From NCBI RefSeq assembly GCF_014127285.1, contig NZ_CP059901.1, positions 2,914,001 through 2,978,000 of the forward strand: a stretch of DNA of 64,000 nucleotides, in the 5' to 3' direction. Position 1 is the stretch's first letter, and each line of letters opens with the position of its first letter. This DNA comes from Mumia sp. ZJ1417 (GTDB taxonomy: Bacteria > Actinomycetota > Actinomycetes > Propionibacteriales > Nocardioidaceae). The translations under genes and the position numbers were made by a program. The notes beneath the pieces are model-generated. The model was given only the letters and a program-made list of their open reading frames with translations. It searched no databases and was not told the DNA's origin. Positions 1 to 64,000 of the stretch are shown here, in pieces.

Positions 1-1
1 C

Positions 2-1612
2 GACATCGACCGGCTGCAGACCGAGGAGCTGCTCGCGCTGCTCAAAGTCGTCCGTCTCCTCGGCCGGTTCCCCGGGGTGCACTACTTGCTCGCCTACGAC
101 GAGAGCACCTTGTTCCAGGCGCTCTCCGAGGCGAACCTCGTCGGAGCGGATGGCGGCGCCGCGGCCCGCTTCATGGAGAAGATCGTCCAGTACCCGCTCG
201 CGGTGCCCCCGCTGCTGTCCACGCAGCTGCTAGCCAGGCTCGATGCGGGTCTCGACGCTGCGCTGGCCGACGCAGGAAGGCCGCAACCAACCAGCGAACG
301 CCTGGGGGGCCTCGTCGACGTGTATCGGTCTCAGCTCGGGACCCCTCGGGCTATCGATCGGTACCTTGCCCAGTTGCGTCACCACCTGCCCCTGGTCGGG
401 CCGGAGGAGATCGACGACGAGGACGTCATCGTTCTCACGCTGCTTCGGACCGCTTTCCCGACCCTGTACCAACAGCTACCCCGTTGGCGCGATCAGCTGA
501 TTTCGGGGCACACCGGCGAGATCAAGCGAAGCGCCGCCGCCGGGCGCGACTACGAGCCGTTCGATCTCGAACCATTGGTCGCGGCGCTGCCGAGGCACTC
601 GCAGTCCGATGCCCGGGTGCTGCTGACCGAGTTGTTCCCGAAGCTACGGTCCGACGGCCTGAGCTATAGCACCTCGGAGCGTCGCATCAGTGACGCCCAG
701 TACTTCGACCGGTACTTCGCGATGGGGATCCCTTCTCACGATGTCTCCGATGTCGAGGTGGCGAAGGCGATCGCCGACGTCGGGCAAGGGCAGCCGACGG
801 CACTAACAGCGCTACTCAGTCAAGCAAGCTCGGAGCGGGTCGTCCTCGTTGTCGACAAGGGCCGGCGGTTCACCGACGAGCAGCCTAAGGACGGTGGCGG
901 TGATGTGCTACGGCTCCGGCTTGTGAAACTGCTGGTCGCGGTCCTCGACAACGTCCACGACAACGCGACCTTCTTCATGAGCCCGCGCGATTGGGTGAGG
1001 AGATGGGCGAGCAAGGTAGTCGCCCAACTCACCGACGATGTCACGGGCCGTGCACTCCTTGACGCTCTGAACGCCACTCCCCAGCTGTGGAGGAAGATCG
1101 AGGTCGTCCACCACGCCTCCAGCGGTGCCGGTCCCTATCCTGACTGTCTCGATCAGGTCATCGCAGAGTTGAGCGTGCAGGCAACCAAGGAGATGATCGT
1201 CCACCTCAGGGCTAAGGACGACGCCCCAGAGGACACCAAGCCAGGCTTCCTCATCTACTTCCTGTTGAGTGCTGGCGAGATCGGGCCGCTGGCGGACAAA
1301 GTCGCCGCAGGCCTCGCTTCCGGCGCGTTTACCCTCGCGGACGTCGCTGCCCGGGTAGTCCCGACCCTGCACGGGGTCGGGACCCCGAACGAACTGGGTG
1401 ACTTCGACCAGGAGGCCTTCAACGCGCTGGTTCCACCAACCACCGACCCGTGGTACCAGTCATCGAAAGTAGAAGTTGACGAGCACGACCTGAGCTGGGC
1501 GAACCGGCGGGCGTACGCGGCCGGCCGGGCGAAGCAACCCCCAGTTCCAGCACCACCGGCCGCGCCGAAAACCGACACAGCTGCTGACCCTGGCGCCCAG
1601 ACATCGAAATAG
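2..1612 (+). CDS. KAP-family P-loop NTPase, C-terminal part (gene begins before the window)
   Basis: The frame is open from the left edge, so the true start and the Walker A motif lie outside the window. The first visible residues, DIDRLQ, followed by a Leu-rich helix (EELLALLKVVRLL) and the HYLLAYDE segment, match the Walker B region and next strand of KAP NTPases. The remaining ~480 residues carry no domain I recognise and end in a Pro/Ala-rich tail. No membrane segment is visible in this part. KAP proteins are known from plasmid/phage exclusion (PifA) and other defence loci, so a defence role is possible but is inference. Codon use is less GC3-biased (CTA, TTG, TAT, AGC) than in the genes after 2 kb, hinting at acquired DNA. 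The family call rests on the short Walker B region. Confidence 0.7.
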   Translation, partial: DIDRLQTEELLALLKVVRLLGRFPGVHYLLAYDESTLFQALSEANLVGADGGAAARFMEKIVQYPLAVPPLLSTQLLARLDAGLDAALADAGRPQPTSERLGGLVDVYRSQLGTPRAIDRYLAQLRHHLPLVGPEEIDDEDVIVLTLLRTAFPTLYQQLPRWRDQLISGHTGEIKRSAAAGRDYEPFDLEPLVAALPRHSQSDARVLLTELFPKLRSDGLSYSTSERRISDAQYFDRYFAMGIPSHDVSDVEVAKAIADVGQGQPTALTALLSQASSERVVLVVDKGRRFTDEQPKDGGGDVLRLRLVKLLVAVLDNVHDNATFFMSPRDWVRRWASKVVAQLTDDVTGRALLDALNATPQLWRKIEVVHHASSGAGPYPDCLDQVIAELSVQATKEMIVHLRAKDDAPEDTKPGFLIYFLLSAGEIGPLADKVAAGLASGAFTLADVAARVVPTLHGVGTPNELGDFDQEAFNALVPPTTDPWYQSSKVEVDEHDLSWANRRAYAAGRAKQPPVPAPPAAPKTDTAADPGAQTSK

Positions 1613-1710
1613 GAGCGCTGGAATAGCGGCCGGGATCATCCAATGCGGGCGCCTCGGCTCGTTTCTGAGGTGCGTCCTTCCGCCGCCAGCGGGCTCGTCA
1701 GAAGGCACGG

Positions 1711-2016
1711 TCATCGGTACTCGAAGTGCGCCCTGAACTCGTCGGCCGACGAAAAGAATGTCGTGGATGGCCACGGTGGATGCTCTGACGAAGCCCGTGT
1801 GAACATCAGGTGCACCAGGGCCACGTCCTTGCCGTGGCGAACGACGACCTCGTCCTTCGGGTGGTACTTGGCGACCGGGGTCCACTCGCGTCCGTGAAGC
1901 GGGTGGCCTGACGAAACCTCGGCCGTGATCCGATCCGCCCAGAAGTCCTCGCCTTCGGGATCGTTCCGAAAGTCCTGGAAGTCGTCGTCGAACTTGAAGG
2001 AATCGATCCATGGCAT
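1711..2016 (-). CDS. hypothetical protein, 101 aa
   Basis: I do not recognise the family. The product is soluble, acidic and rich in aromatic residues (start MPWIDSFKFDDDF, end EFRAHFEYR), with no signal peptide or membrane segment. The ATG at 2016 is the only good upstream start and no clear Shine-Dalgarno is visible. Its base composition is closer to the KAP gene on its left than to the genes on its right, so it may belong to the same acquired segment. It stands alone on the minus strand, and the 130 bases between it and the next gene hold nothing recognisable. Confidence 0.6.
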   Translation of the reverse strand: MPWIDSFKFDDDFQDFRNDPEGEDFWADRITAEVSSGHPLHGREWTPVAKYHPKDEVVVRHGKDVALVHLMFTRASSEHPPWPSTTFFSSADEFRAHFEYR

Positions 2017-2146
2017 GGCAGCAGGCTAGGCCAGCTCCGTGACAGCTCATGCCGCTATCCGCACGGTCAACCAGTTGCGTCCTTGCGCCGCGAACGTCTC
2101 TGCCCCCACTGAGTCCGCGGCGACGCGCACGCGTGGCGTCGGCCCC

Positions 2147-2779
2147 TTAACCCGCCACGCGGTCGAACGTCACATGCGTGACGCCGCTGGGTGAGGAGGT
2201 GGCCTCGATCCGGTAGTCCTCCTCGAGCCCCTCCAGCCCGTCCCACAGCCGCACGCCCCGTCCGAGCAGGATCGGGACCACCACCGTGTGCATGTGGTCG
2301 ATGAGTCCAGCGGCCAGGAAGTCGCGGATCACGGTAGGGCCACCGCCGATGCGTACGTCCTTGCCTTCCGCAGCTTCCTTCGCCGCCTTGAGCGCTTCGG
2401 CAGGTGAGGCGTCGAGGAAGTGGAAGGTCGTACCGCCCTCCATCTCGATCGACGGCCTTGGGTGGTGCGTCAGCACGAACACCGGTGTGTGGAACGGCGG
2501 GTTCGGACCCCACGCGCCCTTCCAGTCCGGGTCCTCCTGCCATCCGGGATGGCCCCACTTGCCGGCGCCCATGATCTCGGCGCCGATCCCCGGCTCGTGC
2601 TGCTGGGTGAAGGCGTCGTCGACACCACTCGAGCCTGCCGGGTCCCACCATCGGGTGGCGAACATCCACCGGTGGAGCCGGTCCCCCGCGTGACCGAAGT
2701 GCGCATCGGCGCTCTGGCCCTCCCCCGTGCCGAAGCCGTCGAGCGAGATCGCGAAGTTGTGGACGCGTACGTGAGACAT
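2147..2779 (-). CDS. dihydrofolate reductase-family protein (RibD C-terminal domain)
   Basis: A 210-residue protein of the RibD C-terminal/DHFR-like reductase fold, presumably an NADPH-dependent reductase of unknown substrate. Visible family features are the N-terminal ISLDGFGTGEGQS segment, the FVLTHHPRP strand in the middle, EGGTTFHF, and the GGGPTVIRDFLAAGLIDHMH stretch where RibD-C proteins bind nucleotide. It lies 2 bases downstream of a close paralogue (2782-3405) and the two form a minus-strand operon. Both carry the same VFVLTHH and MEGGTT blocks, so the pair arose by tandem duplication. Such genes are common in actinobacteria and are rarely true folate enzymes. Confidence 0.85.
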   Translation of the reverse strand: MSHVRVHNFAISLDGFGTGEGQSADAHFGHAGDRLHRWMFATRWWDPAGSSGVDDAFTQQHEPGIGAEIMGAGKWGHPGWQEDPDWKGAWGPNPPFHTPVFVLTHHPRPSIEMEGGTTFHFLDASPAEALKAAKEAAEGKDVRIGGGPTVIRDFLAAGLIDHMHTVVVPILLGRGVRLWDGLEGLEEDYRIEATSSPSGVTHVTFDRVAG

Positions 2780-2781
2780 GG

Positions 2782-3405
2782 CTACTCCTTCACCGGAACG
2801 TAGGTCAGATGGGTCACCGACTTCGACGCCCGCGACTTCACCTGCTCGAGCGCCAGCGGCGGCACGCCCTCGAACAGCCGCGCGCCCGCGCCGAGCGTGA
2901 GCGGGACGACGTGCAGCCGCAGCTCGTCGATCAGGCCGGCGGCGAGGTACTGGTTGATCGTGTCCGCGCCACCCAGGATCGACACGTCACCACCGCCGGC
3001 CGCATCGCGCGCCTGCGCGAGCGCGGACTCGATCCCCGAGGTGACGAAGTGGTACGTCGTGCCGCCCTCCATCGGCTGCGGCTCCCGCGCGTGGTGGGTA
3101 AGAACGAAGACCGGGGCGTGGAAGACCGGGTCGTCGCCCCACCACCCGTTCCAAGGCCGGTCCCACTCACCCCGTACGGGTCCGAACATGTTGCGGCCCA
3201 TGATCACCGCCGAGTACGCGGCCAGCTCGTCGACCTCGGCCTGGTTCGCCTCGGGGTCGTCGAACATCCAGGCGTGCAGCTCGCCGCCGGATCCGTCGCC
3301 ACCGTCGTCGCCGAACGGGCGCTCCTCGGTCTGGTTCAGCCCAGCCGCATACCCGTCGGCCGAGATCGTGATGTTGCCGATCACCTTGCCCGTCGGTGGA
3401 GTCAT
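2782..3405 (-). CDS. dihydrofolate reductase-family protein (RibD C-terminal domain), tandem paralogue
   Basis: About 207 residues from ATG 3405, preferred over the ATG at 3417 because the RibD-C fold begins at GKVIGNITISADG. It shows the family blocks ADGYAAGLNQTEERPFGDDGG, IMGRNMFGP, FVLTHHARE, EGGTTYHF and GGADTINQYLAAGLIDELRLH. It is the first gene of a two-gene operon with its paralogue at 2147-2779 and is divergent from a LysR regulator whose start is about 75 bases away. LysR proteins usually control the divergent neighbour, so this reductase pair is the likely target. The substrate is unknown. Confidence 0.87.
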   Translation of the reverse strand: MTPPTGKVIGNITISADGYAAGLNQTEERPFGDDGGDGSGGELHAWMFDDPEANQAEVDELAAYSAVIMGRNMFGPVRGEWDRPWNGWWGDDPVFHAPVFVLTHHAREPQPMEGGTTYHFVTSGIESALAQARDAAGGGDVSILGGADTINQYLAAGLIDELRLHVVPLTLGAGARLFEGVPPLALEQVKSRASKSVTHLTYVPVKE

Positions 3406-3440
3406 GCACTTCAGCATCGCGCGGCACTGCCATGACGTCT

Positions 3441-3466
3441 AATGCCAATCACGCCCAAATCGCATT
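3441..3466. promoter_or_regulatory. weak LysR-type inverted repeat in divergent promoter
   Basis: AATGC (3441-3445) and GCATT (3462-3466) form a 5-bp inverted repeat with 16 bases between the arms, in the short gap between the reductase pair and the LysR gene. LysR boxes are usually short, AT-leaning interrupted palindromes in this position. The arms are short enough to occur by chance, so this is only a candidate. Confidence 0.3.
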
Positions 3467-3480
3467 AACATCGTTGATCG

Positions 3481-4359
3481 ATGCTCAACATCGTCCATCT
3501 CAAGGTGCTGGCCGCGGTCGCGCGCTGCGGCTCGGTGACGGAGGCCGCCCGCGAGCTGCACTACTCCCAGCCGTCGGTGAGCCACCACCTGTCCCGCCTC
3601 GAGTCAGCTACCGGCGTCAAGCTCGTCCAGCGCGTCGGTCGCGGCATCCGGCTGACTCCCGAAGGGCAGCTCCTCGCCGCGCGCGCCGCCGAGATCCTCG
3701 GCCGGGTCGATGCCGCGACCAACGAGCTGGCCGCCCACGTCGGGTTGCAGGCGGGGCGCGTACGACTGGCCGCCAATGCCTCCACGCTGAGCACGATCGT
3801 GCCGCGCGCGGCGATGTCCTTGGCCGAGAACCACCCCGGACTCGAGCTGAGCCTGTTCGATCGGCATCCCGTCGAGGCCCTGGAGATGCTGCGGCACGGC
3901 GAGGTCGACGTCGCTCTCGTCTTCCGTCACGCAGGCGCTCCGCCCCTCGCGGAGGGAGCCCGCCTCGTCCATCTCGCCGACGACCCGATCTACCTCATCA
4001 GCGGGCAGGCCGACGACAGCCTCGCGAACCACCACGACTCCGGATGGATCGGCGGCTGCGACCGGTGTCAGGAGGAGCTGAGTGCGGTGTGCCGACGGCA
4101 TGGCTTCAGCCCTCGCATCGCCTCGTACAGCGACGACATCGTCGTCGTCCAGGCCCTCGTCGCCGCCGGCGCCGGTGTCACCACGCTGCCCGGCCTCGCA
4201 CTCCAAGCCCACCGACGGCCCGACATCCACACCGCCGAGCTCGTCGGGTCGCAGCGCGAGGTGTACGCCGCCACGTACGGCGACCCGCCCGATCCGCCCG
4301 CCGTCACCGCCGTCCTGGCCGCACTCACCGACGCAGCGGCACAGGCGACAGCGCTCTGA
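3481..4359 (+). CDS. LysR-family transcriptional regulator
   Basis: 292 residues, typical for LysR. The N-terminal winged helix-turn-helix covers residues ~1-60 (LKVLAAVARCGSVTEAARELHYSQPSVSHHLSRLE), followed by a linker helix and the periplasmic-binding-type effector domain (~88-290, starting VRLAANASTLSTIVPRA). It is divergent from the tandem RibD-C reductases and probably controls them and itself. The stop is followed one base later by the ATG of a GNAT acetyltransferase on the same strand, so the two are co-transcribed. No strong Shine-Dalgarno is visible before the ATG. The effector is unknown. Confidence 0.93.
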   Translation: MLNIVHLKVLAAVARCGSVTEAARELHYSQPSVSHHLSRLESATGVKLVQRVGRGIRLTPEGQLLAARAAEILGRVDAATNELAAHVGLQAGRVRLAANASTLSTIVPRAAMSLAENHPGLELSLFDRHPVEALEMLRHGEVDVALVFRHAGAPPLAEGARLVHLADDPIYLISGQADDSLANHHDSGWIGGCDRCQEELSAVCRRHGFSPRIASYSDDIVVVQALVAAGAGVTTLPGLALQAHRRPDIHTAELVGSQREVYAATYGDPPDPPAVTAVLAALTDAAAQATAL

Positions 4360-4360
4360 C

Positions 4361-4870
4361 ATGAGCTCGCCGCCGACCGTGCGCCCGGCGCGGGCGGAGG
4401 ACGCCGCGCTGATGGCGCGCGTGAACGTACGGTCCTGGCGGGAGACATACCGGGGCCTCATGGCCGACGACGTGCTCGACGACCCCGGCCTCGAGGCCAC
4501 GCGCGAGCGGTTCTGGACGTCCGCCCTCACCGACCCGCGCTTTCGCGAGAACCGCGTGGCTGTCGCCGAGCGCGACGGCGAGCTGGTCGGCGTCGCCATG
4601 TCAGGACCGCCGCTGGACGACGAGACGCCGTGGACACGACAGCTGTATGTGCTTTATGTTCACGCAGCCGACCACGGCACCGGCGCGGGCTCGGCGCTTC
4701 TCGACGCCGTCGTCGACCCCGACGAGCCGGTGGCGCTGTGGGTCGCCGACCCGAACCCTCGCGCCCAGGCGTTCTACCGCAAGCACGGCTTTGTGGCCGA
4801 CGGGGCCAGCCAGGTCGATGACGGCGTGCGGGAGATCCGCATGGTCCGCAGCGCGAAGCCCAAGCATTAA
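4361..4870 (+). CDS. GNAT-family N-acetyltransferase
   Basis: 169 residues beginning at the ATG one base after the LysR stop, which fixes the start in preference to the longer upstream open frame. The GNAT fold is seen in the first strand (TVRPARAEDAALMARV), the central QLYVLYVHAADHGTGAGSALLDA region with the acetyl-CoA phosphate-binding loop (HGTGAGSAL in place of the usual Q/RxxGxG/A), and NPRAQAFYRKHGFVADG near the C-terminus. It transfers acetyl from acetyl-CoA to an unknown amine. Co-transcription with the LysR gene is likely. Confidence 0.88.
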   Translation: MSSPPTVRPARAEDAALMARVNVRSWRETYRGLMADDVLDDPGLEATRERFWTSALTDPRFRENRVAVAERDGELVGVAMSGPPLDDETPWTRQLYVLYVHAADHGTGAGSALLDAVVDPDEPVALWVADPNPRAQAFYRKHGFVADGASQVDDGVREIRMVRSAKPKH

Positions 4871-4990
4871 CCCGCTCGTGGCCGGATCCGGTCATAGTCG
4901 TTGACCGCACGCGTGCCGACCCCGAGTGTGTGGCGAGGGATTGAACCGTTTCATCCGAGGCGGAACTCCTGGCACGAAGGGTGTGGCGAC

Positions 4991-7900
4991 GTGACGAAGA
5001 GACGAGCTCCAGGAATCGCGATCGCCGTGTTGACGGCGTTCACGCTGTCCCTCGGTGTCATGCAGGCGACAGCAGCTCCCCCGGCCCCGGCCGCCGGTGT
5101 CCCGCACGGCGCACACCCCCGCGGCATGCAGGTCGAGCGCCTGACCACAGAGCACGCCGTCGACCCCCTCGGCATCGACGTCACGCACCCGCGGCTGAGC
5201 TGGATCCTGAGCTCGCCGGACCGCGGCGCCCGCCAGTCCGCGTACCAGGTCGTCGTGTCACGCGAGCGCGACGGCCGCCGTCCCGTGTGGGACAGCGGCA
5301 AGGTGCACTCGACGCGGTCGTACGACGTCGCGTACGCAGGCCGCGCCCTGGAGTCGCGGACGCGCTACACGTGGCAGGTGCGTGTCTGGGACGAGAACGG
5401 CCGTGTCTCCGGGTGGAGCAAGCGGGCGACGTTCGAGACCGCCTTCGTCGACGACGCGGAGTTCGCCGGCGAGTGGATCGGCTCGCCGAACCGACGGCCC
5501 GAGGCATCGCTCGACGGGTCCGGCTGGATCTGGGGCGACGGCGCCGGAGCAAGCGGGAACGCGAGAGCCGGCGACCACTTCTTCCGTACCGAGGTCGAGA
5601 TTCCTGCCGGAGCAGACATCGTCTCCGCACAGCTGCAGGTGACCGCCGACGACTACTTCGCCCTCTTCGTCAACGGCTCCGAGGCGCTCAGCTCGCCGAC
5701 GCAGGGCGAGGCGTGGCGGACCGTGCGGGTCACTGATCTGGCCAGCGACCTTCACACCGGGAAGAACGTCCTCGCCGTCCGCGTGACCAACAGTGCCCAG
5801 GGCTTCGCCGGGCTGCTCGGCAAGCTGCGGATCGAGCTGGCCGACGGCACAGTGATCGACGCCGTCACCGACGACTCCTGGCGTGCGAGCGGAGCGACGA
5901 CCCCCGGATGGGAGCAGCCGGGCTTCGATGACTCCGGCTGGTCCGCCGCGGTCGTCGGCGCCCCGTACGGGGGTGGTCCGTGGGGAAAGAACGTCAACGT
6001 CCCCTCGCCGCCGGAGGCTCTCGTACGCAAGGACTTCGACGTCGCCACGTCAGGCAAGAAGGCCAAGAAGATCGCCTCGGCCCGCGCCTACGTCACTGGG
6101 CTGGGCTACTACAAGCTCTTCCTGAACGGCCAGCGCGTCGGCGATCACGAGCTCGACCCCGGCTTCACCGTCTACGACAAGACGACCCTGTACGCCACGT
6201 ACGACGTGACGAAGGCGCTGCGGTCCGGGGAGAACGTCCTCGGAGTGAGTCTGGGACGCGGCTACTTCGGCCAGACCTTCCCGGACGACTGGGCGGGTGA
6301 GCCGTGGCACGACGACACGAAGCTCAAGCTCGAGCTCGACATCGCGTACGTCGACGGGACGACGCAGCAGGTCGTGAGCGATCGCACCTGGAGCACGGCC
6401 GAGGGTCCCACGACGTCCGACTCGGTCTGGATGGGTGAGAGCTACGACGCCCGGCTCGAGCAGCCGGGATGGAACGCGCCGGGGTTCGACGACTCCTCGT
6501 GGCGGTCAGCGGTCGCCGTAGCCAGCCCCGGCAAGGACGTCGCGCTCCGCTCACAGCAGTTCCCCGCCATCGAGGTCACCGACCAGCTCGAGCACACCGC
6601 GACGAGCGTGCCGCGAACCGGGACCACCGTGTACGACTTCGCGAGTCCCACGGCCGGCTGGGCGAAGCTCACGGTGGACGGGCCCGCCGGCGCCACCGTC
6701 ACGGTCAGCTACGGCGAGAAGCTCAAGGCGGACGGCACCGTCGACAGCAACCTCGGGTTCTTCGACGGGCAGACCTACCGCTACACGCTCAAGGGCGGCG
6801 GGCCGGAGTCGTACCAGCCGAGCTACAGCTATGCAGGCTTCCGGTACGTCCAGGTCACCGCACCCGAGGGCGTGACGATCCGCGGCGTGGACGGGATGCG
6901 TGTGCACACCGCGGTCGAGCGCACCGGTGGTTTCGGAAGCTCGGACGACCTCTTGAACCGCTACCACGAGGCGCAGGCGAACACGATCCTGAACAACCTG
7001 CACTCGATCCCCACGGACACGCCCATGTACGAGAAGCGTGCCTACACCGCGGACGCGTACCTCACCGCCGACTCCGCCATCGCCGGCTTCGACATGCAGA
7101 GCTTCTACGAGAGCTGGGTGCGCACGCATCGCGACGACCAGTTGCCCGACGGCACCTTCGGCGCCACGGTGCCCGGATCGGCGGGGTCGAAGGAGCAGTT
7201 CGTGGACCCGCTCTGGTCGTCGAGCTACGTGTTGATGACATGGAACCTGTACTGGTACTACGGCAACACCCGTGCACTGGAGGACAACTACGCAGGAATG
7301 AAGAAGTGGCTGGACCACTACGAGGCGACGATCGGCGCGACCGGCAACGTCTACACCGGGTTCAGCTTCGGCGACTGGCTCGACCCGACCCCGGGCGCGG
7401 GAGCGGGTACGCGACTGCCGGCGACCGCCTACCTTCACAGGACCGCGACCCTCATGGCGAAGATCGCCACCGTGCTGGGCAAGAAGGCTGACGCGGCGCA
7501 CTTCGAGACGTTCGCCGGCCAGGTCGCCGACGCCTTCAACGACACGTTCTACGACGAGGAGCGCGGCACGTACGCCGACAACCCGTCCGCCGACTACCGA
7601 CAGACCGCCAACGTGCTCCCGCTGGCGTTCGGCATCGTCCCCGAGGAGCACCGCGAGACGGTGCTGGCGAACCTCGTCAAGGACGTCGAGGTGCGCGGCA
7701 ACCACCTCAGCACCGGCGCGATCGGCACCAAGGACCTGCTTCCGGTCCTCACCGACAGCGGTCACGGTGAGCTCGCGTACGACGTCGCCACGAACCCCAC
7801 ATATCCCGGGTGGGGCTACTGGTTCGAGGAGCTGGGCGCGACGACGATGTGGGAGGAGTGGCCGGCGCACTCACGCTCGCAGAACCACGCCTTCTTCGGC

Positions 7901-8257
7901 ACCGTCGACGACTGGCTCTATCAGCAGGTCGCGGGCATCACGCCGGCCGCGCCCGGGTTCTCGAAGGTCAAGATCCAGCCCTCCCCCGTCGGCGACCTCG
8001 ACCACGCGTCTGCGACGGTCGACTCGCCGCTCGGCCAGGTGACGTCGAGCTGGCAGCGCTCCCGCCACCAGCTCACACTCCGCGCGACGGTCCCGGTCGG
8101 CGCCACTGCCGAGATCCACGTCCCGGCCCGTCGGCGAAGTGATGTCACCGCGCCGCGCGGAGCCTCGTACGCGGGAGTCCGCGACGGCTACGTCGTGTAC
8201 GAGGTCGGCTCGGGGGACTACGAGTTCCGCGCGAAGGCGCCGGACGACCCCCGGTGA
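4991..8257 (+). CDS. secreted alpha-L-rhamnosidase, glycoside hydrolase family 78
   Basis: 1,088 residues from GTG 4991, chosen because it starts a signal peptide (TKRRAPGIAIAVLTAFTLSLG, cleavage near ATAAP). Domains in order: a fibronectin-III-like N-terminal domain (~35-135), a galactose-binding-like jelly roll (~145-310), the GH78 N-terminal carbohydrate module with YYKLFLNGQRVGDHELDPGF, the jelly-roll linker, the (alpha/alpha)6 catalytic barrel, and a C-terminal beta domain. The barrel carries the acid region TPMYEKRAYTAD and the second acidic region TTMWEEWPAHSRSQNH expected of an inverting GH78 enzyme. It releases terminal rhamnose from plant glycans or glycosides outside the cell. It is a single gene followed by a hairpin at 8296-8319. 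Confidence 0.92.
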   Translation: MTKRRAPGIAIAVLTAFTLSLGVMQATAAPPAPAAGVPHGAHPRGMQVERLTTEHAVDPLGIDVTHPRLSWILSSPDRGARQSAYQVVVSRERDGRRPVWDSGKVHSTRSYDVAYAGRALESRTRYTWQVRVWDENGRVSGWSKRATFETAFVDDAEFAGEWIGSPNRRPEASLDGSGWIWGDGAGASGNARAGDHFFRTEVEIPAGADIVSAQLQVTADDYFALFVNGSEALSSPTQGEAWRTVRVTDLASDLHTGKNVLAVRVTNSAQGFAGLLGKLRIELADGTVIDAVTDDSWRASGATTPGWEQPGFDDSGWSAAVVGAPYGGGPWGKNVNVPSPPEALVRKDFDVATSGKKAKKIASARAYVTGLGYYKLFLNGQRVGDHELDPGFTVYDKTTLYATYDVTKALRSGENVLGVSLGRGYFGQTFPDDWAGEPWHDDTKLKLELDIAYVDGTTQQVVSDRTWSTAEGPTTSDSVWMGESYDARLEQPGWNAPGFDDSSWRSAVAVASPGKDVALRSQQFPAIEVTDQLEHTATSVPRTGTTVYDFASPTAGWAKLTVDGPAGATVTVSYGEKLKADGTVDSNLGFFDGQTYRYTLKGGGPESYQPSYSYAGFRYVQVTAPEGVTIRGVDGMRVHTAVERTGGFGSSDDLLNRYHEAQANTILNNLHSIPTDTPMYEKRAYTADAYLTADSAIAGFDMQSFYESWVRTHRDDQLPDGTFGATVPGSAGSKEQFVDPLWSSSYVLMTWNLYWYYGNTRALEDNYAGMKKWLDHYEATIGATGNVYTGFSFGDWLDPTPGAGAGTRLPATAYLHRTATLMAKIATVLGKKADAAHFETFAGQVADAFNDTFYDEERGTYADNPSADYRQTANVLPLAFGIVPEEHRETVLANLVKDVEVRGNHLSTGAIGTKDLLPVLTDSGHGELAYDVATNPTYPGWGYWFEELGATTMWEEWPAHSRSQNHAFFGTVDDWLYQQVAGITPAAPGFSKVKIQPSPVGDLDHASATVDSPLGQVTSSWQRSRHQLTLRATVPVGATAEIHVPARRRSDVTAPRGASYAGVRDGYVVYEVGSGDYEFRAKAPDDPR

Positions 8258-8295
8258 CACCCGCGCGCAAGCCCTGACACGATCTTGACGGACCG

Positions 8296-8319
8296 GGCGG
8301 GCGGGCTCGCACGCCCGCC
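8296..8319 (+). terminator. GC-rich hairpin after the rhamnosidase gene
   Basis: GGCGGGCG (8296-8303) pairs perfectly with CGCCCGCC (8312-8319) across an 8-base loop, 39 bases after the rhamnosidase stop. No T-run follows, which is usual for actinobacterial terminators. It sits just before the CorA-like gene and could instead lie in that gene's 5' leader. Confidence 0.5.
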
Positions 8320-8358
8320 AACAGGTACGGTCATCGTGGTCGCGAGAGGAGGCAGCCG

Positions 8359-9375
8359 ATGGGGATCGTGGACAACGCCGTGTACGTCGAGGGCACGCGC
8401 AAGGTCGAGCCGCCGACCCTCGAGGACACGTACGAGCTGCTGCGTGACGAGCACGGGATGGGCTGGATCGGCCTCTACCGTCCGACCCGCGACGAGATCG
8501 AGTCCGTCGCCGAGGAGTTCTCGATCCACGAGCTCGCGGTGGAGGACACGATCCGGGCGCACCAGCGCCCGAAGCTCGAGCGCTACGGCGACGTCCTCTT
8601 CACGGTCCTGCGGCCGGCGCGCTATCTCGATGCCGAGGAGCGCGTCGAGTTCGGCGAGGTCCACGTCTTCACCGGCCCCGACTTCGTCGTCACCGTCCGG
8701 CACGCGGAGTCGCCCAACCTCGGACACGTCCGGCGCCGTCTCGAGTCCTCCCCCGACCTGCTCTGCCTCGGCCCCGAAGCCGTCCTGTACGCGATCTTCG
8801 ACGAGGTCGTCGACGAGTACGGTCCGGTGGTCGCCGGCCTCGAGAACGACATCGACGAGATCGAGTACCAGGTGTTCGCCGGTGATCCGACCGTCTCGCG
8901 GCGCATCTACGAACTGTCGCGCGAGGTCATCGAGTTCCAGCGCGCGGCCCGTCCCCTCCTCGGCATGCTCGACGCGCTCCGCAGCGGCTTCGAGAAGTAC
9001 GCCGTCGACGAGGAGCTCCGCCGCAACCTGCGCGACGTCGAGGACCACGTGATCCGGATCGTCGAGCGGATCGAAGGGTTCCGGGTTCTCCTCCAGAACA
9101 TCCTCGCCGTCAACGCCACCCTCGTCGGCCAACGACAGAACGAGGAGATGCAGCGCCTCACCGAGGCCAGCTTCCGCCAGAACGAGGAGCTCAAGCGCAT
9201 CTCGTCGTGGGCGGCGATCCTCTTCGCGCCCACGCTGGTCGGCACGATCTACGGGATGAACTTCGAGCGGATGCCGGAGCTCGGATGGGCGTTCGGCTAT
9301 CCGTTCGCGATCGTGCTCATGGCCGCCGTCTGCGTGACGCTCTACGTCGTGTTCAAACGGCGCGGCTGGCTCTAG
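8359..9375 (+). CDS. corA: CorA-family divalent metal ion (Mg/Co) transporter
   Basis: 338 residues. A large cytoplasmic N-terminal domain with long helices (rich in Glu/Arg/Leu, ~150-290) is followed by two transmembrane segments at the C-terminus (~282-300 and 311-331). The signature at the end of the first segment reads YGMNF, the family selectivity motif, followed by the short acidic loop ERMPE and a basic tail (FKRRGWL). CorA proteins form pentameric channels for Mg2+, sometimes Co2+ or Ni2+. The ATG lies 5 bases after a GAGGAGGC ribosome site. The gene stands alone and converges with the GNAT gene at 9385. Confidence 0.93.
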   Translation: MGIVDNAVYVEGTRKVEPPTLEDTYELLRDEHGMGWIGLYRPTRDEIESVAEEFSIHELAVEDTIRAHQRPKLERYGDVLFTVLRPARYLDAEERVEFGEVHVFTGPDFVVTVRHAESPNLGHVRRRLESSPDLLCLGPEAVLYAIFDEVVDEYGPVVAGLENDIDEIEYQVFAGDPTVSRRIYELSREVIEFQRAARPLLGMLDALRSGFEKYAVDEELRRNLRDVEDHVIRIVERIEGFRVLLQNILAVNATLVGQRQNEEMQRLTEASFRQNEELKRISSWAAILFAPTLVGTIYGMNFERMPELGWAFGYPFAIVLMAAVCVTLYVVFKRRGWL

Positions 9376-9384
9376 CGACGGCCC

Positions 9385-9984
9385 TCAGCGCTCGAGCTTC
9401 ATCGACACCAGCTCAGTGAAGCCGACGCGTCGGGCGAAGCGCACCTTCTTACGCTTGTAGACCGTGAAGCCGAGCTTGGCGTACACGGCGAGCGCCGACG
9501 CATTGGTGTCCTTGATGTCCTCGAGCACGAACTCGCGATAACCGGGCAGCGCCAGCAGGTGACGCAGCAGCGCGGTCGCGACACCCCTCCCCTGGTATGC
9601 CGGCTCGGTGGCAACGAACCCGATCTCGGCCAGTCCGGGCCGTGCTCCCTCGAACGGACGCATGAACCAGCGCTGGATCACCACATAGCCGAGCAGCCCC
9701 CGTACGAGTCCGAGGTGGCGACGGATCTGCGACCACTGCGGCGCGAAGAGCGTCTGGTCGCCCTCGGTGAACGAGGCGATGCCCGCAGGCTCACCCTCGA
9801 CGAGCGCGACATAGAACCGCTCGATCAGCAGCATGTGCTCGAACGCGTCGGCCAGCGTGTCGGTGTCGCGCGAGAACGCGACGAAGTCGTCGGCGAAGCT
9901 GCGGACGTACACCTCGGTGATACGGCGCCGGTATTCCTCGCCGAGCTCGTCGCCCCGCTTGACCACGACCGTCGTCTCGCCCAT
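9385..9984 (-). CDS. GNAT-family N-acetyltransferase
   Basis: 199 residues from ATG 9984; an upstream in-frame ATG at 10032 would add 16 residues with no family resemblance. The acetyl-CoA loop is seen as YQGRGVATALLRHLLA (R/QxxGxG/A type), preceded by the strand IGFVATEP and followed by EFVLEDIKDTNASALAVYAKLGFTVYKRKK. A hydrophobic stretch near the middle (HLGLVRGLLGYVVIQRWF) is not a clear membrane segment. The substrate is unknown. It converges with the CorA gene with only ~10 bases between the stops. Confidence 0.87.
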   Translation of the reverse strand: MGETTVVVKRGDELGEEYRRRITEVYVRSFADDFVAFSRDTDTLADAFEHMLLIERFYVALVEGEPAGIASFTEGDQTLFAPQWSQIRRHLGLVRGLLGYVVIQRWFMRPFEGARPGLAEIGFVATEPAYQGRGVATALLRHLLALPGYREFVLEDIKDTNASALAVYAKLGFTVYKRKKVRFARRVGFTELVSMKLER

Positions 9985-10070
9985 GCCCCGCCCGCTTCGC
10001 TCGCCACCCGTACGGGGCGACCCTATCCACACGCGGCCGGCACTCCAGCGGTGGTTTGCGCCGTGCCAGG

Positions 10071-10751
10071 TCAGGACGGCAGCGTGCGGGTCTCCACGAG
10101 CATCCGCGCCACCGCGCGCAGCTTGAGGTTGTGCTGCTGGGAGTAGCGCCGCAGCACCTCGAAGGCCCGCGGCTCGTCCAGGCCGTATCGCTCCATGAGG
10201 ATGCCCTGGGCCTGCCCGATGAGCTTGCGCGCGTCGAGCGCGATCTCGAGGTTCTCCTCGCGCTCGGCACGAAACAACGCGATTGCGGCGTGACGCGCGA
10301 AGATGTGGGCGAACGCCACGTCATCGTCGTCGAAGAACCGCGTGTCCTCCGAGTAGAGGGTGACCACGCCGATCCGGCGGGAGCTCGGCGCGAGGCTCAC
10401 GCCGAGGAGGCTCGCGACGCCGAGGTCCGTGACCGCCTTCGTCCAGCGCGGCCATCGCCGCTCTCGCCGCAGGTCGCCCAAACGGAGGGTCTCGTCCCAG
10501 TCGTCGCTGCGGGCCGGTCCTTCGCCGAGCGCGACCTGCAGCTCGTCGGCCTTCTTGATGAGGTCGTCGGTGGCAGAGACGGTGTCGAGCCGGCCACCGC
10601 CGCGGATCATCGTCACGCCGCCGCGATCCATCTCGACGGTCTCGCACAAGCGCGTGATGATCTGCTCGGCCGTCTGCTCCGCGGAGTCAGCGGCGTGGAG
10701 GTCTTCGACCAGGTCCGCGAGCTCGTGATGATCGAGCACCTCGTCCGTCAT
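10071..10751 (-). CDS. GAF-ANTAR domain RNA-binding antitermination regulator
   Basis: 226 residues from ATG 10751, which has a GGGGGTG ribosome site 6 bases upstream. Domains: a GAF sensor (~40-155; IRGGGRLDTVSATDDLIKKADELQ and RWPRWTKAVTDLGVASLLGVSL) and a C-terminal ANTAR helix bundle (~165-220; ALDARKLIGQAQGILMERYGLDEPRAFEVLRRYSQ). ANTAR proteins bind paired hexaloop hairpins in nascent RNA and prevent termination; the GAF part gives ligand or redox control. It is one of three such proteins in the window (also 23264 and 28994). Confidence 0.92.
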   Translation of the reverse strand: MTDEVLDHHELADLVEDLHAADSAEQTAEQIITRLCETVEMDRGGVTMIRGGGRLDTVSATDDLIKKADELQVALGEGPARSDDWDETLRLGDLRRERRWPRWTKAVTDLGVASLLGVSLAPSSRRIGVVTLYSEDTRFFDDDDVAFAHIFARHAAIALFRAEREENLEIALDARKLIGQAQGILMERYGLDEPRAFEVLRRYSQQHNLKLRAVARMLVETRTLPS

Positions 10752-10896
10752 CTGACACCCCCGCTCACGCCGTGGGGCGCGCGTCTGCACCCGTCAGGAT
10801 TTTACGCCCGGGTTGCGTTCCGGCGACAGCGATGAGGTTCCGCCGCCCGGTCGGTCAGTCTCTTCAGACGGACCCGCCGACTGCGAGGAGAGCACC

Positions 10897-11472
10897 ATGA
10901 CCGCGACCTACACCTTCGACGTCGTGTCCACCATCGACGGCTTCGGCTCGTACGGAGGGGGCGGCGACTGGGGCGGGTACTGGGGCAAGCAGGGCCCCGA
11001 GTTCCTCGACCACCGCCTCGCGCAGTACGAGGCGGAGCAGCGGATGGTCCTCGGCGCCCACACCTATCGGGAGTTCGTCGAGCTCCTGGGCGCGAGCACC
11101 GACGAGCTCGACCCGATCAATGCCCGGATGGTGAACCTCCCGACGACGGTGGTCTCGACGACCCTCCAGGGACCGCTCGACTGGCCGAACGCGGCCGTCG
11201 TGAGCGGCGACGCCGTCGACGTCGTCGCGCGGCTCAAAGAGGAGTCCGACGTGCCGTTGCGCTCGCATGGCAGCCTGTCGATGAACCGCGCGCTGATGGC
11301 GGCCGGTCTCGTCGACCGCGTCCAGGTGACGCTCTTCCCGGTGATCAGCGGTCAGACCGGGACGGACCCGATCTTCGCAGGATCGGCCGACTTCGACCTC
11401 GAGCTGCTCGAGAGCTGGACGTTCGACGGCCACACCCAAGAGCTCACCTACCGTCCGACCGTGCACGGCTGA
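10897..11472 (+). CDS. dihydrofolate reductase-family protein (RibD C-terminal domain)
   Basis: 191 residues from ATG 10897 (GAGGAGAGCACC upstream). Family blocks: TFDVVSTIDGFG, DWGGYWGKQGPEFLDHRLA, MVLGAHTYREF, LPTTVVSTTL and a C-terminal half with VPLRSHGSLSMNRALMAAGLVDR and PIFAGSADFDLELLES. It is a close paralogue of 18119-18697 (near-identical N-termini, KQGPE and GSLSMNR blocks) and a distant one of the pair at 2147-3405. The product is probably an NAD(P)H-dependent reductase with unknown substrate. It is divergent from the GAF-ANTAR gene. Confidence 0.87.
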   Translation: MTATYTFDVVSTIDGFGSYGGGGDWGGYWGKQGPEFLDHRLAQYEAEQRMVLGAHTYREFVELLGASTDELDPINARMVNLPTTVVSTTLQGPLDWPNAAVVSGDAVDVVARLKEESDVPLRSHGSLSMNRALMAAGLVDRVQVTLFPVISGQTGTDPIFAGSADFDLELLESWTFDGHTQELTYRPTVHG

Positions 11473-11504
11473 TTCCGTCACTCCCCTCTGCCAGCATCGG
11501 GGGC

Positions 11505-12056
11505 ATGTTCGAGAAGCGCCGCCTGCCCACTCGTACGCCCGAGTCCCGCGCGTTCGCCGAGCGCGTCCAGGTCGCCATGGAACTCACGTCGCGGCTCAAC
11601 GTCCTCCCGCACGGTGACGTCGACGCACGCATCGCTCTGCTGAGCGAGATCTTCGGCCAGCCCCTGCCGGAGTCGCTCACGATCTATCCGCCGTTCTTCT
11701 GCGACTACGGCCTCGGCGCGACGTTCGGGGAGCGCGTCTTCATCAACCAGGGGTGCTACTTCCTGGACTTCGGCGGCATCACGATCGGCGACCGCGTCCT
11801 GATCGGCCCCAACGTCACACTCAGCACCTCCGGGCATCCCGTTGAGGTCGCCGAGCGGTTCGACTACCTGACTCACGCCCCCATCGTCATCGAGGACGAC
11901 GTCTGGATCGGCGCCGGCGCGACGGTCGCACCCGGCGTGACGATCGGCCACGGATCGGTCATCGGCGCGGGCACCGTCGTCGCGAAGGATGTCCCGCCGC
12001 TGAGCGTCGTCACCGGTGCCGGCGCGATCCAGAGGAACGCCGTCCAGCCGTCCTAG
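11505..12056 (+). CDS. sugar O-acetyltransferase (maltose/galactoside acetyltransferase type, left-handed beta helix)
   Basis: 183 residues, the usual size for the Maa/LacA/NodL group. The N-terminal helical cap contains LTSRLNVLPHGDVDARIALLSEIFG. The hexapeptide-repeat helix follows: FFCDYGLGATFGERVFINQGCYFLDFGG, ITIGDRVLIGPNVTLSTSGHP (with the His expected to act as catalytic base), then IVIEDDVWIGAGATVAPGV and VIGAGTVVAKDVP. It transfers acetyl from acetyl-CoA to a sugar hydroxyl. Its stop overlaps that of the convergent TetR gene by 4 bases. Confidence 0.9.
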   Translation: MFEKRRLPTRTPESRAFAERVQVAMELTSRLNVLPHGDVDARIALLSEIFGQPLPESLTIYPPFFCDYGLGATFGERVFINQGCYFLDFGGITIGDRVLIGPNVTLSTSGHPVEVAERFDYLTHAPIVIEDDVWIGAGATVAPGVTIGHGSVIGAGTVVAKDVPPLSVVTGAGAIQRNAVQPS

Positions 12057-12688
12057 GACTGACCGCCGCCCGGTCGCCCCGCGCCTTCGACCAGATCGGG
12101 GATGGTCCTCCGTACGAGGTCGACCAGCGCCTCGCACAGCAGCCGCTCGAGCTGCTCTCGTGTCAGCTCGGCCCCGCGCAACCAGCGACGCGTGACGACC
12201 GTCGCGTACGCCGAGTAGCCGTGCAGCGCGACCCGCACCACCGGGTCTTCTCGTACGACGTGCAGGCCGGCGATCTCGCAGATCTGGTCGGCCATGGCCT
12301 CGGTGTACTCGCTCACCAGCGCCTGGACCTGCTCGTCCTGCGACTCCCCCGTCAACGCCGACGCCGACAGCCACGTCTCACGGCTGCGCAGCACCATCCC
12401 GACCCACTCGTGGACGCTCTGCGCGATGCGTTCCTCCGGCCGCGCCCCCTCCACGTACGCGGGGGTCGGGAGGCGCGGCGCCTGGAGCAGCTTCGCGACG
12501 ACGGCGACGTAGAGGTCGCGCTTGGTCGGGAAGTAGTGGTTGAGCAGTCCTCTACTCACGCCGCATGCACCGGCAAGCTCGCCCGTCGACACGTCGTCGT
12601 ACGGGCGCTCGGCGAACACGCGGCCGGCGGCGCTGACGATCTGCTCGCGCCGTACGTCCGGCGGGAGTCGGCGACGCGTAGATCCCAT
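12053..12688 (-). CDS. TetR-family regulator divergent from lcp (LcpR-like position)
   Basis: 211 residues from ATG 12688; the longer upstream frame lacks family resemblance. The N-terminal helix-turn-helix is clear (REQIVSAAGRVFAERPYDDVSTGELAGACGVSRGLLNHYFPTKRDL), with a variable ligand-binding domain after it. It is divergent from the lcp-like gene with 173 bases between starts, and two inverted repeats lie in that gap. In Gordonia rubber degraders a TetR regulator (LcpR) sits next to lcp and represses it; the same role here is inferred from position. Confidence 0.9.
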   Translation of the reverse strand: MGSTRRRLPPDVRREQIVSAAGRVFAERPYDDVSTGELAGACGVSRGLLNHYFPTKRDLYVAVVAKLLQAPRLPTPAYVEGARPEERIAQSVHEWVGMVLRSRETWLSASALTGESQDEQVQALVSEYTEAMADQICEIAGLHVVREDPVVRVALHGYSAYATVVTRRWLRGAELTREQLERLLCEALVDLVRRTIPDLVEGAGRPGGGQS

Positions 12689-12787
12689 GCCGGAATCTTG
12701 CCGTACACCTCGCTCGACCGGGCAAAGAGTGCAGATCGGACGATCGACCTCGTTCCCTCTAGCCATCCCCGTCCTCCTCTATTAATA

Positions 12788-12819
12788 TGACGCAAGTCAC
12801 TATTGGCAAACTGCCGATA
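12788..12819. promoter_or_regulatory. candidate TetR operators upstream of lcp
   Basis: Two adjacent palindromes lie between the TetR gene and lcp: TGAC-gcaa-GTCA (12788-12799) and TATTGGCA-aac-TGCCGATA (12801-12819, one mismatch in 8-bp arms). An AT-rich ATTAATAT patch (12781-12788) immediately before them could serve as a -10 region. Size, symmetry and position suit a TetR operator. Confidence 0.5.
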
Positions 12820-12861
12820 GCCTCCGCCTGGCTGTCGCGAGGACTCGACGAGGAGCACGAA

Positions 12862-14085
12862 ATGGCAGACCTCAGCAGGAGAAACCTCTTACGGGCGGGA
12901 GGAGCCCTCGGTGCGCTCGGCGCCTTCACGGTCGCCGCCCCCGCCAAGGCGTGGACGTGGTCCTCGGCGGGCTCGATCGCCGGCACGGGCACCGGTCGCG
13001 ACCCGCGCTACGTGTGGGACGACCTGGCGGATCCCGTGCTCGCCTCGCTCCTCGAGCGCGGCGGTGTCCCCGCCGTGAACGACGTGCTCCGTTCGTGGAC
13101 GAAGAACGGCCAGACCATCCCCTCCGGCCTCCCCTCCGACGTCGCGGCGCTCGTCAACCAGACCCGCACGCTTCCCGCGTGGGCGGACCAGCGCAAGCTC
13201 GACCTCGCGTACCAGTTCACTCGGAAGCGCGGGCTCTACCTGGGCGTCCTGTACGGCATGAACAGCGGCATGATGAGCGCCGCCATCCCGCGCGAGGCAC
13301 GCGCCGTCTACTACTCCAAAGGCGGCGCCGACCTGACGGACCGCATCGCCAAGACCGCGAAGCTCGGGTACGACATCGGCGACTACCACGCGTACCGGCC
13401 GGACGGCGAGATGGTCGTGACCTGTGTGAAGACCAGGCTCACGCACGCCGCCGTTCGCCATCTACTCCCCCAGTCCCCGCACTGGGTGGCGTCGGCCGAC
13501 GAAGAGATCCCAATCAGCCAGTTCGACATCATGGTGACGTGGCACAGCCTCGCCTCGTCAGTCTGGCAGAAGCTCATGGACTGGAACATCCGGATCCCCA
13601 AGGCCGAGGCTGACGCATACCTCCACATCTGGCAGGTGACGGCGTCGATGCTCGGCGTCCTCGACGAGTACATCCCCGCATCCTGGGACGAGGCGCTGGC
13701 CCAGCGTGAACAGGTCCTGGTGCCGCTCCTCGGTCCGACCCCGGAGGGCGTCAAGCTCGCGGAGATGCTGACGAACCTGGGAGACCGCATCGACTTCACC
13801 CTGGTCACGAAGCCCGCGTTCGAGTCGGTCACCCGATACATGCTCGGCGACCAGGTCACCGACTGGCTCGGGATCGACCGCAACCCGATCCTCGACGCGA
13901 CCGTCGCCGCCGCCTGGATCCCGTTCGTCCGGCTGCGCGAGCTCGGCCTCCCGCTGCTCGGGGTGCCGTCGATCTACTTCGTGTTCGAGGAGCTGATCCG
14001 GAAGTTCGCGCTCTTCTACCTCGAGCCCGGGCAGCAGATCAACATCGACATCCCGACGATGAACAACCCGAACTACCCGTCCTGA
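12862..14085 (+). CDS. lcp: latex-clearing protein (rubber oxygenase, DUF2236/MpaB superfamily), Tat-exported
   Basis: 407 residues from ATG 12862; the start is fixed by the Tat signal (LSRRNLLRAGG, then a hydrophobic stretch, cleavage near APAKA). Lcp enzymes are b-type haem dioxygenases that cleave poly(cis-1,4-isoprene) outside the cell to oligo-isoprenoids with aldehyde and ketone ends. Residues known to matter in Streptomyces K30 Lcp (Arg164, Lys167, Thr168, haem-ligand His198, Glu148) have counterparts with identical spacing: Arg161, Lys164, Thr165, His195 (in RLTHAAVRHLLPQ) and Glu145. Lys81 is a candidate distal ligand. It is followed by the oxiB/oxiA-like genes and preceded by a divergent TetR gene, as in known rubber loci. 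A general DUF2236 oxygenase is the alternative. Confidence 0.85.
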   Translation: MADLSRRNLLRAGGALGALGAFTVAAPAKAWTWSSAGSIAGTGTGRDPRYVWDDLADPVLASLLERGGVPAVNDVLRSWTKNGQTIPSGLPSDVAALVNQTRTLPAWADQRKLDLAYQFTRKRGLYLGVLYGMNSGMMSAAIPREARAVYYSKGGADLTDRIAKTAKLGYDIGDYHAYRPDGEMVVTCVKTRLTHAAVRHLLPQSPHWVASADEEIPISQFDIMVTWHSLASSVWQKLMDWNIRIPKAEADAYLHIWQVTASMLGVLDEYIPASWDEALAQREQVLVPLLGPTPEGVKLAEMLTNLGDRIDFTLVTKPAFESVTRYMLGDQVTDWLGIDRNPILDATVAAAWIPFVRLRELGLPLLGVPSIYFVFEELIRKFALFYLEPGQQINIDIPTMNNPNYPS

Positions 14086-14102
14086 GAGCGAGGAGCCGAG
14101 CC

Positions 14103-14138
14103 ATGCGCGACCTCAGCAGACGCCAGAGTCCGTTCTAA
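14103..14138 (+). other. 11-codon reading frame in frame with oxiB, ended by TAA
   Basis: ATG 14103 has a good ribosome site (GCGAGGAG) and encodes MRDLSRRQSPF before a TAA at 14136-14138. It is in the same frame as the oxiB ATG at 14148, which has no ribosome site of its own. The DNA and peptide resemble the beginning of lcp (MADLSRRNLL). It may be a leader peptide that couples translation, or the original oxiB start cut off by a nonsense mutation. Confidence 0.5.
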
Positions 14139-14147
14139 CACGCCGAC

Positions 14148-16433
14148 ATGACAGACGAGATTAACGAGCCCGACGGCATCGGACGTCGGAGTTTCCTCGG
14201 GTACGTGCTGGCATCGGCGACCCTCGTCACCGGCGCCCGCCTGGCCCTCCCCGGTGAGGCCGAGGCCGCAGCCCTGCCGCAGCTGACGGACTTCCTCGAC
14301 CTCAACGACATGATGACGGTGGCGGCGCTGCCGACGTCGCACCTCATCACCGTCGAGGTACGCCCCGACGGCACTGTGGCCTTCTCCCTCCCCCGGGCCG
14401 AGGTGGGCCAGGGCATCACCACCTCGACGGCCATGCTCATCGCCGAGGAGCTGGACGTCGGTCTCGACCGGATCCGCGTCACGCTCGCCGACGCCCGGCC
14501 GGAGCTCCTCTTCAACCAGCTCACCGGAGCCTCCAACACGACGATCGCCACGTTCACGCCGATCCGCGTCGCCGCGGCGATCGCGCGGCTCCGCCTGCTC
14601 GCCGCGGCCGCGACCGAGCTCGGCCGTCCGGCAGCCGACCTCACACTGAAGAACGGCGTCGTCACCGCTCCCGGTGGCGCATCCCTCGACATCGGTGCGC
14701 TCGCGGCGAAGGCGGCCAGCTCCCGCGTCGAGACGGTACGGGTCACGCTCAAGCCCAGCGACGACTTCACCGTGATCGGCACGCCCCGAACGCGCGTCGA
14801 CGCGCTGGCTGCCGTGACCGGACGCAAGCAGTTCGCGATGGACCTGCAGGTCCCCGGCGCACTGCCGACGATGGTATGCCGGCCCCCGACGCTCAACGGC
14901 ACCGTACGGTCGGTCGCCAACCTCGCCGCGGTGCGCGCCATGCCCGGCGTCACCGACGTGGTGCCGATCGCGACCGGCGTCGCCGTACGCGCCGAGACGT
15001 TCGGCCAGTGCATCGACGCGGTGCGAGCGTTGGAGGTCTCGTGGGGTCGGGGCACCGCTGAGGGCAAGTCGGACGACGACGTGCTCGCCGAGCTGCGGCG
15101 GGCCGAGCTCCCGATGGGACTGCCGCCCCTCACGCCGACGATCGACACCAGGTTCACGTTCGCGTTCCGCAGCAACAGCGCACTGGAGACGAACTGTGCC
15201 ATCGCCGACGTGCGCGGTGGACGGGCCGAGATCTGGTCGTCGCTCAAGTCGCCGATCATCGCGCGGCAGACCCTCGCGCTCACGCTCAAGATCCCCGCCA
15301 GCGCCGTCACCGTGCACGTCACCGAGGGCGGCGGCTCGTTCGGCCGCAAGCTCTTCTTCGACGCCGCGCTCGAGGCCGCCGAGGTCTCGCAGAAGATCGG
15401 CAAGCCGGTGAAGCTGATGTGGCACCGCGCCGACGACAGCCGCCAAGGGCGCACCCACCCGATGGCGACCTCACGCGTGCGCGCGAACTACCTCGGCAGC
15501 TCCGTGCTCGGCTTCAAGCAGGTCCACACCAGCGTCGCCACCGACCTCGGCCACGGCCTGGGCGAGCTCATCACCGCGACGGTGGCGGGGCTGCCGGTGG
15601 GCGATTCGGCGTTCTCGCAGGTGTTCTTCCAGCTCTCGCAGACGATGCCGTACGACTTCGGGGTCGTCAGCCGGGTCCTGAACGAGACCGACCGCGGGTT
15701 CAACACCGGCAGCATGCGCAACGTCTACTCCCCCGACGTGACGTGCGCACGCGAGCTCGTCGTGGACCAGCTGGCGGCACGGATGCGCAAGGACCCCTTC
15801 CAGTTCCGCCGGTCGATGCTGCGGACCGATCGAGCGCGCGCCGTCCTCGACAAGGTCGCCCAGGTCGGCAGCTGGGGACGGACGATGCCGGCCGGCACGG
15901 CGCAGGGCATCGCGCTCCACGACGAGTACCGCTCGGTCAGCGCCGTGCTCGTCGAGCTCGACTGCCGCCCAGAGACAGTCGGACGGCAGATCAGGGACGC
16001 CGTCGCCGGCCCTCGCGTCACCAAGGCCGTGATCGCGGTCGACGCCGGCCTCGCGGTGAACCCGCGCGGCCTCGAGGCGCAGATGATGGGGTGCCTGATG
16101 GACGGAATCGCCCTCGCCCTGACCTCCAGCCTCCACCTCCGCGACGGGTCGTTCCTCGAGGCCAGCTGGGACAACTACTTCTATACGCGGCAGTGGAACA
16201 CGCCCCCCGAGATCAAGATCGTCATCATGCCGACCACCACCGGCGAGCCCGGAGGTGCGGGCGAGCTCGGCGTCGCCGCGTCATTCGCCGCCGTCGCCTG
16301 CGCGTATGGGAGAGCGACAGGGACCATGCCGACGTCGTTCCCGATCAACCACTCGACGCTCTCGTTCACCCCCAAGCCCACCGTTCCTCCGATCCCGCAG
16401 TCGCCCACCGACGGACTGACCTTCGTCCGCTGA
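14148..16433 (+). CDS. oxiB: molybdenum hydroxylase large (Moco-binding) subunit, Tat-exported, OxiB-like
   Basis: 761 residues of the isoquinoline 1-oxidoreductase/aldehyde oxidase type large subunit (xanthine dehydrogenase family). A Tat signal (IGRRSFLGYVLASATLVTGA) indicates export. Moco-binding blocks include LPRAEVGQGITTSTAMLIAEEL, TEGGGSFGRKLFFDAALEAAEVS, and PGGAGELGVAASFAAVACA, whose Glu is the expected catalytic base. It needs the 2Fe-2S subunit encoded 37 bases downstream. In Streptomyces K30 oxiA/oxiB follow lcp and were proposed to oxidise the aldehyde ends of the rubber cleavage products; I infer the same here. ATG 14148 lacks a clear ribosome site (see 14103-14138). Confidence 0.87.
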   Translation: MTDEINEPDGIGRRSFLGYVLASATLVTGARLALPGEAEAAALPQLTDFLDLNDMMTVAALPTSHLITVEVRPDGTVAFSLPRAEVGQGITTSTAMLIAEELDVGLDRIRVTLADARPELLFNQLTGASNTTIATFTPIRVAAAIARLRLLAAAATELGRPAADLTLKNGVVTAPGGASLDIGALAAKAASSRVETVRVTLKPSDDFTVIGTPRTRVDALAAVTGRKQFAMDLQVPGALPTMVCRPPTLNGTVRSVANLAAVRAMPGVTDVVPIATGVAVRAETFGQCIDAVRALEVSWGRGTAEGKSDDDVLAELRRAELPMGLPPLTPTIDTRFTFAFRSNSALETNCAIADVRGGRAEIWSSLKSPIIARQTLALTLKIPASAVTVHVTEGGGSFGRKLFFDAALEAAEVSQKIGKPVKLMWHRADDSRQGRTHPMATSRVRANYLGSSVLGFKQVHTSVATDLGHGLGELITATVAGLPVGDSAFSQVFFQLSQTMPYDFGVVSRVLNETDRGFNTGSMRNVYSPDVTCARELVVDQLAARMRKDPFQFRRSMLRTDRARAVLDKVAQVGSWGRTMPAGTAQGIALHDEYRSVSAVLVELDCRPETVGRQIRDAVAGPRVTKAVIAVDAGLAVNPRGLEAQMMGCLMDGIALALTSSLHLRDGSFLEASWDNYFYTRQWNTPPEIKIVIMPTTTGEPGGAGELGVAASFAAVACAYGRATGTMPTSFPINHSTLSFTPKPTVPPIPQSPTDGLTFVR

Positions 16434-16470
16434 CGCACTGCACTCCCCCACGAGACCAAGGAGAACCACC

Positions 16471-16947
16471 GTGCCCCAGCACACCTTCGTGCTCAACGGC
16501 CGACAGGTCAGCGTCGACGTCGCTGACGGCGTGCGACTGCTGTGGGTCCTGCGTGACGTCCTGGGTGTCACTGGCCCGAAGTACGGCTGCGGGATCAACG
16601 TGTGCAAGGCATGCACGAGCCACCTCAACGGCAAAGCGTTCAACCCGTGCGCTGTCCCGGTGGACGCGCTCTCGCCGACCGACGAGGTGACGACGATCGA
16701 GGGGCTCCCCGACACGATCGGCGCCGAGCTCCACCCCATGCAGGAGGCGTGGCTCGCGCACGACGTCGCGCAGTGCGGCTTCTGCCAGCCGGGCCAGATC
16801 ATGGCCGCCGTCGACCTCGTACGCCGTGTCGCCGCCGAGGGTCGCAGCGTCACCGACGACGACCTCGACAGCATCCGCAACATCTGTCGCTGCGGTACCT
16901 ACCCCCGCATCCGGGAGGCGATCCGTACCGGCGCAGCGCGCATGTGA
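16471..16947 (+). CDS. oxiA: (2Fe-2S) small subunit of the molybdenum hydroxylase, OxiA-like
   Basis: 158 residues from a GTG with AAGGAG upstream. The N-terminal plant-type ferredoxin domain carries the cluster motif CGINVCKAC plus a later Cys (NPCAVP). The C-terminal four-helix domain carries CGFCQPGQ and CRCGTYPRIREAI for the second cluster. This is the standard two-cluster small subunit that passes electrons from the Moco site. It lacks an export signal, so it is presumably carried out with the Tat-tagged large subunit. It is the last gene of the lcp-oxiB-oxiA set; export by hitch-hiking is inferred. Confidence 0.9.
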   Translation: MPQHTFVLNGRQVSVDVADGVRLLWVLRDVLGVTGPKYGCGINVCKACTSHLNGKAFNPCAVPVDALSPTDEVTTIEGLPDTIGAELHPMQEAWLAHDVAQCGFCQPGQIMAAVDLVRRVAAEGRSVTDDDLDSIRNICRCGTYPRIREAIRTGAARM

Positions 16948-16988
16948 GTGTCGGACTGCGCGACCTCCGGCGGCCTTAGCCTGATCCC

Positions 16989-17705
16989 ATGGTGAGCCTG
17001 GCCGCAGACGGCCGTTTCGAGACGTTCGGCTCGCAGCACCTCGCAGCGCTGGGTGTGTTCGCGGTTGGCCTCATCGCCGTGGTGTGGGTCGGGTGGCACG
17101 TACGGGGCACGGCCACCGAGACGCGGGTGAGCCGGGCGCTCGCAGTGGGCATCTGCGCGGTGACCATCCCGCTGCAGATCATGCAGTTCCTCCCGGACGA
17201 GTGGAACCCCCGTACCTCGCTCCCCTTCCAGCTCTGCGACCTCGCGTGGCTCTTCGCCGTGCACGCGCTCTGGACGCGCTCGCGCCTGACCGCCACCGTC
17301 ACCTACTTGTGGGGCATCACGCTCACGACCCAGGGGATGCTGACCCCCGACCTCGCCGCGGCCTGGCCCGAGCCGCGCTTCCTCATGTTCTGGGCGATGC
17401 ACCTCCTCATCGTCTGGGCGGCGGTCTATCTCGTGGTGGGCCTCGGGGTCTGGCCGACGTGGGCGACCTATCGGCGCACGGTCGCGATCACGCTCGTCTG
17501 GGCAGTGCTCGCCTTCATCTACAACGCGATCGCCGGGGTCAACTACGGCTATCTCAACGCGAAGCCTGGCCGGGCCTCGCTGCTCGACTATCTCGGGCCG
17601 TGGCCGTTGTACGTGGTCCTCGAGATCGTGATCGTCGCCACCGTCTGGGCGCTGCTGACCTGGCCGTGGACCCGCCGCGAGGCCAAGGCCACCGTCGCCG
17701 CTTAG
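16989..17705 (+). CDS. TIGR02206/YwaF-family integral membrane protein
   Basis: 238 residues with about six hydrophobic segments (LAALGVFAVGLIAVVWVGW, ALAVGICAVTIPLQIMQF, the region around ATVTYLWGITLTTQGM, LLIVWAAVYLVVGLGVW, VAITLVWAVLAFIY and VVLEIVIVATVWALLTW). The LPFQLCDLAWLFA segment and the AGVNYGYL loop are typical of the YwaF group. The function of the family is unknown. It follows oxiA by 41 bases on the same strand, but the family is not linked to rubber degradation, so co-transcription may be accidental. The 3' end overlaps the end of an ABC ATPase remnant on the other strand. Confidence 0.85.
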   Translation: MVSLAADGRFETFGSQHLAALGVFAVGLIAVVWVGWHVRGTATETRVSRALAVGICAVTIPLQIMQFLPDEWNPRTSLPFQLCDLAWLFAVHALWTRSRLTATVTYLWGITLTTQGMLTPDLAAAWPEPRFLMFWAMHLLIVWAAVYLVVGLGVWPTWATYRRTVAITLVWAVLAFIYNAIAGVNYGYLNAKPGRASLLDYLGPWPLYVVLEIVIVATVWALLTWPWTRREAKATVAA

Positions 17706-17933
17706 CGCTCGTTCCGAAGGCCCTTGCATCGTCCCCACCCGCGGCCGGATCCGGCGACGGCGACCTCTCCGGCAGTCGGCTCTGCCAGCCCCTCCAGCAG
17801 GTCGAACGTCGAGGTCGAGCGACCGGACGGCCTCGAACGCGGTGTCCCCTTCGCCGTAGACGCGCCGCAGCCCTCGTACCTCGATCACGGGAGCCCGGTC
17901 AGCGGGCCTGGTCGCACTCCGTTCGTGGTTCAT
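17702..17933 (-). pseudogene. ABC transporter ATPase remnant, Walker A deleted and frameshifted
   Basis: From ATG 17933 the frame encodes a recognisable ABC ATPase N-terminus (PVIEVRGLRRVYGEGDTAFEAVRSLDLDV). It then jumps, in another frame, to TFDLLEGLAEPTAGEVAVAGS, the helix that normally follows Walker A, and stops at 17702. The ~15-20 residues between these blocks, including GxxGxGKT, and the rest of the ATPase are missing. The deletion junction is near 17806-17812. This is a decayed DrrA-like ATPase and cannot be functional. Confidence 0.75.
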
Positions 17934-18118
17934 GCCTCCAGCCTCGTGGCGTACGGGCGCGGGCAGGAGTGCCGGCCGTCATGAAGGCGTGTGGATCCTC
18001 CACGGCCCGGGGATGACGAATGTCACGCGAACGCGGCGACCGTTCGATGGGAGCGATGAGTTCGACCCGGCCCGCAGGTCGACACCACGACCTGATCAAC
18101 CGTCCCGAGGAGTGCACG

Positions 18119-18697
18119 ATGACTGCCACCTACACCTTCGACGTCTTCTCGAGCCTCGACGGTTTCGGCACCGCCAGCGGCGGCGACTGGGGCGGCTACT
18201 GGGGCAAGCAAGGCCCCGAGCTGCTCGACCACCGTCTCGCCTCGTACGACGAGGAGCAGCGGATGGTCTTCGGGGCCAATACGTACCGGGCGTTCGTCCA
18301 GCTGCTGGGTTCGGGCACCGAGGAGTCGGTGTACGACGCCTGGGTCACCCGGATGATGAGCTTGCCGACGACGGTCGTGTCGTCCACCCTGCGAGGACCG
18401 CTCGACTGGCCGGACGCTACCCTTGCGGCTGGTGATGCCGTCGACGTCGTCGCCCGGCTCAAGGAGGCGTCCGACGTGCCGTTGCGCTCGCACGGAAGCC
18501 TGTCGATGAACCGTGCCCTCATGGCCGCTGGCCTGGTCGACCGCGTCGAAGTGACGGTGTTCCCTGTGATCACCGGGCAGTCCGGAACCGACCCGATCTT
18601 CGCCGGAGCGGCCGACTTCGACCTCGACCTGCTCGAGAGCCGGACCCTTGACGGCCGCATCCAAGAGCTCGTCTACCGGCCCACCCTGCACGGCTGA
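18119..18697 (+). CDS. dihydrofolate reductase-family protein (RibD C-terminal domain)
   Basis: 192 residues from ATG 18119, with CGAGGAG 6 bases upstream. It shares most of its sequence with 10897-11472 (DWGGYWGKQGPELLDHRLA, EEQRMVFGANTYR, LPTTVVSSTLRGPLDWP, VPLRSHGSLSMNRALMAAG, QSGTDPIFAGAADFDLDLLES), and the DNA is alike over long stretches too. It is the fourth member of the family in 16 kb. It probably works as a reductase with unknown substrate. Followed by a decayed PadR regulator and a GyrI-like gene. Confidence 0.88.
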   Translation: MTATYTFDVFSSLDGFGTASGGDWGGYWGKQGPELLDHRLASYDEEQRMVFGANTYRAFVQLLGSGTEESVYDAWVTRMMSLPTTVVSSTLRGPLDWPDATLAAGDAVDVVARLKEASDVPLRSHGSLSMNRALMAAGLVDRVEVTVFPVITGQSGTDPIFAGAADFDLDLLESRTLDGRIQELVYRPTLHG

Positions 18698-18735
18698 GCA
18701 GCGTGGAGCATCAACGAAGCGCTTGACCAGCAGGG

Positions 18736-18755
18736 CTATTCCAGTGCCAGAATAG
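18736..18755. promoter_or_regulatory. CTATTC-N8-GAATAG inverted repeat, candidate PadR-type operator
   Basis: CTATTC (18736-18741) and GAATAG (18750-18755) form a perfect 6-bp inverted repeat with 8 bases between the arms, the spacing seen in many PadR operators. It lies just before the PadR remnant, and a TTGACC (18723-18728) upstream could be its -35 box. The site may still serve the GyrI-like gene downstream. Confidence 0.45.
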
Positions 18756-18757
18756 GT

Positions 18758-19089
18758 GCGTGGACGAGGCCTCGTCCACGTGCGCGACGCCCCGGCCGCG
18801 CGAAGTCACGGCGCGTCTTCCACACGACGGACCTCGGCCGAGAGAGCGCGGCACGCAACGCCCTCGCGTTCCTCACCGAGCTCCGGACGGTGCCGCACCC
18901 GTTCCTTCTCGGCGTGGCCAACCTGCCGCTGCTCAACGAGCGCCAGTACGGCGCGGCGCTCCGTACCCGGCTCACCCGTCGAGGTACTCTCCGTGCCTCC
19001 TGGAGGCGGAAAGGCAGTGGCTCGCCAGCCGAGTCCAGGTGCTCGATGATCCGCACGACCGACAAGACCGACATCAAGAAGAGCCTTGA
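18758..19089 (+). pseudogene. PadR-family regulator remnant (lacks HTH, frameshifted)
   Basis: One frame (18758 to ~18985) encodes RRVFHTTDLGRESARNALAFL and then LLGVANLPLLNERQYGAALRTRL, which fits the end of a PadR winged helix and its C-terminal dimerisation domain. The continuation LEAERQWLASRVQVLDDP is in the next frame and ends at the stop at 19089. The N-terminal DNA-binding helices are absent. The remnant overlaps the start of the GyrI-like gene by 44 bases; PadR/GyrI-like pairs are common in actinobacteria. The family assignment is from pattern only. Confidence 0.55.
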
Positions 19090-19702
19090 CGCCTACCAGG
19101 CCAAGAGAGGCGTTTTCAGACTCCTGGACGTGCCCGACATGCAATATCTGATGGTCGACGGACACGGCGATCCCAACACCTCACCGGCGTACGCCGACGC
19201 GCTCGCCGCGCTGTATCCCGTGGCGTACGCCGTGAAGTTCGCGAGCAAGAAGGACCTCGGACGTGACTACGTCGTTCCGCCGCTGGAGGGCCTGTGGTGG
19301 GCCGAGGACATGGACGCCTTCACCACGACGCGCGACAAGTCGCAGTGGGACTGGACCTTGATGATCATGACCCCGGACTGGATCGACCAGTCCATGGTCG
19401 ACGCGGCCGTCGCCCGCACCGCAGCCAAAGCCCGGCCGGTCCGGCTCGACGAGCTGCGCCTCGCACCGCTGTCCGAGGGACGGTGCGTGCAGACGCTGCA
19501 CGTCGGCTCCTTCGACGACGAGGCCGAGGTGCTGGCGCGGATGCATGACGAGTTCGTCCCCGACCACGGCCTGCGGATGACCGGCAAGCACCACGAGATC
19601 TACCTCAGCGACGCACGCAGGGTCGCCCCCGCCAAGCTGCGCACGATCCTCAGGCAGCCGGTGTCCCTCGCGTGGTCAGTGGCTGACGACCCCGCGACGT
19701 GA
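19046..19702 (+). CDS. GyrI-like small-molecule-binding domain protein
   Basis: 218 residues from ATG 19046, preferred because the family fold starts at KTDIKKSLDAYQAKRGVFRLLDVPDMQYLMVDGHGDPN. Further blocks typical of the single-domain GyrI-like group are VAYAVKFASKKDLGRDYVV, PPLEGLWWAED, WTLMIMTPDWID, and CVQTLHVGSFDDE followed by LRMTGKHHEIYLSD. Members bind hydrophobic or cationic drugs and are usually paired with a regulator, here the decayed PadR gene just upstream. Its 3' end overlaps the convergent gene at 19676 by 27 bases. Confidence 0.87.
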   Translation: MIRTTDKTDIKKSLDAYQAKRGVFRLLDVPDMQYLMVDGHGDPNTSPAYADALAALYPVAYAVKFASKKDLGRDYVVPPLEGLWWAEDMDAFTTTRDKSQWDWTLMIMTPDWIDQSMVDAAVARTAAKARPVRLDELRLAPLSEGRCVQTLHVGSFDDEAEVLARMHDEFVPDHGLRMTGKHHEIYLSDARRVAPAKLRTILRQPVSLAWSVADDPAT

Positions 19703-19963
19703 CTGCAGGCGGGGCGCGATCCAGCGGTCCGAAAACCAGCCGGTGACCGTCGAGTAGACCGCCTTGTGGAAGAAGTCGGCCCGACGCTCGGTGCTCTCCC
19801 AGGTCGAGGGCGGGGCACCCACGCCGGTCGCGTTCTCGACCACCCCGCGCAGCGCACCGAGCGTGGCCCTGTCCCTCAGTGCATCGCGTGGTTCCAGACC
19901 GGCGCCCGTCAGGGCGGCCCGACCGAGCAGGCCCGCCCTGGCGCGGTCCTTGCCCGCCCTCAC
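19676..19963 (-). CDS. hypothetical protein, 95 aa, translationally coupled to the DUF4383 gene
   Basis: I do not recognise the family. The GTG at 19963 overlaps the TGA of the upstream DUF4383 gene as GTGA, a strong sign of a real coupled gene, and third codon positions are GC-rich throughout. The N-terminal half is Ala/Arg/Leu-rich; the C-terminal half is aromatic (ADFFHKAVYSTVTGWFSDRW). No membrane segment or signal peptide is visible. It probably works with the DUF4383 membrane protein. Confidence 0.55.
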   Translation of the reverse strand: MRAGKDRARAGLLGRAALTGAGLEPRDALRDRATLGALRGVVENATGVGAPPSTWESTERRADFFHKAVYSTVTGWFSDRWIAPRLQSRRGVVSH

Positions 19964-20460
19964 GGGCGACGGCCCGGTGGACCCGTCGACGCTCGACGCG
20001 GCGCGATCATGCGCGAGCCCATCACCCCCAGCACGACCATCACGACGCCGAGGCCGAGGTGGAGCCAGTTGTCCGCGTCATTGACCGGGATGAAGTTCGC
20101 CGCGTGGTCGTGGTCGATGATCAGCCCGTAGAGCCACAGGAGGAGATAGACCACGCCGCCGCCGATCAGGTACGGCACAGCGGTCCTCGCGGCCCGTGCC
20201 GCCCATAGCCCGACGACGCCGAACAGGAGGTGGACGATGTTGTGCAGGATCGAGACCTCGAAGATCCCGAGGAGCTTCGCATCGCTCTCGTGTCCGGCGA
20301 AGGTCATCGTGTCGTAGTTCGTCGTGATGCCAGGGATGAAGCCGAGGATCCCGACCAGGAGGAAGACCGCTCCCACGACCATCGTGAGGGTGCGCACGGT
20401 CTTCTCCTTCGCGGCAAGATCGCTGTCGTGGCCGCGGCTGGCTGCTGCTGAGTCGTCCAT
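19960..20460 (-). CDS. DUF4383-domain integral membrane protein
   Basis: 166 residues with four hydrophobic segments: LTMVVGAVFLLVGILGFIPG, the HNIVHLLFGVVGLWAA region, VPYLIGGGVVYLLLWLYGLI and the segment before the C-terminus (LHLGLGVVMVVLGVMG). The HNIVHLLFG and DNWLHLGLG His-containing motifs are characteristic of DUF4383. The function is unknown. It heads a two-gene unit with the GTGA-overlapping gene at 19676 and lies 46 bases downstream of a TetR gene on the same strand. Confidence 0.88.
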   Translation of the reverse strand: MDDSAAASRGHDSDLAAKEKTVRTLTMVVGAVFLLVGILGFIPGITTNYDTMTFAGHESDAKLLGIFEVSILHNIVHLLFGVVGLWAARAARTAVPYLIGGGVVYLLLWLYGLIIDHDHAANFIPVNDADNWLHLGLGVVMVVLGVMGSRMIAPRRASTGPPGRRP

Positions 20461-20505
20461 GGGAGACTCCCTTCGTCTCCGGACCGGTACCCGTCCCCGG
20501 CGTCC

Positions 20506-21078
20506 TCACGCCCGAGGGGCAGGAGGCAGCCTCGGGATGAGCGCCGTCGCCGCCGCCACGGCGACGCGCGCGGCGGCCTCGTCCTCCGCGGTGGCGACGA
20601 CGCCGAACACCATGCGATGGGCGAGCAGAAGGTCGGCCATCGTCAGCTCGGGGTCGACGCGGCCCGCAGCGCGTGCACGGCCGAGGGCTGGTTCGAGCAG
20701 AGCGACCAAGCGCTCGGCGCCGTCGTAGTCGGCGGTGGCACGACGGGCGTCCACGAACATCTCGACGAACGCGGCATCGGTGATGGTCAGGTCCAGCAGC
20801 CGCGCCCACAGCTCCTCGAGCGCGCCTGCGTCGTCGCGCGACGAGACCTCTCGCAGCTCGACGAAGTTCTCCTCGAACACCGCGAAGCCGAGGGCGAGAC
20901 GGTTGGGGAAATGGCGGTAGAGCACACCCTGGCCGAGCCCGGCCTCCTTGGCGATCTTGTACAGCGGAGCGTGATAGCCCTGCTCGGCGAAGACGCGCCG
21001 CGCCGCCGCCAGGATCGCCGCCCGGTTCTCGCCGGCCGCAGCAGGGCCGCGGTTGATCTGACGGCGCGGGGAAGGCAT
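20506..21078 (-). CDS. TetR-family regulator divergent from kstD
   Basis: 190 residues. The helix-turn-helix is at ~17-65 (NRAAILAAARRVFAEQGYHAPLYKIAKEAGLGQGVLYRHFPNRLAL). The C-terminal ligand-binding domain has no assigned ligand. The start at 21078 is 15 bases from a perfect 8-2-8 palindrome in the gap to the divergent KstD-like gene, so autoregulation plus control of that gene is likely. It differs from KstR, whose known operator has AAC/GTT half-sites, so a separate steroid-like inducer is possible. Confidence 0.92.
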   Translation of the reverse strand: MPSPRRQINRGPAAAGENRAAILAAARRVFAEQGYHAPLYKIAKEAGLGQGVLYRHFPNRLALGFAVFEENFVELREVSSRDDAGALEELWARLLDLTITDAAFVEMFVDARRATADYDGAERLVALLEPALGRARAAGRVDPELTMADLLLAHRMVFGVVATAEDEAAARVAVAAATALIPRLPPAPRA

Positions 21079-21092
21079 GCTGGGATCCTACT

Positions 21093-21110
21093 CCGGACAA
21101 GATTGTCCGG
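21093..21110. promoter_or_regulatory. perfect palindrome CCGGACAA-GA-TTGTCCGG, TetR operator candidate
   Basis: Two perfect 8-bp arms separated by GA lie between the divergent TetR and KstD-like genes, 22 bases upstream of the kstD ATG. TTGTCC in the right arm could double as part of a -35 box for kstD. The site is centred where binding would block both promoters. Confidence 0.7.
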
Positions 21111-21131
21111 TAGCCTGTACAGGAGGTCTCC

Positions 21132-22787
21132 ATGCCCGCGAACCCCCATCCCGCGCCCTCGTACGACCACACCTACGACGTCGTTGTCGTCGGGTCCGGA
21201 GCCGCGGGGTTGTCGACCGCGATGGCAGCCGCCGACTCCGGGCTGAGCGTCGTGGTGCTGGAAAGCACCGACAAGTGGGGCGGCAACACGGCGATGTCGG
21301 GCGGCGGGATGTGGCTGCCGAACAACCCGCTGATGAAGCGTGACGACGTCGGCGACTCCCGAGAGGAGGCGCTGGCCTACCTCGAGGCCACCGTCGGGGA
21401 GCCGGGAGCCGCCAGCAACAGGGCCCGCAAGGAGGCATTCGTCGACGGCGTCGAGGACTTCGTCCTGACGGCCGAGAAGTACGGCGTGGAGCTGGTGCGC
21501 GCACCGGACTATGCCGACTACTACCCCGAGAAGTCGGGCGGCAAGATCGGTCGCGCTGTCGAGGTCAAGCCGTTCGACGTCAAGCGCATCGGCTCGTGGT
21601 GGGAGACCTGCCAGGCCCCGGTGGCCCTGCCGGTGAAGACCGACGACGTCTGGCTGTTGGGACGGGCATGGTCGACCCCGGCCGGATTCCGGCGCGGCGC
21701 CGAGCTCGTGTTCCGCGCCGCGGGAGGGGTCCTGCGCGGCAAGAAGCTCGCCGGCATCGGCGCTGCCTTCGCCGCCTCCTTCGTCGACGTGGTCGTGCAG
21801 AAGCAGAAGACTCCGCTGTGGCTAAACGCGCCGCTCGAGGACCTGATCATGGACGAAGGACACGTGGTCGGCGTCCGCGTCACCCGCGACGGCGAGCCCC
21901 TCACGATCGAGGCACGCCGCGGCGTCATGCTCGCTGGCGGCGGGTTCGACCAGAACAAGCAGATGCGACGCGAGCTGCAGGGGATCGAGGGCAACCCGTC
22001 CGGCGCACCTGGCAACCTCGGTCGCCCGATCGAGATCGCCTACAAGGCCGGCGCGGCGCTCGAGCTGATGGACGACGCCTGGTGGGGTGCGTCGATCGCG
22101 CCCGTCGACGGACACGGCGCGGCATTCATCGTCGGCGAGCGGTCGTTCCCGTACTCGATCATCGTCGACGGCAAGGGCGAGCGGTTCGCCAACGAGTCGG
22201 AGTCGTACGTCGACCTCGGGCACCACATGCTCGAGCACGACAAGGACGGACCGTACTGGTTCATCGCCGACACCCGGCACGCACGCCGTTATCTGCGGAC
22301 GTACGCCATGGACCCGCGCCTCAACAAGAAGATGACCGAGGCAGGGATCATGGTGAAGGCCGACTCGCTCGCCGAGCTCGCCGGCAAGATCGGCGTCGAC
22401 CCCACGCGTCTCGACGCGACGGTCGACCGCTTCAACGGTTTCGCCAAGGCGGGCGTCGACGGCGACTACGGCCGTGGCAACTCCGCGTACGACCGCTACT
22501 ACGGCGACCCGCTCGTTCGCCCCAACCCGTGCCTGGGCCCGCTGGAGAAGGGCCCGTTCACGGCGTTCAAGGTGGTGATCGGCGACCTCGGCACCAAGGG
22601 CGGTGTCGTCACCGACGCCGATGCGCGCGTCCTGCGCGAGGACGGCTCGGTCATCGAGGGCCTGTACGCCGCGGGCAACAACTCTGCCGCCGTGATGGGG
22701 CGCACCTACCCTGGTCCCGGGTCGACCATCGGACCCGCAGCGGTGTTCGGCTTCCGCGGCGCGCGCCACATGGCAGCCTCGCGCTGA
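21132..22787 (+). CDS. kstD: FAD-binding dehydrogenase, 3-ketosteroid delta1-dehydrogenase type
   Basis: 551 residues. The N-terminal Rossmann motif is VVVGSGAAGLSTAMAAA, followed by the KWGGNTAMSGGGMWLPNN segment conserved in KstD/fumarate-reductase-type flavoproteins. The C-terminal RTYPGPGSTIGPAAVFG block supplies the Tyr-x-x-x-Gly pair corresponding to Tyr487/Gly491 of Rhodococcus KstD1, and the PYSIIVDGKGERFANES block is also typical. The enzyme would introduce the 1,2 double bond into ring A of 3-ketosteroids. No other steroid-degradation gene is nearby, so the physiological substrate is uncertain. AGGAGG lies just before the ATG. Confidence 0.85.
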   Translation: MPANPHPAPSYDHTYDVVVVGSGAAGLSTAMAAADSGLSVVVLESTDKWGGNTAMSGGGMWLPNNPLMKRDDVGDSREEALAYLEATVGEPGAASNRARKEAFVDGVEDFVLTAEKYGVELVRAPDYADYYPEKSGGKIGRAVEVKPFDVKRIGSWWETCQAPVALPVKTDDVWLLGRAWSTPAGFRRGAELVFRAAGGVLRGKKLAGIGAAFAASFVDVVVQKQKTPLWLNAPLEDLIMDEGHVVGVRVTRDGEPLTIEARRGVMLAGGGFDQNKQMRRELQGIEGNPSGAPGNLGRPIEIAYKAGAALELMDDAWWGASIAPVDGHGAAFIVGERSFPYSIIVDGKGERFANESESYVDLGHHMLEHDKDGPYWFIADTRHARRYLRTYAMDPRLNKKMTEAGIMVKADSLAELAGKIGVDPTRLDATVDRFNGFAKAGVDGDYGRGNSAYDRYYGDPLVRPNPCLGPLEKGPFTAFKVVIGDLGTKGGVVTDADARVLREDGSVIEGLYAAGNNSAAVMGRTYPGPGSTIGPAAVFGFRGARHMAASR

Positions 22788-22790
22788 AAG

Positions 22791-22828
22791 GACGCGCTGC
22801 CGCGGACCGAGGTCCTCGGCAGCGTGTC
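22791..22828. terminator. bidirectional hairpin between kstD and the convergent small gene
   Basis: GACGCGCTGCCG (22791-22802) pairs with CGGCAGCGTGTC (22817-22828) with one G-T pair; inside it GGAC/GTCC pairs around a CGAG tetraloop. The stem begins 3 bases after the kstD stop and covers the stop of the convergent gene, so it can end transcription from both sides. Confidence 0.75.
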
Positions 22829-23117
22829 AGTCACCGGTCTTCGTCACGCCGAACATCAGCACCCGACGATCGATGTCGTAGAACACGTTGGTCGTGTTGG
22901 TGAGGACGTCCTGAAGGTTGTCGGCGTCGTCCGCACTGACCGTCAGGACTTCCTCCCATGCGCCCTCGTCGAGCACCAGCTGAAGCGTCCAGAGGCCGTC
23001 CTCTCCGGCGCCGCCAGCAGCCCAGCTGAACTGGTAGTGCGTGACCTGGCGCACTCGCAGGCTGTCGTCGGTCACTCGTGTGCCACCGCTGTTCGCGGCC
23101 TTCTTCCTAGGGGGCAT
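22827..23117 (-). CDS. hypothetical protein, 96 aa
   Basis: Unrecognised small protein. ATG 23117 is chosen over an upstream extension because AGGAGTAGGG precedes it and the basic N-terminus (MPPRKKAANSGG) looks natural. The rest is acidic, with YQFSWAAGGAGEDGLWTLQLVLDEGAWEE and NLQDVLTNTTNVFYDIDRR. No membrane segment. It lies alone, divergent from a GAF-ANTAR gene, and ends in the shared hairpin with kstD. Confidence 0.65.
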   Translation of the reverse strand: MPPRKKAANSGGTRVTDDSLRVRQVTHYQFSWAAGGAGEDGLWTLQLVLDEGAWEEVLTVSADDADNLQDVLTNTTNVFYDIDRRVLMFGVTKTGD

Positions 23118-23263
23118 CGCCCTACTCCTCTTCCTCCCGCCCCGGCGCCCTATCGCGCCGTTGCTCCAGGAAGAAGCGGTACCCGGGCCTGCGGGACCTA
23201 AGCCCACACCTTGGGTCGCCAGCCACTCTCCCCATGCGTCCGCACCACGATTACGATGACGGG

Positions 23264-23965
23264 ATGCCACGCCGACAAGATCCTGACGACTGGTTCGCCG
23301 AGCTGGCGCGGTCCTTGCGGGACCAGGGCGACGAGACCGACACACTCGACCAGGCCCTCAAGCTGGCGGTTGAGACGATAGAGGGCTGCGACGACGCTGC
23401 GATAAGCCTGATCCGCCGTGGCGGACGGATCGAGACCATCAACTCCACCGGGCCGCGAGCGCGAGAGGCCGACCACCTGCAGTACAAGATCGGTACGGGC
23501 CCGTGTCTCGACACGATCCACGACCACGAGACCACGCTGGTCCGCGACCTTTCGCAGGAGGACCGATGGCCGCGATGGAGCGAGCAGGTCAACCGCGACC
23601 TGGGGTTCGGCAGCGTCCTGTGCTTCCAGCTCTTCACCACCGCCGACGACTACGGCGCGCTGAACCTGTACGCCGACAAGGTCGACGCCTTCGACGACTC
23701 TGACCAGGTCGTCGGTGCTGCCATGGCCGCACACATCGCCGTGGCCGTCGACTCCTCACGGCAGATCGACCAGCTCGGCCGGTCGGTGCGCACGCGCACC
23801 GTCATCGGCCAGGCGATGGGCATCGTCATGGAGCGGTACGACCTCGACGCCACGCGGGCCTTCCGCTTTCTTCAGCGTGTCTCGAGCATCACCAACACTC
23901 GGCTCCTCGCCGTTTCCGAGCACATCGTGGCGACCCGGCAGATCCCCCAGCCTGACAACACCTAG
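23264..23965 (+). CDS. GAF-ANTAR domain RNA-binding antitermination regulator
   Basis: 233 residues from ATG 23264. The GAF domain spans ~15-160 (AISLIRRGGRIETINSTG, YKIGTGPCLDTIHDHETTLVRDLSQEDRWPRW, GFGSVLCFQLFTTADDYGALNLYADK). The ANTAR domain follows (VIGQAMGIVMERYDLDATRAFRFLQRVSS). The Cys in GTGPCLD is conserved in the copy at 28994 and may be a redox or ligand site. ANTAR proteins bind nascent RNA hairpins and prevent termination. Confidence 0.92.
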   Translation: MPRRQDPDDWFAELARSLRDQGDETDTLDQALKLAVETIEGCDDAAISLIRRGGRIETINSTGPRAREADHLQYKIGTGPCLDTIHDHETTLVRDLSQEDRWPRWSEQVNRDLGFGSVLCFQLFTTADDYGALNLYADKVDAFDDSDQVVGAAMAAHIAVAVDSSRQIDQLGRSVRTRTVIGQAMGIVMERYDLDATRAFRFLQRVSSITNTRLLAVSEHIVATRQIPQPDNT

Positions 23966-24006
23966 CCCGCCGACGACTCCGCGCGGCGGCGATGTCACAA
24001 GGGACA

Positions 24007-24039
24007 GCCCGGGCGTCCGTTTTCTCGACCCGCCCGGGC
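24007..24039. terminator. GC-rich hairpin between convergent genes
   Basis: GCCCGGGCG (24007-24015) and CGCCCGGGC (24031-24039) form a perfect 9-bp stem with a 15-base loop containing TTTT. It lies 41 bases after the GAF-ANTAR stop and before the end of the convergent secreted-protein gene (24178). It is a bidirectional terminator candidate. Confidence 0.6.
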
Positions 24040-24177
24040 CTGATGCTCGACCGTTGGCGCCCACGGCCAAGCAGTGCTCGTCCGGTGCCCCACTGTGCCC
24101 GGTCCTAACGGCAGGAACGTGCCCAATGGGCCGGTGGGAGGCATCGCGCCTGCCCCCCAACCGGCCCAGAGCATGAG

Positions 24178-24744
24178 TCAGAATCTCCCGAACGGCCGCG
24201 GGCTCGCGTACCCGAACGTGTCGCCGGCGCTGAACGCGTTGACGCCGAACGTCGAGTTGAGCGCACCAGCAGCAGTGCCCGTCAAGGTCAGCTTGACCAG
24301 GCCCAGCCCTGGGCGGTTCGAACGGCGGATCTTGAACAGGTCGACGCGCCCCACGTTGCCGACGGAGCCGGAGACCTTGCCGCTGACCCGCTGGCGGCCG
24401 AGATCGATGGTGAACTTCCTCAGCGAGATCGTGGCGGATCCTGCCGTGAGGCTGATCCCGCCGCTGTGCTTGATCTGCACCTTCTTGAGCGAGTAGCCGG
24501 TGATCGGGAACCGGGCCGCGAGCGTGCCCTTGTAGGCGAACGCTTTCGCCCCACCGACTGCCGCGGGCGTGATCCCTGCGCCTGCGATGAGCGAGTAGAC
24601 GGCCGGATCGACGACGACCTGCGTGTAGCCGACCTTCGCCCGCCGCTGCTCCTGTGCCTGTGCCGGGGCTCCGACCCCGATGGCGACCAACCCCACGACC
24701 GCAAGGAACGCGGTGAGGACCTTGATGAACGTACGTTTCGACAT
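24178..24744 (-). CDS. secreted protein of unknown function, 188 aa
   Basis: A clear Sec signal peptide (KRTFIKVLTAFLAVVGLVAIG, cleavage after APAQA) leads a ~160-residue exported domain rich in beta-prone stretches (VVVDPAVYSLIAGAGITPAAV, GSATISLRKFTIDLGRQRVSG, LVKLTLTGTAAGALNSTFG). The general look is that of HtaA-like or other cell-surface beta domains, but no haem-ligand pattern is certain. It is downstream of an ECF sigma gene on the same strand (88 bases) and may be its target. Confidence 0.75.
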   Translation of the reverse strand: MSKRTFIKVLTAFLAVVGLVAIGVGAPAQAQEQRRAKVGYTQVVVDPAVYSLIAGAGITPAAVGGAKAFAYKGTLAARFPITGYSLKKVQIKHSGGISLTAGSATISLRKFTIDLGRQRVSGKVSGSVGNVGRVDLFKIRRSNRPGLGLVKLTLTGTAAGALNSTFGVNAFSAGDTFGYASPRPFGRF

Positions 24745-24832
24745 GCGAACAATCCCTCCATCTGGTGGCGACCAGATACCTGGTCTCTGTGTTCTTCGGT
24801 CGCTGACCCCGTTCGGTTGCCGGGGGCAGGCG

Positions 24833-25384
24833 TCATCTCGCAGGTTCGTCGGCCGCTCTCAAGATCTCTCCCAGCCGTCGCTTCCCTCGGAAGGCACGCG
24901 CTTTGACCGTCCCCATGGGGACCTGGAGGCGCGCGGCGATCTCTCGCAGCGGGAGGTCGTCGAAGTACGCCAGCTCGAGGACCGCGCGTTCATGCCCGGG
25001 CAACCTCGCGACGGCGGACCGGACGAGCGCGGCATCCGCGAGCCGGTTTACGGTGTCCCTTCCGTCTTCTCCTGCGAGCTCACGCAGCGCTTCGAGGTCG
25101 ACGACCCCATGCCTGCGAGCCCGCAGCGCATCGATCGCACGGTGATGAGCGATCGTGAAGAGCCACCCGGTGAACCGCTGGCTCGGGTCGTACCCCGACG
25201 CTCCCCGCCACACGTCGAGGAAGGTGCGCTGCATCACGTCCTCTGCCTCGTGCCTGCCGACATATCTGGTCACGTAGGCGAGCACGACAGGGGCGTACGT
25301 CTCGTAGGCCTCGCGGAGGGCGGCCTCGTCCCTCCGGGTGATGCGCACGCCGAACGTCTGCTCACCGGGATCGAGAAGGTCCAT
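24833..25384 (-). CDS. ECF-type RNA polymerase sigma factor
   Basis: 183 residues. The sigma-2 region (~25-95) contains LAYVTRYVGRHEAEDVMQRTFLDVWRGA and FTGWLFTIAHHRAIDALRAR; the sigma-4 region (~118-175) contains LPGHERAVLELAYFDDLPLREIAARLQVPMGTVKARAFRGKRRL. No anti-sigma gene is adjacent. The secreted-protein gene lies immediately downstream on the same strand. ECF factors typically steer polymerase to extracytoplasmic-stress or surface genes; the signal here is not apparent. Confidence 0.92.
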   Translation of the reverse strand: MDLLDPGEQTFGVRITRRDEAALREAYETYAPVVLAYVTRYVGRHEAEDVMQRTFLDVWRGASGYDPSQRFTGWLFTIAHHRAIDALRARRHGVVDLEALRELAGEDGRDTVNRLADAALVRSAVARLPGHERAVLELAYFDDLPLREIAARLQVPMGTVKARAFRGKRRLGEILRAADEPAR

Positions 25385-25461
25385 GCGGGTGCTTCGCGGC
25401 CGACCCTGGCCTGGATGGCCGAACGGGACAATTTTCGGGCATCAGGTGGGCGGCCCGTACG

Positions 25462-26487
25462 TCAGAGGGTCAGGAGGACCTTCGTCGCTCGTCGCTCGTC
25501 CATCGCCCTGTAGGCCTCAGCAGCATCCGCGAGAGGCAGGGCGAGATCGAAGACCCTGCCGGGATCGATCGTACGGTCCCAGATCAGCTGGATGAGCTCA
25601 GGGAGGAACCGGCGCACCGGGGCGGGCCCGCCGTGCAGGTGCACGCTGGTGAAGAACAGCTCCGTGCCGTCGAGCTCCACGCCGTGGGAGACACCGACGT
25701 ATCCAACGTACCCGCCGGGGCGCGTCGCGCGGATCGCCTGCCACATCGCCTCCTGGGAGCCGACAGCCTCGACCGCCCCGTGAGCCCCGTACCCGGCGGT
25801 GAGCTCGACCACCTTCGCCGCGCCCTCCTCGCCGCGTTCTTCGAGGATGTCGGTCGCGCCGAACTCGCGAGCCAGGGCCTGGCGTGCGGGGTGCCGACTG
25901 AAGGCGATGATGCGCTCGGCGCCGAGATGCTTCGCCGCGAGCACCGCCGAGAGACCGACCGCACCGTCGCCGACGACGGCGATGGTCTTGCCCGGACCGG
26001 CCTCGGCGGCGACCGCCCCGTACCAGCCGGTCCCGAGCACGTCGGACGCGGCGAGCAGCGACGGGATCAGATCGTCATCCGGCTGTCCGGGGGTCCCGAC
26101 GAGCGTGCCGTCGGCCAGCGGGACGCGCGCCCGCTCTGCCTGCATCCCGAGCGCGCCCATCATCACCTGGTGGATGCAGCGGGACTGGTAGCCGGCCTGG
26201 CAGATCTCGCACGTGTTGTCGGAAGCGACGAACGAGCCGACGACGAAGTCGCCGACCTTGACGTTCTTCACGTCCGACCCGATCTGCTCGACCAGCCCGA
26301 CGTACTCGTGCCCCATCGCCGCCGGTGATGCGGCCATCGGCTCGACGCCGCGGTACGGCCACAGGTCTGACCCGCACACACAAGTCGCGGTCAATCGCAA
26401 GATCGCGTCCGTCGGCTCGACGATCTGCGGGTCGTCTCGCTCCTCAGTACGGACGTCGCCGGGGGCGTACATCATGACTCCACGCAT
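25462..26487 (-). CDS. zinc-dependent alcohol dehydrogenase-family protein (MDR)
   Basis: 341 residues from ATG 26487. Catalytic zinc ligands are seen in ATCVCGSDLWPY and the GHEYVG motif. The structural zinc Cys cluster appears as CEICQAGYQSRC, reduced compared with classical ADH. The Rossmann fold is GKTIAVVGDGAVGLSAVLAAKHLGAERIIAFSRH. It would oxidise an alcohol or reduce an aldehyde with NAD(P). It is a single gene followed by 70 uninformative bases before the GH15 gene. Confidence 0.9.
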   Translation of the reverse strand: MRGVMMYAPGDVRTEERDDPQIVEPTDAILRLTATCVCGSDLWPYRGVEPMAASPAAMGHEYVGLVEQIGSDVKNVKVGDFVVGSFVASDNTCEICQAGYQSRCIHQVMMGALGMQAERARVPLADGTLVGTPGQPDDDLIPSLLAASDVLGTGWYGAVAAEAGPGKTIAVVGDGAVGLSAVLAAKHLGAERIIAFSRHPARQALAREFGATDILEERGEEGAAKVVELTAGYGAHGAVEAVGSQEAMWQAIRATRPGGYVGYVGVSHGVELDGTELFFTSVHLHGGPAPVRRFLPELIQLIWDRTIDPGRVFDLALPLADAAEAYRAMDERRATKVLLTL

Positions 26488-26557
26488 GTCGGTAACCTCC
26501 TCACCGCCACTCTCCCCGCCCTCGCACCGACGCGCTCGGCGGACGGGTCCGTCGTGC

Positions 26558-28765
26558 TCAGTCCAGGTAGCGCCGTGCGACCACGGCCTGCTGGTCCGCC
26601 GGACGGCCACGCTGCATCGTCCACGCCAGCCGCACGAGCAGGCCGTGCGACCAGACCAGCGGCGTCGCCGCACGGGTGCCCTCCCCGGCCGTACAGCATG
26701 GCCGTCCGGTCGGTGGCCGACCGTCCCACACCTGTTCGGAGATCATGTCGCCACCGTTGGCTGACGCCGCGATCGTGGCGAGGTACGAGGACGCGTCGCG
26801 CCCTGCCGCCACCTCCTGCTCTCCGCGCTCGCCGGTGAGGATCGGCCAACCGCGACCGAGGGTCGTGAAGGTGCCTGGCTCGGTGATCTCCCACTGGCCG
26901 CCGTCGCGCGTCTCTCCGTAGCCGTCGAGGCTGAACCGCCGCCAGAACGGTCCGTTCGGGGTCTGCACCTTCAGCTCCTGGTCGACCACGGCCAGCGAGG
27001 AGGCGATCACCGGGTCGTCGGCGGGCAGGATCCCCCACCGTGCGAGAGCGAGGAAGCTGGGGTCGACCACGCGGCGCTGGTCGATCTGCACGGGCCCGCC
27101 GTCGCCCATCTGGTATGGCGAAGCGGTGTTGGGCAGGCCGTTCTTCGTCAGCCGCAGGAAGTACGGGTTCGTCGAGAGCGGACCGTTGGTGGTGACGGTC
27201 CAGCCCTTCGCCTGCGCCGCCCAGCTGTCGGCGAGCCTCAGCCAGCGCTGCGCGGACGCCGGGTCACCGTTCGTGCGGGCGATGTCAGCGGCGCACACGA
27301 GACCCGCGATCTGCGCGGCGATCGAGTTCGGCGAGTAGCCGGACTGGTTCTCCCAGCGTTCCTGGGGCGAGTACGGGGCGGGGCGCCCCGTCTCCTCGTC
27401 GCGGAAGCGCTCGAGGAAGGTCGCGGCACGTTTCACGCCCTCGTACGTCCGGCGGTCGGTCTTGCCGGTAAGCCTCGCGAGCACGATCGGCAGTGCCACC
27501 TCGTCGAGCTGCAGCTCCGACCACACAGGGGTGCCCTGCACGTCGGAGTTCTGCGGGAAGGACCCGTCAGGCCTCTGCTGGACACGGAACAGCCAGTCGA
27601 CGATCCGCCGTGCGGCGGCCTCGTCGCCCATGGCCCACATCGCGCTGCCGAACTCGTACGAGTCGCGCGACCAGACCAGGTGATAGGCGCCGGACGGCGA
27701 CGACAGGTCCGGCACCTCGTCGCCCCACACCCACGGCGCGGACGGCGAGGCGACGACGGCGCCGGGGTTGCGCTTGTCCTCGGCAGCCGCGAGCACGAGC
27801 GCCGACGCGAGGTACTGGCGCCTGACCGGGGCCGCGGTCGCCGGCACTCGCTTCAGGCCGGCGAGGTAGCGGTGCCAGCCTCGGTCGTACCGGCGCTGCA
27901 GCGAAGACCAACCGACACGCGCGCTCGACGCGGCGGTCGCGCGCGCGTCGGACACACCTCGTCCGAAGCCGAGCGTCAGCGTCGCGCGCTGCCGACCGGG
28001 CAGCCCGTCGACGCGACTCACGCGTGCGGTCTGGACGACGTTGCCGGGACCGGCCGATCGGTGACGTCGATCGAGCCTGTGGTCGTCGCGCAGGTCTGGC
28101 CACCCGTCGCTGGCCAGCCCGGCGTAGCCGTTGCTGCTCGCTCCGAGCCGCGGCTGCGCACGCAACGCGGTGGCGACCTGACCGTCGGAGGCCACGAGCG
28201 TCTGGCCGACCGTACGGGCGCGGTCGTCCATGCCGCCGTTGTTCAGCGCCGGGTCGTGCCGGACGAAGAGCCGGTAGCGGCGACCGTCCAGCGACTGCAG
28301 CCGCACACGGACCACGAGCGCGGCACGACGTGGGTCGGTCACGACCTGCTTGACGACGCGATAGCGCCCGGGACGGCCGCCGACCTGGCGGAACCGCAGG
28401 CTGCGCGCATCAGGACGGGCGGTGGCCGGGCGCATGTCGACGGCCTCGCGGTCGGTGAACGTGGCACCGTCGGTGACGGCGAGCTCGAGGCTGCGCACGC
28501 TGGGCGTCGACAGGTCCGGATAGAACACCTCGCTCACCCGGCCACGCTGCAGCGTGAACCACACGTTGCTGCGTCGGTCGCGCGCGGTGCCGAAGCCGGT
28601 CTTGTCGGCCTCGGTCCAGGTGCTCTTGACTCCCGGACCACCGGGTGCGGGAACACCGGGTGCCGCGGCGGCCGACGGGCTGGCGAGCAGCGAGGCACCG
28701 AGCAGCAGTGCTGCGGTGGGCGCCAGAGCGGCGCGAGGATGCGGGATCGGGCGGTGTGCGGACAT
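26558..28765 (-). CDS. secreted GH15 glucoamylase/glucodextranase-type glycosidase
   Basis: 735 residues with a signal peptide (LAPTAALLLGASLLASPSAAAAP). Glucodextranase-type N-terminal super-beta-sandwich (~45-290; DKTGFGTARDRRSNVWFTLQRG, VSEVFYPDLSTPSVRSLELAV) precedes the (alpha/alpha)6 GH15 barrel. Catalytic regions are WSELQLDEVALPIVLARL (general acid side) and MISEQVWDGRPPTGRP (general base Glu). It releases glucose from the non-reducing ends of alpha-glucans outside the cell. With the rhamnosidase and the partial GH3 gene it points to a plant-polymer saprophyte. Confidence 0.9.
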   Translation of the reverse strand: MSAHRPIPHPRAALAPTAALLLGASLLASPSAAAAPGVPAPGGPGVKSTWTEADKTGFGTARDRRSNVWFTLQRGRVSEVFYPDLSTPSVRSLELAVTDGATFTDREAVDMRPATARPDARSLRFRQVGGRPGRYRVVKQVVTDPRRAALVVRVRLQSLDGRRYRLFVRHDPALNNGGMDDRARTVGQTLVASDGQVATALRAQPRLGASSNGYAGLASDGWPDLRDDHRLDRRHRSAGPGNVVQTARVSRVDGLPGRQRATLTLGFGRGVSDARATAASSARVGWSSLQRRYDRGWHRYLAGLKRVPATAAPVRRQYLASALVLAAAEDKRNPGAVVASPSAPWVWGDEVPDLSSPSGAYHLVWSRDSYEFGSAMWAMGDEAAARRIVDWLFRVQQRPDGSFPQNSDVQGTPVWSELQLDEVALPIVLARLTGKTDRRTYEGVKRAATFLERFRDEETGRPAPYSPQERWENQSGYSPNSIAAQIAGLVCAADIARTNGDPASAQRWLRLADSWAAQAKGWTVTTNGPLSTNPYFLRLTKNGLPNTASPYQMGDGGPVQIDQRRVVDPSFLALARWGILPADDPVIASSLAVVDQELKVQTPNGPFWRRFSLDGYGETRDGGQWEITEPGTFTTLGRGWPILTGERGEQEVAAGRDASSYLATIAASANGGDMISEQVWDGRPPTGRPCCTAGEGTRAATPLVWSHGLLVRLAWTMQRGRPADQQAVVARRYLD

Positions 28766-28810
28766 GAGCGACCTCCGTAACGCTGCCCGACTGGTTCCCC
28801 TCGACCGGTT

Positions 28811-28930
28811 TCACAAACCACGAGCCTCGATTGCGTCGAGGTCGCGGAGGGCAAGGCGGAGGTGCTCCCACTCCTCCGCGAGGACGACGTGCAGACACGA
28901 CAGAACGGACTTGCGTGCGATGCGACCACG
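28811..28930 (-). pseudogene. possible DinB-family 3' remnant
   Basis: The minus-strand frame ending at 28811 encodes LSCLHVVLAEEWEHLRLALRDLDAIEARG, which resembles the last helix of actinobacterial DinB/DUF664 proteins (HxxxEEWxHxxYAxRDLDxxE). Nothing recognisable as the rest of the protein precedes it; the upstream frame looks non-coding. Treated as a decayed fragment, from pattern alone. Confidence 0.35.
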
Positions 28931-28993
28931 GGTTCGTACAGCAGTGACGTGTCGGCTCGAGCGCATCGGAGTACGGTCAGGCGAGGAGGTGCG

Positions 28994-29701
28994 ATGAACG
29001 CAGGATCTCTCGAGATCGCCCAGGCGCTGACCGATGCCGCGCGGGCGATCCACCAGCCCCGCTCGCTCGAAGCCACTCTCGATGCGATCGTCGAGGCCGC
29101 GCGCGACACCGTGCCGGGGTTCGACCACGTCGGCATCTCGGTCGCCCACAGCAACGGCGAGATCGAGACGCTCGCCGGCACCGACCAGCTGGTCTGGGAG
29201 CTCGACACCCTTCAGTACCAGCTGGGCCAGGGACCATGTGTCGACGCGATCCGCGAGTTCCCCATCGTGCCGGTCGAGAAGGCAGCAGAGGACCCGAGGT
29301 GGCCCGACTACATGCCGGCTGCCGCACGGGCCGGCCTGCGCGCCCAGCTGGGCGTCCGGCTGTTCAACGAGGACGAGACGCTCGGAGGCTTGAACCTCTA
29401 CTCGGTCCACGCCGACACGATCGCCGCAGGAGCCGTCGAGCTCGCGGCCCTGTTCGCCTCCCACGCGACCATCGCGCTGGGACGTGCACGCAAGGAGGAG
29501 CACCTCAACGATGCGCTGGTGACCCGCAAGGTGATCGGGCAGGCCATCGGGATCGTCTGCGAGCGCTACAAGATCACTGAGGACCAGGCGTTCCACTTCC
29601 TCGTTCGCGCGTCGTCGACCAGCAACATCAAGCTCCGTGGCATCGCACAGGAGATCGTCGACAGCACCAACCAGGAGTACGAGCGGGGAGCAGACGACTG
29701 A
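28994..29701 (+). CDS. GAF-ANTAR domain RNA-binding antitermination regulator
   Basis: 235 residues from ATG 28994 with GAGGAGG 4-10 bases upstream. GAF domain ~25-165 (VGISVAHSNGEIETLAGTDQL, YQLGQGPCVDAIREFPIVPVEKAAEDPRWPDY, GLRAQLGVRLFNEDETLGGLNLYS), then ANTAR (VIGQAIGIVCERYKITEDQAFHFLVRASS). It is most like the copy at 23264 (shared GxGPCxDxI motif). It is divergent from the GH15 gene with the DinB-like remnant between them. The 3' neighbour at 29722 converges. Confidence 0.92.
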   Translation: MNAGSLEIAQALTDAARAIHQPRSLEATLDAIVEAARDTVPGFDHVGISVAHSNGEIETLAGTDQLVWELDTLQYQLGQGPCVDAIREFPIVPVEKAAEDPRWPDYMPAAARAGLRAQLGVRLFNEDETLGGLNLYSVHADTIAAGAVELAALFASHATIALGRARKEEHLNDALVTRKVIGQAIGIVCERYKITEDQAFHFLVRASSTSNIKLRGIAQEIVDSTNQEYERGADD

Positions 29702-29721
29702 ACGATCCAGCGTGCCTGGCG

Positions 29722-29889
29722 TCAGCCGAGCGGCTCCAGCCCTGCGATCCCGATCGCGACGACAGCAGCGAGAAGGATCGAGCCCGTCGCCACCACCAGC
29801 CATCTCACCCGGTCTGCGCGCCTGCTCCGCTTCTCGTACGTCGCCGCCGCATCTTCGACCGACACAGCGTCGTCCTTGTTTCGTCCCAC
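29722..29889 (-). CDS. small single-span membrane protein, 55 aa
   Basis: A short basic/acidic N-terminus (GRNKDDAVSVEDAAATYEKRSRRADRVR) precedes one transmembrane helix (WLVVATGSILLAAVVAIGIA). The GTG start at 29889 has AGGGGG about 9 bases upstream. The family is not recognised. The ~190 bases upstream, up to the hydrolase gene, hold an open minus-strand frame but no convincing start or family. Confidence 0.55.
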   Translation of the reverse strand: MGRNKDDAVSVEDAAATYEKRSRRADRVRWLVVATGSILLAAVVAIGIAGLEPLG

Positions 29890-30083
29890 CTGTTGACCCC
29901 CTGTCTCCACCGTCCTCGGGCGTCCTCGCCCGGACGTGCTGGACGGGTACCCACTTGCAGCGGACCCAAGCGGCTCTCGGCCGAGCAGGCGGATGGAGCG
30001 ATGTACGAAGACTCGCCGCGCTGCCTTCGCCGTCCGCGAGGGCGTCGAAGGCTTGGTGCGGTGACACCTGCTGGTGCCCTCCG

Positions 30084-30923
30084 CTATCGGCTGAGGGCTC
30101 GCACGGCGAGCGTGCGGAAGGACGCAGGGTCGTCCACCCACGGGAAGTGCCCGGCGCCCTCCTGGACGACGAGCTCGCCACGGGGGAACAGGCCGGCGAC
30201 CTCCGACATCGCGTCAACGGGGTTGCCCACGTCCGCGCTGCCGGCGACGACCACGACCGGGACGTCGAGCGCGGCCAGCGCCGCCCGCGTCGCCGGCGGG
30301 TCGAACGCCCCGTCCGCCCCGAACGCCTGCGCCGCCACGGCGTTGCGCGACGCCTCCATCGCGGCGTCGTACGCGGCCACCTCCGCGTCCCAGCGCCCGT
30401 AGCTGAACGGGGTGATCGCCGCCCAGTCGCCGTCGCCGGCAGCACCAGACTGGACCCGCGCCAGTGCGGCTGCGGCAGCGTCGTACCAGGGCTCAGCCGA
30501 GCGAGACCGCGCCACCTCCGACCGCGCCTCGTCGCTAATCTCGACACCGACGGCCCGCGTGCTCGGTGTCACCAGCACCAGCCGATCCACGCGGTCGGGA
30601 TAGCGCTCGGCATAACGGAACACGACGTTCGCCCCGGCCGAGTGCCCGAGCAGAGCGACGCGGTCGAGCCCGAGATGGAGGCGGAGCGTCTCGAGGTCGT
30701 CGACGAGCCGGTCGCACCGGTACGTCGCCGGGTCCGCCGGCGTCCCCGAGGCACCGCTCCCTCGGGGGTCGACGAGGACGAGCTCGGCGTGATCACTCAG
30801 GCCACCGAGGTCTCCGAGATAGTCAGCCGGGAGCATCGGGCCACCCGGGACGCAGACGAGCGGCGCGCCAGCCCCGATGCAGCGGTAGGCCAACAGCGTC
30901 CCGTCAGGAGCATGGAGAGGCAT
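30084..30923 (-). CDS. alpha/beta hydrolase, proline iminopeptidase-like
   Basis: 279 residues from ATG 30923. The fold is seen in the GAPLVCVPGGPMLPADYLGDL oxyanion region (GGP motif typical of prolyl aminopeptidase-like hydrolases), ELVLVDPRGSGAS, the nucleophile elbow GHSAGANV with Ser, an Asp-containing VVVVAGSADVGNPV strand, and the catalytic His in EGAGHFPWVDDP. It hydrolyses an ester or N-terminal amide of unknown identity. It is downstream of the DUF1579-like gene on the same strand with ~60 bases between, so the two are probably co-transcribed. Confidence 0.88.
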   Translation of the reverse strand: MPLHAPDGTLLAYRCIGAGAPLVCVPGGPMLPADYLGDLGGLSDHAELVLVDPRGSGASGTPADPATYRCDRLVDDLETLRLHLGLDRVALLGHSAGANVVFRYAERYPDRVDRLVLVTPSTRAVGVEISDEARSEVARSRSAEPWYDAAAAALARVQSGAAGDGDWAAITPFSYGRWDAEVAAYDAAMEASRNAVAAQAFGADGAFDPPATRAALAALDVPVVVVAGSADVGNPVDAMSEVAGLFPRGELVVQEGAGHFPWVDDPASFRTLAVRALSR

Positions 30924-30985
30924 GCCGAACCGCCCGTCTTCGCCGGTGCCGCTGACGAACGCGGCCGTGATGCCCGATCGTACGG

Positions 30986-31456
30986 TCAGCGCCTGGTCAT
31001 GGTGGACGGGTAGCCGCCGCCTCCCGGATAGACCCACTCCCCCGCCATGCTGCGGTCACCGTCGGTGAAGGTGCCACGGAAGTACGCGGGGCTCCCCTTG
31101 GCGCCCGCCCAGATCGTCAGCGTGTCGCCGTCGAGCTCGTACACGTAGTCGAGCGTGTTGCCGGTCGAGTCGTAGAACCGCGAGACGACATCATCCCCTG
31201 CCGGCTCACCGAACGGACGGAGGTTGCCGATGACCTCGAACCCCGTCGTCGCCTGCCCGAACTGTGACAGCTCGACGCGTTGGATCAAGAAGTAGCCGCC
31301 GTCCATCCACTCGTAGGTGACGACGCCCTCGGCGCCGCCGGTCACCTCCCAGGTCCCGACCAGGCGATCGAGTGCGACGAGCGCCTTGCTCGGTGCAGGC
31401 GGCGCCTCCATCCCGTACGCGTCGATGTCGGCGGCCGTCGTGTCCTTCGTGCTCAT
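30986..31456 (-). CDS. DUF1579-like lipocalin-type protein
   Basis: 156 residues from ATG 31456. The motif ALVALDRLVGTWEVTG near the N-terminus, YEWMDGGYFLIQRVEL, and the regularly spaced strands GFEVIGNLRPFGE, VVSRFYDSTGNTLDYVYELDGDTLTIW fit small calycin-like DUF1579 proteins. No signal peptide. The function is unknown. It is divergent from the DUF998 gene; the gap holds a 13-bp inverted repeat and a CRP-like site. Confidence 0.75.
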   Translation of the reverse strand: MSTKDTTAADIDAYGMEAPPAPSKALVALDRLVGTWEVTGGAEGVVTYEWMDGGYFLIQRVELSQFGQATTGFEVIGNLRPFGEPAGDDVVSRFYDSTGNTLDYVYELDGDTLTIWAGAKGSPAYFRGTFTDGDRSMAGEWVYPGGGGYPSTMTRR

Positions 31457-31525
31457 GCGAGCTCCTCTCCAGTGGTGCGCACCCCGAGGGGTGCCGTCAC
31501 TGATACCTCGGAGCCGGTTCGCCGG

Positions 31526-31586
31526 TCTCGACATCGCGACATGAGCGCGTGACGTGATCCAGATCACCTGGCGCGCGATGTCGAGA
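31526..31586. promoter_or_regulatory. 13-bp inverted repeat enclosing a CRP-like GTGA-N6-TCAC site
   Basis: TCTCGACATCGCG (31526-31538) and CGCGATGTCGAGA (31574-31586) are perfect inverted copies 35 bases apart. Between them GTGATC-CA-GATCAC (31554-31567) is a perfect palindrome that fits the CRP/FNR consensus core GTGA-N6-TCAC. They sit in the divergent region between the DUF1579-like and DUF998 genes, so a CRP-family protein may control both directions. Confidence 0.6.
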
Positions 31587-31652
31587 TCCTCGCGGCCGCA
31601 ACGAGGTGGCGGTGACGGCGACTCCAGACGGCGTCTCCAGGAAGGGCAGACC

Positions 31653-32267
31653 ATGAGCACACCCACCCGGCGGCTCCTTGCCGCGGCAGCCCTCGCAGGC
31701 CCCGTGTTCTACACCTCCGCGATCGCGCAGATGGTCACGCGTGACGGGTTCGACCTGCGCGAGCACCCGATCAGCCAGCTCTCGACCGGCGACCTCGGCT
31801 GGGTCCAGAGGGCGACGTTCGTCATCGCCGGTCTCGGCGTGCTCGGCCTCGCCGTGGCACACCGCCGCCTCGTGACCACCGGCGTCGGTCGGCGCTGGTT
31901 GCCGATCCTCATCGGCGTCTTCGGGGGCGGACTGGCCGTCGCCGGCCTGTTCGTGATGGACCCGCAGTACGCCTTCCCGGCCGGCACCCCGGACGCCCCG
32001 GCGCCGGAGATGTCCTGGCACAGCGTGGTGCACTCCGGAGCTGCCGCGGTCGCGTTCACCGCGCTCGCCGTCGCCTGCGTCGTGCTGACCGTGCGCGCGA
32101 TCGGCGCGCGTCGTACGCTGCCCGCGATCGGCAGCGGACTCGCCGCCGTGATCCTGCTCGTCCCCGTGTCGCCGACCCACGCGAGCATCCAGATCGCCGT
32201 CACCGGCCTGGTCGCCTTCGGATGGGTGTCGGCGTACGCCCTGCACCTTCGCCGTCTCGCCTCGTGA
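31653..32267 (+). CDS. DUF998-domain integral membrane protein
   Basis: 204 residues from ATG 31653 with GGAAGGG upstream. Six hydrophobic segments are visible, including LLAAAALAGPVFYTSAIAQM, ATFVIAGLGVLGLAVAH, LPILIGVFGGGLAVAGLFV, AAAVAFTALAVACVVLTV and the C-terminal pair. The HPISQLSTGDLGWVQ loop after the first helix is the hallmark of DUF998. The function is unknown. It is followed by a DGPF protein and an ECF sigma gene on the same strand and may share their transcript. Confidence 0.88.
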   Translation: MSTPTRRLLAAAALAGPVFYTSAIAQMVTRDGFDLREHPISQLSTGDLGWVQRATFVIAGLGVLGLAVAHRRLVTTGVGRRWLPILIGVFGGGLAVAGLFVMDPQYAFPAGTPDAPAPEMSWHSVVHSGAAAVAFTALAVACVVLTVRAIGARRTLPAIGSGLAAVILLVPVSPTHASIQIAVTGLVAFGWVSAYALHLRRLAS

Positions 32268-32290
32268 CCGTCCCGCCCAGGAGGAACCTC

Positions 32291-32662
32291 ATGAAGTACC
32301 TGCTTCTCAGCTACACGCCATCGGCCGATTGGGACGCGGCCACCGCCGACGTCCCCTCGGAGGAGGCGTTCGCCGCCTTCGAGGCGTACCAGAAGTTCGA
32401 GGCCGAGCTCCGCGAGACCGGGGAGTTCGTGACGAGCGAAGGGCTTGGACACCCCGCCGTGACGACGACCGTCCGCAAGGCAGACGGTGGGGTCGTCGCC
32501 ACCGACGGGCCGTTCGCCGAGCTGAAGGAGGTCCTGGCGAGCTTCGCGGTCATCGACTGCGCGAGCCAGGAGCGGGCGGTCGAGATCGTCGGCCGGATGG
32601 TCGACGTCCTCGGTGAACCCATGGAGATCCGGCCGATCATGGGCGACGACTACGCCGCCTGA
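32291..32662 (+). CDS. YCII-related (DGPF) domain protein
   Basis: 123 residues from ATG 32291. The small alpha/beta ferredoxin-like domain carries the hallmark DGPFAELKEVLASFAVIDC (DGPF motif) and the N-terminal MKYLLLSYTPSADW. DGPF proteins are the usual neighbours of ECF42-group sigma factors, and the gene for such a sigma factor starts 10 bases downstream. In other bacteria they are targets or partners of the sigma factor; the biochemical role is unknown. Confidence 0.92.
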   Translation: MKYLLLSYTPSADWDAATADVPSEEAFAAFEAYQKFEAELRETGEFVTSEGLGHPAVTTTVRKADGGVVATDGPFAELKEVLASFAVIDCASQERAVEIVGRMVDVLGEPMEIRPIMGDDYAA

Positions 32663-32672
32663 GGTCGGGTCC

Positions 32673-33914
32673 ATGTCCGAGGAGAGGTCGATCGAGAACC
32701 TGCTGCGCAGCGAGGCGCCGCAGGTGCTCGGCGCGCTCGCACGACGGTTCAGCCGCTTCGACGTCGCCGAGGACGCGGTCCAAGAAGCGCTCCTCGCGGC
32801 GGCCCGGCAGTGGCCGGCGGACGGCGTGCCGGTCGACCCGCGCGGGTGGCTGATCCGGATCGGCTACCGACGGATGGTCGACATCCTGCGCTCCGAGCAG
32901 GCACGGCACCGGCGCGAACGACTCGTCGGGACGTCCGAGCTGGCCGACCGAGAGCCGGACCGGCGACCTGCCGTGATCGAGGACGACGACAGCCTCACTG
33001 TGCTCCTGCTGTGCTGCCACCCCACGCTCAGCCCGACCTCGCAGGTCGCGCTCACGTTGCGCGCGGTCGGCGGACTGACGACCGCGGAGATCGCACACGC
33101 GTACGGCACCTCCGAGGCCACCATGGGCACCCGGATCAGCAGGGCCAAGCACCAGCTCGTCCGAGAGGGGACCCGCCTTGTCGCCCCCTCCAGTGCCGAC
33201 CGCGCGTCACGCATGGCCTCCGTCCTGCGCGCCCTCTACCTGATCTTCAACGAGGGCTACACCGCCAGCTCCGGGGACGACCTCGGCCGGATCGACCTCA
33301 GCGCGGAGGCGATTCGTCTCACGCGGACGGCCCTCGCGCAGACGCCGGACGACCCCGAGGTCGCCGGCCTGCTCGCTCTCCTCCTGCTGACCGAGGCTCG
33401 GCGGGACGCCCGCACCGACGGCGAGCACCGTCTCGTGCCGCTGGACGAGCAGGACCGCAGCCGGTGGGACCGCACGATGATCGCCGAGGGCGAGCAGATC
33501 CTCAAACGCGCGTGGGCGCAGCGGGAGGTCGGGCCGTACCAGCTCCAGGCCGCCATCGCCGCCGTCCACGACACGGCGCCTCGCGACGACGCGACGGACT
33601 GGCCGCAGATCGCCGCGCTCTATCTCTGGCTCGAGCGCCTCACCCCGACCGGTCCCGTACGACTCTCCCGTGTCGTCGCGGTCGCCCGAGCCTTCGGCGC
33701 CCAGCGTGGGCTCGACCTGCTCGACGACCTCGACCGGCGCTTCGGTCTCAGCGGTGACGCCCTGACGCGGCAGCGCGTACGGGCCGTACGGGCGCACCTG
33801 CTCGACGAGCTCGGGCGTCGTTCGGAAGCGGCCGTCGCCTTCCGCGAGGCCGCGGAGCTCACGCACAACGCGGTCGAGCGTGACTACCTGCTCGGCCGCG
33901 CGGAGGCGCACTAG
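32673..33914 (+). CDS. ECF42-type sigma factor with C-terminal extension (DUF6596/TPR-like)
   Basis: 413 residues. Sigma-2 (~15-80; VLGALARRFSRFDVAEDAVQEALLAAARQWP, RGWLIRIGYRRMVDILR), sigma-4 (~110-165; TSQVALTLRAVGGLTTAEIAHAYGTSEATMGTRISRAKHQL), then a ~230-residue C-terminal domain with LRALYLIFNEGYTASSGD and helical repeats as in DUF6596/TPR. ECF42 factors have this extension in place of an anti-sigma factor and are encoded next to DGPF proteins, exactly as here. The last codons (AVERDYLLGRAEAH) recur downstream at 34332-34371. Confidence 0.92.
   Translation: MSEERSIENLLRSEAPQVLGALARRFSRFDVAEDAVQEALLAAARQWPADGVPVDPRGWLIRIGYRRMVDILRSEQARHRRERLVGTSELADREPDRRPAVIEDDDSLTVLLLCCHPTLSPTSQVALTLRAVGGLTTAEIAHAYGTSEATMGTRISRAKHQLVREGTRLVAPSSADRASRMASVLRALYLIFNEGYTASSGDDLGRIDLSAEAIRLTRTALAQTPDDPEVAGLLALLLLTEARRDARTDGEHRLVPLDEQDRSRWDRTMIAEGEQILKRAWAQREVGPYQLQAAIAAVHDTAPRDDATDWPQIAALYLWLERLTPTGPVRLSRVVAVARAFGAQRGLDLLDDLDRRFGLSGDALTRQRVRAVRAHLLDELGRRSEAAVAFREAAELTHNAVERDYLLGRAEAH
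33873..33901 (+). repeat. direct repeat, copy 1 (3' end of sigma gene)
   Basis: 29 bases encoding VERDYLLGRA of the sigma factor. The second copy (34332-34360) differs by one base and flanks the acidic-protein gene on its other side. Confidence 0.8.
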
Positions 33915-34012
33915 ACGGTCTACGCACTGTCGAGCGCTCTCCTCGCTGGCGCCTTCACAGATCCAGGCCCTCGAAGGGCTCGAGTAGGGCGAGGACGTGC
34001 CGGCGCGCCGAC

Positions 34013-34243
34013 TCACTCTTCGGAAGCCACGAGCTCGAACGGGTTGCCCTCGGAGTCGTCGTCTTCGTCTTCTTCGTTCGGCCACGCCCGCATGTACGCC
34101 TCACGTCCGGCGGCGACCACGGCATCATCGTCGTGCACGACGAAGTCATGGCGCCCGAAGACCGACATGATCGGGCCCTCGGCGCCCACTTCTTCATCCT
34201 CATCGTCGTACTCAACCTCGTCGTCTTCGTCGTCCAGGACCAT
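34013..34243 (-). CDS. highly acidic hypothetical protein, 76 aa
   Basis: About one third of the residues are Asp or Glu, with runs such as DDEDDEVEYDDEDEE at the N-terminus and NEEDEDDDSEG near the C-terminus; the middle (IMSVFGRHDFVVHDDDAVVAAGREAYMRAWP) could be a small fold. No ribosome site is clear for ATG 34243; Met26 is an alternative start. It has no recognised family. The gene is bracketed by two copies of the sigma gene's 3' end, which suggests it arrived in a rearrangement. Confidence 0.5.
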   Translation of the reverse strand: MVLDDEDDEVEYDDEDEEVGAEGPIMSVFGRHDFVVHDDDAVVAAGREAYMRAWPNEEDEDDDSEGNPFELVASEE

Positions 34244-34331
34244 GAAGGTCTTGCCGGGATGCCGAGATCACGGCCTCCGGGCGGTTCCGGGCGGTGAGGT
34301 CGAGTGCGGTGGAGAACAACGTGATCCGACC

Positions 34332-34360
34332 GTCGAGCGCGACTACCTGCTCGGCCGCGC
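34332..34360 (+). repeat. direct repeat, copy 2 (sigma-gene 3' remnant)
   Basis: 29 bases with one mismatch to 33873-33901, in a frame reading TVERDYLLGRATG before TAG at 34368-34370. No other part of a sigma gene precedes it, so it is a duplicated or leftover 3' end. Confidence 0.7.
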
Positions 34361-34377
34361 TACCGGCTAGCGACAGC

Positions 34378-36012
34378 TCAGATCAGCGGCGGCACCGTCG
34401 GTGTCACCGGCACCACGATCACCGTGGGGCCGGAGCGGTCGAACGCTGCGGCAAGGGCCGAGCTGACGTCGTCGGAGGTCTCAGCGAGGACGCCGTGACA
34501 GCCGTAGCCGTTCGCGAGCGCGACGATGTCCAGGTCCGGGATGTCGAGGCCGGGGACTCCCGGAGTCTCCTCGAGCACAGCGAACGACTTGAGGATCGCG
34601 TACTCGGCGTTGCGGGGCACCACCACGACGACCGGCAGCGCGTGCTGCGCTGCGGTCCACAGCGCCTGGATCGAGTACTGCAGCGATCCGTCGCCGATGA
34701 CGGCGAGGACGGGACGGTTGCGGCCGCTGTCGCGCTCGGCCATCGCGATCCCGACCGATGCGGGGAGGTTCCAGCCGAGGCTTCCGGAGGCGAACGTGAA
34801 GAACGAGTCGGGGCGCTCGACCGGCCAGGCCGCGTGAAGCTCACCCAGGTTCGAGGGCGACTCCTCGACGAGGACGGTCTCGGCTGGCGCCGCTGCGCGC
34901 AGGGTCCGGAACAACGCGAGCGGGGTGAGCCTGGCGTCTCGCGCCTCGGCCTCGCCAGCGGGGGCGGCCGGATGCGGCGCGAGGCGGTGCGGCTGCGTGA
35001 CGACACTGCTCGAAGGCGCTGTCCGAGCGGCGACATCGGCCGCGAGAGCCTCCAGCGTGAGGACCGCGTCGCCGAGCAGGCTGTCCCCGACCGGGGCCTT
35101 CGCCGCCTCCACCGGGTCGTCGGTGACGTGCAGCAGCCGAAGCCCGGCAGGAAGGTACGGTCCGGCCACGTACGGGTAGTAGCGAAACACCGGTGCACCG
35201 ATCACGAGGGCCACGTCGTGGCCGCTGAGCTTCTCCGAGAGCGGACCGATCGCGAACGGGAGCCCTCCCGCATAAAGAGGGTGGTTCTCGGGGAACGGAG
35301 GCCGTTCCGAGGCTGGCGCCGCCCACACCGGAGCGCCCATCTTCTCCGCGAGCGCGACCGCCTGGTCCCATCCTCGGCCTCGGGCGATCGCCGAGCCAAA
35401 GATCAGGACGGGATTCACCGCAGCGGAGAGCTGCGCGCAGAAGTCAGCGATCCGCTCCGGGTCGGGCGCGGTCCTGGTCGCGACCGAGCGGACGACCGCC
35501 ACGCCGTCCGCGGTCTGGTCCCAGTCGTCGAGCGGGATCGACAAGAAGACGGGGCCGGCCGGTGGCTGCGTCGCGACCGCGTACGCCCGCATGAAGGCCG
35601 CCGGGACGTCGCCCGCACGGACCGGCTCGTAGCTCCACTTCACCCAAGGCTTGGGCAGCTCGGTCGGTTCGATATTGGTCAGCCACGGCTCCATCAGGAG
35701 CATGTCGCGCGTCTGGTTGCCTGCGGTGATGATCAGTGGCGTGCGGTTCATCGATGCAGTGAGAATGTTGGACATCCCGTTGCTGAGACCCGCGGCGGTG
35801 TGCACGTTCACGAGGGCCGGCACACGGTTGGCCTGGGCGAAGCCATCTGCGATCCCCACCGCCGATGCCTCAGCGAGGGTCTGGACGTAGGTGAAGTCCT
35901 CGGGGAAATCCTTGAGGAAAGTCTCCTCCGTCGAACCCGGATTTCCGAAGACTGTTCTCATCCCCAGCTCACGCAACAGCTGGAACGTAGCCTCTCGCAC
36001 TGTCGTGGACAC
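34378..36012 (-). CDS. mdlC: benzoylformate decarboxylase (thiamine diphosphate enzyme)
   Basis: 544 residues from GTG 36012, with GAAGGGAG 6 bases upstream. It decarboxylates benzoylformate to benzaldehyde (mandelate pathway). Active-site residues of the Pseudomonas enzyme are matched: Ser27 in FGNPGSTEE, Glu48 in TLAEAS, His71 in NVHTAAG, and the His of FPENHPLY corresponding to His281. The cofactor motif GDGSLQYSIQALWTAAQ is intact, and VKWSYEPV and GHDVALVIGAPVFRYYPY resemble the known enzyme closely. No mandelate dehydrogenase or benzaldehyde dehydrogenase is adjacent. A LuxR-type regulator lies upstream on the same strand and may control it. A related 2-keto-acid decarboxylase is the alternative. 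Confidence 0.87.
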   Translation of the reverse strand: MSTTVREATFQLLRELGMRTVFGNPGSTEETFLKDFPEDFTYVQTLAEASAVGIADGFAQANRVPALVNVHTAAGLSNGMSNILTASMNRTPLIITAGNQTRDMLLMEPWLTNIEPTELPKPWVKWSYEPVRAGDVPAAFMRAYAVATQPPAGPVFLSIPLDDWDQTADGVAVVRSVATRTAPDPERIADFCAQLSAAVNPVLIFGSAIARGRGWDQAVALAEKMGAPVWAAPASERPPFPENHPLYAGGLPFAIGPLSEKLSGHDVALVIGAPVFRYYPYVAGPYLPAGLRLLHVTDDPVEAAKAPVGDSLLGDAVLTLEALAADVAARTAPSSSVVTQPHRLAPHPAAPAGEAEARDARLTPLALFRTLRAAAPAETVLVEESPSNLGELHAAWPVERPDSFFTFASGSLGWNLPASVGIAMAERDSGRNRPVLAVIGDGSLQYSIQALWTAAQHALPVVVVVPRNAEYAILKSFAVLEETPGVPGLDIPDLDIVALANGYGCHGVLAETSDDVSSALAAAFDRSGPTVIVVPVTPTVPPLI

Positions 36013-36062
36013 CGTTCTCCCTTCGGCGCAGCTGCCGCGTCGCGACATGGGCGCAAACGTCA

Positions 36063-36098
36063 GGCGGGGCCTCAGATCCCCCAATCCGAGGCCCCGCC
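36063..36098 (-). terminator. 11-bp stem hairpin between the LuxR gene and mdlC
   Basis: GGCGGGGCCTC (36063-36073) and GAGGCCCCGCC (36088-36098) are perfect complements around a 14-base loop, preceded on the minus strand by a G-run. It lies ~120 bases after the LuxR gene and ~50 bases before mdlC, so it either ends the luxR transcript or acts as an attenuator in the mdlC leader. A second small inverted pair (CCCCTG/CAGGGG) lies nearby at about 36136-36168. Confidence 0.65.
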
Positions 36099-36220
36099 CC
36101 CCCGAGGCAAGTCACCGTTTCCGGCTGATTCATCCCCTGCAACTATTACGCCGTACGACACAGGGGCAGACCATCCCAGATCGGAGACTTCACCCACGGC
36201 TTCACCCCCTGGGAGCCCCG

Positions 36221-38845
36221 TCAGCGGGAGGGGTCGAGCATCCCGCGGATCGCCGCCGCGTGAACGGCCTCGTCGCGCGAGCGGACACCGAGCTTGCGAT
36301 AGAGGCTGCGGGTCTGGGACTTGATGGTGTTCACCGAGACGTGCAGGGTCTGGGCGATGTCATCGATGGTGCGGCCGGTCGCGATCTCCGCGAGGACGAC
36401 CTCCTCCCGAGGAGTCAGCTCGACGATCTCGAGCTGCCTGGGGAGCACATCCCGTACGTGAGCGTCGTCCAGCGCCGCGACCACCGTGGCCAGCGTGGGA
36501 AGCTGTCCCGCCGCGGCGGTCAGCAGGTCGCGCGGGATCATCGCGAAAGGCCTGTAGATCCCGCCGTCGGCCATCGAGAGCGCGCGACCGAAGTCTGCGA
36601 GCGCCTCGCCCTCGTCCCCTCCCGCGAGGACGGCCGCGGTGTAGGTGAGGTTCAGGTCCGTACGCACGCGGCTGCTGCAGCGGTCGTCCCAACGGCGCGA
36701 TCCCGCGATCCGCTGGGCTGTGCGGTGGTCGCCGACGACGAGCGCGAGCCGCGCACGGGCCAGGTCGACGATCGGGTGGTCCGACTCGATGGAGGCCAGG
36801 AGTCCGCTGGCACGCGACGCGCACTGCAGCGAGATCAGGAGGTCGACCTCGACGGCGGCCACCACGGCCTCGGCGAGCGATCCCGCGACGACCCTGCGCC
36901 CACGGCGCGACCTCTCAGCCGCGATGCGGTGCAACATCCCGATGCGGTCTCCCCACAGGAGAGCGACCTGCCCGCGTGCGTACAGCTCGTGGAACCACAG
37001 CTCGTTCGAGGCCTCCGGCGGTCGGAGCCCGCGCTCCAACGCCTCTTTGACGAGTCGTCGGTCGAGGCGCTCCACCCCCACCAGGGCCATCGCGGTGCTG
37101 ACGTCCTGCTCGCTCGGCGCCTCGGCATCGAGGCTCGTCTCTGACAGCTTCGCGTGCTGAGCGATCCACGCCTCGGCCTCGGCGACGTCACCGTCGACCG
37201 CGAGGGTCAGGGCGAGGGCGGCGCTCACGTCGCGCGCAGCCCCCGGTATGCGAGACGACGAGGCCGTCTCGTACGCCCACGTCAGGGCTTCCTTGGCGGC
37301 GCGCGTCTCACCTGCGACCAGATGGAGGATGCCGGTCTCCTTGAAGACCGGGCAGAGCAGGTCCCCGACGTGGTCGGACGACGCGCCCCGCGCCGCCGCC
37401 GCGATCGAGGTGAGGCGTACGGCGATGTCGCGGGCCTGACCGAGGTCGCCGTGCCGGCGCAGCGAGAGGAGCGAGAGGAGCCCGTCGTCCAGCGCGCACC
37501 GCGGGTCGCTCGACCGACCGATCAGCTCGAGCTCCGTACGGCCGAGCAGGACCGGGCCTTCCGACGCCGCCGCACCGTCTCCACGCAACGACTCGACCAG
37601 CTCATGGATCGCCCGAAGCTTGGGGCGCTGCGGGAGATCAGCGGCAGGGAGCCGGGTGAAGAAGGCCTCGAGCCCGTCCTGGTCGACGGCCAGCAGACTG
37701 AGCCAGCCCTCCTCGACCGTCTCGTGAGCGCGATCGAGGTCGTCCGCCGCGAGCGCGTGCGCCAAGGCGTGGGCGTGATCCCCGTGAGCGCGGAACCAGT
37801 CGGCCAGCTCGCTGTCGAGGCGCCTGACGACCTGGGGCCGCTCCGACACGAACAGGGACAGGAGCGCGGAGCGGACGAGCCGAGGCCAGACGTAGGTCGG
37901 CGTCGGCGCGGTCGGCGTCGAGACCAGAAGGCCGTGGGAGACGAGACAGTCGAGGACGGGCCGCGGATCGTCGCCTCCGTTCACGAAGCGGGCGACCTCG
38001 TCGTCGAGCCGAGCGGGGACCGTCATCCGGAAGACCCGTTCGCTCGAGGCCAGCGGCGCCAGCGCCGGGAGCACCTCGCTGCGTACCCACTCGTGGGCAT
38101 GATGTCGGACGACCTCGTCGACCGGCAGCGTCCATGGGGAGGGCTCGTGCGCGAGGGCGTTGCCAATCGTCCACAGGATCGCCGGCCACCCGCCCGTCTC
38201 GCGGTGCAGGTCAGCCAACCTCGCGGGCGGGAGCGCGAGTCCGAACGACTCGAAGAGCGCGTGCGTCTCCTCCCGGGTCAGCAGGAGGTCACGCACGTCG
38301 ATGACGTCCGACTCGACGCCCTGCTGTCGGCACGCCTCACGAAGCCGGCCGTCGTCTCGGGTGCACGCGATGACACGGAGGTTCGGGCACTGACGGAGCA
38401 TCTCGGCGATCTCGCGGTGAGCCTCGTCCCCGTGGACGCGCTCGTACGCCTCGACCACAAGGATCACCGGGGCGGCCCAGGCGTGGAGCGCGCGTCGGAT
38501 CGCCAGACGTGCCCCGATGTCATCGGCGTCAGAGGCGAGGACGCCGGTCACGGCCAGCGCCTGATGCACCTCTTCCCAGAGGTCGTCGGCGCTACGGGCG
38601 TCCCTGTCCAGGGTCACCCACGCGGCATCGGCGACGTCAGGTAGGCAGGCGATCCACTGGGCGACGAGCGTGGTCTTCCCGATGCCGACCGGCCCTCGTA
38701 CGACCACGAGCGGGACCTGTGAGTCGAGGCGCTCGAGCAGCCTCCCCCGCTTGGCCAACGGCCGCGGCAACCGCGGGACCGCGTACCGGAACCCGCCTCC
38801 GCTCGGCGCCATCCTCTGCTCTGAGCTGGCTACGCCCACGCTCAT
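36221..38845 (-). CDS. large ATP-binding LuxR-family (LAL/MalT-like) transcriptional regulator
   Basis: 874 residues from ATG 38845, chosen because a GGGGGCGAGG site precedes it; ATGs at 38869 and 38911 are alternatives. A STAND-type NTPase domain has Walker A GPVGIGKT (~51-58) and APVILVVEAYE as a Walker B-like strand. A long helical middle region follows, and the C-terminal LuxR helix-turn-helix reads LTPREEVVLAEIATGRTIDDIAQTLHVSVNTIKSQTRSLYRKLGV. MalT-like regulators oligomerise with ATP and an inducer to activate transcription. It lies between mdlC (downstream, same strand) and the gad operon (upstream, separated by a terminator); mdlC is the more likely target. Confidence 0.9.
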   Translation of the reverse strand: MSVGVASSEQRMAPSGGGFRYAVPRLPRPLAKRGRLLERLDSQVPLVVVRGPVGIGKTTLVAQWIACLPDVADAAWVTLDRDARSADDLWEEVHQALAVTGVLASDADDIGARLAIRRALHAWAAPVILVVEAYERVHGDEAHREIAEMLRQCPNLRVIACTRDDGRLREACRQQGVESDVIDVRDLLLTREETHALFESFGLALPPARLADLHRETGGWPAILWTIGNALAHEPSPWTLPVDEVVRHHAHEWVRSEVLPALAPLASSERVFRMTVPARLDDEVARFVNGGDDPRPVLDCLVSHGLLVSTPTAPTPTYVWPRLVRSALLSLFVSERPQVVRRLDSELADWFRAHGDHAHALAHALAADDLDRAHETVEEGWLSLLAVDQDGLEAFFTRLPAADLPQRPKLRAIHELVESLRGDGAAASEGPVLLGRTELELIGRSSDPRCALDDGLLSLLSLRRHGDLGQARDIAVRLTSIAAAARGASSDHVGDLLCPVFKETGILHLVAGETRAAKEALTWAYETASSSRIPGAARDVSAALALTLAVDGDVAEAEAWIAQHAKLSETSLDAEAPSEQDVSTAMALVGVERLDRRLVKEALERGLRPPEASNELWFHELYARGQVALLWGDRIGMLHRIAAERSRRGRRVVAGSLAEAVVAAVEVDLLISLQCASRASGLLASIESDHPIVDLARARLALVVGDHRTAQRIAGSRRWDDRCSSRVRTDLNLTYTAAVLAGGDEGEALADFGRALSMADGGIYRPFAMIPRDLLTAAAGQLPTLATVVAALDDAHVRDVLPRQLEIVELTPREEVVLAEIATGRTIDDIAQTLHVSVNTIKSQTRSLYRKLGVRSRDEAVHAAAIRGMLDPSR

Positions 38846-38954
38846 CCTCGCCCCCGAGAGTCCGTTCATGGAGAGCGCGCCCCGATGACACGCCGTATTT
38901 ATCCATGTCATGAATTATCGCGGGATCTGTCAGCCCCGCACGGTAAGCCGCTCA

Positions 38955-38998
38955 CTCCTCCTGTGCCCCTGTCCCGACAACCAGGAGCACAGGAGGAG
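38955..38998 (-). terminator. strong terminator of the gad/YhgE/amidase operon
   Basis: A 17-bp stem with a single mismatch: CTCCTCCTGTGCCCCTG (38955-38971) against CAGGAGCACAGGAGGAG (38982-38998), with a 10-base loop. It begins 8 bases past the stop of the amidase gene at 39006, so it ends the minus-strand operon and isolates the LuxR gene. Confidence 0.85.
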
Positions 38999-39005
38999 CG
39001 AGACC

Positions 39006-40025
39006 TCAGTCCTTCGCGCCGGCCTTGAGCGCGTCGACCATCGCCAACGTCAGGAAGTTGAGCGCGCCGTCATCCTCGAACTTGTCGCTGACGTTGCCGG
39101 CGATCCCGCCCTCGAGCGCGAGCTTGCTCAGCAGATCGAGCTTGAGCGTGGGCGACTCCTCACTGAAGTCGAGGTCGGCCAGGTCCACCCACACGATGTT
39201 GGGGCGGGTCGTCGACTCGAACACGTACCGCTTGTTCGTGAGGTCGGCGACCACCTGCCAGATCGTCTGCGAGGCGTCAGGCTTGCCCGGGTCGGGCACG
39301 CGGAACGGCTGTGCCGCGTTGCGGATCACGCTGAACATCGCCGCGATCGCCTCGACCTGCGACTGCGGCTGCGACAGCCGACCGACGTAGTAGAGCGCAC
39401 GGGCGAAGCGGTCGGTGGCAAGCGTCGAGCCCGGGAGCGGCTTGTCACCCCCCAGCCCGTCGACATGCGCGACCAGCTCGAGCTGCTTGTCGAAGGTCGG
39501 CGAGTTCGTCATCACCTTGTAGTCGCGACCGTGGTGGATCTGCGCGTTGCCGTCGATGTACTCGATGATCACCGAGTCGCCGGTCGCGTCGTCCAGCGCC
39601 AGGTGGATCGCCGGGACCTCGCCGCTCGACGGGTCGGTCAGCTGAACCACCTGTGCGTCGTTGCCCTGGATCCACGCGACCACCTCCGCGACGGTCGCAT
39701 GGTTGTCCAGGAAGTACTGGAGCCAGACGGCCTGGCTTAGCGCGGGCCGCGACTCGTCACGCGGCTCGTACGTCGACTCGGCGAGCCACAGGACGTGCCC
39801 CGAGAGCCCCGCCTCGTTGATGCCGTCGACCGAGATCATGTCGAACGCCGTGGCGACCAGGCTCCCGTACTTCGCCGTCCAGGTGAGCTCGCCCTTCACT
39901 CCGTCGTCGCGGGAGATGCCGCGCGGCAGCTTCCAGAGGTTGGTCCCCAGGTCGCGGTGGTAGTCCATGTTGCGACCGACGATCACCGATCCGGCGGCGT
40001 CCGGCCAAATGACTCTCGTGCACAT
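39006..40025 (-). CDS. choloylglycine hydrolase-family linear amide C-N hydrolase
   Basis: 339 residues with no signal peptide. The N-terminal nucleophile Cys2 (MCTRVIW) and GRNMDYHRDLG, with the expected active-site Arg and Asp, define this Ntn-hydrolase family (bile salt hydrolases, penicillin V acylases, N-acyl-homoserine-lactone acylases). Other family blocks: FDMISVDGINEAGLSGHVLWL, DSVIIEYIDG, VMTNSPTFDKQL. It cleaves an amide bond between an acyl chain and an amine; the substrate here is unknown, and a soil actinobacterium is unlikely to meet bile salts. It is the last gene of the gad operon. Confidence 0.88.
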   Translation of the reverse strand: MCTRVIWPDAAGSVIVGRNMDYHRDLGTNLWKLPRGISRDDGVKGELTWTAKYGSLVATAFDMISVDGINEAGLSGHVLWLAESTYEPRDESRPALSQAVWLQYFLDNHATVAEVVAWIQGNDAQVVQLTDPSSGEVPAIHLALDDATGDSVIIEYIDGNAQIHHGRDYKVMTNSPTFDKQLELVAHVDGLGGDKPLPGSTLATDRFARALYYVGRLSQPQSQVEAIAAMFSVIRNAAQPFRVPDPGKPDASQTIWQVVADLTNKRYVFESTTRPNIVWVDLADLDFSEESPTLKLDLLSKLALEGGIAGNVSDKFEDDGALNFLTLAMVDALKAGAKD

Positions 40026-40060
40026 ATCTTCTCGCTTTCAGGTGTACGAAATGCTGGACA

Positions 40061-40735
40061 TCACGAGTGGCTTTCTCGGCTCCTTTCACGCCGCGGCAGA
40101 ACAATGAACGACGCCATGAAGAAACACACCGCACCGATCAGAGTGCCGACGTTTGCCACGGCATTGTTGACAGAATCCCCACCGGGCAGGATGTAGGCGC
40201 CCACCGCCGAGATCGCGAATGCCACGCACCCGACAAGATTGATCTGGGCCGACCACCACTGTCGCTCGCCTGGACTCCATGCCTTGTTGAGGTGGTTGTA
40301 GGCGACGATCACGAAAACACCGCTCACGAGGAACGCCACCGACCCGCCCGCGTCGGGCGACCAGACGAAGTGCTTCTGCGCGGAGACGGTCCTCGCCTCG
40401 AGCGCGGCCGTCGTGCTCACGTTGAAAAGCACGGTGCCGAAGGACTGGGTCGCGGCCGCCAGCCACTCCGCCCGCACCATCGTCCCCCTCCCGTAGGACA
40501 CCGGTACGGTCACGGCCCCGCTCATGAGCAGCTGGGCCAGGCCCGCAGCCGTGAAGAACCAGGCGCCGACGAAGTAGCACATGTTCGACGTCGCGGCCGA
40601 CGCCCAGTCGCCCAGCGCGAGGGCAGACCCCAGGGCGAAGAGCGCGGAGCCGATCATGAACCCCACGCACTGCTTGGTGAGCGTCGGTGTCAGCGCCGCC
40701 CGTTGCAGCGACGAGCTCTGTGCGATCTCGCTCAT
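40061..40735 (-). CDS. YrhK-like integral membrane protein
   Basis: 224 residues with about six hydrophobic segments (GFMIGSALFALGSALALG, NMCYFVGAWFFTAAGLAQLLM, SVAFLVSGVFVIVAYNHL, INLVGCVAFAISAVGAYILPG, NVGTLIGAVCFFMASFIVL among them). The pattern of two GSxLFxxGS-like and LVGCVAFxxSAVGAY repeats fits YrhK-domain proteins. The function is unknown. It lies between gadB and the amidase gene with short gaps, so it is part of the operon and may act in GABA, proton or acid handling. Confidence 0.75.
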   Translation of the reverse strand: MSEIAQSSSLQRAALTPTLTKQCVGFMIGSALFALGSALALGDWASAATSNMCYFVGAWFFTAAGLAQLLMSGAVTVPVSYGRGTMVRAEWLAAATQSFGTVLFNVSTTAALEARTVSAQKHFVWSPDAGGSVAFLVSGVFVIVAYNHLNKAWSPGERQWWSAQINLVGCVAFAISAVGAYILPGGDSVNNAVANVGTLIGAVCFFMASFIVLPRRERSRESHS

Positions 40736-40762
40736 GGCAGCTCGCCGTCGATGATGGCGATC

Positions 40763-42169
40763 TCAATGATGGAAGTGCGCACCTGCGACCTCGCGGGGCA
40801 GTGGAGCCTTGAGGCCGTCGAGGTAGGCGACCTCACCCTCGAGGTCCCGTAGGAGTGCATTGGCCAGGTCGTGGCTCAGCCCGGCCCGTACGACGATGCG
40901 CTGAACCGTGACCTCGGCGAGGTCGTCGGCGAGCGGATACGCCGGGACGAGCCAGCCCTTCATCCGCAGCCGGTCCGACAGGTCGTACAGGTTCCAGTTG
41001 GCGGTGTGGTCCGGCTTCAGCTTCCACGCGAAGACGGGGATGGTGTCGCCCCTGCTCACGAGCGTGAAGGGACCGATGTTCTCGATGGCGGACGAGAGGT
41101 ACTGCGCCACGTCGAGGGAGCTCTGCTGGACCTCGCGATAGCCGTCGCGACCGAGGCGCAGGAACATGTAGTACTGCAGGAGCACCTGCGCGCCCGGACG
41201 CGAGAAGTTGAGCGCGAGCGTGGGCATGTTCCCACCGAGATAGCTGCAGTGGAACACCATGCTCTCGGGCAGGGCCTCGGTGTCGCGCCAGACGATCCAC
41301 CCGACTCCCGGATAGACCAGGCCGTACTTGTGGCCGGAGGTGTTGATCGAGACGACCCTCTCGACACGGAAGTCCCACTCGAGCTCGGGCTGGCAGAACG
41401 GGGCGATCATCGCCCCCGAGGCGCCGTCGACGTGGATCTTCACGTCCAACCCGGTCGCGGCCTGGATCTCGTCGAGCTTCTTCGCGATCTCGGCGATCGG
41501 CTCGTACATGCCGGTGTAGGTCTGCCCCATGATCCCGACGACGCCGATCGTGTTCTCGTCGACATACTTCTCCAGGTCGTGGCCGTCGAGTACGAGATGC
41601 TCCTCCGAGACCGGGACCCAGCGGGGCTCGACCTCGAAGTAGTTGCAGAACTTCTCCCAGCACACCTGGACGCCGGTCGAGAGCACGAGGTTCGGCGACT
41701 CGACCGACTTGCCCTCCTCGCGGCGCCGGGTCTGCCAGTGCCGCTTCAGGGCGAGACCGCCCAGCATGCAGGCCTCCGACGAGCCGATCGTCGACGTCCC
41801 GATCGTGGCGGCGCCGTCCGGCGCGTGCCAGAGGTCGGCGAGGATCCGCCAGCAGCGCTCCTCGATGGCCGCCGTCTGGGGGTACTCGTCCTTGTCGATC
41901 ATGTTCTTGTCGGCGGTCTCGGTGTAGAGCTTCTTCGCCTCGTCGTCCATCCACGTGGAGACGAACGTCGCGAGGTTGAGCCGCGCGTTGCCGTCGAGCA
42001 TCGCCTCGTCGTGGACGATCTGGTACGCGGTCTCAGGGAGGCTCGCACGGTCGGGCATCTCGAACTTCGGCATCTCCGTGGCCTCCCCCGGGCGCACGAA
42101 GACGGGGTTGACGATGAGCGATTCGCCGATGTTGGTGGTCTGGCGAGCGTTGGTGTGTCTGACGGACAT
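40763..42169 (-). CDS. gadB: glutamate decarboxylase
   Basis: 468 residues, the usual length. The PLP Lys is K281 in NTSGHKYGLVYPGVGW; other family blocks are GTSTIGSSEACMLGGLALKRHW, KIHVDGASGAMIAPF, FHCSYLGGNMPTLALNFSRPGAQV. It turns glutamate into GABA and consumes a proton. The C-terminus ends in GAHFHH, which resembles the C-terminal His plug that closes the E. coli GadB active site at neutral pH. No glutamate/GABA antiporter is adjacent; the YrhK-like or YhgE-like membrane proteins in the same operon may take that role (inference). Confidence 0.94.
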   Translation of the reverse strand: MSVRHTNARQTTNIGESLIVNPVFVRPGEATEMPKFEMPDRASLPETAYQIVHDEAMLDGNARLNLATFVSTWMDDEAKKLYTETADKNMIDKDEYPQTAAIEERCWRILADLWHAPDGAATIGTSTIGSSEACMLGGLALKRHWQTRRREEGKSVESPNLVLSTGVQVCWEKFCNYFEVEPRWVPVSEEHLVLDGHDLEKYVDENTIGVVGIMGQTYTGMYEPIAEIAKKLDEIQAATGLDVKIHVDGASGAMIAPFCQPELEWDFRVERVVSINTSGHKYGLVYPGVGWIVWRDTEALPESMVFHCSYLGGNMPTLALNFSRPGAQVLLQYYMFLRLGRDGYREVQQSSLDVAQYLSSAIENIGPFTLVSRGDTIPVFAWKLKPDHTANWNLYDLSDRLRMKGWLVPAYPLADDLAEVTVQRIVVRAGLSHDLANALLRDLEGEVAYLDGLKAPLPREVAGAHFHH

Positions 42170-42232
42170 GGGTGTCCTCTCTCGGTGACGAGTGATTGTT
42201 CGCGGCCCGCAGCCGGTGCGGGCCGACGATTC

Positions 42233-44191
42233 CTAGACCTCGATCGGCGGATAGAGCCGGTCCATGGTGTATTGCCGATTTCGTCGGGCCGCCCACGTAG
42301 AGACGGCGAGGAACAGCACGGTGAGGCAGACGATGACCGTGATCGAGACCCACAGCCGGCTGTCGATCCCGCCGACGGTCAGCTGCCGTAGCCCCGTGAC
42401 CGTGTACGTCATGGGGTCGATCACGTGGATGTACTGGAACGGTTTGGTGGTGGTCGGGACGGGATAGATCCCGCCTGCGGAGACCAGCTGGATCATCAGG
42501 AAGGCGAGCGTCACCACGCGTCCGACCGCGGGCCCGAACAGCGCGTTGAACATCTGGATCATGGCGAGGAACATCGCCACGATCAGCAGCATGAAGCCGA
42601 AGGTCGCCCACGGATGCGTCGGTCTCAGCCCGATCGCGAACACGACGACGGCATAGAGGAGCCCGGCCTGGAGCACCCCGATCGCGTACGTCGGCGCGTA
42701 GGACGCGAGCACGACGCGGAACGACCCCAACCCCTGGACGAGCGGCCTCGTCTGCAGCGGCGTGAAGAGCATCCACGCGATGATGCCGCCGACGAACAGG
42801 GCGAGCCCGAAGAAGAACGGTGCGAAGCCGGTGCCGAAGGTCGGCGCCTTGTGGAGGTAGTCCTCCTGGAGCTGCACGGGCTTCGCGAGGGCCTTGGCGA
42901 TGTCGCTGCGCTGCTCGTCGGACCAGGAGGGGATCATGCCGACCCCCTGCTTCAGGCCGCTCGCCAGCTCGGCGGACCCGGCCGAGGCCGTCTTGGTGCC
43001 GGCGGAGAGCTGGTCTGCTCCGCTGCTGAGCTTCACCAGTCCGGAGCTCAGCTCGTCGGCGCCGCTCTTCAGCTTCCCCACGTCGGTGCGGGCGGTCTTG
43101 ATCTGGCTGACGACCTCGCCGCTCTCAAGGACGCGCAGGGCCCCGCTGATCCGGCTCTGCGAGTTGCCGAGCTCGGAATCGAGCAACCGGGCGTCGCCCC
43201 GGATCGCAGTCAGCTGGTCGTTCGCGCGCGGGCCCAGCCCTTTCGTCGCGAGCGCGTCCTGCACCGGGCTCAGGGCGTTGGCCAACCGGCGTTCCGCTGC
43301 GTCGCCGCTCGCTCGCAGCTGCGCGACCACCGTGTCGAGGCGCTGGCTCGCGACGGCCTGCGCGGAGGTCACGTCGTCGAGGACCTTGACGACCTCGTTC
43401 GCGTTGACCCTGAGCTGGTTCGCCGTGGTCCTGATCTCCGCGCCGGTGATGCCCGACTTGTCGATCTCGGCCAGCAGGACCCCGGTCACCGAGTCGACCT
43501 TCGCGTCGAGCTCGTCCACACCGCTCGCGAGCTCGGCAGAGCCGTCCTTGGCGGTGACCATCTTGGTCGAGAGCTCTTGCGCCCCGGAGTTCAGCTTCAC
43601 CAGACCCGTGTCGAGCTGGGTGGCGCCGCTGGACGCCTCCTTCACCTTCGGCACCAGGTCGTTGGTCACCTCGTTCAACGCGATCTCGAAGGTCTTGACC
43701 CCCACTTGTGCCGAGATCTCGTTGACCGCCTGCTGCGCCGCGTCCTGCCCGATGATCGTCGCGAGGTAGTTGTTCACGTCGTTGTACGTGAAGATGAGGT
43801 CCGCCGACCGCGGCTTGTCGCCGGCCGGAGAGGCGACCGCCTCACTGAAGTCCTTCGGCAGGGTGACGGAGAAGTAGTAGGTCCCGTCGGCAACGCCGTC
43901 GGCACCTTCCTTCGCCGAGACGAGGTGCAGGTCGAGCTGCTTGGAGGCGATGAGGCCGTCCGCGACCTGCTTGCCGGCGTCGAGCTTCTCCCCCTGCACG
44001 ACCGCGCCGACGTCGTCGTTGATGAGGGCGACCGGGATCTTGTCGGCGGCCGCGAACGGGTTCCAGAACGCCCAGAGATAGAGCGCGCCGTACAGCAGCG
44101 GCATCGCGACGATGACGACGAGCGCAAGGCGCGGCATGCGTCCGCGGTAGTAGCGCTTGAGGTCGCTTCCCGGGGAGAAGGCGGCAAACAT
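42233..44191 (-). CDS. YhgE/Pip-family integral membrane protein (ABC-2-type fold)
   Basis: 652 residues. One N-terminal membrane helix (RLALVVIVAMPLLYGALYLWAF) is followed by a ~390-residue extracellular part rich in coiled-coil repeats (ELSSGLVKLSSGADQLSAGTK-type heptads), and the C-terminal third holds about five membrane segments (FFFGLALFVGGIIAWMLF to LWVSITVIVCLTVLFLAVSTW). This is the YhgE/Pip/EsaA layout, related to ABC-2 permeases. It starts 2 bases from the stop of a degenerate ABC ATPase gene, its likely partner, and precedes gadB by ~60 bases. Confidence 0.9.
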   Translation of the reverse strand: MFAAFSPGSDLKRYYRGRMPRLALVVIVAMPLLYGALYLWAFWNPFAAADKIPVALINDDVGAVVQGEKLDAGKQVADGLIASKQLDLHLVSAKEGADGVADGTYYFSVTLPKDFSEAVASPAGDKPRSADLIFTYNDVNNYLATIIGQDAAQQAVNEISAQVGVKTFEIALNEVTNDLVPKVKEASSGATQLDTGLVKLNSGAQELSTKMVTAKDGSAELASGVDELDAKVDSVTGVLLAEIDKSGITGAEIRTTANQLRVNANEVVKVLDDVTSAQAVASQRLDTVVAQLRASGDAAERRLANALSPVQDALATKGLGPRANDQLTAIRGDARLLDSELGNSQSRISGALRVLESGEVVSQIKTARTDVGKLKSGADELSSGLVKLSSGADQLSAGTKTASAGSAELASGLKQGVGMIPSWSDEQRSDIAKALAKPVQLQEDYLHKAPTFGTGFAPFFFGLALFVGGIIAWMLFTPLQTRPLVQGLGSFRVVLASYAPTYAIGVLQAGLLYAVVVFAIGLRPTHPWATFGFMLLIVAMFLAMIQMFNALFGPAVGRVVTLAFLMIQLVSAGGIYPVPTTTKPFQYIHVIDPMTYTVTGLRQLTVGGIDSRLWVSITVIVCLTVLFLAVSTWAARRNRQYTMDRLYPPIEV

Positions 44192-44192
44192 G

Positions 44193-44963
44193 TCAGCTCA
44201 ACGCCTCTCGTTCGAGCTCGACGAACTCGTTGTCGATGAGGTTCGGCACGTCGATCACGTCGTGCAGACGGCGGTCTCCGTACCCGGCGTTGATGTCCGC
44301 GGTGATGACGGTCTGCTCCGTGCCGAGCACGATCAGCCGGTCGAGCAGCTTGTACGTCGCGCGGACGCTCGAGAGCGCGTCCACTCCCCCGACGACCAGC
44401 AGCGGCGGCTTGTGCGTGTTGGCGACGGCGATCCGCAGCAGCGCGGCGGTGAGCTCCGGGAGCTCCTCGACGTACGCGTCCATCGCGGGCAGGGTGAGGT
44501 CGCCGAACACCGGCCGGCAGATCCGCTCCAGGTCCTCCTGCCGGGACTGCCTGACCCACCGGTACCAAGGCGCCTCCCAGCGCACCTGCTCGGTGATGAG
44601 GTCGTGCACGCGGATGGCCTGGGCGATCCCGTCGATCTCGTCGATGTCTGCCACGACGGCCTTGGAGAAGAGGTCGTGGGCGTCGTTGATGCGACCGAAC
44701 GCCTTCAAGAAGCCGGTCGTCGGCTTCATCCTCCCGGCGAGGGTGAGCAGCAGCGCGACCCGCCCTCGACCCCCAGGACCCGCGAGCACCGTGAGACCAC
44801 CCGTACGGATCGACAGGTCGATGGGGCCGTAGATCTGGCCCCATGATGCGTCGACCCCGATCGACGTCGCCTCCAGCAGCAGCGGCTGCGGATCATCGAC
44901 CTCAGGACTTCCCCACGCAAGCTCGCTCGAGCCCGACTCAGGCCCCCCGGTTGACACGGTCAC
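44193..44963 (-). CDS. ABC ATPase-like protein with degenerate nucleotide-binding motifs
   Basis: 256 residues with the overall length and strand order of an ABC ATPase (YGPIDLSIRTGGLTVLAGPGG, RMKPTTGFLKAFGR). The Walker A position reads GPGGRGRVAL, so the Lys and Ser/Thr of GxxGxGK[ST] are replaced by Arg and Val. The signature LSGGQ is replaced by VEELPELTAALLRIAVA, and Walker B reads PPLLVVGGVDAL without the usual Asp-Glu. ATP hydrolysis is therefore unlikely. It directly precedes the YhgE/Pip gene and heads the five-gene operon. It may be a structural or regulatory subunit of the YhgE membrane protein. Confidence 0.82.
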   Translation of the reverse strand: MTVSTGGPESGSSELAWGSPEVDDPQPLLLEATSIGVDASWGQIYGPIDLSIRTGGLTVLAGPGGRGRVALLLTLAGRMKPTTGFLKAFGRINDAHDLFSKAVVADIDEIDGIAQAIRVHDLITEQVRWEAPWYRWVRQSRQEDLERICRPVFGDLTLPAMDAYVEELPELTAALLRIAVANTHKPPLLVVGGVDALSSVRATYKLLDRLIVLGTEQTVITADINAGYGDRRLHDVIDVPNLIDNEFVELEREALS

Positions 44964-45402
44964 GCACTTCCCCCTCGTTCAGCGGACGATGACGGTTGAT
45001 ATCCGGTGTCACATCTGCCGTCGTCGAGAAGGCGTACGCAATGACAGCAGAAGCGTGCGAGCGTGCCATTCGGCGTCGTGGAGAGTGTCGTTCTTCACCG
45101 TGGGTTCCATTTCTGACTCGGGCACAAGGTGGTAGCACCGCGAGAATGCAGTCGCGGCACTCGGAGATAGGCCGGGGCCGCGTCGACGGAACGTCGTGAC
45201 GCCTACCCGAGATTGCGGAATCATGCTTCGTAAGCGCCACCATAGGACAGCATTTCGGCATCCGCAGATTTGCCGTACAAGAAACTGCAAAAGCGTTGGC
45301 GAGCGGTCAATACCACACATTCAGGTTCGCCGCGGCCCACCTGCCGACCTCCTCGAGCCCGTGCCATACCCGTTCGGCGTCGATCGGGGGTCCAATGGAG
45401 AC
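44964..45402. other. 439-base divergent intergenic region, no gene recognised
   Basis: This stretch separates the gad/YhgE operon from the NAD(P)-binding gene and must hold promoters for both. It is less GC-rich than the surroundings. A minus-strand open frame over 44938-45261 lacks family resemblance and a good start. I see no convincing palindrome, riboswitch or RNA gene. Confidence 0.5.
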
Positions 45403-46176
45403 ATGGGAGCGACCACCGTCCTCTGCCTCGGCGGCACCGGATCTGTCGGACGGCTTGTGGTGGCGGAGCTGACCCGGGCGGGAGGCACCGCGCGGGTGCT
45501 GACCCGCGACCCGCGACGCGCGCGCAGCATCGCGGATCCGGCGGTGGAGATCGCCGGTGGCGACTTCAGCGACGTGGCAAGCGTGGCCGCTGCGCTCACC
45601 GACGTGGAGGCCGTCGTCATGACCCACGGCGCCCCATACGGGTCCGGGGACTACGAGGCGGTCGACTACGGTGCAGTGCGCACGCTTGTGGAGGCCCTCG
45701 GCGACCGCACCGCGAGGGTGGCCCTGATGACGTCGATCGGCGTGACCGGCACCGGGACCGGCGACGACGCGGCCGACCTGCTCCGCTGGAAGCGGCGCGG
45801 CGAGCGCCTGCTCCGAGCCAGCGGCCTCCCGTATACGATCGTGAGGCCGGGATGGTTCGGCACCGGCACCGGCGACGAGGAACGGGTCGACCTGCGACAG
45901 GGTGACCTGACCGAATACGGCCCGGTCCGGCGCCGGCACGTCGCCGAGACGTTGGTCCACGCACTCCGCACGCCTGCGGCGACCGGCCGCACCGTCGAGG
46001 TGTTCTCCGTCGACGGCCCTCCGCTCGACGACTGGGAGGCGGCGTTCGCGTCGACCGACCCCGACCCGCTGCCGTCGACTGCGTCGGCGTTCAATGGTGC
46101 GCACGACCGGGCGACACTCCCGCTGGACCAGGAGCCTGCGGGAGTCCTCGCCGACCTGCGACATGCCGCGAGGTAG
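45403..46176 (+). CDS. NAD(P)-binding protein of the atypical SDR (NmrA/YwnB) type
   Basis: 257 residues from ATG 45403 (GGAG 5 bases upstream). The Rossmann glycine motif is LCLGGTGSVGRLVVAEL; then RVLTRDPRRARSIAD, a segment AVVMTHGAPYGSG and RLLRASGLPYTIVRPGWFG, typical of NAD(P)H-binding atypical SDRs. The catalytic Tyr-x-x-x-Lys of classical SDRs is not evident. It may be a reductase or redox sensor. It is a single gene divergent from the gad operon. Confidence 0.87.
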   Translation: MGATTVLCLGGTGSVGRLVVAELTRAGGTARVLTRDPRRARSIADPAVEIAGGDFSDVASVAAALTDVEAVVMTHGAPYGSGDYEAVDYGAVRTLVEALGDRTARVALMTSIGVTGTGTGDDAADLLRWKRRGERLLRASGLPYTIVRPGWFGTGTGDEERVDLRQGDLTEYGPVRRRHVAETLVHALRTPAATGRTVEVFSVDGPPLDDWEAAFASTDPDPLPSTASAFNGAHDRATLPLDQEPAGVLADLRHAAR

Positions 46177-46251
46177 GCCGCACCACGTTCCTCGAGGGCT
46201 CGCACCACCCACCAACTTGGTCTCAAAGCGTCCACGGTTGCGCCGCAGCCC

Positions 46252-46290
46252 TTGACAAGGTGACATTAATAATAGTGCACTACTTAAAAC
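46252..46290 (+). promoter_or_regulatory. promoter and ATAATAGTG operator of the polyamine-type ABC operon
   Basis: A consensus -35 TTGACA (46252-46257) is followed by an AT-rich patch with ATAATAGTG (46269-46277) and the palindrome TAGTGCACTA (46273-46282), then TTAA. The same ATAATAGTG, also after a TTGACA, forms part of the perfect palindrome at 50877-50902 in front of the oxidase operon. This suggests a shared TetR operator. Confidence 0.6.
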
Positions 46291-46323
46291 CGGGCCCCGG
46301 CCCGCCGATGCAGGAGTGCACAC

Positions 46324-47376
46324 GTGACCATGAAGACATCCCTCGGATGCCGGACGATCGCGGCGATCGCGGCGACCATGCTTCCGCTCGCCCTTGTAAG
46401 CGCCTGTGGCGCCGATGCCTCTGACGACGGCAAGACGACGCTGACCGTCGCCAGCTATGGAGGGCCCTACCAGGAAGCCCAGGCGGAGGCGTTCTTCGAG
46501 CCGTACATGAAGGCGAACCCTGACGTGAAGATCGTCCAGGACGGCCCCTCCGAGAACGCGAAGCTGCGGGCGATGGTCGAGTCCGGCAAGCCGCAATGGG
46601 ACGTCGTCCTCCTCGCCAACGACTTCGGCAACGAGAGCCAGGGCAAGTGGCTCGAGCCGATCGACTACGACATCGTCGACAAGGCCTCGCTGCTCGACGG
46701 GTACGCCGACAAGTTCCGTGCCGGCGCCGACGTCGAGGGCACCGTGCTCGCGTACCGCGAGGACGAGCTCCCCACGGCGCCGACGTCGTGGGCCGACTTC
46801 TTCGACACCAAGAAGTTCCCCGGCAAGCGGGCCGTCAACAAGTTCGCTGCCGGCGGGATCCTCGAGGCGGCACTGCTCGCCGACGGCGTCCCCGAGGCCG
46901 AGCTCTATCCGCTCGACGTGGACCGCGCGCTCAAGAAGATCAGCACCATCAAGGACCGCATCGTCTGGTGGGACACCGCGGCCCAGAGCCAGCAGCTGCT
47001 CGAGTCCGGCGAGGTCACGATGGGCCTCGTGTGGGTCGGCCGCGCCGTCGACGCCGGCAAGGCGAGCCCGGTCAAGATCGACTGGAACACCTGGCTGAGC
47101 CAGGACGCGTACTGGATGGTGCCGAAGGGCACGCCGAACGCAGAGGAGGCGATGAAGCTCATCGCCTACATGGTCACGAAGGACCCGCAGGTCGCGTTCA
47201 CCCAGCTGATCGACTACGGCTCCGTGAACCGCGAGGCCGCCGAGGACGAGACCGTACGGGCCAACCCGAACCGTCCGAGCAACCACCTCGACACCCAGGT
47301 CCCGATGAACGACGACTGGTGGGCCGAGAACCTCGAGGGCGTTATGGAGACGTTCAACGCCTGGGTCCTCGCGTGA
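46324..47376 (+). CDS. ABC transporter substrate-binding lipoprotein, spermidine/putrescine (PotD) type
   Basis: 350 residues. A lipoprotein signal with lipobox LVSAC (Cys28) anchors it outside the membrane. The mature part (TTLTVASYGGPYQEAQAEAFFEPYM, VAYREDELPTAPTSWADFFD-like block, GKRAVNKFAAGGILEAALLADG, WWDTAAQSQQLLESGEVTMGLVWVGRA) fits the PotD/PotF extracellular solute-binding group. GTG 46324 or ATG 46330 could be the start. It passes its ligand, probably a polyamine or similar amine, to the permeases encoded next; the GTGA overlap shows tight coupling. Confidence 0.88.
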   Translation: MTMKTSLGCRTIAAIAATMLPLALVSACGADASDDGKTTLTVASYGGPYQEAQAEAFFEPYMKANPDVKIVQDGPSENAKLRAMVESGKPQWDVVLLANDFGNESQGKWLEPIDYDIVDKASLLDGYADKFRAGADVEGTVLAYREDELPTAPTSWADFFDTKKFPGKRAVNKFAAGGILEAALLADGVPEAELYPLDVDRALKKISTIKDRIVWWDTAAQSQQLLESGEVTMGLVWVGRAVDAGKASPVKIDWNTWLSQDAYWMVPKGTPNAEEAMKLIAYMVTKDPQVAFTQLIDYGSVNREAAEDETVRANPNRPSNHLDTQVPMNDDWWAENLEGVMETFNAWVLA

Positions 47377-48230
47377 CGGTCGGCACGGTGCCCGCCCCTC
47401 GCCGACGGGGCCGTCTCGGCCCCGGCGGCGGGGGGTGGACCCTTGTCGTCCCCCTGGTCCTCTTCCTCGGCGTCTTCTTCCTCTATCCGCTGGTCCAGAT
47501 GGCGCGCGAGAGCGCCAGCGGCGGGCTCGCCACGTACGAGGCGATCATGACGTCGCCGGTCTATCGCAAGGTCTTCGCGAACACGCTGACCATCGCGGGC
47601 GCGACGACCCTCCTCTGCCTCGTGCTCGCCTACCCGTACGCGTACGTCATGAACAAGGTCTCGCCGCGCCTGCGCCTGGCGCTGATGGCGTTCGTGCTGC
47701 TGCCGTTCTGGGCCAGCCTGCTCGTCCGCAGCTTCGCGTGGATCGCGCTCCTGCAGGACAGCGGCCTGATCAACCAGGCCCTGCAAGGGCTCGGGATCAC
47801 CGACGACCCGGTGTCGCTCATCCGTACGACGCCCGGCGTCCTCATCGGGATGGTCCACATCATGCTCCCGTACATGGTGCTGCCGCTCTACACGGCGATG
47901 GCACGCGTCGACGGCCGGCTGCTGCTCGCGGCCTCCAGCCTCGGCGCGACGCCGTGGCGCCGGTTCGTGCGGGTCTTCCTGCCGCTGACCCTGCCCGGCC
48001 TGGCCGCCGGCTGCCTGCTCGTCTTCACGATCTCGCTCGGCTTCTACATCACGCCGGCGCTGCTCGGCGCCCCGAGCCAGGCGATGCTCGGCGAGGTCAT
48101 CGCCGAGCAGGTCGAGCAGTTCGGCCTGACGACCGCGAGCGCGCTCGGCATCGTCCTGCTGACCGGAACGCTGATCATCCTCATGGTGGTCGCCCTGTTC
48201 GCCAAGCGCCTCGGGAGGGCCTCACGATGA
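47373..48230 (+). CDS. ABC transporter permease, PotB type
   Basis: 285 residues starting at a GTG that overlaps the preceding TGA. Six membrane segments are visible (LVVPLVLFLGVFFLYPLV, ANTLTIAGATTLLCLVLAYPYAY, LRLALMAFVLLPFWASLLV, LIGMVHIMLPYMVLPLY, TLPGLAAGCLLVFTISLGF, ALGIVLLTGTLIILMVVALF). The cytoplasmic EAA loop is ARVDGRLLLAASSLGATPWRRFVRVFLPLTLPG. It forms the channel with the next gene's product. ATGA overlap with the following gene. Confidence 0.93.
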   Translation: MTVGTVPAPRRRGRLGPGGGGWTLVVPLVLFLGVFFLYPLVQMARESASGGLATYEAIMTSPVYRKVFANTLTIAGATTLLCLVLAYPYAYVMNKVSPRLRLALMAFVLLPFWASLLVRSFAWIALLQDSGLINQALQGLGITDDPVSLIRTTPGVLIGMVHIMLPYMVLPLYTAMARVDGRLLLAASSLGATPWRRFVRVFLPLTLPGLAAGCLLVFTISLGFYITPALLGAPSQAMLGEVIAEQVEQFGLTTASALGIVLLTGTLIILMVVALFAKRLGRASR

Positions 48231-49015
48231 AGAAGCCACCCGTACGGTGGGTCGTACTGACGACTGCCACCGTCCTCACCGCGTGCTTCCTGCTCCTGCC
48301 GACGCTGGTCGTCGTCCCGATGTCGTTCAACGGCTCGTCGACGCTCGGCGTGTTCAACGGCGAGTGGACGACGCACTGGTACGACGAGCTGCTCACCTCG
48401 CCCGAGTGGGGTACGGCAGCCCTCAACAGCCTGCAGGTCGCGCTCGGCTCGACGGTGCTCGCCACGGTCCTCGGGACCCTGGCGGCGTGGGGGTTCAACA
48501 AGCTGGGCGTGTACGGACGCGTGATCCAGGGCGGCAGCATCGCGCCCGTCGTCGTGCCGCCGATCATCCTCGGCGTCGGCCTCTACAGCGTGTTCCTCAC
48601 CTGGCAGCTGAACGGCACGGTGCTCGGCCTGATCCTGGCGCACACCGTGCTCGCGATCCCCTTCGTCGTCATCGCCGTCGGCGCGAGCTTCGCGCAGCTC
48701 GACCCCGTCTACGAACGCGCCGCCGCGAGCCTCGGGGCCAAGCCGTTCCAGACGCTGCGCCGTGTGATCCTGCCGCTCCTGCTCCCCGGCGTCGTCGCGG
48801 GTGCGCTCTTCGCGTTCGTCACGTCCTGGGACGAGGTCGTCGTGTCGATCTTCCTGACCGACGCGCAGACCCGCACCCTCCCGGTCGAGATGTGGATCCA
48901 GGTCCGCACGCAGGTCACCCCCACCCTCGCGGCGCTCGGGACGTGCCTCCTGCTCGTCTCCAGCCTCGCGCTCATCGCCATGCAAGTCCTCCGCAGGAGT
49001 GAACGAGATGCCTGA
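48227..49015 (+). CDS. ABC transporter permease, PotC type
   Basis: 262 residues from the ATG that overlaps the previous stop (ATGA). Six membrane segments including VVLTTATVLTACFLLLPTLVVV, LQVALGSTVLATVLGTLAAWGF, IAPVVVPPIILGVGLYSVF, and TLAALGTCLLLVSSLALIAMQVL. The EAA loop reads LDPVYERAAASLGAKPFQTLRRVILPLLLPG. It pairs with the PotB-type permease. Its 3' end overlaps the start of the ATPase gene. Confidence 0.93.
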   Translation: MKKPPVRWVVLTTATVLTACFLLLPTLVVVPMSFNGSSTLGVFNGEWTTHWYDELLTSPEWGTAALNSLQVALGSTVLATVLGTLAAWGFNKLGVYGRVIQGGSIAPVVVPPIILGVGLYSVFLTWQLNGTVLGLILAHTVLAIPFVVIAVGASFAQLDPVYERAAASLGAKPFQTLRRVILPLLLPGVVAGALFAFVTSWDEVVVSIFLTDAQTRTLPVEMWIQVRTQVTPTLAALGTCLLLVSSLALIAMQVLRRSERDA

Positions 49016-50099
49016 CAACAGCCCGGTCGCGACCGGTGCAGCCCTGACCCTCTCGGGGGTCACCAAGCGGTTCGGCGATGCGGTCGCCGTCCACGAGATC
49101 GACCTCGACCTGAAGCCGGGCGAGTTCCTCACGATGCTCGGCCCGTCGGGCTCGGGGAAGACCACGACGCTCAACATGGTCGCCGGGTTCCTGCAGCCCG
49201 ACGCCGGGACGGTCACGCTCGACGGGCGCGAGATCACCAGGACGCCCGCGCACGCGCGCAACATCGGCGTGGTGTTCCAGAACTACGCGCTGTTCCCGCA
49301 CCTGAGCGCGCAGCGCAACGTCGCGTTCCCGCTCGAGATGCGCGGTGTCGGCCGCAAGGAGGCGATGCGCCGTGCGTTCGCCGCGCTCGAGCTCGTCGAG
49401 CTCGAGAAGTGTGCCGACCGGCGGCCGGCGGAGCTGTCCGGCGGCCAGCAGCAGCGGGTGGCGCTGGCACGCGCCTTCGTCTTCGAGCCCGGGTTGCTGC
49501 TCATGGACGAGCCGCTCGGCGCACTCGACAAGCGCCTGCGCGAGACCATGCAGCTGGAGATCATGCGGCTCTGCCGCCGGGTCGGCAGCACGGTCGTCTA
49601 TGTGACGCACGACCAAGAAGAGGCGCTCACGATGAGCGACCGGATCGCGATCTACAACGACGGCGTGATCGAGCAGCTCGGCACGGCAGAGGACCTGTAC
49701 GAGCGTCCGGCAACGACGTTCGTGGCCGACTTCGTCGGTGACTCGACCATCCTCGCGGGCGAGTCGCAGGGCGACGGGACGGTCGTCGGCGACGGTTGGA
49801 TCGCGGCGGGCCCGGAGCGGGGTGCGACACCGAAGGGGTCACCGGCCTCGGTCATCATCCGTCCGGAGATGGTCCGCCTCTCCCCTGCCGAGGACTCGAA
49901 GTCGGCCGTCAACCAGATGACCGGCCGCGTCGCGGACGTCGTCTATCTGGGGTCGCAGGTGAAGTACATCGTCGCCGGCGACGGCGGCGACGAGGTCCAC
50001 GCGAAGATCGCCCGCTCGGCGCAGTGGTCACGCTTCGAGCGCGGAGACCGGGTCAGCGCGACATGGTCGGCCGAGGACTGCGTCGTCCTCGGGAGCTGA
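49008..50099 (+). CDS. ABC transporter ATP-binding protein, PotA type
   Basis: 363 residues from ATG 49008, 8 bases after CAGGAG; a GTG at 48999 is the alternative. Intact motifs: Walker A GPSGSGKTT, Q-loop QNYALFPH, signature LSGGQQQR, Walker B LLLMDEPLGALD and the switch His in VTHDQEEA. The C-terminal ~110 residues form the TOBE regulatory domain (VIIRPEMVRLSP and VVYLGSQVKYIV). It powers import through the two permeases. It is followed by a terminator shared with the convergent TetR gene. Confidence 0.95.
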   Translation: MPDNSPVATGAALTLSGVTKRFGDAVAVHEIDLDLKPGEFLTMLGPSGSGKTTTLNMVAGFLQPDAGTVTLDGREITRTPAHARNIGVVFQNYALFPHLSAQRNVAFPLEMRGVGRKEAMRRAFAALELVELEKCADRRPAELSGGQQQRVALARAFVFEPGLLLMDEPLGALDKRLRETMQLEIMRLCRRVGSTVVYVTHDQEEALTMSDRIAIYNDGVIEQLGTAEDLYERPATTFVADFVGDSTILAGESQGDGTVVGDGWIAAGPERGATPKGSPASVIIRPEMVRLSPAEDSKSAVNQMTGRVADVVYLGSQVKYIVAGDGGDEVHAKIARSAQWSRFERGDRVSATWSAEDCVVLGS

Positions 50100-50117
50100 G
50101 GTCGTACAGCCGGTTCG

Positions 50118-50145
50118 TCCGGGCACCGGTGAGCCCGTGCCCGGA
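50118..50145. terminator. bidirectional terminator after the ABC importer operon
   Basis: TCCGGGCAC (50118-50126) and GTGCCCGGA (50137-50145) pair perfectly around a 10-base loop. The stem lies between the ATPase stop (50099) and the stop of the convergent TetR gene (50146). Confidence 0.75.
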
Positions 50146-50790
50146 TCAGCCGGCGTCCGCCGCGGCGCCGGCGTCGTACCCGAGCAGCGCCCCCGCGACC
50201 GCGGTCATCTCGTCGGCCACCTTGTCGACGTCGGTCTTCTCCTCGATCGCGAGCGCGACCTCGTACCCGTCGATGAGCGCGAGGAGGTTCTCGACGACCG
50301 ACGCGGGCGGGAGGACGGGGTGGAAGATCCCTGCGTCGACCCCTGCCTGAACCGCGTCGTTCAGCGGGACGCGCCAGCGACCGTACGCCTCGGTCATCAG
50401 CGTGCGCAGCCCGACGTCGCGCGAGGCCGCCGCGGCGAACTCGACCCACAGCGAGCAGCGCTGCAGGTAGTCCTCGGGGTTGGTGATGCTGAGGACGAGC
50501 GACCGGATGCGCTCCCACGGGTCGACGTCGGCGCGCGACGCGACCTCGACGCGGGCGACGACCTCCTGCGCGTGCGCCGAGAACGCCTCGTGCAGCAGCG
50601 CGTCGCGCGTCGCGAAGTAGTGCTGGAGCATGCCGACCGAGACGCTCGCCTCCTGTGCCACGTCGCGCAGGCGGACGCGGTCGGCGCCGTCGCGCGCGAC
50701 GAGGGCGAGGGTTACCCCCAGGATGTGGGAGCGGCGCTGCTCGACGGCTTCGTCGTTGAGAGGCGGTCGACCGATTCGGACGGATGCCAC
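50146..50790 (-). CDS. TetR-family regulator of the amine import/oxidation cluster
   Basis: 214 residues from GTG 50790, which has a perfect AGGAGG 6-11 bases upstream, so the longer upstream frame is rejected. The helix-turn-helix is RRSHILGVTLALVARDGADRVRLRDVAQEASVSVGMLQHYFATRDAL; the C-terminal domain is of the BetI/TetR_C type (EEKTDVDKVADEMTAVAGALLG at the end). It is convergent with the importer operon and divergent from the oxidase operon. A perfect 10-6-10 palindrome lies 87 bases upstream of its start, and a related site lies before the importer, so it probably represses both. Confidence 0.92.
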   Translation of the reverse strand: MASVRIGRPPLNDEAVEQRRSHILGVTLALVARDGADRVRLRDVAQEASVSVGMLQHYFATRDALLHEAFSAHAQEVVARVEVASRADVDPWERIRSLVLSITNPEDYLQRCSLWVEFAAAASRDVGLRTLMTEAYGRWRVPLNDAVQAGVDAGIFHPVLPPASVVENLLALIDGYEVALAIEEKTDVDKVADEMTAVAGALLGYDAGAAADAG

Positions 50791-50859
50791 ATTTCCTCCT
50801 GTAGGTCGAGCCCTGACGAGCCCCGTGCGTCGATCGTAGGAACTCAAGGGCTCAGGGCG

Positions 50860-50902
50860 TTGACAACACGGGATCGCTTCATAATAGTGACGTATTATGA
50901 AG
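50860..50902 (+). promoter_or_regulatory. promoter with perfect palindrome CTTCATAATA-N6-TATTATGAAG (TetR operator)
   Basis: A -35 TTGACA (50860-50865) is followed by a perfect inverted repeat with 10-bp arms (50877-50886 and 50893-50902) and a 6-base centre, ending 20 bases before the ATG of the BFD gene. Its ATAATAGTG core recurs before the importer genes (46269-46277). The site is in the divergent gap with the TetR gene and overlaps the expected -10 region. Confidence 0.8.
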
Positions 50903-50922
50903 TCTCCCGCGAGGCGGCGCCG

Positions 50923-51219
50923 ATGAGCGCGCGTGCCGACCGCCGCACGATCGTCTGCCCGTGCCACGACGTCACGCTCCACGACCTCAAAGTCTGCTGG
51001 AAGCGCGGCTACACGCACCCCGAGACGCTCAAGCGCGCGACGGCCCTCTTCATGGGCCCGTGCCAAGGCAAGCTCTGCGCTCCCGCGCTCGACGAGTTCC
51101 TCGAGAGCGTCGGCGCGGCGCCGGCCGCAGGCGACTCCCCCGCCCGTCCGACGGTCCGTCCCCCGCTGTACGCGGTGCGCCTCGGCGAGCTCGCCGACCC
51201 CGACGCGGAGCCCGCGTGA
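50923..51219 (+). CDS. BFD-like (2Fe-2S)-binding small subunit
   Basis: 98 residues. The bacterioferritin-associated-ferredoxin pattern is CPCHDVT with Cys12 and Cys14, and GPCQGKLC with Cys47 and Cys52, supplying four cluster ligands. In HcnB and opine oxidase subunit A this domain is the C-terminal part of the FAD protein; here it is a separate gene, while the FAD protein encoded at 52406 lacks it. It probably carries electrons within the amine dehydrogenase. The last ~35 residues are a Pro-rich tail. Its TGA overlaps the next GTG (GTGA). Confidence 0.85.
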   Translation: MSARADRRTIVCPCHDVTLHDLKVCWKRGYTHPETLKRATALFMGPCQGKLCAPALDEFLESVGAAPAAGDSPARPTVRPPLYAVRLGELADPDAEPA

Positions 51220-52409
51220 GCGCCCCCGGTGTCCGCGCCGGAGACCCCGACGCCTCGTACGACGTCGTCGTCATCGGCGCCGGCATCCAGGGACTCTCGA
51301 CCGCGTACGAGCTGGCCAAGCGTGGCGTGAAGCGCATCGCCGTGCTCGACCGCGCGTGGCCCGGCGGCGGCGCGAGCGGTCGCAACGGTGAGCTGATCCG
51401 CTCGATCTTCTCGTCGCCGGAGTGGGTCGGCCTGTTCGACCTGAGCCTCACGCGCTGGCACCAGCTGTCGGCCGAGCTCGAGATGAACGTGCTCTTCAGC
51501 TCCTCGGGCTATCTCGTGCTCGCCTCGACCGACGAGCAGTGGGCCAACTGCGAGCGCGACCACGCCTACCACCGCTCCGAGGGCGTCGACAGCGACCTCC
51601 TCTCCCAGGCCGACGTCCTCGCGCTCGTCCCCGCGCTCAACCCCGACGTCGTACGGGGCGGCGTCGTCCAGCCGTCCGGCGGCTTCGCCCACCACGACGC
51701 CGTGAACTGGGCATACCTCAAGGCCGGCGTGCGCCGCGGTGTCGAGGTCTACTGCGACGTCACGGTCACCGGCCTGACGACCGCGGCCGGCCGCGTCACC
51801 GGCGTGCAAACCAGCCGCGGCCCCATCGCCGCCGGCCTCGTGCTCAACGCCGCGGGCGGCAACGCACTCGACGTCAACGCCTGGGCCGGCATCACGCTCC
51901 CCATGGTCACGAGCCGGCTCGAGATGCTCGTGACCGAGCCGCTCGCGCCGTTCCTGCGGCAGGGTCTCGCCGCGCTGGCGCTCCTCGGCTACTGCCACCA
52001 GACCGCGCGCGGCGAGTTCGTCGGCGGCACGGAGAGGCACCACGTCGACGAGTCGCGCAGCCAGAACAGCACGTGGGACCTGCTCGCCGACATGGCGACG
52101 AAGTGGGTCACGCTCTTCCCGCTGCTGTCGGGCGCACGCCTGCTGCGGAACTGGGCCGGGACCGTCACGCAGGCCGCCGACCTGGCGCCGGTCATCGGGT
52201 CGGTGCCCGACGTCGAGGGTTACGTGATGACCTGCGGCTGGGTCTACGGCTTCATGGGCGCGCCGGGCGCGTCGACACTGCTCGCCGAGGAGATCGTGAC
52301 CGGCACGCCGTCGCCCGTCCTCGCCCCGTTCTCGCCACGCCGCCTCACCGAAGGACGCATGATCGCCGAGTCGTCCCTCGTCGTTCCCACCGGGGAGGAC
52401 CACGCATGA
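51216..52409 (+). CDS. FAD-dependent (DAO-type) oxidoreductase, sarcosine oxidase beta/HcnC-like subunit
   Basis: 397 residues. FAD-binding motif VVVIGAGIQGLSTAYELAKRG at ~17-37, then PGGGASGRNGELIRSIFSSPEW; the C-terminal MTCGWVYGFMGAPGASTLLAEEI matches the DAO-fold flavin-binding end. It would oxidise a secondary or primary amine/imino acid. The gene overlaps its neighbours on both sides (GTGA and ATGA), so the BFD protein, this subunit and the ferredoxin-FAD subunit are made together as one complex. Homology lies with sarcosine oxidase beta, HcnC and D-hydroxyproline dehydrogenase; the substrate here is not known. Confidence 0.87.
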   Translation: MSAPGVRAGDPDASYDVVVIGAGIQGLSTAYELAKRGVKRIAVLDRAWPGGGASGRNGELIRSIFSSPEWVGLFDLSLTRWHQLSAELEMNVLFSSSGYLVLASTDEQWANCERDHAYHRSEGVDSDLLSQADVLALVPALNPDVVRGGVVQPSGGFAHHDAVNWAYLKAGVRRGVEVYCDVTVTGLTTAAGRVTGVQTSRGPIAAGLVLNAAGGNALDVNAWAGITLPMVTSRLEMLVTEPLAPFLRQGLAALALLGYCHQTARGEFVGGTERHHVDESRSQNSTWDLLADMATKWVTLFPLLSGARLLRNWAGTVTQAADLAPVIGSVPDVEGYVMTCGWVYGFMGAPGASTLLAEEIVTGTPSPVLAPFSPRRLTEGRMIAESSLVVPTGEDHA

Positions 52410-53806
52410 CCGACGACCGTACGCCCAGCCCGGTCCGGTTCACGTTCGAAGGGCGCAGCGTCGAGGCCACGCCCGGCCAGACCCTCGGCGGCGCGCTGCA
52501 CGCCGACGGCGTCCGGATCCTCACGCGCAGCTTCAAGTACCGGCGACCGCGCGGCTACACGTGCGGCTACGGCGCGTGCGGCAACTGCCCGCTGACCGTC
52601 GACGGGCTGCCGGGCGTCAACGCGTGCGAGCGTCCGGTCGAGGGCGGCGAGGACGTACGCCGCGAGCGCGGCTGGCCCAGCGCGGGCGTCGACATCTTCC
52701 GCGCCTCCGACGCCGTCGCGCCGCTGCTGACCGCGGGCTTCCAGTTCCGCCTGTTCACCAAGCGACCGCGGCTCGCGCACCTGTCCGAACGGGTCATGGC
52801 GTGGGTCGCCGGCGCCGGACGCCTCCCGACGCCGCAGGCCGCGGCGGCCGTACGGGCGACGACGCACGAGACCCGCGCCGTCGACGTCACCGTCGTCGGA
52901 GGCGGGCTCAGCGGCCTCGCCGCCGCGCTCGGCGCCGCAGCTGACGGCGCGTCGGTGCTCCTCGTCCACCGAGGTGCGCTCGGCGGACGCTCCCTCGGCC
53001 GTACGAGCACGGCCGCCGGGCGCACCCACACGTACGACTCCGACCGCGACGCCGCCCTCGCGCTCGCGGGCCAGGTCGAGGAGCATCCGCGCATCGAGGT
53101 GCTGGACGGGACCGCGGTCGCCACGTTCGACGGCGTCGACCTGATCGTGGTCTCGCGACGCCGCCGCATCCGTGTCACCACACCCGCGATGGTCGTGGCC
53201 ACCGGCTCGTACGACGTCCCGCTGGCCTTCGCCGGCAACGACAAGCCGGGCGTCATGCTCGCCTCGGCCGTCCGGCGACTCCTGCACGTCGAGGGCGTAC
53301 GCCCCGGACGCCGGGCGGTCGTCGTGGCCGAGAACGCGACCGGGTACGAGATCGCGCAGGAGCTCCTCGCCGCGGGCGTCACCGTCACTGCGGTCGTCGA
53401 CCCGGAGCCGGACGCGCGGGCCGTCGCGCTGGTGGCGCCGGTGGCCGGGGCGGGCGTGCCGGTCGTCTCCGGTCGTCCGGTACGGGTCGTCGGGCTGCGC
53501 GGCGCGCGCCGCGTCGTCGTCGCGGGCGCCTCCGGCAGGCGCAGACTGCGGGCCGACCTCGTCGTCGTCTCGCGCCCGGAGCGGCCGGCCGAGGAACTAC
53601 GGTGGCAGCGCCACTACGTCAAGGCCGGAGACACATACGCGCCGACGGGCTCCCCCGCCGCGAGCGCGTCCGACACGACCGTCGTCGTCGGATCGGCTGC
53701 CGCACTGCCCGCACAGACCCTCGAGGACGCCACGGACGCCGGCCACCGCGCCGCACGCGCCGCCCTCGCCCGACGCGGGCCCCGCGTAGGAGATCAGACC
53801 CCGTGA
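52406..53806 (+). CDS. 2Fe-2S ferredoxin / FAD-NAD(P) oxidoreductase fusion subunit (sarcosine oxidase alpha/HcnA-HcnB-like)
   Basis: 466 residues. The N-terminal Fer2_4 domain (~8-95) has cluster ligands Cys53, Cys58, Cys61 and Cys74 in TCGYGACGNCPLT and NACERP. The pyridine-nucleotide-type flavin domain follows, with VTVVGGGLSGLAAALGAAADG (~161-181) and MVVATGSYDVPLAF. It ends without the BFD domain found in HcnB/OoxA homologues, which is encoded separately at 50923. So HcnA and the N-terminal part of HcnB are fused here. It would take electrons from the DAO-type subunit. Confidence 0.85.
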   Translation: MTDDRTPSPVRFTFEGRSVEATPGQTLGGALHADGVRILTRSFKYRRPRGYTCGYGACGNCPLTVDGLPGVNACERPVEGGEDVRRERGWPSAGVDIFRASDAVAPLLTAGFQFRLFTKRPRLAHLSERVMAWVAGAGRLPTPQAAAAVRATTHETRAVDVTVVGGGLSGLAAALGAAADGASVLLVHRGALGGRSLGRTSTAAGRTHTYDSDRDAALALAGQVEEHPRIEVLDGTAVATFDGVDLIVVSRRRRIRVTTPAMVVATGSYDVPLAFAGNDKPGVMLASAVRRLLHVEGVRPGRRAVVVAENATGYEIAQELLAAGVTVTAVVDPEPDARAVALVAPVAGAGVPVVSGRPVRVVGLRGARRVVVAGASGRRRLRADLVVVSRPERPAEELRWQRHYVKAGDTYAPTGSPAASASDTTVVVGSAAALPAQTLEDATDAGHRAARAALARRGPRVGDQTP

Positions 53807-53819
53807 GAAGAGGAATGCC

Positions 53820-55208
53820 ATGACCGCCCAGCCCGTCCCATACCGCTCCGTCAACCCCGCGACCGGTGTCGAGGTCCGCCGGTACGAGACCGCGACCGAC
53901 GCCCAGGTCAGCGACGCGCTCGACGCCGCCGACGCCGCGTACCGCGCGTGGAGCCGGCTCACGGTCGCCGACCGCGCCGAGCGTGTCGCGGCGTTCGGCC
54001 GCCTGTTCGCTGAGCGCGCCGACGAGCTCGCCGCGATCGCCGCGGAGGAGATGGGCAAGTCGGTGAGCGAGGCCGCCGGTGAGGCGCGGTTCAGCGGCGA
54101 CATCTTCGCGTACTACGCCGACAACGCCGCGACGCTGCTCGCCGACCAGCCGCTCACGGTCTCCGGCGACGCGGAGGCGGTCGTGCAGCGGCGCCCGATC
54201 GGCGTGGTGCTGGGCATCATGCCGTGGAACTACCCCTTCTACCAGGTGGCGCGTTTTGCGGCGCCGAACCTGGTCCTCGGCAACACCGTCCTGCTCAAGC
54301 ATGCCGAGTCGGTGCCGCGGTCGGCCGAGGTCATCGCCGAGCTCGCCTCGGAGGCGGGGCTGCCGGACGGCGTCTACACGAATGTCTTCGCGTCGCACGA
54401 CCAGGTCGGCACGATCATCGACGACCCGCGCGTGCAGGGCGTCTCGCTGACCGGCTCCGAGCGTGCCGGCAGCGCGGTCGCCGCCCGCGCTGGTGCCGCG
54501 CTCAAGAAGTGCGTGCTCGAGCTCGGCGGCTCCGACCCGTACATCGTCCTCGACACCGACGACGTCGCCGCGGCCGCGCAGCAGGCGTGGTCGGTGCGCG
54601 TGAGCAACATGGGCCAGGCCTGCAACGCCAACAAGCGGATGATCGTGCACGAGAGCATCGCGGACGCGTTCGTCGCCGAGCTCACCGCGCTCGCCGAGGG
54701 GCTGGTGCCCGGCGACCCGACCGACCCGACGCCGGGGACCTACCGCCCGCTCTCCTCGCGTGCCGCTGCCGAGTCGCTCGCCGCGCAGATCCAGGACGCG
54801 GTGGACAAGGGCGCGACGCTGCACGCGGGCGGCACGCTCGAGCCCGGCCCGGCGGCCTACCTCGCGCCGGCCGTGCTCTCCGGCGTCACGCCGCAGATGC
54901 GCGCGTACGCGGAGGAGCTGTTCGGCCCGGTCGCGGTCGTCTACTCCGTACGGGACGAGGACGAGGCCGTCGCGCTCGCGAACGCGTCGGCGTACGGGCT
55001 CGGCGGTGCCGTCTTCAGCGCCGATGCCGAGCGTGCGCGCCGCGTCGCCGACCGTCTCGAGGTCGGCATGGCGAACGTCAACACGCCTGCCGGCGAGGGG
55101 ACGCAGATCCCGTTCGGCGGCGTGAAGCGCTCCGGTTTCGGTCGCGAGCTCGGACCCCTGGGCATCGACGAGTTCGCCAACAAGCGCGTGTTCTACGTGG
55201 AGCGGTGA
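53820..55208 (+). CDS. NAD(P)-dependent aldehyde dehydrogenase (succinate-semialdehyde/aminoaldehyde type)
   Basis: 462 residues. Catalytic Cys in NMGQACNANKRMIVH, catalytic Glu in CVLELGGSDPYIVLD, NAD-binding GVVLGIMPWNYPFYQVARFAAPNLVLGN and the C-terminal VNTPAGEGTQIPFGGVKRSGFGRELG, all as in short GabD-type succinate-semialdehyde dehydrogenases. It would oxidise the aldehyde released by the amine oxidases encoded on both sides. RBS-like AAGAGGA precedes the ATG by 5 bases. Located 13 bases after the ferredoxin-FAD gene. Confidence 0.92.
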   Translation: MTAQPVPYRSVNPATGVEVRRYETATDAQVSDALDAADAAYRAWSRLTVADRAERVAAFGRLFAERADELAAIAAEEMGKSVSEAAGEARFSGDIFAYYADNAATLLADQPLTVSGDAEAVVQRRPIGVVLGIMPWNYPFYQVARFAAPNLVLGNTVLLKHAESVPRSAEVIAELASEAGLPDGVYTNVFASHDQVGTIIDDPRVQGVSLTGSERAGSAVAARAGAALKKCVLELGGSDPYIVLDTDDVAAAAQQAWSVRVSNMGQACNANKRMIVHESIADAFVAELTALAEGLVPGDPTDPTPGTYRPLSSRAAAESLAAQIQDAVDKGATLHAGGTLEPGPAAYLAPAVLSGVTPQMRAYAEELFGPVAVVYSVRDEDEAVALANASAYGLGGAVFSADAERARRVADRLEVGMANVNTPAGEGTQIPFGGVKRSGFGRELGPLGIDEFANKRVFYVER

Positions 55209-55212
55209 CCAT

Positions 55213-56598
55213 ATGAGCATGCGCAACGGCGACGTCTCGCACTGGATGCACGCAGGCGACGCTCCGGCGTTCGGCCCCGCCGCGCTCGAGGACGCGTACG
55301 ACCTCGTCGTGATCGGCGGCGGGCTCACGGGGCTGTGGACCGCGTACTACGCGATCGCGCGCGACCCCTCCGCGCGCGTCCTCGTGCTTGAGGCCGTCGA
55401 GGTTGGCTACGGCGCGTCCGGTCGAAACGGGGGCTGGCTGTCGCCGCTGCTGCCGGGCAACCGGGCGGTGTACGCGCGGAAGTCGGCGCAGGGCGCTGAC
55501 GGCGTGGTCGCGTTCCAGCACGAGATGTTCGGCGCGATCGACGAGGTCCTCGCCGTCCTCGAGCGCGAGCGCGTCGACGCCGACCAGGTGCGGGGCGGGC
55601 AGCTGACGCTCGCGCCGACGCCGGCCGCGATGGCGCGCGTGAAGGCGACCCGCGAAGCGCACCTGCGGTACGGCTATGAGCCGTCGCAGGTCGTCCTGCT
55701 CGACGCCGACGAGACGCGGGCGCGGGTGAGCTCGGCAACGGCGCACGGCGGCATGTTCTATCCCGACACGGCGCGGGTCGACCCGGCGAAGCTGACCCGC
55801 GGACTCGCTGAGGTCCTGCGGCGCCGCGGCGTCACGATCAGCGAGCACACCCCGGCGCGGGAGGTCACCGCGCACCGGGTGCGGACCGATCGCGGATCGG
55901 TCGACGCCGGCCGCATCGCGGTCTGCCTCGAGGCGTACACGAGCCAGCTCCTCGGCGGCCGCCAGGTCATCCCGGTGAACTCGTCGATGATCGTGACCGA
56001 CCCGCTCCCGGCGTCGGCGTGGGAGCAGATCGGCTGGGACGGGCGCGAGTGCCTGAACGACGCCGCGCACACGTTCATCTATGCGCAGCGCACCGCTGAC
56101 GACCGGATCGCGATCGGCGGCCGCGGGACCCCGTACACGTACGGCTCGGGGACTCCCGGCCTCGGCGCCTCCGACGCGAAGACGACAGCGAACCTGCGGC
56201 GCCGGCTGGAGTCGATGTTCCCCGGGATCGACTTCCCGGTCGCGCACGCGTGGCGCGGCGTCATCGGCGTCACCCGCGACTGGTGCGCGAACGTCACGCA
56301 CGACGCCGCCAGCGGCGTCGGCGTCGTGTACGGGTTCGCGGGCCACGGTGTCACCGCGACGAACCTCGCTGCCCGTACGCTGCTCGACCGTCTCGACGGG
56401 GTCGACTCCGCGCTCACACGGCTGCCGTGGAACGAGCACCGTACGCGCCAGTGGGAGCCGGAGCCGTTGCGGTGGATCGGCGTGCACGGCATGTACGCGC
56501 TGTTCGGGCTCGCCGACCGGTGGGAGGAGCGCACGCAGGCGGAGAAGACTGCGCTCCTCGCGCGCGCCGGGTCGCGGATCGCCGGGCTGCACGAGTGA
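55213..56598 (+). CDS. FAD-dependent oxidoreductase, PuuB (gamma-glutamylputrescine oxidase)-like
   Basis: 461 residues. FAD motif DLVVIGGGLTGLWTAYYAI (~30-48), then the VEVGYGASGRNGGWLSPLLPGNRA segment typical of PuuB/OrdL-type DAO oxidases. The C-terminal VVYGFAGHGVTATNLAARTLLDRL closes the flavin site. It would oxidise an amine such as putrescine or a modified polyamine to the aldehyde used by the neighbouring dehydrogenase. No PuuA (gamma-glutamylputrescine synthetase) gene is in the window. The ATG at 55213 is 5 bases after the aldehyde dehydrogenase stop; ATG 55219 is the alternative. Confidence 0.9.
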   Translation: MSMRNGDVSHWMHAGDAPAFGPAALEDAYDLVVIGGGLTGLWTAYYAIARDPSARVLVLEAVEVGYGASGRNGGWLSPLLPGNRAVYARKSAQGADGVVAFQHEMFGAIDEVLAVLERERVDADQVRGGQLTLAPTPAAMARVKATREAHLRYGYEPSQVVLLDADETRARVSSATAHGGMFYPDTARVDPAKLTRGLAEVLRRRGVTISEHTPAREVTAHRVRTDRGSVDAGRIAVCLEAYTSQLLGGRQVIPVNSSMIVTDPLPASAWEQIGWDGRECLNDAAHTFIYAQRTADDRIAIGGRGTPYTYGSGTPGLGASDAKTTANLRRRLESMFPGIDFPVAHAWRGVIGVTRDWCANVTHDAASGVGVVYGFAGHGVTATNLAARTLLDRLDGVDSALTRLPWNEHRTRQWEPEPLRWIGVHGMYALFGLADRWEERTQAEKTALLARAGSRIAGLHE

Positions 56599-56645
56599 GT
56601 GCCGGCCCGGAGGCGGGTCAGCCCCGGGTCTCCGGGCCGTACTCA
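56596..56645. terminator. bidirectional terminator after the amine oxidation operon
   Basis: GGCCCGGAG (56604-56612) pairs with CTCCGGGCC (56630-56638), and TGAGT (56596-56600) with ACTCA (56641-56645), giving a long interrupted stem that begins at the stop codon of the PuuB-like gene. The stop of the convergent monooxygenase gene (56618) is in the loop. Confidence 0.75.
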
Positions 56646-56953
56646 CGGGTGACGGTCGCGACGCGCACCCTGTAGTCCTCGTACCAGACGTCGCGCCCGC
56701 GCTGCTGCGCGACGAGATGCCCGGCGACCTGCTTCCACCTGGCGGCTGCGGCGTCGTCGCGCCAGTACGAGACGGTGATGCCGAGCCCGTCGCGAGCAGC
56801 CTCGATCCCGAGGAATCCCGGCTGCTCGCGAGCGAGCTCGTCCATCCGCGCCGCCATCACGGCGTACCCCCGGTCTCCGTCGGTGCGCAGCGACGTGAAG
56901 ATCACTGCCGTGTACGGGGGCTCGGGCGTGTCGGCGATGCTCACGCCGCCCAC
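56618..56953 (-). CDS. antibiotic biosynthesis monooxygenase (ABM)-domain protein
   Basis: 111 residues; GTG 56944 is an alternative start. The dimeric ferredoxin-like ABM fold is visible in YTAVIFTSLRTDGDRGYAVMAARMDELAREQPGFLGIEAARDGLGITVSYWRDDAAAARWKQV, ending in a Tyr-rich strand (YEDYRVRVATVTREYG). Members are small cofactor-free monooxygenases or haem-degrading enzymes. It is a single gene convergent with the amine operon. Confidence 0.85.
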   Translation of the reverse strand: MGGVSIADTPEPPYTAVIFTSLRTDGDRGYAVMAARMDELAREQPGFLGIEAARDGLGITVSYWRDDAAAARWKQVAGHLVAQQRGRDVWYEDYRVRVATVTREYGPETRG

Positions 56954-56987
56954 CGTAGCGTCGGGGCGGCCCGCCGCCCGCGTCGTG

Positions 56988-57734
56988 CTAGCTCAGGTGC
57001 CGGGCGAAGAACCTGGCCGCATCGTCCGCCGCGAACCGGGGGACGCCGGTGTGCCCGCCCATGTTGGCGTACAGCGTCTTCTCCTTCGAGCCGAAGGCGT
57101 CGAACAGGTCCAGCGCGAGCTGGCGGTCGTTCCCCTCGTCGTCCCACTGCAGCAAGACGTGCAGCGGGATCGTCAGCTGACGGGCCTCCTCGAACATGGC
57201 GCGGGGCACGAAGCTCCCGGCGAACAGGTTGGCGGCGGCGATGCGTGGTTCGACCAGCGCCAGCCGGATGCCGATCGCGATCACCCCGCCTGAGAATCCG
57301 ACCGGGCCGCCGATCTCGGGGAGCTCGAGGAGGGCGTCCAGGGTGGCCTGCCACTCCGGGACCGCTACGTCGACCAGCGGGAGGACCAGCCGGTCGACGA
57401 TCTCGTCGACCGGCTGGCCGGCCTCGATCGCCCGGACCAGATCGGCGCGAGCCTGCTCGGCGGCGGGCAGACGGGGCCGGTCACCGCCCCCTGGGAGCTC
57501 GATGGTGGCTGCCGCGAAGCCGTCCGCCACGGTGCGCCGAGCCCGACCTGCCAGCCGGGGATGCATCGCACGCAGCCCGCCCGGGTGGCCGATCAGGATG
57601 AGCGGAGCCGGTGCGGGAGCCGGTACGGAGGCCGGTGCGGGCGCCGGCGTCCACAGGATGCCGGGGATCTCGCCGAGGGTGAACTCGCGTTCGAGGACGC
57701 CGTCGTCGAGTTGTCGTTCAGAGGTGAAACGCAT
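56988..57734 (-). CDS. alpha/beta hydrolase (dienelactone hydrolase-like)
   Basis: 248 residues. After a Pro/Ala repeat linker (APAPASVPAPAPAP, ~31-44) the fold shows LILIGHPGGLRAMHPRLAG, the nucleophile elbow GFSGGVIAIG, a LLQWDDEGNDRQ acid region and the catalytic His in NMGGHTGVPR. It resembles the YqiA/acyl-CoA-thioester or dienelactone hydrolases of actinobacteria. No signal peptide. The substrate is unknown. It lies 34 bases upstream of the ABM gene on the same strand and may share its transcript. Confidence 0.83.
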   Translation of the reverse strand: MRFTSERQLDDGVLEREFTLGEIPGILWTPAPAPASVPAPAPAPLILIGHPGGLRAMHPRLAGRARRTVADGFAAATIELPGGGDRPRLPAAEQARADLVRAIEAGQPVDEIVDRLVLPLVDVAVPEWQATLDALLELPEIGGPVGFSGGVIAIGIRLALVEPRIAAANLFAGSFVPRAMFEEARQLTIPLHVLLQWDDEGNDRQLALDLFDAFGSKEKTLYANMGGHTGVPRFAADDAARFFARHLS

Positions 57735-57906
57735 GGTCGTGCCTTTCGGGAGTGCTCGTGAAACGGCGCTCCCGGACGACCTATCGCCCGACCGTGACCC
57801 CAGAGGGGAGCACCCATGTCGATACGTTCACGGGTACCACCTCCTCGTTCTCTCGCACGGCCTTGTGGGAGGTTAACAGCGGTCGACGCCATAGAGGAAC
57901 AGGATT

Positions 57907-58176
57907 ATGCGTCGCCCCGGTGCGTCAGGCGATCACGCCGATGAGGAGCTAAGGCGCGACTCTCACGAAGCTCGACCCGGACGGCGCGATGGCGGACACG
58001 TTCACTACGTCTCTGTACGCAGCGCCGTTCCCGAGGAGATCACCACCGTGTGGGAAAAGCTCGTCGCCGGCGCGACGATCATGCAGCCGCTCGCGCCGTC
58101 GGGATGGGCGTCGCTGTATGGGATGCTCACCGACCCGTACGGCGTCACGTGGGTGCTTGACGTCGTCCCGCAGTAG
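57907..58176 (+). pseudogene. VOC/PhnB-like glyoxalase-family 3' remnant
   Basis: Only the C-terminal ~58 residues are recognisable: HVHYVSVRSAVPEEITTVWEKL, then MQPLAPSGWASLYGMLTDPYGVTWVLDV, the last strand set of PhnB-type VOC proteins. The in-frame N-terminal part is Arg/Asp-rich and not VOC-like, and the first ~80 residues of the fold are missing. I read this as a 5'-truncated pseudogene. The upstream 170 bases to the hydrolase gene hold nothing else that I recognise. Confidence 0.6.
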
Positions 58177-58200
58177 CGGCGGATGGGCGCCTCGGCGCGC

Positions 58201-59142
58201 TCAGCCGCGGAAGGTCGTGCGGTACGCCGTCGGGCTGACTCCGACGGCGCTGACGAAGTGGCGTCGCAGGGTCGTCGCGGTGCCGAGCCCGCACCGGCCG
58301 GCGATCTGCTCGACCGACGCGTCCGTCCGCTCGAGCAGCTCCTGGGCACGCAGGACCCGCTCTCGGTGCAGCCACTTCAGCGGGGTCAGTCCGGTCTCGG
58401 CGCTCATCCGGCGCGCCAGCTGGCGAGCACCGAGCCCGGCCTCGCGGGCCAGGTCGGTCACCGTCAGCGGCTGGTCGAGGCGTTCGCGGGCCCAGTCCAG
58501 CGCGGCACCGACGTGGTCGGACCCGGTCGGGCTCACAGGGGCGGCGATGAACTGTGCCTGTCCCCCCGGCCGTTGTGCGGCCACCACCAGCCGGCGTGCC
58601 AGCCCGTTCGCGGCAGCGCTGCCGAAGTCGGAGCGCACGAGGTGGAGGCAAAGGTCGAGAGCAGCGGTCTTCCCGGCCGAGGTCAGGAGCTGACCGTCAT
58701 CGACGTAGAGCACGTCGGCGCGCGCCCGTACGGAGGGATAGAGGCGCTCGAGCTCGGCGACGTGCATCCAGTGCGTCGCGGCCTCGCGTCCGTCGAGCAG
58801 CCCGCTCGCAGCGACGACGAAGGCGCCGGTGCACAGCGACGCGATCCGCGCTCCCCCGGCGTACGCAGCCCGGAGCGCATGCAGCAGGGACGGATCGGGT
58901 GCGCCGTCGAGGTGGTTCGTCGACGGCACGATGACGAGGTCGACCTTGGCGAGGGCGTCGTACCGCACACTCTCGGCGTCGGTGAGCCACGGCGCCGGCG
59001 ACCCGTCCGGTGTCGCGACGACGAGGGAGTACCAGTCGCCGTCGGTCGACAGATCCGACCGATCGACGCCGAAGACCTCCGCCGCGATCGCCGTCTCGTA
59101 CAGCATCGCGTCGGCATGCAGCGCCAGCCCCACCGTGACCAT
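58201..59142 (-). CDS. GlxA-family transcriptional regulator (DJ-1/PfpI + AraC HTH)
   Basis: 313 residues. The N-terminal DJ-1/PfpI-like domain (~1-180) carries IASLCTGAFVVAASGLLDGREAATHW, with the Cys at the nucleophile-elbow position. The C-terminal AraC-type double helix-turn-helix (~215-310) contains QPLTVTDLAREAGLGARQLARRMSAETGLTPLKWLHRERVLRAQELLE and HFVSAVGVSPTAYRTTF. It is divergent from the saccharopine-dehydrogenase-like gene 70 bases away, its likely target. The inducer is unknown. Confidence 0.93.
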   Translation of the reverse strand: MVTVGLALHADAMLYETAIAAEVFGVDRSDLSTDGDWYSLVVATPDGSPAPWLTDAESVRYDALAKVDLVIVPSTNHLDGAPDPSLLHALRAAYAGGARIASLCTGAFVVAASGLLDGREAATHWMHVAELERLYPSVRARADVLYVDDGQLLTSAGKTAALDLCLHLVRSDFGSAAANGLARRLVVAAQRPGGQAQFIAAPVSPTGSDHVGAALDWARERLDQPLTVTDLAREAGLGARQLARRMSAETGLTPLKWLHRERVLRAQELLERTDASVEQIAGRCGLGTATTLRRHFVSAVGVSPTAYRTTFRG

Positions 59143-59212
59143 GTCGGAAACTGTACGACAGGCGTCAGTTCAGACACTGGCTCGACGGGGCGACGCGCGA
59201 TGGGATGGGGCC

Positions 59213-60271
59213 ATGACTTCTTCTTCCCTCGGTCCCGTCGTCGTCTATGGGGCGTACGGTCACACGGGCCGCTTCGTCGTCGACGAGCTGCTGCGACGCG
59301 GGCTCACGCCGATCCTCTCGGGTCGTGACGAGACGCGACTCGAGGCGATGCGCGCTGGTCGACCGGGCCTCGAGATCCGGCCCGCGCGAGTGGACGATCC
59401 GGCATCGTTGCGCGGCGCGCTGTCCGGTGCGGCCGCGGTCATCAACGTCGCCGGCCCGTTCCTCGATACCGGGGTGATCGTGTCGGAGGCTGCCGTCGCG
59501 GCCGGAGCCCACTATCTCGACGTCACCGCAGAGCAGCCTGCCGTAGAGGCCGTGTACGCCGCGCGGGCTGCCGATGCGGAGCAGGCGGGCGTCGCGGTGA
59601 TCCCGGCGATGGCGTTCTACGGCGGGCTCGCCGATCTGCTAGCGACTGCTGTGCTCGCGGGTGAGACCGAGCCGGCCAGCCTCACGGTCGCGATCGGCCT
59701 CGACCGCTGGTGGCCGACGGCCGGCACACGGCTCACGGGAACCCGCAACACCGCACCGCGACGGACCATCGTCGACGGGAGGCTGGCACCACTCCCCGAC
59801 TCTGTCCCCCGCGACACCTGGCACTTCACCGAGGGGTTCGAACAAGCGGTCGTTGCCGTCCCGTTCTCCGAGCCCGTCCTGATCGCACGGCACCTGCCCG
59901 TCGACAGGCTGTACTCCTACCTCAGCGCATCCGCGCTCTCCGACATCCGCGATCCGGCGACCCCTCCTCCCCCGGCCGACGACGACCGCGGTCGTTCGTC
60001 CCAGCAGTTCGTGGTCGATGTCGTCGCGCAGGTCGGTGCGCAGACGCACCGCATCGCTGCCAGCGGTCGCGACATCTACGCCGCCACGGCGCCGTTGATC
60101 GTCGAGGCGACGGCGCGCCTGCTCGACGGCCGCGCCACCCGTACGGGTGTGGTCGCTCCGGGCGAGGTGTTCGACGCCGAAGACTTCCTGCGCGCGCTCA
60201 CGCCCAACACGCTCACACTGCGGCGTGAGGTCACAGCCACCGGTCGCGACCCGCAGGCGATGTCCGCGTGA
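59213..60271 (+). CDS. saccharopine dehydrogenase-like NAD(P)-binding protein
   Basis: 352 residues from ATG 59213. The Rossmann motif is VVVYGAYGHTGRFVVDELLRRG, then LSGRDETRLEAMRA and INVAGPFLDTGVIVSEAAVAAGAHYLDVTAEQ, all characteristic of the saccharopine dehydrogenase/trans-acting enoyl reductase superfamily. The C-terminal domain is not lysine-pathway-like, so it is not a true saccharopine dehydrogenase. It would reduce an unsaturated or keto substrate with NADPH. It is divergent from a GlxA-type regulator. Confidence 0.88.
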   Translation: MTSSSLGPVVVYGAYGHTGRFVVDELLRRGLTPILSGRDETRLEAMRAGRPGLEIRPARVDDPASLRGALSGAAAVINVAGPFLDTGVIVSEAAVAAGAHYLDVTAEQPAVEAVYAARAADAEQAGVAVIPAMAFYGGLADLLATAVLAGETEPASLTVAIGLDRWWPTAGTRLTGTRNTAPRRTIVDGRLAPLPDSVPRDTWHFTEGFEQAVVAVPFSEPVLIARHLPVDRLYSYLSASALSDIRDPATPPPPADDDRGRSSQQFVVDVVAQVGAQTHRIAASGRDIYAATAPLIVEATARLLDGRATRTGVVAPGEVFDAEDFLRALTPNTLTLRREVTATGRDPQAMSA

Positions 60272-60280
60272 CCCAGGGGC

Positions 60281-60601
60281 TCACAGCAGAATCTCGAGGG
60301 CGTTCTGCAGCGCCCTACGGGCAGCAGGGAAGTCGCGGGCCATGTGCATCACGATCGACGGCTGGCCTCGGCGTCGCAACCAGTTGCGCAGCGCCTCGTT
60401 CGCGATCTCTGATCCTTCGAGGTGACGCAGCCGGAACGCGTCGATGATCGACCGTTCGGCAGAGTAAAGCCCGATCGCTGCACCGTCGTTGAGCTCCAGC
60501 TCGTCGCGGCCGATGTCGAACGTGTCGGCGTCGAAGTGGTGCCAGGCTGCTGGCGCGGCACTGGCCAGTGCGGGACCGATACCACCGGAGTCACCGAACC
60601 G
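60281..60601 (-). pseudogene. AbiEi-like (type IV) antitoxin, C-terminal remnant
   Basis: The frame reads TFDIGRDELELNDGAAIGLYS, then AERSIIDAFRLRHLEGSEIANEALRNWLRR and ARDFPAARRALQNALEILL, which fits the C-terminal half of actinobacterial AbiEi-family antitoxins. An in-frame TAA lies at 60602-60604, no start codon is available, and the N-terminal helix-turn-helix is absent. No AbiEii nucleotidyltransferase toxin follows it. The call is from remembered family pattern. Confidence 0.55.
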
Positions 60602-60627
60602 TTATCGGTTTCCGGTCGACGCGAAAC

Positions 60628-60939
60628 TCAGGGCAGGACCTCGTACGACCCGCGCGCGAATGCCTCAAGGATGGGCTGCGGATCGAGCGGTCGATCGCGC
60701 AAGCCTGGTCGGCCCGCGTCCGTGTTCCGCCGACGCTGAACCAGCTCGGCGGCGTCGGCAGCTTCCGCGGCGGCGAGGCATGCGGCGCACAGGAAGAAGG
60801 AGCTCGCCGCACGCAGGTCGCCGGTTGCGACGAGGGCTGCGGTGGGAGCGCCGTCGCATACGCGGCATCGACTGGTCGACCAGTACGGGTGAAACGGCCC
60901 GAGGCTCCACGACGCTCGGTCGGTGCGCCCCTGCCAGAA
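60628..60939 (-). CDS. Cys-rich reading frame in frame with the upstream gene after its TAG
   Basis: 103 codons continue directly after the TAG (60940-60942) of the upstream gene, in the same frame, with GC-rich third positions. The product has CxxC pairs (SRCRVCDG and FLCAACLA) of zinc-ribbon type, a basic helix (VQRRRNTD) and a well-formed end (ILEAFARGSYEVLP) before TGA. There is no ATG, GTG or TTG before the first CxxC, so either TAG is read through, a start codon was lost, or an unusual start is used. The family is not recognised. Confidence 0.45.
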   Translation of the reverse strand, partial: FWQGRTDRASWSLGPFHPYWSTSRCRVCDGAPTAALVATGDLRAASSFFLCAACLAAAEAADAAELVQRRRNTDAGRPGLRDRPLDPQPILEAFARGSYEVLP

Positions 60940-61797
60940 CTACTCGTTCCTCTCGTCGGTGAGTGCTTCGCGGATCCGTCTCCGTTCTACGCGCGCGACG
61001 CGCCGCAGCTGCATTTCAGCCACCGCACGCGCACCAGTCCGGTCAACGTCGAGCAGGTCAGCCAACCGGTGGATGAGGTCGTCCCCGTCCTCGACCTCCG
61101 CCGCCAACGGGGCTATCTCGTCCCAGCGAGACAGGGCCTTGTCGAGGGCATCCAAGGTGTCAATCCGCGAACCCGTCGACCCATGCAACCCCTCGCCCTC
61201 AACGCCGTCAGACTCCCTTCGTACCGAACCGTCCCACGAGAACAGTGCGTCATCGAGCGCGTCGCCGACGGAGATCTCGAGCCACTCGGCCACCTTGATC
61301 GCATTGCCCTCGCCCGAGCGGTGCAGCACGAGCCCCGTGTCGTCGTCGATCACGAGCCGACGCTCGGAATGCCGCCAGCGCACGTCCCACGCACGCCGAC
61401 CGAGGAACGTCGCGGACCTGATCGGCTCGATCGGCCGCTCGTCGTCCTCGTCCCACTCGAAGACGTGCTCCCGCGTGATCAGGACGTCCTCCACGAAGGC
61501 CGACACCGCATGCGGGTCGCACACCGGCGGCAGGTCCGGGTCGTCCCAGATCCACTGATCTTCCCCGTCAATCGCCCACACGACACCGTCGAGCGACTCG
61601 CGCCGTACACGCTCGCCGCTCACGAAGACGCGATGCACTGTCACCATCGTCTCCTCGCCGTCGTCCTCGTCGTCCTCGTCGTCGTCGTCCTCGTCGGTCG
61701 ACACCACCCGTACGACACCGGAAAAGTCGGGCAGCGGCCCGCGCCCCACGATCATCAGGCCGACGATCTCCGACCACGATGCGACTGACTCCGTCAC
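60940..61797 (-). CDS. hypothetical protein with acidic linker and topoisomerase A-like helical end, 285 aa
   Basis: GTG 61797 has GAGGAG 7 bases upstream; the longer upstream frame is rejected. An N-terminal beta region (VRVVSTDE) runs into a very acidic linker (DEDDDDEDDEDDGEE, ~36-50). Then come a beta-rich middle (VHRVFVSGERVRRESLDGVVW, DQWIWDDPDLPP) and a C-terminal helical pair resembling the gyrase/topoisomerase-IV A coiled coil (ARAVAEMQLRRVARVERRRIREAL). No catalytic Tyr is present. The function is unknown. The stop TAG is followed in frame by the Cys-rich frame at 60628. Confidence 0.7.
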   Translation of the reverse strand: MTESVASWSEIVGLMIVGRGPLPDFSGVVRVVSTDEDDDDEDDEDDGEETMVTVHRVFVSGERVRRESLDGVVWAIDGEDQWIWDDPDLPPVCDPHAVSAFVEDVLITREHVFEWDEDDERPIEPIRSATFLGRRAWDVRWRHSERRLVIDDDTGLVLHRSGEGNAIKVAEWLEISVGDALDDALFSWDGSVRRESDGVEGEGLHGSTGSRIDTLDALDKALSRWDEIAPLAAEVEDGDDLIHRLADLLDVDRTGARAVAEMQLRRVARVERRRIREALTDERNE

Positions 61798-61944
61798 CGC
61801 AGGCTCCTCACGCTCTGCGCTCCCCGGGCGGGTCTTGCGCAGACGATGTCTACCAGCCGTTGGACCTTCTGCGCGGGACAATGCGCTGTGGAGACCTTGC
61901 CAGGAAGACGTCGCCGTACGAGAGCACGAGGCTGAGACGGTCTG

Positions 61945-62709
61945 ATGGACACGCGACTGGCAGCGGCACCCGTGGTCCTGGACCTGGCGCGGGCGCTCGA
62001 CGGCGTCCTCGTCGGCCTCTACGTCGGCGGGTCCCTCGCCACCGGTGACTACCACCCCGGCATCAGCGACATTGACGCGGTCGCGCTCCTCGACCGCTCC
62101 CCCACGCTCGCGACCCGGGCGATGCTCATCGAGACGCACGGGCGACTCGTGCGCGACGCCGAGGGAGGGAGCGCACTGCACTGCGTGTACGTCCCCGACG
62201 ACGACACCGTCGACCCGGCGCACAAGCACTGGACCTGGGCGTTCGGCGAGCTCTACCGCCGCCCACTCAGCGGGATCGCACGCGCCGAGCTTCTGGCCGA
62301 CCCGGTCGTCGTCGTGGGCCCTCCCCCGTCGGACTGGCTTCCACCGATGGACGTCGTCGACATCGCTGAGGCTGCACGCGCCGAGCTGGCCGGCTACTGG
62401 ACGCAGGCCCTGCGCAAGCAGGCGATCTGGCTCCAGGACCTCTACGTCGATCTCGGGCTCATGGTGCTCGCCCGCGCCGACGCGACGATCCGCGAAGGAC
62501 GGCTCATCACCAAGGCCGAAGCTCTCGGCCGCATGGCCACCCTCGGGGTCCCCGCCAGCCTCGTCGCCGAGGTCGCCCAGCGCCGCAACGGCGAGCAGGT
62601 GGACCTCGATGACGGTCAGCGCCAACGGCGAGCCGCGTACGTCCGTCAGTTCCTCACCGGCGAGGTTGCCCGCCTGCTCACGGCCTCCGTACGGTCAGCG
62701 TCCGAGTGA
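61945..62709 (+). CDS. nucleotidyltransferase-domain protein (aminoglycoside adenylyltransferase-like)
   Basis: 254 residues. The nucleotidyltransferase motif LYVGGSLATGDYHPGISDIDAVAL supplies the GG/GS turn and the DxD metal ligands, followed by a helical C-terminal region with WTQALRKQAIWLQDLYVDLGLMVLARADATI like that of ANT(3'')/(9)-type enzymes. It may adenylylate an aminoglycoside or another small molecule; resistance is unproven. It is divergent from the acidic hypothetical gene and its 3' end overlaps the GH3 gene by 32 bases. Confidence 0.83.
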   Translation: MDTRLAAAPVVLDLARALDGVLVGLYVGGSLATGDYHPGISDIDAVALLDRSPTLATRAMLIETHGRLVRDAEGGSALHCVYVPDDDTVDPAHKHWTWAFGELYRRPLSGIARAELLADPVVVVGPPPSDWLPPMDVVDIAEAARAELAGYWTQALRKQAIWLQDLYVDLGLMVLARADATIREGRLITKAEALGRMATLGVPASLVAEVAQRRNGEQVDLDDGQRQRRAAYVRQFLTGEVARLLTASVRSASE

Positions 62710-64000
62710 AGCGGATGTCCTGTGACGAGCTGCCGACGTACAGGCGGGTCCTGCCGGTGGGCGTGATCCAGTAGCCCCACTCGGTGTCCCAGTACGCGAG
62801 CTTGTGCTCAGGCGTGTAGAGCTCGATCGGGATCGTGACCCACCGCGTCTCGCGCGGCCCGAGCGTGACCTGCGCCCAGCCGAGCAGCTGCTTCGGCGGC
62901 GTCTCGGCGCGGTCCGTGTTCAACCGCCCGTTGTAGAGCTGCACGGTCTCGGTGCTCGTCCGCCTGCTCGTGTTGGTCACCCTGACCTGCACCCGTCCCG
63001 GCCGGTATGCGTTCGGACGCGCGTCGTCACGCGCACGCGGGTTGTCGACGCGCACGTTGCGGTAGCGGAAGCTCGAGTACGACAGCCCGTGGCCGAACGG
63101 ATAGAGCGGCCTCACGCCGTTCTCCTCGTACCCGCGATAGCCGACGAAGACCCCGTCGTCGTAGTCCACGGTGATGTTCGGGTTGTTGACGTCGGGGAAC
63201 GGGCTCTCGAGGTTGAGCCCGCGCTCGACCTGCCGATCCGAGCGCGGCCAGCTCAGCGGCAGCTTGCCGGAGAAGTTCTCCTCGCCGAACAGGAGCGCAG
63301 CGATCGCACGGCCCTGCTCCTGCCCTGGATACCAAGCCTCCATCACGGCATCCACCCGACTCAGCCACGGCAGGGGCACAGCGCCGCCGGTGGCCAGCAC
63401 CACCACCGTGTTCGGGTTGGCCTGCGCCACGGCGCGAATCAGGCGGTCCTGGTCCTGCGGGAGGACCAGGTCGCCGCGGTCGAGCGACTCGCCCATGTAG
63501 TTGGTCGCGACGACGACGGCGACGTCTGCCTCACTCGCAGCCTCCACGGCCTCGTCGATCTGCGGCGAGGCGTTGGCGACCGGTGGACGCCACGTGAACC
63601 TGACGCCGGGCCCGAAGTTGGAGGTGACGATGCAGCACTGGTCGGGCGCGTCAGCGACGTACTCGATGCGCACGTCGTACGACTCCCCCGCCTGCAGGTT
63701 CAGGTCGACCGACTCCTGCCGGATCCGGTCGGCGCTCGCCGTGAGCACTTCCTCGTCGTTCACCCAGAGCGTGGCGCTGCCCAGGAGCGTGAGCCCGAGC
63801 GAGTAGCGCCCGCTCACGGTCGGCTCGAGCGTCCCGGTCCAGCGTGCCGACGGCTCCTCGGCCGCGAGGATCGCGTCCGGGAGCTTCGGCGCCGGTGTCG
63901 GGTCGTACCCGAATCCGGCGAGCGTGCCGACCAGCCCCTGGCCCCAGTTCACCTGGTCCTCGACCCGGCTGGCAACCGGCGTCCCGGAGAGGTCCGGGGT
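62678..64000 (-). CDS. glycoside hydrolase family 3 beta-glucosidase-type protein, C-terminal part (gene continues past the window)
   Basis: The frame is open to the right edge, so the catalytic N-terminal barrel and start lie outside. Visible domains: a PA14-like module (ARWTGTLEPTVSGRYSLGLTLLG, SATLWVNDEEVL), the GH3 C-terminal alpha/beta domain (ADVAVVVATNYMGESLDRGDLVLPQDQ, TVVVLATGGAVPLPWLSRV, AWYPGQEQGRAIAALLFGEENFSGKLPLSWPRS), and the C-terminal fibronectin-III-like domain (YPFGHGLSYSSFRY to LYVGSSSQDI). PA14-containing GH3 enzymes hydrolyse beta-glucosides such as oligosaccharides or saponins. Confidence 0.92.
   Translation of the reverse strand, partial: TPDLSGTPVASRVEDQVNWGQGLVGTLAGFGYDPTPAPKLPDAILAAEEPSARWTGTLEPTVSGRYSLGLTLLGSATLWVNDEEVLTASADRIRQESVDLNLQAGESYDVRIEYVADAPDQCCIVTSNFGPGVRFTWRPPVANASPQIDEAVEAASEADVAVVVATNYMGESLDRGDLVLPQDQDRLIRAVAQANPNTVVVLATGGAVPLPWLSRVDAVMEAWYPGQEQGRAIAALLFGEENFSGKLPLSWPRSDRQVERGLNLESPFPDVNNPNITVDYDDGVFVGYRGYEENGVRPLYPFGHGLSYSSFRYRNVRVDNPRARDDARPNAYRPGRVQVRVTNTSRRTSTETVQLYNGRLNTDRAETPPKQLLGWAQVTLGPRETRWVTIPIELYTPEHKLAYWDTEWGYWITPTGRTRLYVGSSSQDIRFTRTLTVRRP

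Follow-up and report, generated by a model that had tools for sequence, protein, structure and literature searches.

A putative rubber-degradation locus of Mumia with a TetR regulator outside the LcpR family and an apparent lcp2 remnant

The window analysed here is a stretch of 64,000 nucleotides, positions 2914001-2978000 of a single-contig Mumia genome of 4,190,080 bases; coordinates below are window positions. Four open reading frames, arranged TetR - lcp - oxiB - oxiA, lie where a preliminary description of this DNA had placed them. The tetR gene (12053-12766, minus strand) encodes 237 amino acids with a PF00440 domain, a Mumia-type regulator that is not LcpR. The lcp gene (12862-14085, plus strand), of the lcp1 group, encodes a predicted rubber oxygenase of 407 amino acids with a Tat-type N-terminus. 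It is followed on the same strand by oxiB (14148-16433; 761 amino acids, Tat-type N-terminus), the molybdopterin subunit of a heterodimeric aldehyde oxidase (PF20256/PF02738), and by oxiA (16471-16947; 158 amino acids), the [2Fe-2S] subunit (PF00111, Fer2; PF01799, Fer2_2). The tetR start at 12766 has a strong Shine-Dalgarno (SD) sequence (-12.1 kcal/mol; the alternative at 12688 reaches only -1.7), and the lcp start at 12862 has one as well (-8.4 kcal/mol), although the longest frame opens at 12787. Two smaller features complete the picture: an operator-like inverted repeat of 19 bp (12801-12819, TATTGGCA-AAC-TGCCGATA, no strand assigned), which contains a -35-like TTGGCA, and a candidate lcp2 remnant (14103-14138, plus strand). 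The locus had been called complete. This holds with reservations: a tandem lcp2 appears to have been deleted, and the promoter of lcp1 seems to have changed. Three features had been overlooked, namely the lcp2 remnant, a second lcp elsewhere in the genome and the position of the TetR outside the LcpR family.

The closest named relatives at the locus, judged by Lcp, are Mumia xiangluensis (96%) and M. quercus (83%). When the window genome is compared with five other Mumia genomes, lcp and oxiB co-occur in four of the six and neither is found in the other two, one of which yields a 24% DUF2236 match only. A clean empty site was sought in the lcp-less genomes; the matches there are not collinear. 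Two RibD_C-family genes in the same orientation (10884-11472 and 18106-18697) flank the locus 7.2 kb apart. They are 80.8% identical over 598 bases, and recombination between them could delete the entire lcp locus.

The product of 12862-14085 is an Lcp, on the combined basis of sequence, residues, structural model, synteny and placement among Lcps. It matches LcpK30 (5o1l) with an E-value of 4.6e-146 (490 bits) at 55% identity. The residues E145, R161, K164, T165 and H195, singled out in the preliminary description, are present and align with E148, R164, K167, T168 and H198 of LcpK30. In LcpK30 numbering, the window protein keeps E148, R164, K167, T168, R195, H198, R202, H203, W211 and T230; in an alignment of 72 rows that also contains LcpK30 and 70 further Lcps of the loci fetched, E148, R164, K167, T168 and H198 are conserved throughout and H203 in 68 rows. 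The roles of these residues are taken from PMC5522427 and PMC6311187. The structural check proposed earlier recovered the Lcp fold: an AF2 model (pLDDT 82.5, 26 alignment rows) retrieves 5o1l as the top Foldseek match (E 6.0e-31, TM 0.81), and the first non-Lcp match is the t-anethole oxygenase 8s1j (E 0.029). The proposed profile comparison likewise separates Lcp from non-Lcp DUF2236 proteins by score. Among the Nocardioidaceae matches, Lcps are 46-100% identical to the window protein and other DUF2236 proteins 21-33%; none of the four further DUF2236-domain proteins of the window genome is reported by the Lcp search. An SRRNLLRAGG motif of the window Lcp lines up with the start of LcpK30 and scores slightly below the cut-off of PF10518 (20.8 against 22.7 bits). 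On the strength of these comparisons the window Lcp probably cleaves rubber, and it is plausible that the strain attacks it.

A quick tree of 72 sequences, all Lcps, contains an lcp3 clade (n=9, support 100), a clade with LcpK30 and the tandem lcp2 genes (n=24, support 98) and a looser group (n=39, support 88, drawn open). To the last belong the Lcp studied here, that of the Gordonia VH2 plasmid and the lcp1 genes of tandem loci, which makes the window protein one of lcp1 type, outside the K30 clade. Because 38 of the loci were retrieved with peptide patterns of the window Lcp itself, lcp1-type genes are over-represented. The idea that single genes of LcpK30 type are lcp1/lcp2 chimeras was rejected: in a sliding identity comparison with four groups (7, 7, 4 and 4 sequences), the Streptomyces group to which LcpK30 belongs is the closest to it along the whole length. 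Only Streptomyces violaceorubidus (L041, 6001-8728) combines two dissimilar halves; there the lcp frame is broken, the halves are 62% and 47% identical to the window Lcp, and a shortened oxiB has lost most of its middle; this is a decayed rubber locus. Elsewhere in the tree, two Microbacterium Lcps (L039, L040) adjoin the Mumia lcp3 genes (support 88), a placement that suggests transfer between families. A further lcp on a long branch comes from a metagenome bin labelled Bifidobacterium breve (L031), and its contig is likely wrongly binned.

Within Mumia, lcp1 itself seems to have a mosaic history. Between the window and M. xiangluensis it is 96.3, 98.0 and 84.0% identical at codon positions 1, 2 and 3. 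In this comparison of six genes, third-position identity is 63.5% for tetR, 62.5% for oxiB, 63.3% for oxiA, 64.3% for lcp3 and 74.3% for one neighbour gene. Since the third-position value of lcp1 is far above those of tetR, oxiB and oxiA, the six genes suggest a recombinational exchange of lcp1 among Mumia lineages, in either direction. High identity extends over a tract from roughly 12990 to roughly 14100.

The assignment of OxiB and OxiA as a molybdopterin subunit and a 2Fe-2S subunit is borne out by their domains. Among solved structures, the aldehyde dehydrogenase 8gy3 scores best for both (8gy3_B for OxiA). OxiB is 68-84% identical to the OxiB of 11 other lcp loci, with its twin arginines (RR) invariant in the 12 aligned proteins, and OxiA is 74-84% identical to its counterparts. 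A Mo-binding large subunit and a 2Fe-2S small subunit thus lie directly after lcp, as judged against the OxiB/OxiA of other lcp loci and not against those of K30. No gene for an FAD subunit is seen among the neighbouring genes scanned. In nine other lcp-carrying Nocardioidaceae genomes, oxiB was found in four, far from lcp or on another contig. The activity and location of OxiAB are putative; by analogy with the literature, the enzyme would oxidise oligo-isoprenoid aldehydes.

The layout in M. xiangluensis is lcp1-lcp2-oxiB-oxiA. The 62 bases that separate lcp1 from oxiB in the window contain an SD sequence, an ATG with the codons for MRDLSRRQ, three more codons and a stop (MRDLSRRQSPF*). Positions 14086-14129 can be aligned with the beginning of lcp2 in M. 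xiangluensis and in the Mumia genome G049, and none of 2000 shuffles reaches either score. It appears from these alignments that a tandem lcp2 was deleted from the window locus and that its 5' end survives. Only a 5' remnant is claimed, because shuffles reach the scores of the candidate 3' remnant before oxiB (144 and 1676 of 2000 against two relatives). A derivation of the remnant from the start of lcp1 was also considered and set aside, the score being reached by 104 of 2000 shuffles. The SD sequence of the remnant is strong (-11.9 kcal/mol) and its stop lies 9 bases before oxiB, for which no SD sequence is found in the window (+0.7 kcal/mol). The oxiB start overlaps the lcp2 stop in M. xiangluensis and at three other loci (L011, L014, L092). 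M. quercus is also without lcp2, yet its oxiB has an SD sequence of its own (-10.3 kcal/mol). The remnant may couple translation into oxiB.

Of the palindromes mentioned in the preliminary description, one 19-bp operator-like site (12801-12819) is conserved across four Mumia loci. The consensus common to the four tetR-lcp1 gaps is TAYTGKCA-N3-TGCCRATA. At up to one mismatch it occurs at this one place in the 4.19-Mb genome, the reversed control pattern nowhere; ten composition shuffles of the window, which preserve base composition alone, give no match at up to two mismatches. At lcp1 of M. xiangluensis, M. quercus and G049, a sigma70-like promoter overlaps the operator, whose left arm covers the -35 element, and this fits the expectation for a repressor. 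In front of the window lcp1 the -35 half is present and a -10 is not found, there being no promoter-like site in 12650-12900; in the alignment of the tetR-lcp1 gaps, the window sequence is missing for 20 columns from the expected -10 onwards. The TetR would repress lcp1 through this predicted operator.

The regulator had been described as an LcpR-type TetR, and this did not survive comparison. We defined the canonical LcpR family (A4) as the divergent TetR at ten aligned lcp loci, 61-69% identical to the first member. A tblastn search places it at 33 of the other lcp loci fetched (n=56); L015 and L085, both in this set, represent a single place, and at L024 the LcpR is just 43% identical and lies 5 kb downstream. 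The TetR of the Gordonia p174 record is 55% identical to the first A4 member and presumably is LcpRVH2, the VH2 protein being named in no record. The window TetR is 66-72% identical to its three Mumia orthologues, and canonical LcpR aligns with it in the helix-turn-helix (HTH) and not over its full length. One may still ask whether it is a diverged LcpR orthologue, as its position and divergent orientation are those of LcpR and the HTH columns of the two TetR proteins do align (E 1.3e-4). However, the comparison of the Mumia (A5) and A4 profiles is limited to 58 HTH columns (prob 54), the pairwise alignment gives 23% over 98 amino acids and is out of register, both genes occur in G049, one per rubber locus, and the half-sites differ. 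GTATCA/TGATAC half-sites are found in nine of ten canonical LcpR gaps tested and nowhere in the window gap before lcp; the G049 lcp2 gap has only the shorter GTATC/GATAC forms. Such an orthology is very improbable, and the window TetR is, by sequence, non-orthologous to LcpR. The palindromes of LcpRVH2 and OR16 separate nothing here, because canonical loci (14-19 of 31 matches) score hardly better than Mumia gaps (13-18).

Canonical LcpR was not found in the window genome, where the best A4 match has an E-value of 1.2e-20. The best matches in M. xiangluensis (6.0e-19) and M. quercus (1.6e-20) are of the same order as those in the two lcp-less Mumia genomes (2.6e-18 and 3.8e-20). Three Mumia genomes have the Mumia TetR next to a single run of genes made up of lcp1, oxiBA and, where present, lcp2. 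In G049, a canonical LcpR (E 5.3e-100) adjoins an lcp2-oxiB-oxiA unit and the Mumia TetR adjoins lcp1, about 65 kb away. As a different TetR stands at each rubber locus of G049, these are two separately regulated units.

Kin of the Mumia TetR are found well beyond the genus. At E <=1e-30, 40 of 394 Actinomycetes genomes (two of them Mumia) give a match, in a search that scored only 7 candidates per genome. Twelve of the 44 listed places and four oxiB neighbourhoods were fetched; one region serves both, giving 15 regions. A Mumia-type TetR adjoins oxiBA in two of the four oxiB regions, both from Nocardioides (L174, 40% identity; L176, 36%), where the operator has no mismatch and one mismatch, respectively; it was not found in the other two. 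The operator is also present in L185 with 0 mismatches and in L182, L183, L186 and L188 with 2. Claims outside Mumia rest on matches with up to two mismatches, those with three not being counted; six of the 15 regions (L175, L177, L178, L180, L181, L187) lack an operator at up to three mismatches. Ten chosen neighbours of these regulators comprise, by Pfam, four acyl-CoA dehydrogenases, two AMP-binding synthetases, two non-Lcp DUF2236 proteins, one GMC oxidoreductase and one short-chain dehydrogenase. Because of these neighbours and a sub-threshold FasR match (53 versus 330 bits), the inducer may be an acyl-CoA. Mumia-type TetR genes near non-Lcp DUF2236 (MPAB) genes are seen in L174 (4465-10312) and L178 (6839-10618). 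In L174 the TetR faces such a gene across the operator and oxiBA follows, perhaps a second, non-rubber pathway of an oxygenase and an aldehyde oxidase. An lcp paired with a canonical LcpR is found about 2 kb from the Mumia-type TetR in L178. In Streptomyces, an acyl-CoA synthetase near lcp has a weaker TetR relative as its neighbour (L024, 35%; L028, 33%).

Another Lcp is encoded elsewhere in the genome, at C1:1515258-1516457. It is 48% identical to the window Lcp and falls in the lcp3 clade. Its region (C1:1513974-1516567; G000, L078, L124) includes a 407-residue protein with two TetR domains, of LcpRB type, that is 78-82% identical to its counterparts beside lcp3 at three other Mumia loci. 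An exact TATGTTAATN4AATCACA precedes lcp3 in all four lcp-bearing Mumia genomes and was not found in the two lcp-less ones; one further place, with two mismatches, occurs in M. xiangluensis. The two hallmarks of LcpRB, a pair of TetR domains and a TATGTTAAT-N2-AAAATCACA-like site, are thus present at lcp3. At the window locus, the TetR has one TetR_N domain and no such site is found in the window. The suggested genome-wide look-up of Mce genes yielded two sets of six genes with an MCE domain (PF02470), twelve in all, which may have a role in uptake.

Taken together, the locus probably is a rubber (cis-1,4-polyisoprene) degradation operon of Mumia, a judgement that covers the following mechanism as a whole. 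Lcp would be exported by Tat and would bind haem b through H195, with K164 as the distal ligand in the closed state, and would use O2 for endo-type cleavage of the polymer, yielding oligo-isoprenoids that end in aldehyde and ketone groups. OxiB and OxiA would form a two-subunit Mo/Fe-S hydroxylase that converts the aldehydes to acids, to be taken up, CoA-activated and beta-oxidised. The TetR, related to LcpR only in the HTH, would act as a repressor bound at 12801-12819 over the lcp1 -35 region and would be released by a breakdown product, possibly an acyl-CoA. The ribosome site and first codons left by the deleted lcp2 would serve as a short leader, which may couple into oxiB.

Some observations sit uneasily with the rubber operon: the promoter that overlaps the operator in three relatives is not found in the window, Lcp1 lies outside the LcpK30 clade at 55% identity, and the OxiB model is poor (pLDDT 56.6). 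The loss of lcp2 and of the -10 could mean that the locus is decaying or weakly expressed and that the strain relies on lcp3, which has LcpRB and an intact operator elsewhere in the genome, or does not use rubber. We consider this unlikely, as the lcp1, oxiB and oxiA frames are open, the codon-position identities of lcp1 fit purifying selection, the SD sequences of lcp1 and oxiA are kept and the operator is conserved. It is more improbable still that the substrate is another isoprenoid or unsaturated lipid (a terpenoid, carotenoid or plant latex component), as might be read from the acyl-CoA dehydrogenase, synthetase and non-Lcp DUF2236 genes near the TetR kin in other genomes. Against it, the lcp1 group includes the Lcp of Gordonia VH2 plasmid p174 (L091) and that of a Paractinoplanes locus whose layout resembles the one in Actinoplanes OR16; the Lcps of OR16, according to PMC7413915, consume oxygen on rubber latex.

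The same paper describes lcp1-lcp2-oxiB-oxiA of Actinoplanes sp. OR16 as cotranscribed, with a separate lcp3, and gives ACTI_59620 as 48.7% identical to LcpRVH2 (PMC7413915). The Mumia genome resembles OR16 in having a TetR beside lcp1, oxiB and oxiA downstream, and a separate lcp3 with a double TetR of LcpRB type and a TATGTTAAT-N2-AAAATCACA-like operator; unlike OR16, the window is without lcp2 and the TetR at lcp1 is not of LcpR type. With Streptomyces sp. K30 (5o1l, 5o1m), the window shares lcp, oxiB and oxiA together with the fold and the haem and catalytic residues; LcpK30, however, is in the lcp2-side clade. As for LcpR of Gordonia polyisoprenivorans VH2, here taken to be the p174 TetR, a TetR would control an lcp gene, but the window TetR is of another subfamily with other operator half-sites. 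The stand-alone oxiBA loci of Nocardioides (L174, L176) have the same TetR subfamily beside oxiBA, with an operator; unlike the window, they are without lcp. PMC8235351 includes a table of lcp carriers that lists Mumia with 1 species and 3 genes. The lcp/oxiAB operons, LcpR and LcpRB are already in the literature, and it is the exchange of the regulator that makes the Mumia operon a variant. In the open-access literature, we found no paper that links a latex clearing protein with a TetR regulator and an acyl-CoA synthetase.

This leads us to propose that LcpR and LcpRB are joined by regulators of a third class. Recognising TATTGGCA-N3-TGCCAATA, this TetR subfamily would serve acyl-CoA, aldehyde-oxidase and DUF2236-oxygenase genes in other Actinomycetes, would probably sense an acyl-CoA and would have displaced LcpR at the Mumia rubber operon, and the stump of the deleted lcp2 would have been kept as a translational leader for oxiB. 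We hold this joint reading tentatively, with slightly less than half of our confidence behind it. If so, a rubber operon can change its regulator, LcpR giving way to an unrelated TetR whose predicted operator is precise and unique, and the lcp2 stump would illustrate one route from a tandem to a single-lcp operon. The operator is directly testable and, with the hint that it comes with at an inducer, may be useful for work on rubber recycling.
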